A stretch of 64,000 nucleotides of DNA. Source: Gautieria morchelliformis (Eukaryota; Basidiomycota; Agaricomycetes; Gomphales; Gomphaceae). Below, piece by piece: positions 1 through 64,000 of the stretch. The stretch lies in contig WHVA01000504.1 in NCBI GenBank assembly GCA_015179125.1, positions 1 to 64,000 of the forward strand, in the 5' to 3' direction. The first letter of the stretch is position 1. Each line of letters opens with the position of its first letter. The position numbers and the translations under genes are program-made. Under the pieces are notes generated by a model. It worked only from the letters and a program-made list of their open reading frames with translations, was not told where the DNA came from and did no database searches.

Positions 1-1
1 A

Positions 2-627
2 GAGTATGCGGATGAAGAGTTGATTGAGCCATTACCGGTTGCACCAATTCCAGATGCTCGCGCCAGTACGTCAGACGAGGTGGCAAGCTTGGAAAATCCG
101 CCGCCCTATCCCGAACATCCTATACGGTCGTTCAAGTGAGCATTATCATAATTCAGCTTTGACTCCTTTTTAAGTTCCCAAGGTACCTTAAATCGATCAT
201 ACTGGAGGAGTTGGCTCAGCGTAACCAAATCGAGAAAGTGCATAGCATGCGAGAACCAACGCCTGAAGAGTTACAGCAGAAAAAGACACGCGCTAAAGGA
301 AAGAAAAAGAAGGCAGAGGCTGCTGGGGTCATCATCAATGTAAAGGGCATGGTCGACCAGTGGGGGTGGATTGTGAAAACGTCCGAGAAATTAGAACGCG
401 ACAAACAGGAGCGGTTGAGAATCAAGAAGGCAGTAGAAGGGCAGAAAATCCAAGACGCAAAAGCGGTCGAGGAGAAGAAACGAAAGGAGTTCGAGGAAGA
501 ATGGGGACATTTGAACGTACGGCGGCGAAGAGCGAGGGTAGGAAAGCTGGAAAGAGAGGAAGAATGGGCACGCCTTTTAGAGAGCGGACGACAGCAAGGG
601 GCACAGGCGGAACAGAAAGCAGCTTAG
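2..627 (+). CDS. 3' end of a charged coiled-coil protein (partial)
   Basis: Partial gene entering from the left edge. Exon 2-135 is open and Pro/Glu-rich. A 47-bp GT-AG intron (136-182) joins it in phase to exon 183-627, which ends in TAA. The visible part, about 193 residues, has a Lys-rich stretch near 290-320 (KGKKKK), one Trp-rich spot (VDQWGWIV), and then a long Lys/Glu/Arg-rich helix that is probably coiled coil. The C-terminus is Gln/Ala-rich. I do not recognise the family. The intron is supported because the upstream frame hits TGA exactly at the donor, while splicing keeps a single open frame. The N-terminal domains lie outside the window, so no function is proposed. Confidence 0.6.
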
Positions 628-841
628 AATCAAATGGTTCAATATTTCAATGGTTGAGCTGGGCTGAGTGGACCGTTGAACTGATAGTCCACACTGAGAT
701 AATCCTCCCTGGGGTTGCCCATGCATGCAGAAACGTGCTTGTACCGCGTTTGGCACATCATTTGCAGCACAACATGCCTTCTGACACTGTTCCACGAAGA
801 TATATGTATAGCTCACACGAAATACGACCTCAAGGGAGTGA

Positions 842-2620
842 TCAAACTTTGGTCGTATTGTCTTCTTGCTCCGCTATCTTCAACCACTGAGGCTTCGACT
901 CATCCATCAGTCGTTCGCACCTTGCGAGCTCCGCCCGCACATGATTTTGTATATCCTCCCCTTTCCCTGCTCGCATCCCGGATGAACCGACAGTAACCAC
1001 CATCGAGTTTTTTGCACCGATCACTTCCTTCATCTGAATACAGGCACGATCAGCTTCTAGAAACCAAACTGTGCAACATGCTTTGTGCCAATGGCTGAAA
1101 ACGAGGTGAGATATTTACCATAGACCGGGTCGCGGTGGCCTGCATTCGTTTTATCCAATAGTCCATGTTTTCGGCTACCTCCTTGAGGTCCCACCGTCTG
1201 ATTCGGACGTCGTCCCAGTTGATCGCCTCCTTAGGCAATAATGTTGAAGATGCCAACCGAAGCTCTCTTGATAAAAGCTGGTGATCAAGCCACTTATCGA
1301 CACGCTTGTCAATATGTGGAATGGAGGCGATTTTGTCTAGATGGGTGATTAACCGTTTGAAGCGAGATCGGATGACCCCATTATATATGGCCATGCACAT
1401 ATCCCCCGCTGTAGATGAGGAAAGAAATTAGTGTCAAGACATTCATATAGCAGAGAGCGGGGTTATTTGAGACCTGTGTGAACAGCGGCTCCTCTTTCCC
1501 ATCCTTTGTTGAGAGCGAGCAACAACACTTGCGGCGACCAGAATCTCGAAAGCCCAGTGTCAACCTGGGGAATGCTGTAAGAGCTCCTGAGGAAACTCTC
1601 AATGTACATAATTCCCTGAACAGGAGACAATAATTAGAGGGGACCGGGGTCATTGGAGAGGACAGAGACCTGGAATTTGTGAGCTTCTACGATCATACTG
1701 AATATATGCGGTTTACGCTCTAAGCTTCTGTCAAACCCCTCCCACTGCATGAGGTAAACAGGAAAAAGGACTGGATAAGCTGGGGCCATCTGAAAAAATG
1801 ATGTCGTATGCGGGATTCAAACCGTAGAGAGGTTTAATCAGCCAACGAAAACATGAGTGACAGCAAGTCGAAACAATCACGGACAAGCGGAAATCGGATG
1901 CTCTCGGGTTCAATTCTGAGAGTGCTATCGATTTTGGCCTGCTCGAGTGACAATGAACGTGCAGCTTTGGGAAGAGCAAAGGGCGACAGGGTGTATGGAA
2001 GACACGTTATCCGTTGGTTTGAACTGGGAAGGGAGCCAAAGCCCTCATCCGTCGTAGAGCAGAGTGATGTTGTCTCAGGGTTAAAGCGAAACCTGAGGAG
2101 GGATAGCGGGAAGTGGTCGAAGCCTTTGCACAGTACGAAATGAATCATACAAGAATCTGAGAGAAGGCCACGAACCCGGCATGTAGCTTGCACGGCGGTT
2201 AGGTGCATAGGGTACAAGCAGATGGCAACCAGACATACATTGCTAAACTCTGTGCGGTAGCCTGTGTCTGGGCAAAATACAATGCGGTAAATAAGAGGCG
2301 TACTTACAGGCGTGACATATAAAGGGCTTTACCTGGACAGTGGAGTTGGCATTGTGTTCAGACACCTTTGCTGTGACTTCGGCGTCGACGAGCCAGGTAG
2401 GGAAGTAGACAGGCTCTATCTTGAGTGGACGAGGCGGTTTATTTGCCGAGAAGATTCTGCTCAAAACGGCATCCGCTAATCCATCGTGGTTTCGTACATG
2501 ATAGCAGGCTCTGATGCTAGATTGATAAATGGCTTCGTCTGCAGAGATCGCGAAAGGAATCGCTGGGAATATATGAGCATATAGAGCATGGTTCAGGCGA
2601 TCCAGGATGATCACCCTCAT
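842..2620 (-). CDS. Conserved fungal protein of unknown function, seven exons
   Basis: Reconstructed minus-strand gene. Exons: 2620-2333, 2242-2151, 2092-1885, 1789-1670, 1615-1474, 1408-1119 and 1033-842, all phase-consistent, about 443 residues. Readable blocks: PVYFPTWLVDAEV in exon 1, SYMPGSWPSLRFL in exon 2, CLPYTLSPFALPKAAR in exon 3, PAYPVLFPVYLMQWEGFD in exon 4. The C-terminus is basic, with MVVTVGSSGMRAGKG. From memory of fungal proteomes these blocks (YMPG, CLPYTLSPF, YPVLxPxYLxQ) look like a conserved uncharacterised fungal family; this is recollection, not a search. An Arg-rich frame just upstream (2762-2620) could supply an N-terminal, perhaps mitochondrial, presequence through an unresolved first exon. 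The last junction is uncertain: the frame WFLEADRACIQ lies just before exon 7 and may be coding. No enzyme motif was recognised. Confidence 0.55.
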
Positions 2621-2762
2621 CCAGGGTCGTCATTGCCCGCCATAGAGTGTCCCACTCACCAGAAACCTTGGGGTCATATTTCTGAGAGTTGGCAGAGTTG
2701 TGATAATATCTTTGACTATGAAGCCAACCTGCTAATCCCCTCGTACATGGCTTCGGAGACAT

Positions 2763-3956
2763 CGAGGTGATGATTCACGTGACCTATGTGGGCGTCTACT
2801 TGCCTCCTTCGCTTATATTTACATAATCATAATGTTTTTTTCGTATTTGTTGTCTTTTTTCATAACTGAAGCCTGGGCTCGACCCTGTACCCAGCCGCGC
2901 AGCCCGAGCCTGGCTAATGGCTGTGATCTAAGCTTCGTTGAGCCTGAGCCTGCTTAAGCCCGACGCAAGCCCGATCCGCTCATCACTAAACGCGGTGAAC
3001 CCTAGCGGGCTGGGGTGGTGCTACTCTTACATAAATAATGCGACTTCACCGTGGCTTGACTACACTGCTATGTAAGTGTACTTTCTCAGGTTAATCACAT
3101 TGATCAACCGATATACCCTTGACCTCACCACTTCTTCAGGTGTCTCTCATAAGACCTGATCAAGTCAAGTTCGTAGAATACTGTGAGTAGGAAACATCCA
3201 GCCCATTCCTAGCGTCCTCACGAAAACACTTACCCATCGAAGGATTTACGTATCAAAGGAATCACGAACGCCTTGTGTCTATCACTTGTATCACAGCTAC
3301 ACGCAGGGATGTGTGACTGCGAGAGCCTATCAGTAAAAGTACCATGTAAACGTTGCCACTTGGCCATTCTCAATGATGTACGCTGTGATTGTGATTGAGG
3401 AGCCAAGGCAAGCAAGCCAGCGCCTGGTTTGGAGAGAGCCGTATGGGTTGCTCGGCATTCATGTCGAAATGATATCAAACCAGGGACAGTATGAATCCCT
3501 GCAAGCTGCCGTGGCGGACCTTTCGGGCTGTCAGAAGAAGTACGACCAGCCTCCAGCTGGCTGATGGCGGTTTTTATCAAGGCTGATGTACCGACTAAGG
3601 CTGTACCTTAGGTACCTGTTAACAATTAGCTGCGTCTTACGTCATCCACGAACACCAAGGTTTGCAAGTTTTCGACTGCTTGTCTTGGGTTATCCGCCTC
3701 GAAACAGATTGCGATTTGCTGTGAGTTGCGTCGAAAGCGGGAGAAGGCTTGCATGGCTCCAATTAGCGTGGTCTTGTGCTTTTTATTTTCAGGCGCCGGC
3801 CGCGTAGTCGCGGCTCCCGTTTGCCACCTCCGCGTGGCGTAAGTGCCGTCGGTCACTAATTATAGACTTCGGGTACCGCGTTAGTATAAGAATCAGGCAG
3901 CAGGTGGCTTTGGGCCACTCAACGCTTGTTTTCCCCCTCCCACTTTTGACTCGGAC
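2763..3956. other. Intergenic region, no supported gene
   Basis: Roughly 1.2 kb between the conserved unknown gene and the dienelactone hydrolase. Bases 2870-3020 are rich in GAGCC/GCCCGA words on both strands, resembling the subterminal GC-rich repeats of the element at 56623-62765, and may be an old remnant of such an end. A 116-codon minus-strand frame (3580-3230) ends at a good donor (GTAAGTG), but I found no convincing partner exon or family, so it is not called. Confidence 0.4.
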
Positions 3957-5116
3957 ATGAGCGCTCTCTGCGAACACTGTCTTCAAGGCTACGCCCTTGA
4001 GGGCACTCCTAGCGGCAAACTTGAAGGCACTGACTATTATAAGGCGGCCCCTGGGGGTTCCACAACGGCGGTCGTCCTTCTTACGGACATATTTGGCCTC
4101 AAGCTTATCAACCCCAAGCTCATGGCCGACCAGTACAGCGAAAGGCTGGGATGTGACGTGTGGGTTCCGGATTACTTCAACGGTGCGTTCGCATTCTTCC
4201 ACCAAATACTCCGTTGTACTCATGAACGAGTAGGAAAGCCTCCCTTCGACGAATCAAAGATGGGCCCTCTGCTTCCCGACGTACCCAACACTGCAACCTC
4301 CTTCTTCCAGAAGCTCAAATTTATCTTTGCGATCATGGGGTGTATGCCAAGTCTTATCTCGAATAGGGTGAGAGAAAATCAGCCAAATATAATATATGCG
4401 GTATATAATTGGTTGCGCTACCTAAAGCCTAGTGTTGTGGACCACAGGACCACCGCCGTAAGTTCACAACTGGTGCGCCATGGCTATACGAACCCACTTT
4501 TTTCTAGTTCGTGAAGCGCATCAAGGAGCAAAAAAAGTACGAGAAGATCGGTGTCATTGGGTATGTGATCGGCAGTTAGAGAATGTTGGCTTTACCTATC
4601 GGTCGGTACCAGTTTCTGTTTCGGAGGAGCTATAGTCGTCCGGCTGGCATCTACTGACCTCTTCAATTCCGCCATTGTCGCTCATCCCGCCGGTACCTCC
4701 CCGGCTGAGATTGAGGCAATGAAAGTAGGTACATTCTCCTCATCGTCTGCTCATATTATTAATCTTCTTGGTCTTACAGATTCCAACATCGTGGATATGT
4801 GCTGAAGGTTTGTCCATGGGATTTCCTCACCCAGTCAAACGTGACATTTTTTCCAGAGGACCGATCCTTTGGACCAGAGTATAGGGCACAAACTGAAGAC
4901 ATTTGGAAGCGAAAGCACGAGAACAGTAAACTCGACTATGAGTTCAAGGACTACAAAGGTAGACCGTTTCCATCCCGGTTCATCCCATGCTAAGTTTATT
5001 TTGCAGGCACTGTTCATGGCTTTGCAGCTCGACCTAACCTTGGTAATCCCGTAATTAAAAAGGCTTGGGAGGATTCCTTTGAACAAACTATCGCATGGTA
5101 CAAGAAAACGCTATAA
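3957..5116 (+). CDS. Dienelactone hydrolase family protein
   Basis: Alpha/beta hydrolase of the dienelactone hydrolase (DLH) family, 254 residues, the family's usual size. Seven exons: 3957-4182, 4234-4367, 4508-4560, 4613-4724, 4780-4807, 4857-4958 and 5007-5116; all GT-AG and in phase. The N-terminus has the typical Cys pair (ALCEHCLQGY) and VVLLTDIFGL. The nucleophile elbow is GFCFGGA (Cys), the acid lies in CAEEDRSF (Asp), and the base in GTVHGFAARPN (His), giving the Cys-Asp-His triad of the family. No signal peptide is seen, so it is probably cytosolic. Known members hydrolyse dienelactones in aromatic breakdown or other small esters; the substrate here cannot be read from sequence. The first ATG fits the family N-terminus. 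Confidence 0.9.
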
Positions 5117-5366
5117 TTTAGTATACCCCATTGCTTTTGGTTTACCGTAATACTTATGCGATTCCGGCGGAGTGCTATGTTTTGATATGGGCCTCGGAGA
5201 TTTTATGCTGCTCTCATGACTTGTCGTGGATCTTTGAATGACTATAATAATTGATACCGATCTGGAGGTGACTTGAGCGGTACATACAGCAAGTTACGAA
5301 GAGTACAGATGAGAAGTACAAACAACTGAGATTGACAAAAATAAACGAGCGATGCAATGGGATACT

Positions 5367-10184
<4,818 letters not shown>

Positions 10185-10319
10185 TTAGACGGATTTCTGG
10201 GCCGCCAAACGCGTTCAATCGCGTGAATAGTGCCCAGATATCTTGTAATAGATAGCTACTTCGCACAGACGCGTCGAAGGGGGCGCAGATAATACGAAGA
10301 TCAACCACAACACGTATAT

Positions 10320-10697
10320 ATACGAGATAGTTGGGGGTGGCTTAGGCGGACCTTGAATATTTCCGTGTCAATATAGCTCCCACTTTCGTCATTCGTGCTG
10401 CTGTCTGCTCCGCCACTAGTGCTGCCTCGCAAAGGACAATCACCGATCTCGATACTGTATATATCGCATATGCGTCCCATCTTCCGCTGATGCTGAAAGG
10501 ATATGAGGAGGTGGCCTACAGACTACAGTAATATTCCCCAAAATTACATATTACTCATGCGTCTTAGAATATGAGAGTACGGGTCTGGCACCACTTCACG
10601 ATGTTTAACGATGTCAATTATTCAAATGGGCAATCAAGGTTTGTCAATATTTCAGGCCTATTGGTCTAGCCTCCTGTCAGTCTGCACTGTCAGGTGG
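10320..10697. other. SMC3 upstream region
   Basis: About 380 bp between the SMC3 start side and the next minus-strand gene's end. No open frame or recognisable element was found; it probably contains the SMC3 promoter and the 3' end of the neighbour's transcript. Confidence 0.3.
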
Positions 10698-11196
10698 CTA
10701 AGCTCCGTTGGTTGTAGGATCAGGAGGTGGTTCGTCACCCTTAGAACCGTCTCCCCCGCCGCCGTTCTCAGGTGGTGCATCGGGCTGGACAGGTGCTTTG
10801 AAAGAATTAGTGTGGTAAAGAACCTTGGCCACACACTTACCCGCAGGGGAAAGGTTTCCTAATCGAAATCGAACGAAGTTGATGTTACTCTCCATGCGTT
10901 GCACGGGTTCCTTTCCCAACTCCTCCACCATAGCATCATACACCTGCAGGCCCTCGATGTAGTCCAGTCTTGCCAGCTCGGATTCGTCCATCACCTCATA
11001 CGCCAAGCCCCGTATACTAAGGGCGAATGCTGCCCAGAAGTGTGGGGAGTTCTCATCGGAGAGCCAAGCACTCAGCTGAGCGATCACCGCAGTAGGATCT
11101 TGCCGTAGCAATTTGCCCATGGATTGGAAGAGAGCCAGATGGGGGTTGCTCTCCAGAGTAGCTGAAACGGATGCGGTGTCGTCTGTGCCTCCATCC
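10698..11196 (-). CDS. Small protein with Pro/Gly-rich C-terminal tail, 5' end unresolved
   Basis: Minus-strand gene with exon 11196-10841, a 45-bp intron (10840-10796, donor GTAAGT) and exon 10795-10698. The main block is helical, with WLSDENSPHFWAAFALS and ELGKEPVQRMESNINFVR, and ends in a low-complexity tail of Pro, Gly and Asp. The first exon piece opens after an AG acceptor at 11197 and has no in-frame Met until 11120, so an upstream start exon may be missing; 11120 is the fallback start. No domain was recognised. It lies upstream of SMC3 on the same strand, about 530 bp away. Confidence 0.5.
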
Positions 11197-12498
11197 CTGA
11201 GTATACGTGGTTAGTGATTCACTGGAGATGAAGGTAAAGCCTACATTATGTTTACGAAACTGACAGCTTATGGACGATGAGACACCTGGGTATGATTATG
11301 GCCCGTCTTTGTTCGTGTAAGAGGGATGATCTGGTAGCAGGATTAAACAAGGGAGGAACGTTTAAATAGAGGTAGACTATATCCATGCGACGACGGCATC
11401 TATGCCTCGTTCTTCAGTGAAGCGCACATACAGGCCGGTCATAGGAGGCCAGAGCTTCAGATCTACGTCACATCAACAGCATACAGGCAACGTTGCAACG
11501 ATTCGGCTGGGATAGTCATGTTCTGCACGTGCTTTATTCCAAATCCAACCGTACACCCGTTGAATCTGAAACAGCATGAATCCTTCAAGCTTCAAGCTTC
11601 AAGCTCAAAGGGCGATGCTAATCGCGAAGTGATCGAATGACGCGTGCGTCTACGTCGCCCGACAACACTACTGTGCACTAGGGCTCTTTGGTTTCTTATC
11701 ACGGCCTACTAGTATCATAGCATACCAATTTTGGCATCTATACTAGGTGAATGCCGTAGACTTATACTTATAGCTGACAGTAACAGATCAAAGTCCGAGG
11801 CCATAACGCTGGGGTGCGTGATTTAATTGGTGTCGCTTCCTGCACAGCGAGCTCGAGCTTCAGGAGGGCAGAACAAGAAGCGTAGTTTCCCAGATGCTAG
11901 TCAAGTTCCCCCTTTTCATGTGCCAGTAACCGACCCGCAAAAAACATCAGATGGTCCCTTACGTACCTCATATGCACGTGGTTATTATAGGTGGCTCACC
12001 GAATACAAACAATGTCCTCTGGAAACCCCTCAATCCACCCCCTCGTTCTTTTGGATTTTTTTTCAGGAGAAGGGTGCTATTCAAGGCAGCTCCGGGGAAC
12101 CATAAATCAAGGCATCCACCTTGGACGCTCCATGTATGCACCCTTCCATCCTAGAAGTTTCTTGGCTACCTGCTACTCTGTTGTTTCATGTCGCTTGAGG
12201 CAGTGTGGAGAGGATCAGGACAGCCATCCACAAAACCACAATGGAAGCTCGATCTTTCACAGTTGTATATGCAAATTTGTTGCTGGCTGGGAATTACGAA
12301 TTGCAACACGAGCACCGTAAGAGTCCATAACGCATCGGATTCTTCTGTGTCTGGAAAAATTTGATGTACACAACGCCATGAACCAGACTATTGCGTGGAT
12401 CCGATCAGAGCTGCGACTGACGTCTAGCAGCTGAGAGGAAGCCTGGTTCACAAGAGAGTGGCGTTATCTCCAGAGGTTCGGGGCATGAATGACTTCAG
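11197..12498. other. Intergenic region without a supported gene
   Basis: About 1.3 kb with no frame that joins into a convincing protein. It contains a short AAGCTTC triplicate at about 11584-11605. It probably holds the upstream region of the gene ending at 10698 and the 3' region of the LYR-motif gene. Confidence 0.4.
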
Positions 12499-13749
12499 TC
12501 ACGGTGTATACCATTCTTTCTGTCGTCGCCTTTCCTGGTACCTGCGTATCGCGCTCTCCTTCCTGGATAACCCGGTCTGCGCATCAGGTGTACCATCTTC
12601 GAGCCGCCAAGATTGGTCGTCCTTAAGTTTCATTCCCGTCTCCCGTTTGACTCGTCCCGCGTAACCTGCCTCACCTGGCCCCCGTAAAATATGGTCCAGC
12701 CTCCTCTGATCTGGTGTCATCTTGGCGAGCACATGTGCCGGTGGTCCTTTGTTCATCCGTCTGATCGTACTGTGTAGTATTTTGCCCCGCCGCTCTCGCT
12801 CCTTCTCGTGTGTTTTATTCCTGATTTTTTCACGCCTCGCCTCTTTCACCATATCGAGTAAATCAAGAGAGTACGGCGTCCTGGCGCGTGCTTCGTCCAA
12901 TCTATATGATACTATAATGGAATTAAGGATCTCGTCAATAGGTGCCCCTGTTGGCTGTCAGACTTCATAGATAAACTAGGGTATATCAAATTTGACATAC
13001 GCCAGTCCATATTATTTTCAAAAACTTTTTCAAACCACAGGCCATTTGCTTGGACCGTTCTGAACAGGTTCGCTTCGAAGGCACTCTCACGTTGCAGGTC
13101 GTCTCGCCAGGATGTCCATAGCTCTTGCTTTTTGAGACGCAAGTCCCTGACTCTGCGTCTGTTCCAGATCATCCGGGAAATATGTATGGGCTGGGGTTTC
13201 AGCCTAGGGAGGGGGCGGTTGAAAATTGACGGGCGCAAGAGCGCACCCGTCATGATAGGGCGATTTTGCATCTTGTGGATCCAGTGCTACGCGATTCCCT
13301 CAGCCCTGCTAACTGATCTGACAGGACGGATAGACGAACCAACTCCTCGCGGAAGATCGACTTCCACTGTTCACGTTCTCGCTTGGATCTGATCAAACGA
13401 TTGTATCTATCCATGATGGCCACGCTGTGCCGGTCCCCGTGAGATGCCTTTTGGAATATGCCTAACCACTGTGTTGTACTGCTGAGTTCCTGCTCAATGG
13501 TAGCATTCCAACATGGAGCTTACACGATACCCTTTTGCAAGCTCATCTCTCGTCCTGGAAGGACTGGTCAGGCTCTTGTGCAAATGAAAGAGTGCCCTTA
13601 TGTGCCATTGAATCTACATGGATGGAATACAGCAAAACGGGCGATATACAATGTACACATACATGTTCGTGCTGTGCAGTTCTAAGTAACCCTCGGTACA
13701 AAGACCATAGGGTCGGGACGCGGTGAGCCGCGAGATGCCAGAAGGGCAT
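12499..13749 (-). CDS. LYR-motif protein (complex 1 LYR / Cup1-like)
   Basis: Five-exon gene: 13749-13663, 13613-13524, 13468-13314, 13203-13001 and 12947-12499; phases add up to 327 residues. Exon 1 carries the LYR signature as LWSLYRGLLRTAQ, followed by a basic helical region (LHKSLTSPSRTRDELAKGYR, NRLIRSKREREQW). This matches the N-terminal LYR helix bundle of mitochondrial LYR proteins, which act as adaptors in Fe-S delivery or respiratory complex assembly and bind acyl carrier protein. The C-terminal 150 residues are very basic (KEARREKIRNKTHEKERERR). Exons 3 to 4 use a weak donor (GTTAGC), so that junction is less sure. The LYR call rests on the motif and basic helices; Cup1-like is the nearest fit, and the exact member is not claimed. 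Confidence 0.6.
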
Positions 13750-13833
13750 AGTCGGTCTGACCCTTCTTAAGGCTGAGAACGACACTGCCAGCTCGGTTCT
13801 GCGCACTGCGTGCTCGTCCCAGATCATGCTTCT

Positions 13834-14531
13834 AAGGGTAGAAGACAAGCACCCCTTACATAAGCTACCAGCCGCCTCTCAATCCCACATCATATTTTGG
13901 CATATCTAAGTCCTAAGAGGTTTTCTAAATATATCTTGTAGGAAGGGATAGATGCATGATAGCTAAGTTATACTCCCTTGAAGTACATGTTAAGAATTTT
14001 TTTTATTTACGAAATGCTTTATTTCGTCCTTTGGAACCGTTCGACATTTGGCGCATGATTTGTCAGCTTTCTCGCTTGGACCTCGGCTCCGATATGTTCG
14101 GTTGTCCAATATCTGCTGCATGGACGCAAAAATACCTGTACCCAGATGGAAAACTACCGGCCGCAGTTCCTGCTCTAGTAGTCAGCTTGAGCTGAGCTTT
14201 GGACGAAGCTCCGTCCCTGACTAATTAAACGCACCACCCAACCGTACACTTCCCGCTGGGGTCACGAGTGCCGTAGTGGCCTCTGTTCGGATGGCGATAG
14301 GCACCGTTCACGCGCACGGACCGTTCACTAGGCTCAGATCAGAAGTAGCGACTCCTAAACAGGTCTGGAAGGGCGAGCGGTAGCCCCCTGATTCCCTGAT
14401 GAGAGCTTTTGTCGTCTCCCCTAGCAACATGGGCAGAGTGGGCCTTTAGCAAGTCAGATCTATATTTCAAAACTGACACCACGTGACCCAAGCGATCGCT
14501 TACGTCAGGGGTGCTGGTTCCAGGTGTCTTC
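13834..14531. mobile_element. Short TIR element (MITE-like)
   Basis: Non-coding element of about 0.7 kb. The left end (GGTAGAAGAC...AAGCACCCCTTA) and the right end (GGGGTGCTGGTTCCAGGTGTC) are imperfect inverted repeats of each other. A relative lies at 25986-29326, where the ends match better. A right-half fragment is also present at 55290-55400. It carries no gene and was probably mobilised in trans. Confidence 0.6.
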
Positions 14532-14623
14532 ATTTACTGTAGTTGATCAATCCGAGTTGATAGATAAATGGATCGAAGTGATGTGTCACCTAGTGTCACG
14601 GTCATTCACGGTCTTCTGATGCC

Positions 14624-14629
14624 TATAAG
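14624..14629 (+). promoter_or_regulatory. TATA-like box of CFEM copy 1
   Basis: TATAAG 130 bp upstream of the CFEM ATG, conserved in the duplicate at 55485-55490. The spacing fits a fungal TATA box with a leader of about 100 nt. Conservation between young copies is weak evidence of function. Confidence 0.4.
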
Positions 14630-14753
14630 TACCATCTCCGCAAGGATTAATGGCAAGCTTTCGTTTCGCCCCCCCATCACCCAGGGTTAAAAGCTACCAA
14701 GGTTGGTCCTGTATACCGTCCAGTCTACCCCGTTCTCACTTCCGACGCACAGG

Positions 14754-15359
14754 ATGCTTTCCACACTCCTCCTCCCGTTGCTCGCTGCATTGTCGTTCCT
14801 CGGCGTTCATGCCCAGAGCAGCGCTGCTTCGTCTGCTGCCGCCCTCCCAACGTCCTTAGGTCAGATTCCTCCCTGCATATTGAACTGTACCACAACCGCG
14901 GCTACCCAGGCAGGGTGCAGTGGCATGTGAGTATAGATCCTGTCGTCTGCTGATAGCTCTAGTCATGTCTGGCTGACTTTTCTATTGGCAGCACTGACCT
15001 TACGTGTGTCTGCACCTCATCCAAGTTCCAGACCGCCGCACTCTCGTGTCTCCAAGCGAGTTGCTCCGCATCAGACCAAGCATCTGCTACCGGGCTGCAA
15101 AGCACTCTCTGCGGTGAGTATGCAGTCTCCAAAACATGGACTCCTCCAATGTCGATCTTTTTCTGTTCAACCAGCCTCAGTAAGTGCTAGCGCCGGGTCA
15201 GGCTCAGCGTCCGCCGCAGCTTCTGCCACATCCCCTGCTGCTTCCGCCTCCGCAACTCATAGTAGTGCTGCATCCGGTCTTACCATGTCATTTGGTACGG
15301 GTCCAATCATTGGATTCGTTACTGTCCTGGCTGGAATCATTACTGGAACTTTGCTTTGA
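14754..15359 (+). CDS. CFEM-domain GPI-anchored secreted protein, copy 1
   Basis: Exons 14754-14926, 14992-15113 and 15175-15359; 159 residues. A signal peptide (LLLPLLAALSFLGVHA) is followed by a CFEM domain with eight cysteines in order: PPCILNC, AGCSGI, DLTCVC, LSCLQASC and a final Cys before the second intron. A Ser/Ala-rich stalk then leads to a hydrophobic C-terminus (GFVTVLAGIITGTLL), as in GPI-anchored proteins. CFEM proteins are fungal cell-surface proteins, some binding haem or acting at the host interface. The Asp that binds haem iron in known CFEM haemophores has a candidate in TDLTC. The role here is inferred from the domain only. A near-identical gene is at 55623-56303. Confidence 0.9.
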
Positions 15360-15981
15360 ATCCGTCACATCATGGAGATCTACAGGGAATCAAACTGTGA
15401 TGTGTTCAAAATACGTCCTTCTAGTCGCGCACATCATTACTGTATAGGAACTTGGTGAATTACTGGTGCACCCTCAAATATACATAATTTCTTGACAGAC
15501 ATCATCATGTGTCTATGAAGGTTTAGACACATCAGTGCCTACCACAGATATTACACTAGTCGCCTGGAGAAATCATGCCACTTAGGAAAGTGCCAACAAC
15601 ATACCACAACCCCATGGATGGTCAGCTGGTGATATATTACAGCGGGCGTTCAAATAGTCACACTCAACTCATCATCATGAGAACAGCCAAGGGCGTAATA
15701 TAGAAAGAAACTGTTGCATCCCATTTCAGGTCCCACAGGACCCGCAAACTGGCAATACTTAGCATCGCCCTTCCTTTCCTATTCTGAAGTTTAGTTCACC
15801 TTCCTCGATGCCCTCACCCGTATGGGCGTCAAACTGCACAAAAATCGTTTTTCCCGCGCGCGCAACATTGTCCAATTATTATTTCAATCATTTGTAATCA
15901 AAAAAAATTAATACCATTGATTAAATGAGTACTGTAATCTGATAGTAGTGAGCAGTAAAGACCGGTATAAAATCAAAAAAT

Positions 15982-16600
15982 TTAAACACCAACAGCCATT
16001 CCCTCAAACTTCTTAAGCAACTTCAGTCCCTCCTCCAATGTACCATACTCCCTGTCAAAAACTCCATGGTCTCTGATCAATTCCATGGCCTGAAGCCTGC
16101 AGGCTGGTGTGACACCCACAATATTTGTGGACTCGAACTTGGCAAGTGGATGCAAATAGTGGCATGCAAACCCATCCCACCAGGCAGCTTCCCAGCTAGC
16201 CTGGCAGCTGAGAGTGGGTCTCTTGCACTGCATCATATTTTTCCATCTTCAGTGGGTTATATGCAAGCACGAGATGAAGATGGTGTATTTCTGACTGTGT
16301 AGGGTGGATAATATGCATGATCGTGAGACCAAACAATGACACATCCTCCAGGCTGAGTCGATGAGCTGGTGTTGCAACAAGCTCTTTAAAAGCTAATCCA
16401 ATCCAGTTACTAATTTGGAATCTAAGTGCAAGAGAGAGCTGCTGAGCAGGAGAAAGGTTCAGGGAAGTGTTAGAGAGGGCCTGGATTGCAAAAGACCTGG
16501 CGACATCTATCTGTAGAAATGTTCTGAGCTCAAGGATAAAAACAGGCCCATCTAAGGGGGGAGGATCTGAAATATAGCTAGGGTGTTTTAGTTTAACCAT
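15982..16600 (-). pseudogene. BTB-type protein C-terminal fragment, frame-shifted
   Basis: Two overlapping minus-strand frames, 16600-16196 and 16236-15982, together read like the C-terminal part of the BTB/POZ proteins expanded in agaricomycetes. Seen: VARSFAIQALSN, HRLSLEDVSLFGL, then CQASWEAAWWDGF, HYLHP and a final amphipathic helix. The two frames meet with no intron between them, and the BTB domain itself is absent upstream. This suggests a frameshifted, 5'-truncated remnant. The family call is from memory of motif spacing. Confidence 0.45.
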
Positions 16601-16830
16601 TAATAGATGTGATTTAATGCTGGCTTACTGACTCATAAACTACCACAATAAATAATCCATTTTTTTTACTGTAAATGGCAGACCCAGTATAACAGGGATT
16701 TCATCGCTCATTCCCTCATGGTGGTTGGGCTGTGAAGAGCTTGCCAGCATGGAAAACATGCCTTCGAAGACAACTGGAAATTTTCAAAGGAGTGACATAT
16801 GGAGTTTGTAGAGGACATTTTCAATCTGGA

Positions 16831-17305
16831 TGTTAGGAACGTAAGTCGTACTTAAGACTCAACCCGAGGGCCGAGCCGAGGTAACCGAAGTTTGGGAACA
16901 GAGGGCTTGGCTTCAACTTCGTAGGTTGCGCCCACTACAGTGTTCCGCCCTAATTTCGGGAAACGGATTCGGAGACGGATTCGGCTGGAAGCTGAGGTTC
17001 GGAAACGAGGATCAGACAGAGGAGCGGAAGATACGAGGAATCTAAGTCGATATCAGAACTGAGGAATTAGTGTACATGACGGGGGGTTTATATACTAATT
17101 TGCAAGGAATGGAAAGAGGGCATCAATGCCCGTATCGAGCAGGAAGCAGGGTCGACAGACGATCATCAGAAATGGAACAGGACTATCTAGGAATGGGGAT
17201 CAGGGTGAATGATGAACCGATAGGGAACCTGAGTTAAGCCCAAAGGTTCCTGAGTGAGAACCAAGGCCGAGGCCTCGGGTCCGGACTCGGGAACGGGTCT
17301 TAACA
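16831..17305 (-). repeat. Gypsy-1 3' LTR
   Basis: 475 bp, TGTTAGGAACG to GGGTCTTAACA on the + strand; matches 25239-25702 and both Gypsy-2 LTRs. A purine-rich tract lies directly inside it (17306-17320, read on the minus strand). Confidence 0.92.
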
Positions 17306-17434
17306 GTACCTCCCCCTTATGGCCGAACCCATGAGGCCATAAGTGAGATCCCAGAGATTGCTGGGACGGGGGTATTACATAAGCTTTGTTTCGCATATCT
17401 TTTTCTGCTTCCTCCCATCACCATCAAAATCCTC

Positions 17435-18444
17435 ATGTCAGACATCCAAGATGCCCAAGAGCCCACAATCGAGGAACTCGACGCAGAGCTCGAGCGTGAG
17501 GAATGAGAGGCAGAGAGGAAGAGGGAGGAACTGAAGGAGAAGCGTCGCCTCGCCCAGGAGTGCAAGGACGTGGCGGAAAAAAAGAGGAGGGAGGACGATG
17601 CCTGGAAAGCAAAAGAAGCTGAGGAGGAAAAGGAGCGGCAACACAAGGCGAAAGCCGAGGAGGAGGAGTCAGAAGAGGAAGAAGTAAGTCTTCCGTTATG
17701 GCTCGGTTCGGCTACTGACTTGTGATTTAGGAATTCCCTTGCGACAACTGCTATCGGCAGAAAGTCTCCTGCATATGGGGGACTAATATGGCATGCCGAG
17801 ACTGTAATGACCGCAAGGTTCATTGCAGTTTTACCGAGGGAAAGTGGAAGCGCAGGGTTGGGGCTGAGGTACCGGCAGCAAAGGCGCCAAGGTCAACGCC
17901 AATGAAGCCGACGGGTGCCAAACCATCGGTTGAAATAAAAACGGGTCCTTCAGGGTTGGGATCCGGAAATGGATCTGGATTGCCCACCGAGGCCAGGCGG
18001 CCTAAGTTGACGGGCCTTTCCGGGGATCAGGCCTTGGCGGCCATTTGGGAGCTTCTGGCTCAACAAAACACTCTTTTCGAGCGAATGCATGACACGCTCC
18101 AGGGAATACTGGAGTTTGCCGAGAGAATGCATCGGCAAAACACTCGCCTTAGCAAGCGGGTTCAATGGTGGACAGGTGCGGCTGAAGAAGCCAGAGTTTG
18201 GGGCTCGGGTTCGGGTGCAGATTGGGAGGGGTTCGGGTTCGTGGGGGGATCGGGTTCGGGAAGTGGGGACAAGGGAAAGGAGAAGGAGGATAAGGAAGAG
18301 GAAAGAGCGGGGACAGATATGGGTTCGGGATCGGGACACGGAGACAAGGACGTGGATAATGCGAGGGAAGGGGGTTTGGGTGCGGAGTCGGGAAATGAAG
18401 ACGGAATGGATGTGGATGGGGATGTGACTATGAGAGAGGACTAA
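17435..18444 (+). pseudogene. Antisense accessory gene of Gypsy-1 (coiled coil plus Cys pairs)
   Basis: Spliced gene read opposite to the retrotransposon, just inside its 3' LTR. ATG at 17435 gives MSDIQDAQEPTIEELDAELE, then a TGA interrupts (near 17504). The frame goes on through a Glu/Lys/Arg-rich coiled coil to a donor at about 17683. After an intron ending at about 17730 it reads FPCDNCYRQKVSC and ACRDCNDRKVHC, two Cx2Cx6C units resembling a Zn2Cys6-like pair. The tail is Gly/Ser/Glu-rich and ends ...VTMRED at 18444. The same gene, longer in its coil, is present in Gypsy-2 at 51880-53175, so it belongs to the family. No known retrotransposon protein was recognised; DNA or RNA binding is a guess. 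Confidence 0.6.
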
Positions 18445-18698
18445 ATACTACTGATGTTTTTTCTCAGAATAATGTGAATCTTTTTTCTTGGTGTTTTTTT
18501 TTTGTCTGGGGTTTGGGGTCGGAAACGGGAGTGATAGGTGAAAACAGGGAGTGAGGGGACGGATGTGGGGCTGAGAAACTACAAGCGTAACTTATTCGGC
18601 AAGGTGGCCAGGATAAAACATAGCAAAAGAGTGTTTGTGTCTAACTAAGAAAGTGACCATATAATGAGTGAAAAGAAATGGGGAGCCGAAGCTTGGGT

Positions 18699-20038
18699 TC
18701 AAGGAACCCATGGTCCAGGCTTGGCAGGGTAGGCCGAGTGGAAGTCATTCATGATCTCGGATGCATGGCCGAGTTCGGTTGCGAGGACCCATGACGTCTC
18801 CTCATTGGTACCTTCATAACCAGCCCAACGGGCAAGGTATAGGAGGTTACAAGGTCTACGGCATCGGTCGATCTTGGAATCAAGGATCTCAGAAATCTCA
18901 TACTCGGTCTCACCGTCGATCTCGACTGGAGGTGGCGGAGACTGAACCCGGTTCGGAATGACATTTGGGGTCGCGGGTTCGAGCATTGAGACATGGAAGA
19001 CCGGGTGGACTGCCCGAAGGCTGTCCCGAAGCCGCAATATGTAAGCTCGGGATCCAGCCTGTCCAATGATCTCGAAGGGGCCGAGGTGCTTTTCAGCCAA
19101 CTTCTTTGAGGGCCGGGTTGTCCGGAAGAACTGCGCTTTTACAAATGCTAAGGATCCGGTCGCGAACTCAGGGGCGGGAGCATGATGCGCGTCAGCTGAG
19201 ACCTGGTACCGAGATTGAGTGGATTTGATTTGCTCTTTCAAGGCAGTGTGAAGCTGGTCAAGGTCAGCTGTGAAGTCTTGGGCCCGAGAGGAAGCGAGGT
19301 CCCTTTCAGGGTGAACCGTCAAGTTCGGGTTGTGGCCTTTGTTGGCAAAGAACGGCGAAATGCCGGTAGTGGCGCTGGGAGCATTGTTGTACGCAAACTC
19401 GGCAAGCGGGAGCAACTCGGACCAATTGTCTTGTTGGTAGTTGCAATATACTTGGAGATATTGTTCGAGAGTTTGGTTTACACGTTCGGTTTGACCATCG
19501 CCTTCGGGGTGATAACCGGAGGTAAAATACAAGTTCATGTCGAGAGCTTTGCCGAGGGAACGGAAAAAGTGGGATACGAATTCTGAACCTCGGTCCGATG
19601 TCACATGGCTTGGGACACCGTGCTTCGAGAACACATGCAAGACAAACAGGCGGGCTAGGTCAGGGGAAGTGATCGCGTCGTACGTCGGAATGAAGATGCT
19701 CTGCTTGGTTAAGCGGCAGACTACCACGAGGATCGCAGTGAATCCTGAGGAGCCGGCAACTGCTCAATGAAATCCATGGAGATGGAATTCCAAGGTTGCT
19801 CGGGTATCGGGAGCTCCTTGAGGGTGCCATAGGGCCGGTGATGCTGTGACTTCGAACGGGAGCAAGTGGTACAAGTCTTGCAGAAGTCGATGACAAAAGA
19901 CCGAATTGCGGGCCAGGTGTATTCCCGGCGGATTAGAGCAAGGGTCTTGTTTTGGCTGAAATTTCCCGAGAGTACATGGTCATGTTTGTACTGGAGTACT
20001 CGGAGCCGGAGATCGTCGGCATCGGGAACGTATATGCG
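18699..20038 (-). pseudogene. Gypsy-1 integrase and chromodomain
   Basis: Minus-strand frames 20038-19721 and 19727-18699 with one frame change. The N-terminal part has the zinc-finger Cys pair (CKTCTTC) and SISMDFIEQLP. The core has HVTSDRGSEFV and GYHPEGDGQTERVNQTLEQY, so the D, D and E of the DDE core are visible. The C-terminus ends in a chromodomain-like block (YEISEILDSK, LYLARWAGY, TSWV). Chromodomains direct chromovirus integration to particular histone marks. The gene was separated from RNase H by a solo LTR. Confidence 0.85.
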
Positions 20039-21069
20039 TGTCAAGATTGGTTTTTGGGCGTTAATATCGTGTATTAGTGAATGCAGTGAATGCCCGAATA
20101 ACTTGTGCGAATAAGTATGCCGTTCGGCGAATAGGTGAACCGATAAATGTTCACAAGATAAGAGGGTTGCCCGAATGGGGCTCACCCTATCTACAGTCAT
20201 AGCAAAATAGCCCGTGGCACTTGACGATGTAACGTGCAAGGTGTTACGGAAGGGCTGTCTAAGTAGCAACAATCCCTTCGCTGGCGAAGGTGCTCCTTTG
20301 GAGCCCTTGGCCGACAGCACAGAAAATAGTTGGAAGGCTAAGGTAACGAAGATGAAGTATGAGAACTCACCAGTGATGCCTAAGTCCTCTTCTGGTCGAA
20401 GATAGAAATCTCCAGGAGAAGGCTCAAGGTGATGATCACAGCGAGGTCAAGTTTGCACAAGATGAACGATGTATGATAATGGAACTGGAGAATATACATG
20501 CGAATGTAAACTACTTATATCGAATGCTCGTAAGGTATCAGCGAATAGGAAAGAGGCCATCGTGAGTCAGGCGTGGATAGGGGTGCGCAGTCATGATACT
20601 AAATAGATGGAATAAACATACAATAGAGTGAGGGAAGAGTGCGAACATGAAACGATGGAGAGTAAAGGTGGCGAAGGCACTTATGTACGAAACCATGTCT
20701 TGGAACCCACATACATGCTACCCTGCACGGACTCTTTGTCTACTGGGTTGATCCCGCACGACCTATGGAAGGGGCGTCCCACGAACACACTTTGGCCATA
20801 TGAATACCCAAAGGGGTTAGATTAAGAAGATGATGGGGTTAGTGATGAACCATCATGCCGGGTAAATGGTATTGATCATATTTGATGGCGTGCCTGCTGG
20901 CGAAATGTGCGAGCAGCGAATAGCGGTTCAGAGAATGGGGCGAACAGCGAATAGAGTGGACGTAGAGGAGGAGTGGTCGGAGGGTGAGGCGAACTCTGGC
21001 GAAGATGCTAGGGAGTGACGAGGGGGTACGTAGAGGCAGTGGGGTAAGAGAAACAGACAGGTCATGACA
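20039..21069. mobile_element. Solo LTR inside Gypsy-1 (1,031 bp)
   Basis: TGTCAAGATTGG to GGTCATGACA with perfect 5-bp TSD ATGCG (20034-20038 and 21070-21074). It splits Gypsy-1 between RNase H and integrase; removing it restores the alignment with Gypsy-2. No open gene inside. The family is not otherwise present in the window. Confidence 0.85.
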
Positions 21070-22898
21070 ATGCGGCCGTCGTGGTGTAGGAAGCCGTTGT
21101 CAGTTTGCGTCCATCTCGGGTCGGAACTATCACCGAGATGCCGGCATGCAACAGGGTCAGATGTCAGAATGGCTAAGATGATGGCATGAAGCTTCTCGGA
21201 GTCCATCATAGTGCTTGCTCGGAGGATGGGTGCAAGCAGGTAAGTTGCCCGGAGTGATTCCGATAGTTGTTGGTTTGTGAAAATCGGTCAGAAGTTTTGC
21301 GGATTGACTGAGCCGTAGTCATTACCTCCCTCTTTAAGGTAGACATCCCATCGTCTAGTTAAAGCGTCGGGTTTTGTACCGAGCTTTCTGGGATGGAACC
21401 GAATAATGAGGTTAAATTGTGAGAGGAATTTGGACCAGCGGGCTTGTCGTTGGGTTAGCAACTTAGTGGTGGAAAAATACTCCAAGTTTTTGTGATCTGT
21501 GACAACGTCGATAGGGGAGCCCGAGCCCTCCAAGTAATGTCTCCAATGTTGAAACACTTCAAAAATTGTGAGTAGCTCTTTATCGTGGACATCGTAATTT
21601 AGTTCAGCACTGGAAAAAGTTTGAGAGTGGAAGGCAACGGGATGAAGTTCGCCTGCGTCGTCGAACAGAGACAGGATCGCGCCAAGGGCATAATCTGAAG
21701 TGTCGGTTTCCACGACCATGGGTCGGTCGGGAACCCAATGTGACAGGATCGGAGCCGAAGTGAAAGCCTCCTTGAGGTAATTGAAGGACTTTCGGCACTC
21801 TTCGGTAAATGCCCATGGGGTGCCTTTACAGGTAAGCTGAGTGAAGGGAACAGTGATGTCGGAATAATTGAAGATAAAATGCTGGTAAAAATTGGCGAAG
21901 CCGAGGAAGGACTGTATGTCTTTTACCTTCCGAGGTTTGGGCCAATTGCGGATTGTTTGGACTTTGTCTTCGGACATGGTAAATCCATCGGTAGAGAGCA
22001 TGTACCCGAGGAATTCCACAGAGTCATGGTGCCATTCGCATTTATCAGGTTTGGCGTAGAGGCTGTGTTCCCTATGTTTGACTGGGTCCTCGGAGTAGAT
22101 GAGTATGTCGTCAAGGTACACGACGACGCATACATCAAGCATATCTCCAAAGATGTCATTCATGAAACATTGAAAGACCGCAGGACCATTGGTAAGGCCG
22201 AATGGCATGACCAGCCATTCGAAAGAGCCGTAACGGGTCTGGAAAGCTGTTTTCCACTCGTCGCCTTCGGCCACTCGGACTAGATGGAATGCGTGCCAAA
22301 GGTCGATTTTTGTATAGATCCGAGCCTTTCGGGGCGCATCCAATAAGTTGGTAATCAACAGAAGTGGATAGTGATCTTTCTTTGTAATTTTGTTGAGTGC
22401 TCGGAAATCGACGCAAAGCCGAAGTTCACCGCTATTCTTCTTGACAAAGAGGATGGGGGCTCCGTGTGAAGACCGAGTGGGCCGAATGTAACCCATATTC
22501 AGATGCTCATCTATGAACGCTCAAAGCGTAGCAAGCTCCAAGGTAGAGAGTGAATATAACAGAGGTTGAGGGGGCGTAGTGCCGTCCTCCAGAGTGATCT
22601 TGAGATCGTAGGGTCGGTGTGGAGCCAAGGTATCAGCTTTGGACTTGCTGAACACATCCGTGAAGTCATGATACTCCGGCGGGACATCCTTGAGGTCCAC
22701 GGGTTTGGATTTTGCGGAAGCCAAGCGGGCCAAAGCCTTGGTCTCGGGTGTCGCCAGATTTAGCTGGAAGCACTGGGAACCCTCTAACTTGCAGGCATGG
22801 TAAAATGCCGCAGCGTTGAGGAGGGCTACCCGAGGGGCCTCCAGACTCGGGGGTGGCTTGGCTGTTGCGGCACGAGCTGAAGCCGGCGGGGGGTCCAC
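21070..22898 (-). pseudogene. Gypsy-1 reverse transcriptase and RNase H
   Basis: Minus-strand reading frame beginning with the linker at 22898-22521. The main RT/RNase H frame is 22496-21288: MGYIRPTRSSHGAPILFVKK, CVDFRALNKIT, the catalytic VVYLDDILIYS, then the RNase H block with ETDTSDYALGAILS and VTDHKNLEYF. A stretch of about 12 residues present in Gypsy-2 (after KHREH) is missing here. A stop separates the linker from the RT frame (22497-22520). Confidence 0.88.
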
Positions 22899-22919
22899 AG
22901 GACTGCCCGGAAGGGAAGT

Positions 22920-23300
22920 TCAGAAAGTAATACTGCCCAATACCCAGTCAATCAACGGATTGTAGCGGGTGAGCCAGTTGTGTCCGAGAACTACCGAAAC
23001 AGACAAATCAATGGGGGTGACATAAAAGTCTATGGAATGGGTGTGACCATCGGGTAAACAGATAGGTAGCTCTACAGCTTCAGTAATTACCGAGTTTGTA
23101 CTACCATCGAATAAATGGAGCGGAATCGGGTCTACGGAATGGGTTCGGAGACTGTATTTACGGACAAAGACAGATTCTATGAAACAATGGGTAGAGCCGG
23201 AATCTACTAGTGCTTTAAAATTTTCGTTCGGGACAAGAGACGAGGACAAACTAATTACAAGAGAGTTCGGAGAAAAGAGAGCAGAAGTGTTGATTCTTAC
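22920..23300 (-). pseudogene. Gypsy-1 aspartic protease
   Basis: Frame 23249-22920 holds the retropepsin active site ALVDSGSTHCFIES, a flap-like LFDGS and the C-terminal VVLGHNWLTRYNP. It processes Gag-Pol in functional elements. Frames on either side are broken. Confidence 0.8.
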
Positions 23301-23339
23301 CTCCCCTACTGCGCAAGTTGAGTCAACACGACCCTCGCT

Positions 23340-24645
23340 TTGCGCGGAGGTTGGAGGGTCACTGACTATTTTTTTGCGCCCGAAGCCAATGATTCGGCCT
23401 TGTTATCGGACGTCTTCCCTTCAGAAGCCGTTGCAGCCCGAGCCGACGTGGCTTTCAGGAATTCCTTCGCACAGTGGCCACTCTGCGTGCAGACTAGGCA
23501 GAGGTTGTTATCCATGCGACGCTGGCGTTCTTCGGGCGTGAGTTTGCCATCCTTGCTGAGCTTGTTAGCATAGTCAGGTTCTTTCTGACCCTTGGGCGCG
23601 TTATTCCCCTTATGCTTGTCCTTGCCTTTGCCGTGATTGTTATTACCGGCGTTGGCATTGGAGTTGCCGGAACTTTGACCTTGATGTCGGTCATTATTCT
23701 GGGGGCTCGGGTTTGGTTGAACTTGTCCTTGGCCTCGGGTTTGGGCACGGATTGAGTCTTGCGAGAGGCTTCACTGCGACGCTCCCAATACCTTTGGTCA
23801 ATTTTCTGGACCAGATCTCGGAGGTCATCAAGGGATCGGGGTTTGTCGAAATGCACCATTTCGTCTTTGATTCGCTTCGGCAATGCAAGGTAAGCTTGGC
23901 GATGCAAAGCCGAGTTGTTGTGCTGAAGCATGGATGCAAGTCTGTAGAAGTTGACAAAAAACCGAGTTGCCCTGTGACTGTCCCTCATGACGAGGTTTTC
24001 GAGCTCTACCTTGGCATCGGCAGCCTGGTCATAGAGGCTGAAGTTCAGGTAAAGTTCTTCCATGAAGATGCCGTAATCCGAGGCCCAAAGGGGCTTGTTA
24101 ACGGGGTTGTCAGTGAGGATGGGCTTAATCGAGAGCCGTTCCCTTGAGGAAGGACAGGACCTAGTTCACTTTCGCAGAACCATCTCGGAAAGCTTGGGGT
24201 TTGGCACGGAAATTCAACATGCACTGGAGAAGGAAACCTCGGAGCTTTTTCGGGTCCGAGCCATCAAATTGGTCGGGCTCCTGAAGTTTCGCCTATGAGT
24301 CGGCGCGGTCTCCTCCACCGAGTCCATTGTCCAAAGCTGCGAGCATATGGCGCCCAACCTGTTCCTCGCCGTCTGCCTCTGCATTCGGGTTGGGGTTCAG
24401 TCTCGGGGCCTCTGCATCAGGATCAGAATTGTGCTCGGAACTGGAGTCGTTATTGCCGCCATGACCACCGTCTCCGGGGTCGCTAGGGTCGGGGGACTCA
24501 CCGCGGGGATCCTCGGGAACCTTGCTAATGTGTCCGTGACCAACACCTATAACTTGGCGTCAAGATGAGTTCGAAGGTGGAGGGGGGTTGTCATAGCGGT
24601 GACGGAATGGGGGGTTTTCGGGGTGGTGTGAAGCACTTCATGCAC
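23340..24645 (-). pseudogene. Gypsy-1 gag
   Basis: Minus strand; the best part is 24063-23494 with MEELYLNFSLYDQAAD, RATRFFVNFYRLASML and a Lys-rich tail. A zinc-knuckle region follows in another frame near 23520-23450. Comparison with Gypsy-2 gag (38505-39784) shows several frameshifts here. Confidence 0.8.
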
Positions 24646-24649
24646 GGCG

Positions 24650-25137
24650 TGTTAGCAACTCGGGGTTATGGCAGGGAAGGTTCGGTAGAGTTCTTAGAAT
24701 GCTAGAATCAAATTCACTTTCTCAGTGAATTTATTGTCACTGTTATATTAATAAAATACCTAGAATCAAATTCACTACATGATTTTCAGTCAACATGCTA
24801 TGAAAATACAAAGAATACTACTCACCTCTCTCAGTGAATTTATTGTCACTGAGAGAGGAGTACTATCCTGTCTCAGAAGGCATATACATGCACCTGGCCC
24901 TTTAGCGCTCAAGAGCTCGCACGTCGAAGTCATTTCAAACTCTGCTGGGTGCAGCCGCTTGTGAAAATAGAGATAACAAAATGAAATGGAGAGGTAGGGA
25001 GTGACTGGAAAATTTCGAAAATAATCAGAGAAGTGAATGCATGGTACAAGAACAATGTGAGAAGAAATTGAAACGCCATACAATAAATCGAATATATTAT
25101 GCTTGATTTTGGTGCAGGAGCATAAATGCATCCAACA
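24650..25137 (-). mobile_element. Solo LTR (488 bp) in Gypsy-1 leader, copy A
   Basis: TGTTAGCAACTC to GCATCCAACA on the + strand; TSD CGGCG (24645-24649 and 25138-25142). It shares its whole length with copy B at 44479-44966 (opposite orientation). It contains a 13-bp perfect hairpin (24825-24837 with 24846-24858). Confidence 0.9.
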
Positions 25138-25238
25138 CGGCGGGCCTCTATGGTCGGGGTGACGCGGCTACCGCGGGAATGGGTGTAAGGTCTAGTGATA
25201 GGCATATCGAACAACTGCGTGTGAGAGTTCTGATATAC

Positions 25239-25702
25239 TGTTAAGAACGTAAGTCATACTTAAGACTCAACCCGAGGGCTGAGCCGAGGTAACCGAAGTT
25301 CGGGAACAGAGGGCTTGGCTTCAACTTCGTAGGTTGCGCCCACTACAGTGTTCTGCCCTAATTTTGGGAAACAGATTCGGAGATGGAGCCGAGGTTCGGA
25401 AACGAGGATCAGACAGAGGAGCGGAAGATATGAGGAATCTAAGTCGATATCAGAACTGAGGAATTAGCGTACATGACGGGGGGTTTATATACTAATTTGC
25501 AGGGAACGGAAAGAGGGCATCAATGCCCGTATCGAGCAGGAAGCAGGGTTGACAGACGATCATCAGAAATGGAACAGGACTATCTAGGAATGGGGATCAG
25601 GGTGAATGACGAACCGATAGGGAACCCGAGTTACGCCCGAAGGTTCCCGAGCGAGAACCAAGGCCGAGACCTCGGGTCTGGACTCGGGAACGGGTCTTAA
25701 CA
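25239..25702 (-). repeat. Gypsy-1 5' LTR
   Basis: 464 bp, TGTTAAGAACG to GGGTCTTAACA; partner of 16831-17305. Relative to that LTR it lacks about 12 bp near 25385. Confidence 0.92.
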
Positions 25703-26380
25703 CTGGACCGGTATTTAGTTTTAGCTTGTAATCTAACTAGAATCTCATACCTGTAATGTGATTGAACCATCTTCTATGTAAAACTCCCTATGATGAGTAA
25801 TACAGTCATTATCTATGGTATTAGTAGAAAACTGCAGGTAGAGCTTCGAGAAGCAATGGTGACAAGTAAAGAAAGTCAAAATAAACTCCAAACCTGTCGC
25901 CCACATGGTCCTCCTACCCACATTCCCAGATTTTCCAGGTCCAGGTCAACCAAGCAGGTGGGGACACTGTTGTAACCACAAGGTAAGGTAGAAGACACCA
26001 GGAACCAGCACCCCTTATGTAAGCTACCAGCCACCTCTTGACATTCTTAATTCCACCCACCCACATCACATTTTGGCATATCTAAGTCCTAAGAGGTTTT
26101 CTAAATATACCTAGCTTGAACTTGTAGGAAAGGATTTAGCCAAATAATTCATGATAGCTGAGTTATACTCCCTTGAAGTACATGTAAGAAAAATGCCTTT
26201 TTTTTACCAAATGCTTTATTTCATCCTTTGGAACCATTTTGGACACTTTTAGTATTTTGCGAACTCAACATTTGGCACATCATGTGACATGATTTGTCAG
26301 CTTTTCTCAGCGCTTGGACCTCGGCTCCGATGACGCATGACCATTCCAGGGGACCTGTGACACATGACCCAGTGCATTGG

Positions 26381-26574
26381 TGTAAAGATGACGATCTTAT
26401 GCCTTGAGTCACAAGGGCACACAGAACTTGACCAAGGTGTGGTATTCTGATGCTATGTAGTGACAGTATAAGGGTAAGATGCGATCAAGCTGGGGAACCG
26501 CCGGCGGTTCCCACGCACTACTATACAGTGGGGTCTTGTGGACCCCCCCCCCCCTCTGAATCCACTTCTTTACA
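26381..26574 (-). repeat. Left LTR of hairpin-array element
   Basis: 194 bp; the shared part with the right LTR runs from CACAAGGGCAC to CTTCTTTACA. It contains a near-perfect palindrome GGGAACCGCCGGCGGTTCCC and a GGGGTC/GACCCC hairpin with a C run. Confidence 0.75.
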
Positions 26575-26662
26575 CCCTCCCCTTCTAGAAGGAACCCACT
26601 GGGTGAGCCAAAAGAAGCACCCCTTTGACCTTGAGAAAGGGATGGGTGTGTGGACCAGGTCA

Positions 26663-27358
26663 TTCTGATGTACCTCAGAATAACCGCAGATCTGATGCCT
26701 CAGATCTGACATGAATGGCATGATGCCATGACATGGCATCATGGCAGATGTGTTGGCATAGTGCCAACACATCTGTTCTGGTGTTCATCATTCTGAACAC
26801 CAGTGGCTGTGCCGGCTTCACCGGCACTCCCAGGTTGTAGTGGGTGGTTGGTTGGTTTGGGGGCATGGTTCTTCCCCCTCTGAACCGAAACCCACGGTTG
26901 AGAACAACTTGAATGCTCTCAAACCCACAGACAGGTGATGTCTGTGGGGAACTGAACAGCCAATGACCTAGGCATCATTGGTGCCTAACTGCGAAGGATA
27001 GCAGTTATGCAGCCATAGGACCCGGCAGGGCCCTATGCAAGGAATAACCAAGCGGTCTATAATTGACCGCTTTGTGACACAATGTCACCCGTAGGACTCG
27101 GAGGAGCCCTACGCAATGAAATTACTGAAGTGGTCAATACTTGACTGCTTCATGGCCAAACAGCGGCTGCATACAGCCGCTGGGCATTGTGTCCATGGAC
27201 CTGGACACAACGGATGTGCATTTGTGTGCACGCCAGGCATGTGATGCAGGCAGAGGCACAGCTTTCTGACGATCTGTTGGATCATCTTGCGGCTGTCCAT
27301 GGGGGCAGCCAGTTGCTCTTGGGGTTCATTTCTGAACCTCACGTCCTGTTCGACCGGG
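26663..27358. repeat. Chain of about 20 consecutive short hairpins
   Basis: Almost every base lies in a short inverted repeat, one after another. Clear perfect examples: 26687-26708 (9-bp stem), 26719-26743 (12-bp stem, 1-nt loop), 26745-26775 (14 bp), 26778-26803 (10 bp), 26809-26827 (7 bp), CCCACAGAC/GTCTGTGGG near 26925-26950 (9 bp), AAGCGGTC/GACCGCTT near 27050-27072, CAGCGGCTG/CAGCCGCTG near 27160-27182, TTGTGTCCA/TGGACACAA near 27187-27210. Some stems hold only with G-U pairs (AAGTGGTCA/TGACTGCTT near 27128-27152), which points to RNA folding. Confidence 0.85.
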
Positions 27359-27669
27359 ACGGCTGGCGGCGGCATTCGCTGCCTGTCCAGTTCCTTTTGT
27401 CATGGGTCTTCTGCATCATGGCCACGTTCGCTAGCTGCGGACTGTCGCGCACTTTGACGTGGTGCTTCACGTTCCCCGCATGGGTGGAGGGCCGTCTGGA
27501 CGTTCTCCAGCGTGGCCGCATCTCGCAGCCTGATCTCCTCGGCTTGGTGGAGTTCCTTGCCGATCTTCATGATGGCTGGGGGCTTGCTGCGTTGCCCAGG
27601 GGCCACCCTGAATGGCGGTGGCTCTGCAGGGGGCCGGCAATGCGGCGGTTGCGACATATGCCGCAACTG

Positions 27670-28480
27670 GGAGCTTCTGGGGACCTTTGGTGGGTCCCCA
27701 GATGCGGATGCACGCCCCTTGGGGCGTGCCGCACCCTCCCCTTGACAGGAGAGCATGGCGGCGGGGACCGCCTCTGGGCCCGCGCGTGAACGCGGATGCG
27801 GCGGTGGGCCAGCCCTGGCATGCCACAGGGGGCCCCAGCAGCCTGGGTGTCTGCTGGGGACCCGGTGCGCCGCGTGGCACCCGCCGCTGACGGGGGCGGC
27901 CCTGCATGCGGCCACGAGCGAGGGTGGGCGGAGCGGCGCTGCGGGCGCGGCTTTCGCAGTGCCCAGCAGCCTCTGGGGGCCCCTTGAGGGCTCCCAGCGG
28001 TGGGTGCACGTCCTTTGGGACATGCAGCACTGTTCCCGCTCACTGGGAACGAGCGGGGCAGCTGGGGCATGCGGATGTCGTTGCGCGGCGTGCGTGACAT
28101 CTGGCCGGCTCTGGGGACCACTGGAGGGTCCCCAGAGGTGGATGCACGCTCTAAGGAGCGCACACCACACCGTTCCCACTCGCTGGGAGCGAGCAGGGTG
28201 GCCCCTGGGGCCGCAGGCGAGGGTGGATGGCCACAGGCGCCGGGCACGGCGTTCGTGATGTTTGGCCGGCTCTGGGGGCCTCTGGAGGGCCCCCAGAGGT
28301 GGATGCATGCTCCAAGGAGCGTGCACCACCGTTCCCGCTCGCTGGGAACGAGCAGGGCGGCCGGTATGGCACCTGGGGCCCGTGGATGACGCTGCGCGGC
28401 AAAGGCGGCTTACGCGGGTCCTTCGCAGCTCTGGGGGGCTCCTGGGGGTTCCCCAGGGTGGATGGACACACCTTGGAGCA
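27670..28480. repeat. GC-rich tandem repeats of 140-160 bp, each with three hairpins
   Basis: Units recur with left stem arms at about 27675, 27971, 28109, 28270 and 28429. Each has hairpin 1 (for example CTCTGGGGACC with GGTCCCCAGAG), hairpin 2 (GCACGCCCC with GGGGCGTGC at about 27710) and hairpin 3 (GTTCCC with GGGAAC). Several stems stay paired although the bases differ between units. A 424-codon minus frame runs through it but is Pro/Arg low complexity. Confidence 0.8.
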
Positions 28481-28570
28481 TGTGCCGTCGTCCGTGTGCG
28501 CCTGGGGCAACATAGAGCACGGATGCGTGGTGTGGGCGGTGGAGGCGGTGTCGGCAAGTGTGGCGTCACG

Positions 28571-28849
28571 TCACGCATCACGCACAGCGTGGCCGACCTG
28601 TCTGGCCGGCTGCTGGAAGGCCTGAGGGTGCTTGAGGTGCCATGGTGCGTGGATGTGTCCCAGAGGGACGCCATCGTGTTTGTCCATGGCCCTGCAGAGG
28701 CTTTGCCAACGCTCCTTGCTGGCCTCTGCCCAGAACCACGCCTCGCTGGGCATCATCTCGCACGCCTTCACCCAGCGAGTGAGCCGTCCCTTCCTCCTCT
28801 CCATCATCGAGTCCAACTCGGACTCGGAATATTCCCGCGATGAAAACAC
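28571..28849 (-). CDS. Possible short protein of the hairpin-array element
   Basis: A 92-codon frame in the element's own orientation, near its 5' LTR, starting MFSSREYSESELDSMMERRK, with ordinary composition for about 70 residues (Trp, Glu, Lys, Met), unlike the Pro/Arg-rich frames of the repeats beside it. It could be a gag remnant or a short leader protein. I recognise no family. The end is in low complexity, so the true stop may differ. Confidence 0.3.
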   Translation of the reverse strand: MFSSREYSESELDSMMERRKGRLTRWVKACEMMPSEAWFWAEASKERWQSLCRAMDKHDGVPLGHIHAPWHLKHPQAFQQPARQVGHAVRDA

Positions 28850-29765
28850 TGCGGTGACAGCGTTATCAATGGTGAACCGCCGTCTGCACTGCAGTCTTTT
28901 TTAAAAGACTGCAGAAGGTTCAAGAGTGGCTTGATACCTGTTTATCACAAGGGCACGCTGAATTCAACCAGTTTGTGGTAATTCAGATGCTACGTAGTGA
29001 CGGCGACAGGTAAAGATTAAGCTGGGGAACCGCCGGTGGTTCCCACGCACTACTATAGAGTGGGGTCTTGTGGACCCCCCCCCCTCTGAATCCACTTCTT
29101 TACAATTGGTCAAACAATGGGCAGAGTGCCTTGCCAATAACATATTAGCAAGTCAAATCAAAAGTAGAGTAACAATAGACAAAATTTATACAACTTCTAT
29201 ATATCAAAACTGATGGTCTGCCACACTTTTTGAAAAATCAACATCCAAGTCCTTCGATTTGGCATGTCACGTGATCTAAGCGCTCGCTTACATCAGGGGT
29301 GCTGGTTCCTGGTGACACTTCTACCTTAATGGACTGAGGTGCACACCCTTGTGTACATGCAAGTCAACAACCCACCACATGCACTGGATCGCACACCGAG
29401 TCATAGAGCCAAGCTGAGGCACCACGCATGCAATAAGGTCCGAGTACTAGCCAAAACTGATTACATGGACCATGGCTCATCTGTAGGGAGCCGGCTGCAT
29501 GGTTCGATATCTATTTAGCATGTATCAAGACTCCTATCACAGTAGTATAAGTCACATGCTTTGTACTGTAGAACGACACACATGAATCTTATCTGTCCGG
29601 CTTCGAGTCACAAGCCGCAGTCCCCTGCGCTCGAGTCAAAGCACACCACAAGTCAAGTCAAGTCTGCCTCTGTGCTCGAGTCAATGCACATTCCCCAAGC
29701 ACTTCTGACATTATAATAATAGACACAACATCAACACAGCTCATCAGATTATTTCTAGGTCATAT

Positions 29766-30780
29766 TTGCAAGCCTTACATATGCTCTACCGTGAGGATGG
29801 TGACTCACTGCATCTCAAATACCACTTAGGTTGCATACAAGGATGTATTTTCCACCTCTTGAGGAACTTGGGACTTACTCAGCTACCAGCACCATGGCTT
29901 AAGACATGCACAATGTCTAGGCCATTTACTGGTAGAGCTAAAAAAAGGAGCAGAGGACAAGTATGTCTTTCCTATTTTCTGATTTGGGTCATCATTCTTT
30001 ATTCACACCTGTTTAGTGAGCCAAATACCATATCTAGGATGGAAGTTGTCACCACTATCCATACTGGACAGGTCGATGGGCCAACGAAGCAACTGAACAT
30101 GGAGTGGATGCAGGATGTGGTATCTGGGAATTGCTGCCTGAGTCTACAACTTCTCACACAGCTCTTAGGAATACACTGGAACACTTTGAGGTATAAGCTG
30201 CAAGAAATGGGACTCAGCCAACGCTTCTCTAGTCTCAATGATATAGATATTGATCTCCTACTTAAACTCTACAAACAGCTTTGTCCAAACTCTGGACTTC
30301 GATATACAATGGGATTCCTAGGTTGCCATGGCATATGGATACAGAAGGAGCATGTCTGAAAATCACTGCAATGAGTTGATGGCCTCGGACAGGCACTCCG
30401 CCTACATGATACACTCCTACACTGCAAATACATTTCCACCATGTCAAATACCATTTGGCACTTTGGTGGCTTGCACAAACTGATTCAGTATGGAATTGGT
30501 ATTCACGGAGGTGTGGATGGACATGATCACACAGTACACAGTTTCGCAACATGAATATTTCATACTCACACTAAGAACAGATAGTTGCACTGCGTGCCAG
30601 CACCAATAATCATGCTACTACCGTCTTGGACTTGTTTTTGAATGCAGCAACTGAGTATGGCTGTCCATCGCATGCCCATGGAGATTGTGGTGGTGAAAAT
30701 ATCAAGCTTGCCATTTGGATGATCATGCACCATGGACCATCACGTGGCTCCTTTATGTGGGGGTCGTAAGTTATTTTGTG
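29766..30780 (+). pseudogene. Decayed integrase-like (rve) gene
   Basis: The first frame is 29766-30359, with VDGPTKQLNMEWM, LGIHWNTLRYKLQEMGLSQ and LRYTMGFLGCHGIWIQKEHV. Later pieces in other frames read LMASDRHSAYMIHSYTA and GENIKLAIWMIMHHGPSRG to 30771. The order (a helix-turn-helix-like start, a GxxRVQ-type block, then the DDE core) resembles the rve-type integrase proteins repeated in agaricomycete genomes; this is from memory. Several stops and frame changes make it a pseudogene. No TIRs were located around it. Confidence 0.5.
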
Positions 30781-30829
30781 CATATTTATCTATCAGTGCT
30801 CATTTCTTGTTTAGGTCAACTCATGCACT

Positions 30830-31987
30830 AGCCACTATTCTTTCAATCATATCCCCCAATGATGGAAAAATTCATCCAATTGCCTTTCATTCCCACACCT
30901 TTTCCGCCCCCGACATTACTGTTCCACTCACATGTCTCACCAGGAAGGGTGCTCCATGGAATTTCACTCCGGAATGCCATTCAGCATTCGAAACCCTCAA
31001 GGTGGCCTTCACTACGGCTCCTATTCTCGGTTTCTGGATTCCTAATGCCCAACTTGTACTCAAAACCAACGCTTCCAACTATGCACTAGCCGCCATTCTT
31101 TCAATCCTATCCCCCGACGATGGAGAAATTCATCTGATTGCTTTTCATTCCCACACCTTTTCCACCCTGGAACTCAACTATGACATCTATGATAAGGAAC
31201 TACTCCCGATCTTTGAAGCTTTTGAAATTTGGCGACACTACCTTGAAGGTCCAACTTATCCCATCAACATTGTCACAGATCATAAAAACCTTGAGTATTT
31301 CATGACTACTAAGATTTTGACTCGCCGTCAAGTCTGCTGGTCTGAATATCTCTCACAGATCAACATGGTGATCCGCTTCCACCCCAGAAAGCTTGGAGCA
31401 ATACCCGATGCACTCACTAGACGTTGGGACGTCTACCCAAAAGAGGGAAGTAGCGACTATGCCAGTGTTAATCTGCACAACTTCTGCCCAGTATTCTCAA
31501 CTGAGCAGCTGGCATCGTCCCTGTGTGCCACAGCATTGCAATTTCCGCTACTCCGTGCCTCTATCATCATGGACACCAAGTCTCTCCATTCAGACACCCA
31601 TTCTGCATTTCGTTCCGACCCCATCTCCACAACCCACCTCAATAACCCAACCAGTCCTGGATGGTCCCTTGATTCCGGTGGATTCCTCCGCTACAAGTCC
31701 CGAATCTATGTTCCAGACACCAATGATCTACAACTCCGCGTACTCTGGCAAAGCCACGATCATCCGCTCTCAGGACACCAAGGCCAAAGCAAGACCCTTG
31801 ACATCATCTGACACACCTACACTTGGCCACTCCTCCGCAGGATGGTCCAAGACTACTGCAAGTCATGCACCACCTGTATGTGCACCAAGCCCCAATGTCA
31901 CAAACCCTATGGCCTCCTGAAGCAACTTCCGATCCTGGAACAGCCCTGGAATTCGATATCCATGGACTTCATCAAGAAACGTCCTAA
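30830..31987 (+). pseudogene. Gypsy-4 remnant: RNase H and integrase N-terminus
   Basis: Plus-strand Gypsy fragment related to Gypsy-1 and -2. The frame through 31811 has TNASNYALAAILSILSPDD, VTDHKNLEYF, FHPRKLGAIPDALTRRWD, then the integrase linker RIYVPDTNDLQLRVLW. Next, after a stop, the zinc region CKSCTTC and SISMDFIKK. A segment of about 257 bp near its start is duplicated in tandem (ATILSIISPNDGKIHPIAFH and AAILSILSPDDGEIHLIAFH). No LTR or RT core is present. It continues at 33981 after a nested insertion. Confidence 0.85.
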
Positions 31988-32316
31988 TGTTGTAAACTGG
32001 TATATATTAGTTCATCTCTGTACTATGTCAGCGCTGCCTGTGTTGCGAACCGGCATTTTCCCAGGCCCATCCACATTAGGATACTCCTATCTAGTTCCCA
32101 CTCCGCAGTCCCCTGACCGAGCGCTCGCATATCCATCACATGTATAAGTAGGTAGTTGCCATAGTTACAACAAATCCAATGGTTTTAGCCCTTCACTCCC
32201 ATGAGGAGTGAGTTAACAGTGTCCTTGCTAGTGTTTCATCTCTTGCGCATTGTGTGTTGTGCTCCATCTCTATCCCTGTCTCCGACCTTTGTCTCCCTCC
32301 TACTACCCAAATAACA
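31988..32316 (+). repeat. 5' LTR of second non-autonomous element
   Basis: 329 bp, nearly identical to 33643-33980; the right copy has a small extra segment (TCCGGTTGAG) near 33862. Confidence 0.88.
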
Positions 32317-32659
32317 GATTAAGAGTCTCGGTCTCGCCGACGGCGAGCTAGATCCGAATACGCTGTGATATCACAAGTACTACGAGTACTACATGCCATC
32401 TCGTACTTTGGGCGCATTTCTCTAGGTGCAAGTCTCTGAATCCTCGATACTCAGACTCACTGACTTGAAGGGGTGGTTTACTCATCATCCTCTCACCCTT
32501 GTGCTCCATCCACCTCTCCCGACTGGCCAGACCTGCCAGTTGTGTCGCCATCGCCATTCGTGATGTGCCACATCACACAGTCGCCGCCATCGTCGACATT
32601 GCCACTGGACTCACGCATCCACCGGCCAGCTCACTCAAGAAAAGCCATGATCATCCAGC

Positions 32660-33060
32660 AGCCTTGATAAGCCCTGCATCTACCCTGGGGAACTCCCACT
32701 GACCCCCCAGGACCATCTGGATGGCGTGTAAGCCTCAACCACCGCCCAACACTCATCCACCATCCCATCTGCATTCCAACTCGCTTCAGGCTAGCGCAGA
32801 CAACGGCACATGCCTCAAGGGGTGTGCATCCGCGTCTGGGAGGCATCAAGAGGCCCCCTAGGCTCATCCGTTCATTGTGCGAGCCGTGCCGACCGTGCAA
32901 CGTCATCCACTCGGGCATCCACCACCCAACTCATTCCAGGTGAGTGGCGATTGTTCTACAGGCCCAGTAGGACCCACATCGACCCTTGGGGACTCTCAAG
33001 AGGTCCCCAAACCCTTCTGGAGGTTCTCTAAGCCGCGCTGGGCGCGCAACTCCATCCACT
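32660..33060. repeat. Hairpin-bearing tandem repeats, about 150-bp period
   Basis: Three degenerate units with stem arms at about 32678, 32835 and 32980. The clearest is TTGGGGACTCTCAAGAGGTCCCCAA-like at about 32980-33007 (arms TTGGGGAC and GTCCCCAA). The arrangement, a G-run arm, a short loop and a C-run arm followed by an ACTC-rich spacer, resembles 27670-28480. Confidence 0.6.
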
Positions 33061-33430
33061 CGCGCCCGCGGCCCCCACTCGCTCCCTCACCTTTTTCACA
33101 CCTCTATATACGACCCATACGATTCTCAGAGGCTGTACCAAACCCTAGGACCACAGTCTGTGCACGCTGCGCCGTTGCCGCTGATTCTTCACCGGCCCTC
33201 ATCCATTCCACGCAGCAATGCCTCTAACCCCTATCCATATGTCCAGCGCTGCAACCACTGCTGTTCCACAGCCTACATGGCTGCTGCTCTCTTTTCCAGC
33301 ATCACCGCGGCCTTTAAATGCAGTTCCAACACAGCCAGTAGCCTCCGCACTATGTCCTTGCCTGCATCCGCTCTGTACACCTCTGCACTGTGCACTGACT
33401 CCCCCTCCACTCTTCTTGTTCGCCAACTTC

Positions 33431-33506
33431 TTTCGATGATCCGATGACCCGATTACACGCACTCTTGCTTTCGATGATCCGATGACCCGATTACACGCGC
33501 TCTTGC
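33431..33506. repeat. 38-bp tandem duplication
   Basis: Two copies of a unit beginning TTCGATGATCCGATGACC and ending TCTTGCT, differing by one or two bases, inside the second non-autonomous element. Confidence 0.85.
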
Positions 33507-33642
33507 TGTCACCGACGCCGTCCTTCCATATCAGCCCCGCATCATCCTCCTTATCTTCAACACATTGCTTAATGATCTAGTTTCATTCGTGCAAACCTCA
33601 TCAAAACCTCATGTTTCGGAGTTGATCAGGTTTGAAGGGGTG

Positions 33643-33980
33643 TGTTGTAAACTAGTATATATTAGTTCATCTCTGTACTATGTCAGTGCTGCCTGTGTCA
33701 CGAACCAGCATTTTCCCAGGCCCATCCGCATTAGGATACTCCTATCTAGTTCCCACTCTGCGGTCCCCTGACCAAGCACTCGCATATCCATCACATGTAT
33801 AAGTAGGTAGTGCCATAGTTACAACAAATCCAATGGTTTTAGCCCTTCACTCCCATGAGGAGTCCGGTTGAGTGAGTTAACAGTGTCCTCGCTAGTGTTT
33901 CGTCTCTTGCACGTTGCGCGTTGTGTTCCATCTCTATCTCTGTCTCTGACCTTCATCTCCCTCCTACTACCCAAATAACA
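33643..33980 (+). repeat. 3' LTR of second non-autonomous element
   Basis: 338 bp; partner of 31988-32316. Confidence 0.88.
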
Positions 33981-34143
33981 CCTAAGTCATCTGGCTATGA
34001 TACCATTCTAGTTATCGTTGACCGCCTTACCAAGCAGTCTATCTTTATTCTGACCTACGACACCATCACTTCTGCCCAGCTCACACAGCTCTTCATGGTC
34101 CACATCGTTTCCAAGCACGGAATCCCCTCCCATGTTTCTTAGG
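33981..34143 (+). pseudogene. Gypsy-4 integrase core, continuation
   Basis: Continues the frame broken at 31987: YDTILVIVDRLTKQSIFILT, then HIVSKHGIPSHVS and a stop at 34139-34141. Only the first Asp region of the DDE core and its flank survive. About 145 bp of unassigned sequence separates it from the Copia LTR. Confidence 0.8.
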
Positions 34144-34289
34144 ATGATGCACATCAGGAAGCAATTGCTGGCTTCAAGAAGACAGTGGTCAGTGACAATG
34201 AGGGCAGTAGTAGTAAGATATGGCTTACTTTGAAATATTTATTTGATGTCCACTAATCAAGATATACGCAGAGTCGGAAAGGGGGTAAG

Positions 34290-35349
34290 TTTTGTGATTA
34301 AAACATTAGATTGTGCCTTTAGCAAATAATTTCTATTGCTCAGTGGTTGGGACCACTATATCTGTCCCTCTCTTGTGTGCTGACTAAGCCTCCCGAGGCG
34401 CGTCCGGCACTGATGGATGAAGGTCACGTGACCGCGTTGACAAGAGAATGGTGTCGATCTAGAGGATAACTAAGTCAAAAAGCTTCACTTTTGAGGTAGT
34501 CTAGAGTAAACAATAATAGTGAACTCTCAACGAAGAATTGGAGTAAACTATCGAGATTTAGGTTCTGTAGCTCTCAAACAAGACTACAGTCACTTCAAGG
34601 GGTGAAACAGTTGATTCTGGATGATTGATTCATACATTTGTAGTAGCTACTTATACTATACTAGTGGTAACTACTAGTGTTCGAGATAGTGAGTCAATGG
34701 GTCGAAAAACTACTTGAAACTAGAAGGATGACTACTTATAGTCATAAAATCATGGGAGTGATGGGGATAGTGTCAGGGGTGTTAAGCTTTGGAATAGAGT
34801 CTTGTACCTATTATACAAAGCCCCTGTCTACATGGTGTCAAGATAGTAGTCAGCTGGTCGTGTCATGGAGCTCAATAGAAAATAGAAATCAAATCCCTCC
34901 TGCCTAGCATAAATGCTAGTCTTGGTGATGGGGCCGCTGTCTCTGGGCCTCTTCTGTGGGGCAGCTGATTGAGCACATGTATTAGGAATGACATTCTGTA
35001 GTCATTCCGTGACATCCGGTGCTCCTGTGCAGTCTACACTCCTCTGCAGCGTTTAGTGCCTGCACCTCCTCGGTTCCTGTGGCCTGGCGCCTGTTGATGT
35101 CATGGCCGATACCATCAGTCGATAGGTGCGCTATCTCTGATCGGCCACACGTGGTCGACGCCCGTATCCCTGTATCTTATCTGATCTATAGATAAGATAG
35201 CTGTTTGTGATTTCATGTATCTGTCGTCTGTGTCGATGTCCGTCGTATGTGTCATTCCTATCTTTTTAGTATTTTTTTCTTTTCTTCTTTTATTAGTTTC
35301 TTTGTATACATAGATGACTTAAAATAGAATAGTTGTGTATATCACAACA
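34290..35349 (-). repeat. Copia 3' LTR
   Basis: About 1,060 bp; aligns along its length with the solo LTR 42486-44002 once the 450-bp insertion there is removed. The left edge is approximate; the right edge ATCACAACA is set by the PPT. Confidence 0.75.
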
Positions 35350-35356
35350 CACCCCC

Positions 35357-37447
35357 TCAAACATGTGAGATCCTGAGGGAATCGAGGGTAGAGACATGTT
35401 TGCATGGTGATAGAGCTTTTGTTAAGATATCAGCGAGGTTACTGAGTGTAGAAATATAATGGAGCTTAATATTTCCATTGGCGATCTGATCTTGTGTAGT
35501 GATAGTGGACGTCAATGTGTTTCGTTCGGGTGTTGCTGATGTCATTCTCAGAGTGCGCGATGAAGGACTGGTTGTCGGTGAATAAGGGAATTGGAATGAA
35601 ATTGATTTTGAAATCCTTGGCGAGTCGTATTAACCAGATCCCTTTGGCTGATGTGAAGGAGCTGGCAACTAGTTCTGATTCCATCGACAATTGGGTGACA
35701 AGCCCCTGTTTCTTGGAAGCCCATGAAATGGGTGATCCATTGAAGGTAAAAATCCACCCTGATGTTGACTTCCTGTCGTTCGGATCTCCTGCAAAATCCG
35801 CGTCTGTGAAGCCGGTGAGGTTGTGTGCGTACCCTTCTACTCCCTCACCCTCCTGTTTGAAAAGGATTCCGTGGTCTCAGGTTGTAGAAGGTATTGTACG
35901 ATTCGTTTAGCTGCTTCCCAATGCTGAAGTGATGGTTTCGACATGAACTGAGCACATTTATTCGTGGCATAGGAGATATCTGGTCGAGTGGCAATGGCAC
36001 AGTAATTGATGCTTCCTATGAGGGAGGCATATGGTATGTCAATATGTGTGTCACTGATGGATGATTTTTGGAATTTAGTGGCATTATCCATTGGTGATGT
36101 GGTGGGTTTTCCAATCACTATATTGAATCCCCTCGCAACCGTGTTGATGAATGCAGGTTGCGATATGTGTATTGTGCCTGCCTCTCAATCACATTTGATC
36201 TTAACTCCTAGTAATTGCTCTGGGGTTCTGAGGTCTTGGATATCAAATGATCCACCTATGTCTCGGATCATTTGATCCATAGACTCTGTGGAATTAGCGG
36301 CGAGGAGCCCATCATCAACATACCATCCGGCCAGTTCGATTGAGTGCTGGTCCCTGAACCGGAAGAATACGGTGGAGTCGGCGTGTCCTGCTGTGAAACC
36401 TAATGCCTCTAATCCTCTTTTTAGAGTCTGATGCCAGACTCGTCCTGACTGTTTGAGCCTATATATGCCTTTGTGCAATTTACACACAAGGTGTTCCTGC
36501 CCCTTGATGATGAAGCCCTCGGGTTGGCACATGTATACGTCGTCCTCGAGTTTCCCGTTAAGGTATGCACCTTTGGTATCAATGTGTCGTAATTCAAGAT
36601 CATATCTGCAAGTAATGGCGAGGATGAGTCTGATGGTCATGAACCTGATAGTAGGTGAGAATGTCTCATTGTAATCGAGCCCTTCAATCTGTGTGAATCC
36701 TTGTGCGACGAGTCTCAATTTGAATTTATCAACTGCTCCTAGATTGTCTCACTTGATTCTGAAGACCCATCTGTTTCCAACAATATTGGTGTTGGGAGGT
36801 CTCTCTACTAGTGTCCAGGTGTGGTAACCCATGAGGGTGTCATATTCCGCCTGACACGAAGGTCTCCAGTATTCTGCTTCTGGTGAGTTCATCGCTTCTC
36901 TATAACTGTCTGGCTCATCTTCAGCTAGGGTCATGAATATACTCTCTGTGTATTTGAGATCTGCTATCCCAAAGGCCATTGCGGCCATCTCCACTTGCAT
37001 CGTCTGTAGACATTTGCCCCATCCATATGTGGAATTATTGGGGTCGAACCACGGACCTTGTTCAAAATCCTTGGGTGTGTGCTCTGTCTCATCCGATCCT
37101 TCATTCGAAGTGACATCATTGTTGGATTCACTTGGCATGTGATTGGATTCATATTCATCAGTGGAGATCGGTGCATATCTCGATGGCGTGGATGTGATGC
37201 ATGGATCTTGATTCAGTGTGTCGGATAGATTTGATGATGGTATCGTGGCTTGAGTGATAGTGGTAATCAGATTCTTTGTCCAAAGATCGGGTAAGTCATC
37301 ATTATCTGTCGCATGTATGGTGACTCTTTCAATATGATTGGACTCATCGAATATAACGTCCCTCGCTTTCAGGACGGTATGGGTTCGCAGTATCCACACT
37401 TTGTACGCCTTCGAGTTGTTATAGTATCCTATGAAAATGCCTTCCAC
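35357..37447 (-). pseudogene. Copia reverse transcriptase and RNase H
   Basis: Minus-strand frames 37447-36749, 36718-36185, 36118-35837 and 35757-35357. Seen: SYREAMNSPEAEYWR at the RT start, MRLVAQGFTQIEGLDYNETF, LNGKLEDDVYMCQPEGF, catalytic GWYVDDGLLAAN, then KCAQFMSKPSLQHWEAAKRI and the RNase H block ESELVASSFTSAKG. Stops and frame changes between blocks make it inactive. Confidence 0.88.
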
Positions 37448-37919
37448 TGACTTGAATTGATTTTTCAGTCATGTCGCCTTTGGTATGAGTGCCCAACATT
37501 TCGATCCATAGATCCTGAACCAGTCGATCTTGGGTTTCGTACCCCAGAGTGCTTCCTGAGGTGAGATTCCAAGTTGTGAGTGTAGGATCTGATTTCTGAC
37601 AAAGTTGATCATATGCCCGACACCCAAAACCTCCCCGTAAGGCCAACATCATGTCTGATTGTAAGTGCTCCTTCTTGGAGTGTTCTGTTATATCACTCAG
37701 CGATGCCATTGTGCTCAGGTGTGTGTGGGGAAGTGGTTTCATGGATTATGCCAGACTTAGCGCATATGTCCTGGAATTCCTTCCCAATGTATTCTCCTCC
37801 ATTATCACTTCTGATCCTCTTGATAGTGGCATTCTTTTGCCTCGATAACCAGACTGTGTACAGTCTGAATGAAGCGGCTACGGTGGCACATTCCTTGTTT
37901 TTGAGGAAATCAATGTTGG
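37448..37919 (-). pseudogene. Copia integrase core
   Basis: Minus-strand reading of 37919-37448 contains IRSDNGGEYIGKEF and the HTPEHNGIAE-like region with a stop, then the C-terminal ITPQEALWG-type block. It adjoins the Gypsy-2 LTR at 37925 and continues at 53780. Confidence 0.75.
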
Positions 37920-37924
37920 CAAGG

Positions 37925-38394
37925 TGTCAAGACCCGTTCCCGAGTCTGGACCTGAGGCCTCGGCCTTGGTTCTCGCTCGGGAACCTTCCGGCTTAACTCA
38001 GGTTCCCTATCGGTTCATCATTCATCCTGATCCCCTTTCCTAGATAGTCCTGTTCCATTTCTGATGATCGTCCGTCAACCCTGCTTCCTGCTCAATACGG
38101 GCATTGATGCCCTCTTTCCGTTCCTTGCAATTAGTATAAACCCCCCGTCATGTACGCTAATTCCTCAGTTCTGATATCAACTTAGATTCCTCGTATCTTC
38201 CGCTCCTCTGTCTGATTCTCGTTCTGAACCTCGGCTTCTAGCCGAACCTGTCCCCGAATCCGTTTCCCGAAATCAGGGCGGAACACTGTAGTGGGCGCAA
38301 CCTACGAAGTTGAAGCCAAGTCCTGTTTCCAAACTTCGGTTATCCTCGGCTCGGCCCTCGGGTTGAGTCTTAAGTACAACTTACGTTCTTAACA
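37925..38394 (+). repeat. Gypsy-2 5' LTR
   Basis: 470 bp, TGTCAAGACCCG to GTTCTTAACA; partner of 53301-53774. The first bases differ (TGTC versus TGTT). Confidence 0.93.
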
Positions 38395-38504
38395 GTATAT
38401 CAGAACTCTACACACACAGTTGTTCGATATGCCTATCACTAGATCTTACACCTGTGCCCGCGGTAGCCACGTCACCCCAACCATAGAGGCCCGCCGCGCA
38501 TGAA

Positions 38505-39784
38505 GTGCTTCACACCACCCCGAAAAACCCCCATTCCATCACAGCTACGACAACCCCCCTCCGCCTTCGAACTCGTCTCGACGACGAGTTACAGGTGTTG
38601 GTCACGGACAAATCAGCAAGGATCCCAGCGGTGAGTCCCCCGACCCTAGCGACCCCGGAGACGGTGGTCATGGTGGCAATAATGACTCCGGTTCCGAGAA
38701 CAATTCCAATCCCAATGCAGAGGCCCCGAGACTGAACCCCAACCCGAATGCAGAGCCAGACGGCGAGGAACAGGTTGGGCGCCGTATGCTCGCGGCTTTG
38801 GAAAAGCTCACCGACAATGGACTCGGTGGAGGAGACCGCGCCGACTCATAGGTGAAACTTCGGGAGCCCGACCAATTTGATGGTTCGGACCCGAAAAAGC
38901 TCTGAGGTTTCCTTCTCCAGTGCACGTTGAATTTCCGTGCCAAACCCCAAGCTTTCCGAGATGGTTCTGCGAAAGTGAACTATGTCCTGTCCTTCCTCAA
39001 GGGAACGGCTCTCGACTACTTCGAGCCTTTCCTCACTGACAACCCCATTAATGAGCCCCTTTGGGCCTCGGACTATGGCATCTTCATGGAAGAGCTTTAC
39101 CTGAACTTCGGCCCCTATGACCAGGCTGCCGATGCCGAGGTAGAGCTCGAAAACCTTGTCATGAGGGACAGTCACAAGGCGACTCGGTTTTTTGTCAATT
39201 TCTACAGACTTGCATCCATGCTTCAGCACAACAACTCGGCTTTGCATCGCCGAGCCTACCTTGCATTGCCGAAGCGAATCAAAGATGAAATGGTGCATTT
39301 CGACAAGCCCCGATCCCTTGACGACCTCCGAGATCTGGTCCAGAAAATTGACCAAAGGTATTGGGAATGTCGCGGTGAAGCCTCTTGCGAGACTCAATCC
39401 ACACCCAAACCTGAGGCCAAGGACAAGTCCAACCACAACTGAGCCACCCAGAACAATGACCAACATCAAGGTCAAAGTTCCGGCAACTCCAATGCCAACG
39501 CTGGTAATAACAACCACGGCAAAGGCAAGGACAAGCATAAGGGGAATAACACGTCCGAGGGTCAGAAAAAACCCGACTACGCTAACAAGCTCGGAAAGGA
39601 TGGCAAACTCATGCCCGAAGAATGCCAGCGTCACATGGATAACAATCTCTGCCTAGTCTGCGCGCAGAGTGGCCACCGTGCGAAGGAATGCCCGAAAGCC
39701 ACGTCGGCTCGGGCTGCAACGGCTTCTGAAGGGAAGACGTCCGATAACAAGGCCAAATCTTCGGCTTCGGGTGTAAAAAAATAA
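38505..39784 (+). pseudogene. Gypsy-2 gag
   Basis: Plus-strand gag, better preserved than Gypsy-1's. The central block 38927-39442 reads VNYVLSFLKGTALDYFEPF, ATRFFVNFYRLASML and KPRSLDDLRDLVQKIDQRYW. An in-frame TGA at about 39440 precedes a Asn/Lys-rich linker and one CCHC zinc knuckle, CLVCAQSGHRAKEC. The upstream N-terminal part is in a frame broken near 38850 (TAG) and 38905 (TGA). Confidence 0.85.
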
Positions 39785-39929
39785 TCAGCGACCCTCCGAC
39801 CTCCACGCAAACCGAGGGTCGCGTTGACTCAACTTGCGCAGTAGGGGAGGTAAGAATCAACGCTTCTGCTCTCTTTTCTTTGAACTCTCTTGTAATTAGT
39901 TTGTCCTCGTCTCTTGTCCCAAACTAAAA

Positions 39930-42485
39930 ATTTAAAGCACTAGTAGATTCCGGCTCTACCCATTGTTTCATAGAATCTATCTTTGTCCGTAAATACAATC
40001 TCCGAACCCATTCCGTAGACCCGATTCCGCTCCATTTATTCGATGGTAGTACAAACTCAGTAATTACTGAAGCTGTAGAGCTACCTATCTGTTTCCCCGA
40101 TGGTCACACCCATTCCGTAGACTTTTATGTCACCCCCCTTGATTTGTCTGTTTCGGTAGTTCTCAGACACAACTGGCTCACCGCTACAATCTGTTGATTG
40201 ACTGGGTATTGGGCAGTATTACTTTCCGAACTTCCCTTCCGGGCAGTCCTGTGGACCCCCCGCCGGCTTGGGCTCGCACCGCAACGGCCGAGCCACCCCC
40301 GAGTCTGGAGGCCCCTCGGGTTGCCCTCCTTAACGCTGCGGCATTTTACCATGCCTGCAAGTTAGAGGGTTCCCAGTGCTTCCAGCTAAATCTGGCAATG
40401 CCCGAGAATGAGGCTTCGGCCTGCTCGGCTTCCGCACAACCCGAACCCGTGGACCTCAAGGACGTCCCACCGGAGTATCACGACTTCGCGGATGTGTTCA
40501 GCAAGTCCAAAGCTGATACCTTGGCTCCACACTGACCCTACGATCTCAAGATCGCTCTGGAGGACGGCGCTACGCCCCCTCAACCTCTGTTATATTCACT
40601 CTCTACCTTGGAGCTTGCGACGCTCTGGGCGTTCATAGATGAGCATCTGAATATGGGTTACATTCGGCCCACTCGGTCTTCGCACGGAGCCCCCATCCTC
40701 TTTGTCAAGAAGAAGAGTGGTGAACTTCGGCTTTGTGTCGATTTCCGAGCACTCAACAAGATTACGAAGAAAGATTGCTATGCACTTCTGTTAATTACCG
40801 ACTTATTGGATGCACCCCAAAAGGCTTGGATCTATACCAAAATCGACCTTCGGCACGCATTCCATCTAGTCCGAGTGGCCAAAGGCGACGAGTGGAAAAC
40901 AGCTTTCCGGACCCGTTACGGCTCTTTCGAATGGTTGGTCATGCCGCTCGGCCTTACCAATAGTCCTGTGGTCTTTCAATGTTTCATGAATGACGTCTTT
41001 GGAGGTATGCTTGATGTATGCATCGTCGTGTACCTTGACGACATACTCATCTACTCCGACGACCCGGTCAAACATAGGGAACACGTCCGTGAAGTATTGC
41101 GGCGTCTTCGGAAACACGGCCTCTACGCCAAACCCGATAAATGCGAATGGCACCGTGACTCTGTGGAATTCCTCGGGTATATGCTCTCTACCGATGGATT
41201 TACCATGTCCGAAGGCAAAGTCCAAACAATCCGCGATTGGCCCGAACCTCGGAAGGTAAAAGATATACAGTCCTTCCTCGGCTTTGCCAATTTTTACCGC
41301 GGCTTTATCTTCAATTATTCCGACATCACTGTTCCCCTCACCCAGCTTACCCGTAAAGGCACCCCATGGGCATTTACCGAAGAGTGCCGAAAGTCCTTCA
41401 ATTACCTCAAGGAGGCTTTCACTTCGGCTCTGATCCTGTCACATTGGGTTCCCGACCGACCCATGGTCATGGAAACTGACGCCTCAGATTATGCCCTTGG
41501 CGTGATCCTGTCTCTGTTAGATGACACAGGCGAACTACATCCCGTCGCCTTCCACTCTTGAATTTTTTCCAGTGCCGAACTCAATTACGATGTTCACAAT
41601 AAAGAGCTACTCACAATTTTTGAAGCGTTTCAATGTTGGAGACATTACTTGGAGGGCTCCGGCTCCCCTATCGACGTTGTCACAGATCACAAAAACTTGG
41701 AGTATTTTTCCGCCACTAAGTTGCTAACCCGACGACAAGCCCGCTGGTCCAAATTCCTCTCACAATTTAACCTCATTATTCGGTTCCATCCCGGAAAGCT
41801 CGGTACAAAACCCGACGCCTTAACTAGACGATGGGACGTCTACCTTAAAGAGGGAGGTAATGACTACGGCTCAGTCAATCTGCAAAATTTCCGACCGATT
41901 TTCACAAACCAACAACTATCGGAATCACTCCGGGCAACTTCTCTGCTTGCACCCATCCTCCGAGCGAGCACTATGATGGACTCTGAGAAGCTTCATGCCG
42001 ACATCTTAGCCAATATGGCATCTGACCCCGTTGCCTGCCAGCATCTCGGTGATAGTTCCGACCCGAGATGGACACAAACCGAGGACAGCTTTCTACGCCA
42101 CGACGGCCGCATATATGTTCCCGATGCCGACGATCTCCAGCTCCGAGTACTCCAGTACAAACACGACCACGTACTCTCGGGACATTTCAGCCAAAACAAG
42201 ATGCTTGCTCTAATCCGCCGGGAATACACCTGGTCCGCAATTTGGTCTTTCGTCATCGACTTCTGCAAGTCTTGTACCACTTGCTCCCGTTTGAAGTCAC
42301 AGCGTCACCGGCCCTATGGCACCCTCAAGCAGCTCCCGATACCTGAGCAACCTTGGAATTCTATCTCCATGGATTTCATTGAGCAGTTGTGGGCATCCTC
42401 GGGATTCGCTGCAATCCTTGTGGTAGTCTGCCGCTTAACCAAGCAGAGCATCTTCATTCTGACGTACGACATGATCACTTCCACC
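39930..42485 (+). pseudogene. Gypsy-2 protease, RT, RNase H and integrase N-terminus
   Basis: The protease site ALVDSGSTHCFIES lies near 39935. The linker 40194-40535 leads to the RT frame 40608-41561, with VKKKSGELRLCVDFRALNK and catalytic VVYLDDILIYS. A TGA at about 41559 interrupts RNase H (VTDHKNLEYF at 41690). The integrase zinc region has CKSCTTC and SISMDFIEQL. The frame ends where the solo Copia LTR enters at 42486. At least three stops are present. Confidence 0.88.
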
Positions 42486-44002
42486 TTTTGGATTAAGATA
42501 TCAATTGATGCCTTTAATAAATAAGATCTATTGCTTAGCGGATGAAACCGCTATGTTCGTCCTTCGCCTGTATGCTGACTAAGCCCCTTGAGGCGCGTCG
42601 GGCACTTATGGCTGGAAGTCACGTGACTGTGTTGACAAGGAAATGGTGTCGATCTAAGGAACAACCACGTCAAAAGTGTTCGCTTTTGAGGTAGTGTAGA
42701 GTAAACAGTGATAATGAACCCTCAGCGAAGATCTGGAGTAAACTATCAAGATTTGGGTTCTGTAGCTATCAAACAAGACTACAGTGATTTCAGGGGATAA
42801 AATAATCGATTCTGGATGATCTCATTCATACATTTGTAGTAGCTATTTATACTATATTAGTGGTAACTACTGGTCTTCAAGCTAGTGAGCAGATGGGTCG
42901 AAAAACTACTTGTAACTAAGGGGTGACTAATTTATAGTCATAAAGTCATGGGGTGATGGAGATAGTATCAGGATTATTTAGGCTTTGGAATAGGGATCTG
43001 TACTTAGCATACAAAGCCCCTGTCCACATGATGTTAGGATAATAGTCAGCCGGTCATGTCATGGAGTTCAAATAGAAAAAGAATTAAATCTGCCCTGCCT
43101 AGCATAAATGCTAGGCTTGGTGATGGGGCCTCTGTCAGGGGACACCCTGTTTTCCATTTCCAGTTCCGACACCACACCCAGTTCCGATTCCATCTCCGCA
43201 TCCGCTTTCGGGAACGATTCCGCTTCTGGGAGAACTTCCACCAGTTCCGTTCGCCTTGCCAGTTCCACTCCAATTTCCGACTTCCGCCCCGGAACAGTGT
43301 CGGAAATCAAACGACTCGCATAATGGGTGGCATCAAGGGTCGATCAAGGGTCAGGGGGATGCAGGGTTGATGGCGGGTGCCAAGTGTTGTCCCTGGCTGC
43401 GCAGCGTAGTATAATACGGGCTCGCTGACATTGGGGGTCCTTAGACTTTTCTCTTTGGATTTCCCCTTGTCAGGTGAGAACCCCCTCTCTTGTATGCTCT
43501 GTTCATTTATACATACTTTGGATTTCCCCTTGTCAGTTGTGTGGTAGTGTGATCTCCACAACTAGCCAGGGTTGCCCTTACAGCCTCTGTCTCTGTGCCT
43601 CTTCTGTGGGGCAGCTAATTGAGTATGTGTATTGTGGGTGATATTCTCAAATCACTCCACAATACACTGTGGTCCTGCGCAGTCTATTCCTCTCTGCGGC
43701 GTTTGGTGCCCGCACCTCCTTGGTGCCTGTGGCCTGGCGCCTGTTGATGTCATGGCCGATGTCATCACTCGATAGGCGCGCTATCTCTGATCGGCCACAC
43801 GTGGTTGATGCCCATATCCCTGTATCTTATCTAATCTGTAGATAAGATAGCAATTCATAATTTCATGTGTTCGTCGTCTGCGCCGACGTCCGTCGTAAGT
43901 GTATTTCTATTTCTTTTTCATCTTTTTCTTTGTTTTCCTTATATTAGCTTCTTTTGTATATATAGATGATTTGAAATGAAAGTAATTGCGTCTATCATAA
44001 CA
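42486..44002 (-). mobile_element. Solo Copia LTR in Gypsy-2 integrase
   Basis: Aligns to the Copia 3' LTR 34290-35349. Flanks CCACC and CCGCC form a TSD with one mismatch. It ends ATCATAACA. The integrase resumes at 44008 (DLARLFVLHVLSKHGVPSHV). It is itself cut by the solo LTR 43133-43582. Confidence 0.8.
43133..43582 (+). mobile_element. Solo Gypsy-type LTR (450 bp) nested in the solo Copia LTR
   Basis: TGTCAGGGGACACC to GGTTGCCCTTACA with perfect TSD GCCTC (43128-43132 and 43583-43587). Reverse-complement relative of 63442-63922. Confidence 0.92.
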
Positions 44003-44478
44003 CCGCCGACCTAGCCCGCCTGTTTGTCTTGCATGTGCTCTCAAAGCATGGTGTCCCAAGCCATGTGACATCGGACCGAGGTTCAGAATTCGTATCCCAC
44101 TTTTTCCGTTCCCTCGGCAAAGCTCTCGACATGAACTTGCACTTTACCTCCGGTTATCACCCCGAAGGCGATGGTCAAACCAAACGTGTAAATCAAACTC
44201 TTGAACAATATCTCCGGGTATATTGCAACTACCAACAAGACAATTGGTCTGAGTAGCTCCCGCTTGCTGAGTTTGCGTACAACAATGCAACAATGCTCCC
44301 AGCGCCACTACTGGCATTTCGCCGTTCTTTGCCAACAAAGGCCACAACCCGAACTTGACGGTTCACCCTGAAAGGGACCTCCCGCTTGCCAAGTTTGCGT
44401 ACAATAATGCTCCCAGTGCCACAACCGGCATTTCGCCGTTCTTTGCCAACAAAGGCTACAACCCGAACTTGACAGTTC
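44003..44478 (+). pseudogene. Gypsy-2 integrase core with internal duplication
   Basis: Continues the integrase: HVTSDRGSEFVSHFFRSLGK, GYHPEGDGQTKRVNQTLEQY. A TAG interrupts at about 44255. A segment of about 125 bp, from CCCGCTTGC to GGGACCT (44261-44386), is repeated directly after itself, giving two copies of NAPSATTGISPFFANKG-like sequence. Confidence 0.82.
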
Positions 44479-44966
44479 TGTTGGGTGCATTTATGCTCCT
44501 GCACCAAAATCAAGCATAATATGTTCAATTTATTGTATGGTGTTTCAATCTCTTCTCACATTGTTCTTGTACCATGCATTCACTTCTCTGATTATTTTCG
44601 AAAATTTCCAGTCACTCCCTATCTCTCCATTTCATTTTGTTATCTCTATTTTCACAGGCGGCTGCACCCAGCGGAGTTTGAAATGACTTCGACGCGCGAG
44701 CTCTTGAGCGCTAAAGGGCCGGGTGCACGTATATGCCTTCTGAGACAGGATTGTGCTCCTCTCTCAGTGACAATAAATTCACTGAGAGAGGCGAGTAATA
44801 TTCTTTATATTTTCATAGCATGTTGACTGAAAATCATGTAGTGAATTTGATTCTAGGTATTGTATTAATATAATAGTGACAATAAATTCACTGAGAGAGT
44901 GAATTTGATTCTAGCTTTCTAAGAACTCTACCGAACCTTCCCTGCCATAACCCCGAGTTGCTAACA
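44479..44966 (+). mobile_element. Solo LTR (488 bp) copy B
   Basis: TGTTGGGTGCATTTATG to GAGTTGCTAACA, TSD AGTTC (44474-44478 and 44967-44971). Same family as 24650-25137, opposite orientation, same length and the same conserved 13-bp hairpin (44758-44770 with 44779-44791). Confidence 0.92.
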
Positions 44967-45309
44967 AGTTCACCCTGAAAGGGACCTCGCTTCCTCTCAG
45001 GCCTGAGACTTCACAGCCGACCTTGACCAGCTTCACGCTGCCTTGAAAGAGCAAATCAAATCCACTCAATCTCGGTACCAGGTCTCAGCTGACGTGCGAC
45101 GTGCTCCCGCCCCTGAGTTCGCGATTGGATCCTTAGCGTTTGTAAAAGTGCAGTTCTTCCGGACAACCCGGCCCTCGAAAAAGCTGGCTGAAAAGTACCT
45201 CGGCCCCTTCGAGATCATTGGCCAGGCCCGATCCCGAGCTTACATATTGTGGCTTCGGGACAGCCTTCGGGCAGTCCACCCGGTCTTCCATGTCTCAATG
45301 CTTGAACCA
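44967..45309 (+). pseudogene. Gypsy-2 integrase C-terminal domain
   Basis: Reads LDQLHAALKEQIKSTQSRYQ-type sequence, then GSLAFVKVQFFRTTRPSKKL, YLGPFEIIGQ and LRAVHPVFHVSMLEP, the GPY/F-like module of chromovirus integrases. It stops where a 15-bp minisatellite begins; the chromodomain seen in Gypsy-1 is missing. Confidence 0.82.
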
Positions 45310-45369
45310 CGGAAGGCGGAAAGACGGAAGGCGGAAAGACGGAAGGTGGAAAGACGGAAGGCGGAGAGA
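45310..45369. repeat. 15-bp minisatellite, four units
   Basis: Four copies of CGGAAGGCGGAAAGA with two base changes, encoding Arg-Lys-Ala-Glu-Arg repeats, exactly between the Gypsy-2 integrase end and the Gypsy-3 LTR. Confidence 0.92.
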
Positions 45370-45370
45370 C

Positions 45371-45745
45371 TGTGAGGGCAACACTAATGACGAAGCCACA
45401 ACCAAAGATACTCAAGGAGATAAGAGCCGATACTAGGACAATGACCAACTGTGTAGTGGGTATCCTCAGTTTATAACTCTACCAACGATAGATACATGGG
45501 GACTTGCCTGTGTAGTGGGTATCCTCAGAGATCAAGCTGAGGAAACGCCACCACACGGGCTACAGTCTTATAGCGCTGGCAAGGCTTACATAATAGGGGA
45601 GACGGAAACTTGTAGAAGGTTACGGAAGGTGACGGAATGTGACATGTGACAGAATGTGACGGAAGGTTATGGAAACTGACGGAAGGTAACGGAAACTCAT
45701 GGAAGGAAATAGAAACTTGTGGAAGGAAATGCGTGAACCCTGACA
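45371..45745 (-). repeat. Gypsy-3 3' LTR
   Basis: 375 bp. It has about 59 bp more than the 5' LTR, an extra segment followed by a second copy of GTGTAGTGGGTATCCTCAG; it lacks about 26 bp of a short GTGACAGAAG repeat present in the other LTR. Confidence 0.9.
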
Positions 45746-45798
45746 TCACCCCCCTCTCAATGCTTGTCATCCCGACAAGCACAGCTGCCACCTAGCCC

Positions 45799-46377
45799 TC
45801 AACATCCACCGAGACATCGTTTCCAAGTATGCCACAGGCGGGACCACCATCTCTCCTGGCCCTTCCCTTCCTGGTAACGCAGGTCAATGATGAGCTCAGG
45901 GGGATTGGGGTCCATGGGCAAGTGCGGCCCTCGGAACCTTGCTCGACGTATTCGCTCTCCTGCCATGTTACGGAAACGCCACCCCACCCAGCCTTCGAAA
46001 GTGTAGGGAGTTCCACAAGGGGGGGTTCCATCGTTGAGGAAGACAGGGTCGCCGACGTAGTATGTGTTCTCTCGTCTGTGTCGGGGTCTGAGGAATGCGA
46101 GTGCAGGGTGAGTGGGCGCCTGACTCTCCGCTGGTGTGAGGTCCTCAGAGCTGACGGACCACTTTGAAGACCATGCGACGTCGAGATCATGGCAGTCAAG
46201 CATCCTTTGTAGCTTGGCTTCACTGGCTGCTCTGGATGACGAGAAGCCGGAGAAGTGCAGGAGGGTGGGATCGACACGTGACATGTTTGGCAGGTCAGAG
46301 AGGTTTTGGGTGAAGCTGGGGAGGGCAACAAGCTCAATGGCGGGCGAGGACATGGTTGATGGATGTGGTGGGGTCAA
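45799..46377 (-). CDS. Gypsy-3 third ORF, unknown protein
   Basis: 192-codon frame between pol and the 3' LTR, in the element's orientation. It starts MTPPHPSTMSSPAIELVALP and ends in RWWSRLWHTWKRCLGGC. Composition is ordinary, with readable segments such as ENTYYVGDPVFLNDG and GWVGWRFRNMAGERIRRARF. No signal peptide or long membrane helix, so it does not look like an envelope protein. A second frame over the same bases (46337-45792) is judged a shadow. Translation would need its own message or re-initiation. Confidence 0.5.
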   Translation of the reverse strand: MTPPHPSTMSSPAIELVALPSFTQNLSDLPNMSRVDPTLLHFSGFSSSRAASEAKLQRMLDCHDLDVAWSSKWSVSSEDLTPAESQAPTHPALAFLRPRHRRENTYYVGDPVFLNDGTPPCGTPYTFEGWVGWRFRNMAGERIRRARFRGPHLPMDPNPPELIIDLRYQEGKGQERWWSRLWHTWKRCLGGC

Positions 46378-46459
46378 TGCAGTGGAAGTGAGCGGTCACA
46401 GGTGGAGAGGGGATATATAGCTTATCGGAATGAATTGGTTAGGCGGAGGCCGATATCGC

Positions 46460-49400
46460 TTATCTTTGGGGTTCTGGACCCTTGACATCATAAGTAGAAG
46501 CCCTGCCTGCTGTCCAGTTGAAGAGAGTTTGCCTGGAAGGTTCTGTGAAGTTCTGAAATCTCTGGAAGGGGAGGGACATATATGTGGCTGCTGAGATACG
46601 CTGAGGTGCCTCTGGGTTCTGCCGGTGAAATTCTTTAACGAGTCGCTTTGCCCCAGAGACATCTTTCGCTGGTAGCCAGAGATCGTCAGCAGCTCCATAG
46701 CCCTTCCAGCGCACGAGATACTCCAACCTTCCACGGAACATCCTGCTGTCTAGAATCCTTTCAACTTCATATTCTTCGGCTCCATCCCGTATGACAGGGG
46801 GTGGTGGTGGAGGGGCATGACGTTCAAGGATTGGGTCATCTTCATATGGCCGAAGCAGGACGACAGAGAACACTGGATGTGTGCGACCAAAGGATGTAGG
46901 AAGATTTAGACCATAGGCATTTCGTGAGACCACCTTATTAACAGTGTAGGGGCCTAGCCACTTGTGGTCTAGCTTCTTCATTGGGTGAGTGGTTGTGATG
47001 TTTTGTGCATTGAGCCAGACCTTGTCACCAAGCTTATAAACTGGGGCTGCTTTATGGTGCACGTCATAGAAGCATGCCATGTCCTCTGCTGCCTTGGACA
47101 GGGCCGAATGAGCTTCTCTTGTGGCCGCTTCCATCCGTGTTGTGAACTCATCCAGGGCCTCGAGTCGAGTTTCCCGAACTGGTTCCAGTCCCAGCCTTGG
47201 ATGTTGGCCACTGTCCAACATGAAGGGTGTAGTCTGGGTTGAGGCATGGATTTGGTTGTTATAGGCAAACTCGGCCAAGGATATCCATTCAAACCAATCA
47301 TCCTGACGCTGGTTGACAAATAGTCGAAGGTATTGCTCAATCTCCTGATTAACCCTTTCAGTCTGTCCATCAGTTTGGGGGTGATAAGCAGTAGAGGCAG
47401 CGACTTTGACACCAAGAAGTTTGTTCAGTTCACGCATGAACTGGGAGATGAACTGTGTGCCTCGATCACTGATGATTTCTTCAGGGAGCCCATGAAGTTT
47501 CCAAACATGATCACGGAAGAGTCGGGCAACTCCCACCGAAGTTACATCTGAAGTGGTGGGAATGACATGTGCACGCTTTGAGAGGCGATCGATGACAACA
47601 AGGAGAGCATCATAGCCATGACTGGTAGGCAGTTCTACGATCAAGTCAACAGACATAACCTGCCATCTACGGTCTGGGATACGGTTTGGTAGAAGCTTGC
47701 CAATGGGAGAAGCAGGGAAGGTTTTTGTCCGGTTGCACAGGTCACAGGCCTTCACGTATTTTGCAATGTAACGTCCCATCCCAGGCCACCAGTAACTCCG
47801 AGCAACTAGTTCAGTGGTTCTCCAACGACCAGGGTGACCGGTGAGAGGTATGTCATGGTGCGCTTTCACTATGTCATGTCGTAGTTTTGCATCAAGCGGC
47901 ACGTACACTGTGTTGTGATAGAGGACAAGCCCATCCTGTTCAGACCACTCTTCTCCTCGCAAATTTCCAGAGGAGCCCAGTTCTTTGAGAGCCTTGACAA
48001 CCTTTTCATCCCGGTCTACACAGTTCCTTACTCGATTGAGGAAAGCATCACCTTCACCTGGGACTAACTGCGCGCCAGCCTCTGGAGGATTTGCCTTGAT
48101 GTGGAACAAGTCAGGGGTAAGTAAGACTTGATTTTGGTTGTCTTCCTCCCCCCGCTTATGATCCACGCGTCGTGAGAGTGCATCAGGCTTGGCTGAATGA
48201 CGACCAGGACGATGGATCAGCTCAAAATCAAAGCGAGAGAGGTAGAGTGACCAGCGTGCTTGACGACGGTTCAGGTTTTGTGCAGTGCGGAAGTAGGTGA
48301 GATTCTGATCGTCATTGAGAATCTCAATCTTGTGCTTTGTTCCCTCTAAGATGTGGCGCCATTCCTCTAATCCCCGAATCACAGAAAGAAGCTCCTTGTC
48401 ATGGATGGCATAGTTGCGTTCAGCATCATTGAGGCTTTTGGAGACAAACCCCACAGGCCGCCATTTGCCATCATCACATAGCTGGGACAGTACTGCTCCT
48501 GTGGCATAGGCTGAGGCATCTGTTTCAAGACGGAAATGTTTGTCTTGATCAGGGAGGACAAGGATCGGTGTTGAGGTGATGAGGAGTTTGAGCTTGTCGA
48601 AGGACATTTGCTCTGGGCCATTTGGATCCCAAGACCATTGGGCATCCTGTTTTGTCAACTGGTTGAGGGGCTTTGCAATGTGTGAGAAGTCTTCCACAAA
48701 TCTACGGTAGAAGTTGATGAAACCAAGGAATGATTTGACTTCAGTGACGTTACGTGGTATTGGCCAGTCCCGCACCCCTGCAACCTTGACTGGGTCCATG
48801 GCAACCTGTCCTTGAGAGAGGATGAGGCCGAGATACTCCACCTCTAGTTGCTCAAATAGGCATTTTTCAGGTTTGAGGTACAGGTTGTTGGCCCGGAGGA
48901 TTTCAAGGACACGTCGTACAATCCTACGATGTTCTTCAAGCGACTCTGTGAAGATGAGAATGTCGTCCATGAACACCACCACAACCCCTTCATCGATGAG
49001 ACTCTTGAAGATGTCATTCATCATCGTCTGGAAGGTTGCTGGGCTGTTCGTGAGTCCAAAGAACATGACTAGAGGTTCATACAGGCCCCTATTTGTCCGA
49101 AAGGCTGCCTTCCACTCATCTCCCTCTTTTATGCGTACATTATTATATCCCCAGCGAATGTCAAGCTTTGTGAAGTATTTAGCCCTTCCAGCAGCAATCT
49201 TATTCATGATGTCTGGAACAAGGGGCAAAGGATAGGCATTCTTGATTGTTATATCATTGAGCTTCCGGTAGTCTTGCACAAATCTAAGACTGCCGTCCTT
49301 TTTCTTCACAAAGAAGACTGGAGATGCCATAGGTGACTTGGAAGGATGGATACGATGGCTCTTCAGGTTCTCCTCAAGGAAGTTATCCAGTTCCCTTTGC

Positions 49401-50400
49401 TCAACCGGTGACATTGGGTAAACCTTTGTGCTGAAGGGTTGTGCACCTGGAGTGAGCTCAATTGCATGGTCCCAGGGCTTTCGAGGAGGCAGTTGGTCAA
49501 ATGACTCCTTAGAAAACACATCCTTGAACTCCTGGTATGGTTTGGGGACAAGGTCCTCGAAGGATCTGACTGGTGCAGACTTGCTGGCCCGTTCAGCAAG
49601 CTGTTGGGAGACAGTCCAGCCTGCGCCAATCATTTCAGGACTCTCATTCACAAAGATGACAAAGGTCCTGTCTCCTTCCTCAAGTAGGGAGCGGGTGTGC
49701 TGTATGGGAACCTCCTCTTGATCTACACTCTCTTCTGGAACAGTTTCGACTGTGGGCCCTCTGACAACAGGTCTGCCCCCACATGACTTGGGACAGCGTG
49801 TCATCTTCACATCTCCTGTACGCCAGTCAACTTCTGGGTTGTGTTCAACAAGCCATGTGTGACCAAGAATGATGGCAAGTCGTCCAAGGCTCGTGACGGA
49901 GAATGTGGCACGTTCCGTATGATCCCCAAAGGTGCAAATGAGGTCAACTTCTTCCTTGATTGAGCCAGCCTCATTTGGGGTACCATCAATATTGTAGACG
50001 GGGATGGCACGGGGTAGGGGACGGGTCCGAAGTCTGTGTTCCCTTACAAACTCCACATCGATGAACATCCCTGTAGCACCACTGTCAAGGAGGGAGTCAA
50101 TTGCAAGTGGATGCCCTGTGTCAACGGAGTGGACCTTGAGAGGTACTTTGGTGCATCGGCGGAGGTCAGCAGTACAGACATATAGAGGGACTGGAAGGTT
50201 TGCATTAGCAACTGGAGCGATGGGTTGGGTTTTTGGCATGGCTGGTTTGGTTTCAGTTCGATCAGGGATAGGAGAAGGATGCATCATATCGCCTGTGATC
50301 CCTATTGTACATGTTTGAGAACTGAAAACCGATTCGTCGAGCGGGGCATGTCTTTCACCGCTGACTGGCCTAAAAACCCTTTCCTTCATCTTCGACAGGG
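46460..50400 (-). CDS. pol: Gypsy-3 Pol polyprotein
   Basis: Open frame extends up to 50686; the true pol part begins around the end of gag. Order: protease (IDSLLDSGATGMF), RT (FVQDYRKLND, catalytic VVVFMDDILIF, that is FMDD rather than YxDD), RNase H (LETDASAYATGAVLSQ, HDKELLSVI), integrase zinc finger (HPGRWRTTELVARS, CDLCNRTK), DDE core (VMSVDLIVELP, ISDRGTQFIS, AYHPQTDGQTERVNQEIEQY), GPY/F-like module (HKWLGPYTVNKV) and a C-terminal chromodomain (EYEVERILDSR, LEYLVRWKGY). No stop or frameshift in about 1,300 codons suggests recent activity. The pol frame is +1 relative to gag with an overlap of about 317 nt, so a programmed shift may join them. Confidence 0.94.
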
Positions 50401-51476
50401 GCTTCCACCTTCTGTTTGCGTTCCTCCATCGCCGCTGCCACAGATTTAGAGACAATTGCTGCAATGTCCGCCTCCCTGAGGTTTGCGAGGATTCGTGGCT
50501 TGCGAGGTTCAGGACAGTCTGGTGAAATGTGACCAGGTCTCTTACAGTTGTAGCAGGTCCATGTTTCGGTGCGGCGGCGGGATGAGTCAATGTCCATAGG
50601 TGTCGCATTACTGGGTGGTGCTGTGACAACAGGAGCCGTAGGAGGAGTGTGGAGTGGACGGGCAGGAGGAGGGCGATTAGGGACATGAGGTGTCTGTGCC
50701 TTCCTGACCTCTAACAGACGGCGATGATTGCGGTCAATCTGACAGGCTGCTTCCTTCCAGGCTTTGAGGTTGGATGGAAGAAAGGGCTGGGCGTGGATCT
50801 TATCAAGGATACCTGCTGGAAGGCCACGAGCATAGGCATCCTCGAGTGCCTCATCATTAAAGCCTGTCCTGCCTGCCAGGATCTCAAATTGAGCCGTGTA
50901 TTCATCTGCCGACATTCCTGACACCATCCTAAGGTCATGCAGTTTAGTGCGAGCCGTTCTGGCACGATCTGGGTCACCAAAGGCCTCCTCCACACGTTTA
51001 ATGAACCCCTCCAGAGTGGATATAGAGGAGGTGCCATCAATGACAGCCTGTGTCTCGTTGTGTGCCCATATCTCCGCAGAGCCTCCTGTCATGAAGGAAA
51101 GAGCATATAGGATCTTTGTGCGCTCATCTGGGAAGGATGCCGGCTGGACAGCGATGGGCAATCTGATAGACCTGATAAACCCTTCAGTCTCTGCACGGTC
51201 TCCATTGAACTTCTCTGGTTCCGCTGCTTTGATAGAGCAAGTAGATGGAGGGACACTGTGAGGTACTGAGGGCGCAAGGGCTTGAGCAGCAGCAACAGCA
51301 GCGTTGGCGGCAGCATTGGCTAAGTGGTCGTGAACGTTAACAATCTGACTGTGCAGTTCCTGATTCTGCAGTTGAAGTTGCTGCAGCTGCTGTGCTTGGC
51401 TGGAAAGGAGGCCTCGAAGAAATGGCCCATGGTCACCCAGGGAGTCCCAGTATGCGTCTGGGAGTTGGTCTGCCAT
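50370..51476 (-). CDS. gag: Gypsy-3 Gag
   Basis: 368 residues from MADQLPDAYWDSLGDHG (51476); the open frame runs further into the LTR but this Met follows the LTR and leader. A Gln/Leu coiled coil (AQQLQQLQLQNQELHSQI) is followed by a Ty3-type capsid region (EPEKFNGDRAETEGFI, FGDPDRARTARTKLHDLRM, MSADEYTAQFEILAG) and one CCHC knuckle, CYNCKRPGHISPDC. It forms the particle that packages element RNA. Intact. Confidence 0.93.
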   Translation of the reverse strand: MADQLPDAYWDSLGDHGPFLRGLLSSQAQQLQQLQLQNQELHSQIVNVHDHLANAAANAAVAAAQALAPSVPHSVPPSTCSIKAAEPEKFNGDRAETEGFIRSIRLPIAVQPASFPDERTKILYALSFMTGGSAEIWAHNETQAVIDGTSSISTLEGFIKRVEEAFGDPDRARTARTKLHDLRMVSGMSADEYTAQFEILAGRTGFNDEALEDAYARGLPAGILDKIHAQPFLPSNLKAWKEAACQIDRNHRRLLEVRKAQTPHVPNRPPPARPLHTPPTAPVVTAPPSNATPMDIDSSRRRTETWTCYNCKRPGHISPDCPEPRKPRILANLREADIAAIVSKSVAAAMEERKQKVEAPVEDEGKGF

Positions 51477-51536
51477 AGGCTGAGATGAAGGCTGGTTAAG
51501 AAAAGTGTGTGGGGTCGTCCTATGAGCTTGATCTTC

Positions 51537-51879
51537 TGTGAGGGCAACACTAATGACGAAGCCACAACCAAAGATACTCAAGGAGATAAGAGCCGATACT
51601 AGGACAATGACCAACTGTGTAGTGGGTATCCTCAGAGATCAAGCTGAGGAAACGCCACCACACCGGCTACAGTCTTATAGCGCTGGCAAGGCTTACATAA
51701 TAGGGGAGACGGAAACTTGTAGAAGGTTACGGAAGGTGACGGAATGTGACATGTGACAGAAGGTGACAGAAGGTGACATGTGACAGAATGTGACGGAAGG
51801 TTATGGAAACTGACGGAAGGTAACGGAAACTCATGGAAGGAAATAGAAACTTGTGGAAGGAAATGCGTGAACCCTGACA
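51537..51879 (-). repeat. Gypsy-3 5' LTR
   Basis: 343 bp, partner of 45371-45745. It contains a short GTGACAGAAGGTGACATGTGA-like minisatellite around 51735-51800. Confidence 0.9.
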
Positions 51880-53175
51880 CGAACCCCCTTCCCTCGTATT
51901 ATCCGCATCCTCGTCTCTGTTTCCCGACCCCGAACCCATATCCGTTCCCGCTCTTTCCTCTTCCTTATCATCCTTCTCCTTTCCCTTGTCCCCACTTCCC
52001 AAACCCAATCCCCCCACAAACTGGAACCCCTCCCAATCTGCACCTGAACCCGAACCCCAAACCCCGGCTTCTTCAGCTGCACCCGTCCACCATTGAACCC
52101 ACTTGCTAAGACGAGTATTTTGCCAATGCGTTCTCTCAGCAAACTCCAGTATTCCCTGGAGCATATCATGAATCCGCTCAAAGAGCACGTTTTGTTGAGC
52201 CAGAAGCTCCCGAATAGCCGCCGAGGCCTGATCTCCGGAAAGGCCCGTTAACTTGGGCTGCCCGGCCTCGGTAGGCAATCCAGATCCGTTCCCAGATCCC
52301 GACCCTGAAGGACCTGCCTTGATCTCAACTGACGGCTTGGCACCCATCGGCTTCATTGGCGTCGACCTCGGCGTTTTTGCCGCCGGTACCTCGGTCCCAG
52401 CCCCGACCCTGCGCTTCCGCTTCCCCTCGGTAAAGCTGCAATGCACCTTGCATGCATTACAATCTCGACATGCCATATTAGTCCCCCGTATGCAGGAGAC
52501 TTTCCGCCGGTAACAGTTGTCGCAAGGGAACTCCTAAATCAGACAAGTCAGTAGCCGAACTGAGCCATAACAGAAGACTTACTTCTTCCTCCTCTGACTC
52601 CTCCTCCGCCATCTTCCGTTTCTTCGCCCCCGTTGCCTTCGGCTTCGTCTTCGCTTGGCTCCGCTCCCAAGCCTGCAGCGACATCAGGATGCGTGCCTTC
52701 ACGGCAGCCAAATCCACCACCACTAACTCGGGCGAAGGAATCCGAATCTCCTGGCTAACCGAGGCTTGCCGCTCCCAAAATTCCTTAATCATATCATCAA
52801 GACATTGTCTTAGACGAGCACAGGTAGCTACCTCGGCTTTCTTGGCCTCCTCCTCTCGGGCCTTCTTCTCGGCCTCCCGAGCCTCTTCTTTGGCTTCCCG
52901 GGTCCTCCTCGCTTCTTCCTTGGCTTCCCGCGCCTTACGCTTTTCCTCCTCGGCTTTCGCCTTGCGTTGCCGTTCCTGTTCCTCCTCGGCTTCTTTCACC
53001 TTCCGGGCCTCGTCCTCCCTCCTCTTTTTTCCGCCACGTCCTTGCGCTCCTGGGTGAGGCGACACTTCTCCTTCAACTCCTCCCTCTTCCTCTCTGCCTC
53101 TCGTTCCTCACTCTCGAGCTCTGCGTCGAGTTACTCCATTGTGGGCTCTTGGGCGCCTTGGATGTCGGACATGAG
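51880..53175 (-). pseudogene. Antisense accessory gene of Gypsy-2
   Basis: Counterpart of 17435-18444, antisense to Gypsy-2. From about 53170 the frame encodes MSDIQGAQEPTME (a stop follows near 53128), then a long coiled coil (KAREAKEEARRTREAKEEAR), and RQCLDDMIKEFWERQASVSQ and SPELVVVDLAAVKARI, which Gypsy-1 lacks. After an intron at about 52580-52533 come the Cys units (the second reads ACRDCNACKVHC) and the Gly/Ser-rich tail, cut off by the Gypsy-3 LTR at 51880. Both copies keep the splice sites and Cys spacing. Confidence 0.6.
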
Positions 53176-53300
53176 AATTTGAAGATAATGGGAAGAAGCA
53201 GGAAAAGAGACGCGAAACAAAGCTTATGTAATACCCCCATCCCGGCAATCTCCGGGATCTCACTTATGGCCTCATTGGTTCGGCCATAAGGGGGAGGTAC

Positions 53301-53774
53301 TGTTAAGACCCGTTCCCGAGTCCGGACCTGAGGCCTCGGCCTTGGTTCTCGCTCAGGAACCTTTGGGCTTAACTCAGGTTCCCTATCGGTTCATCATTCA
53401 TCCTGATCCCCTTTCCTAGATAGTCCTGTTCCATTTCTGATGATCGTCCGTCGACCCTGCTTCCTGCTCGAGATGGGCATTGATGCCCTCTTTCCGTTCC
53501 TTGCAACTAGTATATAAACCCCCCGTCATGTACACTAATTCCTCAGTTCTGATATCGACTTAGATTCCTCGTATCTTCCACTCCTCTGTCTGATCCTTGT
53601 TCCGAACCTCGGCTTCTAGCCGAACCCGTCCCCGAATCTGTTTCCCGAAATCAGGGCGGAACACTGTAGTGGGCGCAACCTACGAAGTTGAAGCCAAGCC
53701 CTCTGTTTCCGAACTTCGGTTATCCTCGGCTCGGCCCTCGGGTTGAGTCTTAAGTACGACTTACGTTCTTAACA
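53301..53774 (+). repeat. Gypsy-2 3' LTR
   Basis: 474 bp with the PPT AAGGGGGAGGTAC directly before it. Confidence 0.93.
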
Positions 53775-53779
53775 CAAGG

Positions 53780-54410
53780 CAAGTCTTTGCCTCGATCCAA
53801 GTGATGAAATATCTGAAATTTCCAACCGATGCCTCGAATGGACCACACAAATCTGAGACGACGAGATCTCCTATTTCTTCAGGCAGTTTCTCGACTTTCT
53901 GGAATGGAGCTCGCATCTGTTTCCTGTAAGGACAGTTGATACACTGAGGGTTAGAGCTGTGATGAACTCCTGGGTGGAAATTCTTGGGGGTCTGTAACTT
54001 TCTCATGTTCTCGATGGTGTGATAACTCGCGTGTCCTAGTCTATGATGCCATAGAGTAGGTCCGGAGGGTTCTGACACGAGGTCAGCAACTTCGTCTTTG
54101 GATTTAATGGGGAATGCAATGTAAGTGTAGAGGTTGTTCTTCTTTGGTCCATATGCTAATCTCTTTCCATTGAGTACTAGCCATGAGAGGTATTTTCCAA
54201 AATGCACGCTGACATTGGAATTGGTCATTCTTCCTATAGAGAGTAGGTTGGACCTGAGCTTTGGGGCGTAGATGACGTCAACAAGAGTTATGGGTACGTC
54301 TTCAAGTTCCCAGTGAGGATCTGAGACAATTCTGATCCGAATGGTCCCTCGTTGGTCTGCAGTGAAGGACTCCCCGTTGGCTATGTCGATTTTGATCGGT
54401 TGTATTTTAA
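53780..54410 (-). pseudogene. Copia protease end and pre-integrase domain
   Basis: Frame 54228-53761 reads HFGKYLSWLVLNGKRL, then the GAG-pre-integrase block LWHHRLGHASYHTIENMRKL and CINCPYRKQ (HHCC zinc site), SDLCGPFEASVGNFRYF. Upstream, to about 54410, DIANGESFTADQRGTI is the end of the protease. The element stops there, so it is 5'-truncated. Confidence 0.85.
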
Positions 54411-55288
54411 GTACTATAATACACTGCTTTTCTGTGTTTTACAACTGCAGTTTTCAGTACAAATACCACTGAAATTCAGTGTGAAATGTTTCTGAAAGGA
54501 CCATTCTCTCTACTAGATTTCGGGGTTGCGCCAATTGACCGGTGCACTTAAATTCAGGTACGCATTCGCAGCCCAGTGATGTTGAAAAAACTGATAAGTA
54601 GGGGATGCCGTTGAGAGCAAGTTTGACCGGGTTAATTGGTCGTCTTGGCTACTATGCTCTGAAGACAAATAAGGCCTGGAGATGTGGAGTTGGACATGGA
54701 CATATAAGGTATCTCCGTATATATGTCGAAACTTGATCGAAACTGACCCCATCAACAGACGTTTAAAACTTAGAGTCTGATCTTCCACGCGTCAAGGATG
54801 CATGCAGATCTTCAACTACCATGTCAACGCTGTTTCTGGAGATAGCGGCGTCTGCGTCTGGCAAGGCTACTTTCTTATGCGTCAGCCACACAATTTGCAT
54901 CTCGTCTGAACACACAGACTGTTGACAGTTCAATTTACGCTCTACCCTGCTGGTCGGTTGTTCATATTCGACATGGATATTTGACTTTGCAAATGTGAAC
55001 AATAAATATACACAACGCCCACTTTTGCCCAAGAGCTCCCACCAGGCTTATGATCTAGCCAATTTCCACGAAGACATACTTTTCACTGGCGTCGCCGCAA
55101 ACGGTATCCGTAATGGCCTGTATCCCGTTTGCCCTCATAGGTTTCCTTCTCTGACAATAAATTAACGACAGTTGCCATCCGCACAATTCTTCCATCGATC
55201 TCGCAGATAAGCACTTAAAATCGGTACCATCTGCACTGATATATCGGTGCATAATGTACTTAAGGTAAGTGCCCGGTCTTCCTGCAGT
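54411..55288. other. Low-copy stretch with short minus-strand frames
   Basis: About 0.9 kb not matched elsewhere in the window. Minus frames 55252-55055, 55032-54763 and 54788-54513 could be exons of one decayed gene but show no motif I know. A 15-bp palindrome CACTGAAATTCAGTG lies near 54473. Nothing firm can be called. Confidence 0.3.
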
Positions 55289-55484
55289 GCAGAGTGGGTC
55301 TTTAGCAAGTCAAATCTATATTTCAAAACTAATGCTGGCACACCACGTGATCCAGGCGATCGCTTACGTCTAGGGGTGCTGGTTCCTGGGTGTCTTCATT
55401 GTAGTAGATCAATCCGAGTTGATAAATGGATCGAAGTGCCAATGTGTCACCTAGTGTCACGGACATTCACGGTCTTCTGGTGCC

Positions 55485-55490
55485 TATAAG
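55485..55490 (+). promoter_or_regulatory. TATA-like box of CFEM copy 2
   Basis: TATAAG in the same context as copy 1, 133 bp before the ATG at 55623. The leader differs by the length of a C run. Confidence 0.4.
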
Positions 55491-55622
55491 TACCATCTCC
55501 GCAAGCATTAATGTCAAGCTTTCGTTTCGGCCCCCCCCCCCCCCATCACCCAGGGTTAAAAGCTACCAAGGTTGGTCCTGTATACCGTCCAGTCTACCCC
55601 GTTCTCACTCCCGACGCACAGG

Positions 55623-56303
55623 ATGCTTTCCACATTCCTCCTCTCGTTGCTCGCTGCATTGTCGTTCCTCGGCGTTCATGCCCATAGCAGCGCTGCTTCG
55701 TCTGCTGCCGCCCTCCCAACGTCCATAAGTCAGGTTCCTCCCTGCGTATTGAACTGTACCACAACCGCGGCTACCCAGGCAGGGTGCAGTGGCATGTGAG
55801 TATAGATCCTGTCGTCTGCTGATAGCTCTAGTCATGTCTGGCTGACTTTTCTATTGGCAGCACTGACCTTACGTGTGTCTGCACCTCGTCCAAGTTCCAG
55901 ACCGCCGCACTCTCGTGTCTCCAAGCGAGTTGCTCCGCATCAGACCAAGCATCTGCTACCGGGCTGCAAAGCACTCTCTGCGGTGAGTATGCAGTCTCCA
56001 AAACATGGACTCCTCTAATGTCGATCTTTTTCTGTTCAACCAGCCTCAGTAAATGCTAGCGCCGGGTCAGGCTCAGCGTCCGCCGCAGCTTCTGCCACAT
56101 CCCCTGCTTCCGCCTCCGCAACTCAGAGTAGTGCTGCATCCGGTCCAGGCTCAGCGTCCGCCGTAGCTTCTCCCACATCCCCTGCTTCCGCCTCCGCAAC
56201 TCATAGTAGTGCTGCATCCGGTCTTACCATATCATTTGGTACGGGCCCAATCATTGGATTCGTTACTGTCCTGGCTGGAATCATTACTGGAACTTTGCTT
56301 TGA
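55623..56303 (+). CDS. CFEM-domain GPI-anchored secreted protein, copy 2
   Basis: Exons 55623-55795, 55861-55982 and 56044-56303; 184 residues. Same layout as copy 1: signal peptide (LLSLLAALSFLGVHA), eight-Cys CFEM domain, Ser/Ala stalk and hydrophobic GPI tail. Substitutions are few and the eight Cys are kept, which suggests both copies are functional. The stalk is 25 residues longer through a tandem copy of a 78-bp segment (less one Ala codon) between about 56100 and 56220. About 320 bp after the stop, the 6.1-kb DNA element begins, so only the 3' flank was hit. Confidence 0.9.
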
Positions 56304-56622
56304 ATCCGTCATCAGGGCATCAAACTGTGATGTGTTCAAAATACGTCCTTCTAGTCGCGCACATCATTACTGTATAAGAACTTGGTGAATGACTGGTGCA
56401 CCCTCAAATATACATAATTTCTTGACAGACATCATCATGTGTCTAGACACATCAGTGCCTACCACAGATATTACACTAGTCGCCTGGAGAAATCATGCCA
56501 CTTATGAAAGTGCCAACAACATACCACAACCATGGCTGGGCGTTAACCAAATGGTCACACTCAACTCATCATCATGAGAACAGCCAAGGGCGTACTATAG
56601 AAAGAAACTGTTGCATCCCATT

Positions 56623-56775
56623 TAGTGTTCTGCAAAGCCCGGCTCGGCTCAAAAGCCCCGGCTTCGGCTCGGCTCACGCCGGCTCGGGCTCACAGAATTC
56701 AGGGCCGGGCCCTGAGTGCCGGCTTGGGCTCGGCTCGGGCTTGGCCCGGCTTAAGCCGGGGCTCTTCAGTGGGAA
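56623..56775 (+). repeat. Left TIR and subterminal GC-rich repeats
   Basis: TIR 56623-56644, then many GGCTCGG/CCGGCTT words up to about 56770. A matching arrangement is inverted at 62595-62765. Confidence 0.85.
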
Positions 56776-56830
56776 ATATCGACCGAGGGGATGCAACGCC
56801 GAAGTGGAAATTCTATGTACTTTTAACTAG

Positions 56831-57052
56831 CTAGTCGTATTCTATATCGACTTCGCTCTCCCCCTCCACAAGCTCACAGTCACTGGAGAGGTCAATGACC
56901 TCTCCCGGTGTCTGAGGCACCTCCGGACCTTCGTCCATTAATTCGAGCTCATAAGAAGACGACGGAGCTGAATCCCGTAGTATCAACTTTGTCTTCAGTC
57001 CGCATTTGACGACCTGGTACGGTGCGTGAGCACCGTCACCTCTAGATTGCAC
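56831..57052 (-). CDS. Small acidic protein or exon in the DNA element
   Basis: 73-codon frame ending in a very acidic tail (DCELVEGESEVDIEYD). It has GDGAHAPYQVVKCGLKTK near its start. A related string, GDDAHAPYLECFN, is readable on the + strand at about 62005-62045 near the other end of the element, so this may be one exon of a gene type that recurs there. No function is known. An acceptor-like TCTAG precedes the block, so the ATG may not be the true start. Confidence 0.35.
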   Translation of the reverse strand: MQSRGDGAHAPYQVVKCGLKTKLILRDSAPSSSYELELMDEGPEVPQTPGEVIDLSSDCELVEGESEVDIEYD

Positions 57053-57344
57053 ATCGGAGATTTTAGAATACAGAATTTATATACCTACAATCCACGTCTT
57101 GACCCTGTGCCCATGGGCGCTATAGTTACCGTTGTTATTGCTTCCGCCCATTATGACTACTAACCAGTATAATCGGAACCCTACAGGGAGGAACCAATAC
57201 ACGGAGTGTCGTGCGTGCACCATCCCCATACAACTATAATTGTACTAGTCTAAGTGAAAATCTACTGAAGCCGAGCCAAACGACGAGGTAATAAGCAATC
57301 ACCTAATCGAATATCACCGTCGCGGCATCACAAGTGGAAAACAA

Positions 57345-58723
57345 ATGAGCGAGTTACTTTGGGTCGAGCACCAGGTGAAAATAAGGTAAATAAACACTTT
57401 CTTCCTTTGAATAGCAACTCAGGACAATCAGTGGAACGACTGTAGATCGTCGGCGTGCAGTATTAGGACTCACTGCTTCCGGTGCAACAACTCGTGCTCT
57501 CCCAGAGACTGTAAAGCGGCAACTTGTTTTAGATCAAATGGCAAAGGATCCTACGCGGCAACGTGGGCCCAAACTTATCGTGGAGGCCATTGCTAGGGAG
57601 ACTGGGAACCATTTAACTCAGTAAGTCAAATAGGTAGCTGTTTCGGTCTTGACTTACGTTGACCGTTCAAGGGAGTATGTTAGGGATGAGATGCGGATCC
57701 AAGATCCACTAGGGTTTGAGCTTCGTGAACCTACCGCTAAGAAAATATCCCGGCAAGCGTTAGTTGTCCTTGGACCACATCATGAGTGGAGCGGGGACGG
57801 TCATGACAAACTATCAAAGATTGGGTTTCCGGTTTGGGCCCTTCGAGACGTGTGGTCAGGTAAATGGTTGGGAATCTGGGTGGTTCCCAATAATCGGTTG
57901 AAGCATGCCATCGCATATCTATATTTATCGTTGGTTGAAAGCCTCGGTGGTTCGTGACTTGTGAGACAGTGTAAACTTTGATATATTGCTTATTGGATAT
58001 TAGGTATGCCAATTCAAACCACCACAGACTGTGGCAGCGAAACTATCACAGTTTTCGGCCTTGCACATGCAATGCGGTAGGTATTTATGACATGTTTTGT
58101 TGTGACCAACATATAAGTCTACTGATTGTTTAGGGAACATTTTTCACCGCAACTCTCTACTGATGAACTACCGGCACACAAGTTCCTTAAGTCTGTTCAT
58201 AATACGACAATTGAACAGGGCTGGCTTCAACTTCGGTTACAGTGGGGTGACAACGTAAAAATATTTTGGGAGGCTGGTGATGGTATATACAATCCCTCAA
58301 ATCCAAACCACTAGTGTCATCAATTATTCTATCTCTTAATTGGTGTACTAATATGTTTCAAGTGAACTCGTCCAATGGCTGTGGCCTACAATGATTCAAA
58401 AGAAATTAGATGAGCTTCAAGATCAGTTCAACAATCATGTTGTGCGAAAGGTCAATGGGAAAGTTTTACCATCAGGTGTTTCCCCTAACATTGCATATGC
58501 ATTACCTGACCAATACGGCGGTGAGAATCATCTTCAGCCCATTGACAAACTAGCGGCACAAGGGTTGATGGAAGCTATCGGTGGTAAGGAACTTATTCAG
58601 TTTGTGAGCGAAGAGTATGCTTCACATGCAGCTGAGGTTTTTCATTCACTGGGTGTTGAGAGACTCACGATGCAAAATGTATGGGTTATCTTCAAGGATA
58701 TGTTGCCGCTGATGCATCCCTAA
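57345..58723 (+). CDS. rve/DDE integrase-like protein, candidate transposase
   Basis: 375 residues in six exons: 57345-57374, 57415-57620, 57672-57949, 58004-58076, 58134-58313 and 58363-58723; all GT-AG, phases consistent. The N-terminal region has QRGPKLIVEAIARETGNHLT and LREPTAKKISR. The catalytic core shows Asp in HHEWSGDGHDKL, Asp in TTTDCGSET and Glu in TTIEQGWLQLR, a full D-D-E set. RDVWSGKWLGIWVVPNNR and VSPNIAYALPDQYGGENHL complete the family pattern known to me from integrase-core proteins of agaricomycetes. No stop interrupts it. As the only recombinase inside the TIRs it is the likely transposase, though that is inference. The start ATG could be further upstream. Confidence 0.82.
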
Positions 58724-58846
58724 TTCAAAAAAGAATTATTTTTTTGCCATTCAGAATGAAGACAGAATGAACATTTAAATCTTCAACAATGGGTGATTAA
58801 AGGAACCATAGTAAACTAGCGATGAAGAAACTATGCCATCGTAATT

Positions 58847-61237
58847 TTAAAGCTCCCACTGTCGGTGAAGATTCTGAGGCTTTATAGTCGGTAACACCTC
58901 CATTTGAGGGACAGCTATATCATTAAGTGGTGCCGGTACAACGACAACCTCTGTATTGAGACCCAACTTGCGACAGATTTTGTTGCATTTATGTTCCTTG
59001 AGAAACTGCAGAATTCCTGACGGGCCTTTGTCCCAGAAGCCCGATGAACCATCAAATCTAGTATAACAAATCAATAGTTTGCTGCAATGGAGAATAGCAA
59101 CCTACGTGTGTGCTTGCGGGTCAAAAAGAACGACCTGGTTCTCTGAGTAAACAAAGCCTAACGATATGTTAAACATCATTCTGTGTTTATACCACGTGCA
59201 CTTACCTTGAATGTCTACAAATACATACTCTCCCATGCTGTCAACAACCGTATGATGGGCAAATGCGTTGATCCAGATCCCAAGATAATCACTATTTACG
59301 TTCGGTGGCCCCAGGTTCAAGTAACGGTACAGCCAGAAATACGTTCCATATTAGACTCTGGTTTGAGCGTTGCTCCGCAGGGAGATCAGGCAGTTTATTA
59401 ACCAGCGTACCCAGGAATGCACCGTCAGCATTCCACTTCATCTCTTCAGATAGACATCAAGTACTGCTACAAGTAAAACAGATACACATACCTGGAATAT
59501 TTTTGGCACCATACTGCTGTGCACGTCGTATGAATGAGTCAAGGAAAAACTTTCCCCATGCTAATAGCTTGAGTTCACATTTGAGGTCGTACTTATTCAG
59601 ATATTCGGTATCGCCGTTCAAATTTTTCAACTGAAGTACAGCAAAACTGTCGCTTGCAACACGCCCCTGTGTGACAGTTAAAATAGAATAGGACATTGGT
59701 AGAGTGCTCACCATAAATGCAAATTTCACATAGCCATATCCAAGGTATCCTTCTTCTCTCTTACCTGTATTGACATATTTTCGCCAGTTCTTGGGAATCA
59801 AAATTGTTTTAATATCTATGCTGTCTTCCTTTTCCGTGACCTCCCCTTCCACATTGACAAGATAGGTTTCACGATAAAATGGGTACGTGTCCTATTCAAT
59901 CTTGGGTGCACTAGCATTCCCAAGACCTGTACCTGATCGGCGCCGATATGCACTCACGTAGCGTTTTGCTGATGGGAGGGGTTCCTCTACTAGAATTAGT
60001 ATAATACTATGTCTAAACTAAGAACATTTACCATGTGATATAGATGAAAGCTTGCGTTTGGATGAACGAGCCACTGAGCGCATGTGGAACGGTGGTATAG
60101 GCCTTGAGTCACATTCAATATCTTCATCGGTCTTCAAAGTTTCAGCATCACTAGCCAAGAAAATATACATAAATATCACCTACAGTATCAGATTTTATTT
60201 CATAGAGACGCAGCTGCATCGTGATACATTTACCTTTGATGTCCTTGTCCGATAGCAAGCTGTCCTTCTCCAGCTTTTCATGCAGGGCTTGAACGGTGCA
60301 AAAAAGGTTAGGCTCGTCAATATCTAAGTAACTGCTCTCATGAACAGTCTTTGCAACCGCAAAAACCACTTTGTCTCTAGAAATGTACACACGGCGATTC
60401 AGTATCAGATAACACATGAATCAGTAGACAAATTTACCTCAAAAAGAACGGTTTTGGTGTGGGTTTATCAGCAATCGCAGCCTTATCATACACCTTTTCA
60501 GCATGTTCAAGAAGCCGATCTATCATTTCAGTGGCAAGTGTCGTGGCAGTGAAACCTTCGACTACTGCTGGTATTTGAATCTTACCGTGATTGTGAGCAA
60601 CTTACACAAAAATTCAGCACAAAATAACCTACTTGATGAGGCTTACAACCTCCCTTCAACCTTACAGCCGGATAATACCAAATCGTTAGCTTAATGCCGA
60701 TGGAGTCCATCTTGCTAAGCTTCCTCAAGGCTTGAGTTTTCTTCAGGATCTCACTACCTTTCTTGAGGCTTGGGTTCTGTGATCGTCTATTTAGACGATG
60801 GTCAGATGCAGAGCCCTCGTGCTCGGCAGTTCGCTTGAGAATATGGTTCATCACATCATCGCCGCCTATGCAATATTGTGAGAAGAGGTTTAACAGTGAT
60901 AGAGAATGACTCACCGCTGAAAAGTTGTGGCTCTATGGCGCAGTCAGTTGCAGATACAGCCAGTAATACGCTGGACTTACCCTTTTCGGCATCTTCATTG
61001 CATTTACCGCATAACTTGGATTTCAGGAACGGATAAACCACCCCGCACCCGAGGCACTGAGGAAGAACCTGTATGGATATGAGTAAAAGTAAAGATGATT
61101 CCAACATGATTACATACTTCAATTGCTTTGCGTTCGGTTTCAGATGTTGCGGCCAGCAGTTTGTCACACTTCGCACATTGAAGTAGAATCGAGTCGAGGC
61201 GAGGGAACCTATTGGAACAACCTTGACAGTGAGTCAT
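58847..61237 (-). pseudogene. Alpha-kinase (atypical Ser/Thr kinase) with N-terminal zinc ribbons
   Basis: Minus-strand multi-exon gene. Exon 1 (61237-61118) gives MTHCQGCSNRFPRL and QCAKC; exon 2 (61068-60981) gives QCLGCGVVY and KLCGKCNED: four Cx2C pairs. From 60865 follow a basic linker and KIQIPAVVEGFTATTL. The alpha-kinase domain spans about 59860-58900: GYLGYGYVKFAFM, CELKLLAWGKFFLDSF, INAFAHH, YVFVDIQG, VVLFDPQAHT, and DKGPSGILQFLKEHKCNKIC, whose His and Cys match the structural zinc site of alpha-kinases (eEF2 kinase/MHCK family). One in-frame TAG is seen at 59892-59894 just before the kinase domain; unless spliced around, the gene is broken. Otherwise the catalytic region looks intact. 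Substrates are unknown. Confidence 0.75.
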
Positions 61238-61918
61238 TGCAGAACAACAAAAAGAACAACACACTTGTACCAGTTTTATACCATGTAGCATAACTGCGAT
61301 CTGCCCAAGAGATCAGAGAAAATTCTAAGTGAGCCAATGCTCAGCACAATACATGCATTAGTGAGACTCACCGTCAATATATATACAGTTAAAACTTCAT
61401 TGTTACCGCTAATAGTGTATTAAAACTTCGTTGTTGCCACTAACAGTGTATAACGGCTGAAACAACCAGTGCACTTCAGCTCAAACAAATTTATGTGAAA
61501 GAAAGAAAGATTACCGGGCCCATCAGGTTAAGCAGGAGGCTAGTCTAGACACAGAGTCTCCGTTGTATCAAATACAACACCGCTCCATTCCCTAAAATTT
61601 TACAACCATACTTGTATTCGCCGTTTCCCCCGTGATACGAGTTAACGTCAGCTTAAGTTCACTGTGATGGATCGCTCACACCGTACTTACAAAGAATTGG
61701 CCAAGTTCAACACATCGGCGTTTGACTACCGGCCATCGTCAATAGCGGGATGTCTTCCAGTCTTTCAGCTTGCTGTAACAGTTAGGCGTTAGTTTTAATG
61801 AAATCATGAGAGTCATGGACATGGAGTCGACGACAGTCTGAAGCAGAGCTTACGGTCGACGACGGTCAGGAGTAGACTCGCCGTTTCCTTCGGACTTTGT
61901 GTCACGTGATGTGCTGAG

Positions 61919-62500
61919 TTAGGTTCTTTGGGCGCTTAAATACATGTGGATCGTGAAACATGAAACATGAATATTGGATCTTGACAATTGAAATCCTGCC
62001 CCTTGAATTTCAGAGGTGACGATGCTCACGCACCGTACCTGGAGTGCTTCAACTACATCTCCTTTGAGTCGGTTCCGCCGTTTTGTGATTGTAATTCCCG
62101 AGCTTGAATGCTTTGAATACCTGAATCTTAGATCAATAGATAGACAATATTCTATGCAAAGATATGACTCACCAGTAATGCCGCCAGATTCCTTGTTCAT
62201 AACCATTTCAGTACTACTGAAATCAGTAGGCTTGGCAACGGTCCTTTCATTTGGCTCGATCACCAGGGCCGGCTCAACAATAGTCTTTTGTTTTTTATTT
62301 TTATGTTGGTCAGTAGTTTCTACCACCTTAGTCACGACCTTGGCATGCTTGCGTTGACCAAGAACATTGGCCACATTATCGGGATCCTTCAGTGTGGCAC
62401 TTGGCTTTAGCGTTCGGCCCGAATGGGCACTCTGATAGGGAGCAGCTGAACCTCGTCCTCATTGCTGGGGTCCTGGATACGGGGCAAGGTCATGGCAGTG
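61919..62500 (-). CDS. Unrecognised frame at right end of the DNA element
   Basis: Open minus-strand reading at 62374-61919, with Lys-rich VLGQRKHAKVV and DQHKNKKQKTIVEPALVIEP, then EMVMNKESGGITGES before a likely donor. It has no in-frame ATG close by; a short frame MTLPRIQDPSNEDEVQLLP just upstream (to 62407) is in another phase. It may be the 5' part of a gene reading toward the alpha-kinase. No domain was recognised. Confidence 0.3.
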
Positions 62501-62594
62501 AGCAGCAGACAGAAAATTTTTTCAAACTTAACCAATAGAGTACAGGATATACTCAAATTAGCTACCTGAGTGCCGCTTGCCACCCGAACAGTGC

Positions 62595-62765
62595 ATACCA
62601 GGTAAGCGCCCAAAAGCCGCGGCTTCAGGGCTCGGCTCGGGCTCTCAAAACTCAAGCCGGGCCCTAGATCCCGGCCTCAGGACGGCTTTGGCCCAGCTCG
62701 GCCCGGCTTTTGGGGGCCCGGCTCCGGCTTAGGCCGTGGCTGAAGCCGGGCTTTGCAGAACACTA
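62595..62765 (-). repeat. Right TIR and subterminal GC-rich repeats
   Basis: TIR 62744-62765, the reverse complement of 56623-56644. Inside it GCCCGGCTT/GGCTCGGG words continue to about 62600. Confidence 0.85.
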
Positions 62766-62850
62766 ATCCCATTTCAGGCCCTACCCGTAAACTGGCAATA
62801 TTTAGTTCACCTTCCTCGACGCCCTCACCTATGACGGTCGGTTTGGACAA

Positions 62851-63441
62851 AAATTATCTGTCCCACGTGCCATTCAAGGTATTTCACTCGCGCGGGATTG
62901 CATTTTGCGCATGCCTGTTCTGGTGGTGTTTTCTGGCAAAGTCACGTGACTTTACCGCCTCTTAAATAATGATTTGCGTGCATGGAGTTTTTATTTTTTT
63001 GGATAGCATGATGGATGGGACCCTTAAAATGATTCTACGCAGATTTTCTGGCTCTACATAAGATTCTGGTCATCCTTATTTTCAACACCGATCGCATGTA
63101 ACTCCGAAAGATGAGTAACACTTTCCCAGGCTGTTCACCGACGGTCAGGTGATGCGTCTACAACCACCCATGCTGTGTAAGTATTTCCCAGGCTGAGTTC
63201 CTTCGGAGTTCTACTTGGCTTTCCAGGAAAACCCGGCCGCTGGGAGGATGTTGGCGTTACTGGGAGCAAGGTCTATAGACCTGTGTGTTGGAGTATCGAT
63301 GTCATATACCATACGTGTCTACACGGACCCACTGATGTGTTAGTACTTCCCATTCAAACCCCGATATTTGCACCTTTCCTCAGCCATTCACGCACCTCTG
63401 AACGTCTGAGAGCTCACAGTAGTACAGCTCCAATAGGTTAT
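62851..63441. other. Flank without a supported gene
   Basis: About 590 bp between the end of the CFEM duplication and the next LTR. No convincing frame, motif or repeat was found. Confidence 0.4.
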
Positions 63442-63922
63442 TGTAAGGGCAACCCTGGCTGGTTGTGGAGATCACACTACCACACAACTGACAAGGGGAA
63501 ATCCAAAGTATGTATAAATGAACAGAGTATACAAGAGAGGGGATTCTCACCTGACAAGGGGAAATCCAAAGAGAAAAGTCTAAGGACCCCCAATGTCAGC
63601 GAGCCCGTATTATACTACGCTGCGCAGCAAGGGACAACACTTGGCACCCGCCATCAACCCTGCATCCCCCTGACCCTTGATCGACCCTTGATGCCACCCA
63701 TTACGCGAGGCGCTTGGTTTCTGACACTGTTCCGAGAGTGGAAGTTGGAAATTGGAGTGGAACTGGCAAGGCAAACAGAACCGGTGGAAGTTCTCCCAGG
63801 AGCGGAATCATTTCTGAAAGCAGAGGCGGAGATGGAATCAGAACCGGAAGCGGAGTCGGAAATGGAGTCGGAACTGGGTGTGGTGTCGGAACTGGAAATG
63901 GAAAACAGGGTGTCCCCTGACA
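63442..63922 (-). repeat. 3' LTR of a Gypsy element running off the right edge
   Basis: 481 bp, TGTAAGGGCAAC to GTGTCCCCTGACA. Related to the solo LTR 43133-43582 in reverse complement. The inner side (63923-63940, read on the minus strand) is a purine tract AGAGGGGGGGTGA, so this is the 3' LTR of a minus-strand element whose body begins at 63923 and lies outside the window. It encloses a Glu/Ser-rich pseudo-frame. Confidence 0.8.
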
Positions 63923-64000
63923 TCACCCCCCCTCTAGCGTGCTGCGTCCTCGAAGCACGGGACACGAGGGATTGAAATGCCAGTGAGCGGATTCGGCGAA

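What the first reader, a model, noticed from the sequence alone, without database searches (positions are those of the whole stretch)
56623..62765. DNA element with hAT-like ends, an rve/DDE integrase and an alpha-kinase cargo
Seen: exact 22-bp TIRs, 8-bp TSD ATCCCATT, subterminal GC-rich repeats, a six-exon gene with a D-D-E set, and an antisense alpha-kinase gene with zinc-ribbon pairs. Known: 8-bp TSDs and TAGNG ends belong to hAT elements, whose transposase is different from an rve fold. Inference: either a non-hAT recombinase makes 8-bp TSDs, or the element is mobilised in trans and carries two cargo genes. A transposon-borne alpha-kinase could explain lineage-specific expansion of this kinase in agaricomycetes.
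Basis: partly seen in the sequence, partly recalled or inferred. Interest (0 to 1): 0.88.

Follow-up and report, generated by a model that had tools for sequence, protein, structure and literature searches.

The report
Alpha-kinase transposon nested in hAT element
What looked like one strange transposon is two of known kinds, one inside the other: a defective hAT element whose interior was hit by an IS3EU-type transposon that carries its own integrase-like transposase and a protein-kinase gene, a pairing that recurs many times in this mushroom genome.

Summary
The sequence features are real, but they belong to two elements. The outer one (1.12 kb without its insert) is an internally deleted hAT: exact 22-bp TIRs, 8-bp TSD. 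Nine of 20 fetched copies run uninterrupted through the site split here, and a 3.68-kb relative with the same exact TIRs carries a hAT transposase domain. The inner one (57018-62037) has its own 26-bp TIRs (TACGG..CCGTA) and a 5-bp TSD (CCTGG). It holds both genes; 14 other copies (several truncated) show no hAT arms at their borders. It fits fungal IS3EU transposons, for which a 2025 paper already reports an alpha-kinase gene opposite to the transposase. The window's transposase is open in six exons; its kinase is broken by a private 29-bp deletion. No TET/JBP gene over the family cut-off was found. What the kinase does for the element remains open.

The parts
56615..56622 (.). outer (hAT) target site duplication ATCCCATT, left
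62766..62773 (.). outer (hAT) target site duplication ATCCCATT, right
56623..56644 (+). outer element left TIR, 22 bp
62744..62765 (-). outer element right TIR, 22 bp
56623..57017 (.). outer hAT left arm, with GC-rich subterminal repeats
   Evidence: both arms together 95-99% identical to 9 uninterrupted copies
62043..62765 (.). outer hAT right arm; a - strand coding-like stretch (about 62100-62458) resembles the start of the 3.68-kb hAT copy on C815
57013..57017 (.). inner element target site duplication CCTGG, left (ACCTGG if the preceding A is counted)
62038..62042 (.). inner element target site duplication CCTGG, right
57018..57043 (+). inner element (IS3EU-like) left TIR, begins TACGG
62012..62037 (-). 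inner element right TIR, 1 mismatch to the left one, ends CCGTA
57018..62037 (.). inner IS3EU-like transposon, 5,020 bp, transposase and alpha-kinase in convergent order, no TET/JBP match
57345..58723 (+). transposase gene, six exons (in-frame cores 57345-57374, 57415-57618, 57673-57948, 58006-58074, 58135-58278, 58364-58720), rve/rva_4 type, D121 D180 E223, no stop or indel in the cores; splice sites are my reading
58847..61291 (-). alpha-kinase gene, 13 exons in a heuristic prediction (exact splice sites uncertain), N-terminal double zinc ribbon (exon cores 61118-61237 and 60982-61068), C-terminal alpha-kinase part
59296..59297 (-). site of a private 29-bp frameshifting deletion in the kinase domain of the window copy (14 of 14 other copies keep the stretch)
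61389..61450 (+). 31-bp tandem duplication between kinase gene and right TIR of the inner element
   Evidence: family D3

Best explanation
Two nested cut-and-paste DNA transposons. First a hAT element that had lost most of its transposase gene (1.12 kb, presumably moved in trans by fuller hAT relatives) inserted here and duplicated 8 bp. Later an autonomous-looking IS3EU-type transposon of 5,020 bp inserted into it and duplicated 5 bp. The IS3EU element most likely moves itself: its rve-fold DDE transposase recognises the TACGG..CCGTA ends and joins them to staggered cuts in the target. Its second, convergent gene makes a zinc-ribbon alpha-kinase that I take to serve the element (for example by phosphorylating the transposase or a host chromatin or silencing protein) rather than the host. 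Shown: nesting, ends, duplications, gene content, recurrence of the pair, past constraint on both genes. Inferred: which enzyme moved which element, and what the kinase does. The window's kinase was disabled by a deletion not shared by other copies.
For: Outer: 9 of 20 fetched copies align through the insertion point; 14 of 17 copies with both TIRs in the fetched stretch have an exact 8-bp TSD, one more has a single mismatch, two have none (two pairs of copies share a TSD and look like segmental duplicates). C815:269206-272885 has both exact TIRs, TSD CCTACACA and a PF05699 hAT dimerisation match 361 bp inside one end (with one stop inside); PF05699 matches without stops lie about 380 bp inside an identical TIR at C302 and C453, where only the one TIR was matched up. 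Inner: 14 further copies (several truncated) and a fragment in 15 fetched loci, no outer arm at their borders; one 77% arm fragment about 800 bp away in L022. TIR pattern 30 matches, reversed control 0. Exact 5-bp TSD at 7 of 10 end pairs. Ends TACGG..CCGTA and alpha-kinase opposite to the transposase are those published for fungal IS3EU (PMC12730594; passages and section 4.1). Pairing: 39 of 56 PF02816 matches within 5 kb of an IS3EU-like transposase, 35 convergent, about 0.6 expected with uniform placement at 8 kb (many belong to the same multi-copy families, so they are not independent); 0 of 62 loci of other rva_4 transposases have a PF02816 match within 8.5 kb. A family whose transposase is about 30% identical has TACGG (L061) and CCGTA (L062) inverted ends and the convergent kinase. 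Constraint: dN/dS between subfamilies 0.34-0.46 (transposase, three comparisons) and 0.28-0.48 (kinase, four).
Against: TSD is 5 bp in this family, while published IS3EU make 6 bp (usually); a sister copy (L064) has 6 bp (CACGCA), another (L063) none clear, a third (L065) no matched right end. If the last A of the right end is counted to the target, 6 bp fits 4 of the 7. 3 of 10 end pairs have no clean 5-bp repeat (L010 4 bp, L011 none, C470 none and perhaps two elements). 17 of 56 kinase matches have no detected transposase near, 4 of 39 are not convergent, and 30 of 77 transposase loci have no detected kinase within 8 kb. Within the young cluster dN/dS is 0.76 (transposase) and 0.56 (kinase), nearer to decay, and one transposase comparison (L019, much of the gene missing) gives 1.21. 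The window transposase scores below the PF24764 cut-off (19.3 of 26), though relatives pass (26.6 and 32.2). No reference IS3EU protein was held for a tree. No kinase function was shown.
Confidence: 0.93

Rival explanations
1. One composite element: hAT ends mobilise a unit that has captured an integrase gene and an alpha-kinase as cargo.
For: Exact hAT-like TIRs and 8-bp TSD enclose both genes.
Against: Separate TIRs and TSD for the inner unit, 9 of 20 uninterrupted outer copies, inner copies elsewhere without outer arms.
Confidence: 0.02
2. The inner element is not IS3EU but a separate rve-type superfamily with 5-bp target duplications that shares TAC..GTA ends by convergence.
For: 5-bp rather than 6-bp TSD at 7 of 10 end pairs; the window transposase is below the PF24764 cut-off; no reference IS3EU protein could be compared.
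Against: TAYGG..CCRTA ends and opposite alpha-kinase gene match published fungal IS3EU; a sister copy has a 6-bp TSD.
Confidence: 0.1
3. The alpha-kinase is passive cargo (for example a once captured host gene) with no role in the element's life cycle.
For: Window kinase is broken while its transposase is open; 17 of 56 kinase matches have no transposase detected near; kinase evolves about twice as fast as the transposase between families (dN 0.34-0.36 against 0.16).
Against: Same convergent order across transposases down to about 30% identity, kinase dN/dS below 0.5 between subfamilies, same opposite orientation published for TET-bearing fungal IS3EU (PMC12730594).
Confidence: 0.25

Closest known systems
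IS3EU (IS3EU/GingerRoot) DNA transposons, fungal families of Kojima 2025 (PMC12730594; also PMC10045372)
   Same: TAYGG..CCRTA ends, DDD/E transposase, alpha-kinase gene in the opposite orientation to the transposase
   Different: no TET/JBP gene (none over cut-off in this genome); 5-bp instead of 6-bp TSD; TIR 26 bp where the paper gives over 30 bp for its rust families
hAT superfamily (outer element)
   Same: 8-bp TSD, short TIRs starting TAG, subterminal repeats, longer relative with a Dimer_Tnp_hAT match
   Different: window copy lacks nearly all of the transposase gene and is interrupted
Styx of Zymoseptoria (PMC10853768, passages seen)
   Same: fungal element derived from an IS3EU ancestor that the paper draws as encoding two proteins
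   Different: ascomycete host, extra co-opted genes; identity of the second protein not checked here
Alpha-kinases of solved structure (4kuj, eEF2 kinase, MHCK-A)
   Same: C-terminal part of the relative P0126 aligns, with DIQG, DPxxH and CNxxC motifs kept in the two alignments shown
   Different: double zinc-ribbon N-terminus; no match over the rest of the protein

Membership tests
IS3EU | TA..TA termini (fungal: TAYGG..CCRTA) | tested here: met
   TACGG..CCGTA in the window and copies; also in a sister family and a divergent family
IS3EU | 6-bp TSD (usually) | tested here: not met
   5 bp at 7 of 10 end pairs; 4 of the 7 become 6 bp only if the terminal A is counted; sister copy L064 has 6 bp. 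The paper says 'usually', so I treat this as a variant and say IS3EU-like
IS3EU | DDD/E transposase that groups with IS3EU proteins | not testable with these tools
   D-D-E present and conserved, PF24764 over cut-off in P0001 and P0003; no Repbase IS3EU protein held; only sub-cut-off bacterial matches (IS3 for P0003 E 0.012, IS630 for P0001 and P0012)
IS3EU | alpha-kinase gene opposite to transposase (reported for TET-bearing fungal families) | tested here: met
   PMC12730594 section 4.1
hAT (outer) | 8-bp TSD | tested here: met
   window; 14 of 17 exact elsewhere
hAT (outer) | hAT transposase in longer copies with the same TIRs | tested here: met
   C815 element, PF05699; its frames are split and the domain holds a stop, so it may not be active
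alpha-kinase family | PF02816 match over cut-off | tested here: met
   window frame 22.8 bits of 21.3; P0121 51, P0126 56 bits
alpha-kinase family | kinase activity | not testable with these tools
   motifs only

The most novel reading that the evidence does not exclude
A zinc-ribbon alpha-kinase is an old, core second gene of basidiomycete IS3EU transposons, independent of TET/JBP, and is kept by selection because it helps the element move or escape silencing. Most expansions of alpha-kinase genes counted in basidiomycete genomes, including those read as signalling or host-interaction gene families, would then be transposon copies.
Probability: 0.5. Interest if true: 0.65.

Novelty: new member of a known kind. 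Interest (0 to 1): 0.4.

Why it matters
It removes an apparent exception (hAT ends with an rve transposase) and puts the alpha-kinase on the right element. It also shows that in one mushroom genome 39 of 56 alpha-kinase matches sit beside IS3EU-like transposases, in a genome without a TET/JBP match over cut-off, so alpha-kinase counts in fungal genomes should be checked for transposon origin before they are read as host biology. Why a transposon keeps a protein kinase can now be tested.

Tried and rejected
Rejected: a single composite element. I first read the inner TSD as the 6-bp ACCTGG from the window alone; the other copies showed that 5 bp fits all seven clean cases and 6 bp does not. An earlier count said '16 of 17' outer TSDs; the count is 14 of 17 exact plus one with a mismatch. 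The line 'between E9 and E10' printed cut off the stretch kept in the other copies and is wrong; one search replaces it. 'Orphan' kinases (30 of 56) looked like host genes until two copies of one family were fetched and proved to sit beside a more divergent transposase, leaving 17. In one search I left out L012b and L020 (near-duplicates of L012a and L019) and skipped codons with stops or gaps. The A2 search of the protein database gave 10 proteins, five of them new, one outside Gautieria (Russula vinacea, P0132, 32% identity); sharing of contigs with transposases could not be shown for it. A3 against solved structures gave no match; NCBIfam nothing above cut-off. Nine paper searches; passages read of PMC12730594, PMC10045372, PMC10853768, PMC4469406, PMC5295586, PMC4150398, and section 4.1 of PMC12730594 whole; the other papers only as listings.
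Full report
What was checked. The 22-bp inverted ends, the ATCCCATT duplication, the GC-rich subterminal repeats, a six-exon D-D-E gene and an antisense alpha-kinase gene with CxxC pairs are at the given coordinates. The repeat search also showed a second, longer pair of inverted repeats inside the first (57013-57043 with 62012-62042), and this is the key to the locus.

Nesting. A search of the window's own genome with the whole 6,143-bp stretch (71 matches, 40 of 363 candidates scored) splits it at query positions about 395 and 5415: some places match only the two outer arms joined together, others only the inner part. Of 20 outer copies fetched, 9 align without interruption through the point that is split in the window, 8 of the 9 with the same sequence GACGACCTGGAGTG and L026 with one change; the other 11 belong to a subfamily that lacks this stretch. 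In 15 loci fetched for inner matches, which hold 14 copies and a fragment, no outer arm borders an inner copy in the roughly 1-kb flanks; one 77% arm fragment lies about 800 bp off in L022. The inner end TACGGTGCGTGAGCACCGTCACCTCT is found 30 times with up to 3 mismatches against 0 for the reversed pattern, the outer 22-bp end 184 times with up to 2 mismatches against 0.

The outer element. Of 17 fetched copies in which both TIRs lie in the fetched stretch, 14 have an exact 8-bp duplication, one has a single mismatch and two have none; two pairs share a duplication and are probably segmental duplicates. In the 3 others only one TIR was in the stretch; for one of them, C815, a further fetch showed a 3,680-bp copy with both exact TIRs and the duplication CCTACACA. 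It holds a Dimer_Tnp_hAT (PF05699) match 361 bp inside one end, with one stop in it. PF05699 matches without stops lie about 380 bp inside an identical TIR at C302 and C453. The outer element is therefore an internally deleted hAT.

The inner element. It runs from 57018 to 62037. Flanks give exact 5-bp duplications at 7 of 10 end pairs (window CCTGG, L009 CGCAG, L012 CGCGT, L013/L067 CAAAT, L014 CTTAA, L015/L016 AATGC, L022 CCCGG); L010 shares 4 bp, L011 none, and a C470 pair 13.5 kb apart, perhaps two elements, none. Main-cluster copies are 97-98.4% identical to each other in a star-like pattern (99.8% for the two in L012), other copies 90-96%, which suggests a burst. Of 15 copies, four (window, L010, L014, L015) have neither stop nor indel in the transposase exon cores, and L009 has only a 9-bp in-frame deletion; in the kinase exon cores L010 and L014 have neither. 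The window kinase has a 29-bp frameshifting deletion which the 14 other copies do not share.

What kind it is. The transposase has 243 relatives with E up to 0.001, 120 of them listed; where the listed rows name a host it is, by my reading, an agaricomycete fungus, and many carry PF24764. Kojima 2025 (PMC12730594; passages and section 4.1) reports for fungal TET-bearing IS3EU: termini TAYGG..CCRTA and 6-bp duplications in rusts, and in all such families an alpha-kinase gene opposite to the transposase. PMC10045372 (passages) gives TA..TA ends and usually 6 bp. The inner element fits in termini, gene pair and orientation. It differs in the 5-bp duplication and in having no TET/JBP gene: none of the 10 frames scanned matched one, and PF12851 has no match over cut-off in the whole genome, only one weak one elsewhere. 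A sister family (transposase 71% identical) has a 6-bp duplication in L064 and no clear one in L063; L065 showed no right end. I could not place the transposase on a tree with reference IS3EU proteins.

How general the pairing is. PF02816 matches 56 places in this genome at E up to 0.01 (85 of 85 candidates scored). Taking transposase matches from two queries (a capped list), 39 of the 56 lie within 5 kb of one: 35 convergent, 2 on the same strand, 2 divergent; 17 have none; about 0.6 would be expected with uniform placement and an 8-kb limit. Thirteen of the 35 belong to the window's own family, so the matches are not independent. Of 77 transposase loci 47 have a kinase match within 8 kb, counting seven kinase places found only with the protein P0126; 30 do not. 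As a control, 0 of 62 loci of other PF24764 transposases, listed by hand from the capped, have a PF02816 match within 8.5 kb (kinases there were sought with PF02816 alone). A family with a transposase about 30% identical has TACGG (L061) and CCGTA (L062) ends that are inverted repeats of each other and the same convergent order; each of the two copies showed only one end. Relatives of the kinase occur in Ramaria rubella and Russula vinacea.

Constraint. Between subfamilies of the inner element mean dN/dS is 0.34, 0.46 and 0.41 for the transposase (main cluster against L017, L018, L021) and 0.38, 0.39, 0.48 and 0.28 for the kinase (L017, L018, L021, L019); a fourth transposase comparison (L019, most of the gene missing) gives 1.21. 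Within the young cluster it is 0.76 and 0.56. Against the sister family synonymous sites are saturated and dN is about 0.16 (transposase) and 0.34-0.36 (kinase). Both genes were under purifying selection, the kinase apparently less tightly.

Mechanism. The hAT element was presumably moved by a hAT transposase in trans, and the inner element most likely by its own DDE transposase; both are inferred from ends, duplications and gene content. The kinase relative P0126 keeps motifs seen in solved alpha-kinases, and the family adds a double zinc ribbon. I favour a role for the element (phosphorylation of the transposase or of a host chromatin factor), at moderate confidence; passive cargo is the main rival.

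Literature. Alpha-kinases are said to be highly expanded in rusts (PMC4469406, one passage), the family is in an enrichment table for wheat rusts (PMC5295586, one passage), and one rust alpha-kinase was listed among genes under diversifying selection (PMC4150398, passages). Kojima's finding and the counts here suggest that such expansions may be IS3EU copies; that was not tested outside this genome. None of the listings and passages that I saw makes that link; papers known only from listings may.

Host. Contig lengths of the search hits (93629, 336524, 143707, 100120, 267376, 133163, 73223, 97475) equal those of contigs C508, C637, C327, C477, C14, C365, C600, C487, and the records name Gautieria morchelliformis; the name is inferred from this.

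Noticed in passing
window 30438-30772 (+): Exons of another PF24764 (rva_4) transposase family lie in the same window.
   Followed up: no
L012 (C332:34869-44868): Two inner-family copies, 99.8% identical, tail to tail; one has a CGCGT duplication and seems to have inserted into the end of the other.
   Followed up: partly
L061 5215-6486 (C622): A retrotransposon gag-like reading frame with a CCHC-type motif lies near the divergent IS3EU-like copy.
   Followed up: no
L030/L031 and L041/L042: Pairs of outer hAT copies on different contigs share the same 8-bp duplication, so those stretches are probably segmental duplicates or allelic contigs.
   Followed up: no
C194, C559, C415, C147: Four alpha-kinase matches near an IS3EU-like transposase are divergent or on the same strand, unlike the other 35.
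   Followed up: no
L063 679-820 and L064 767-: The sister IS3EU-like family has inverted ends about 100 bp long in L063 but a shorter matching right end in L064.
   Followed up: no
C773:2488-2904 of the own genome: The only TET/JBP-like match in the genome, below the family cut-off.
   Followed up: no
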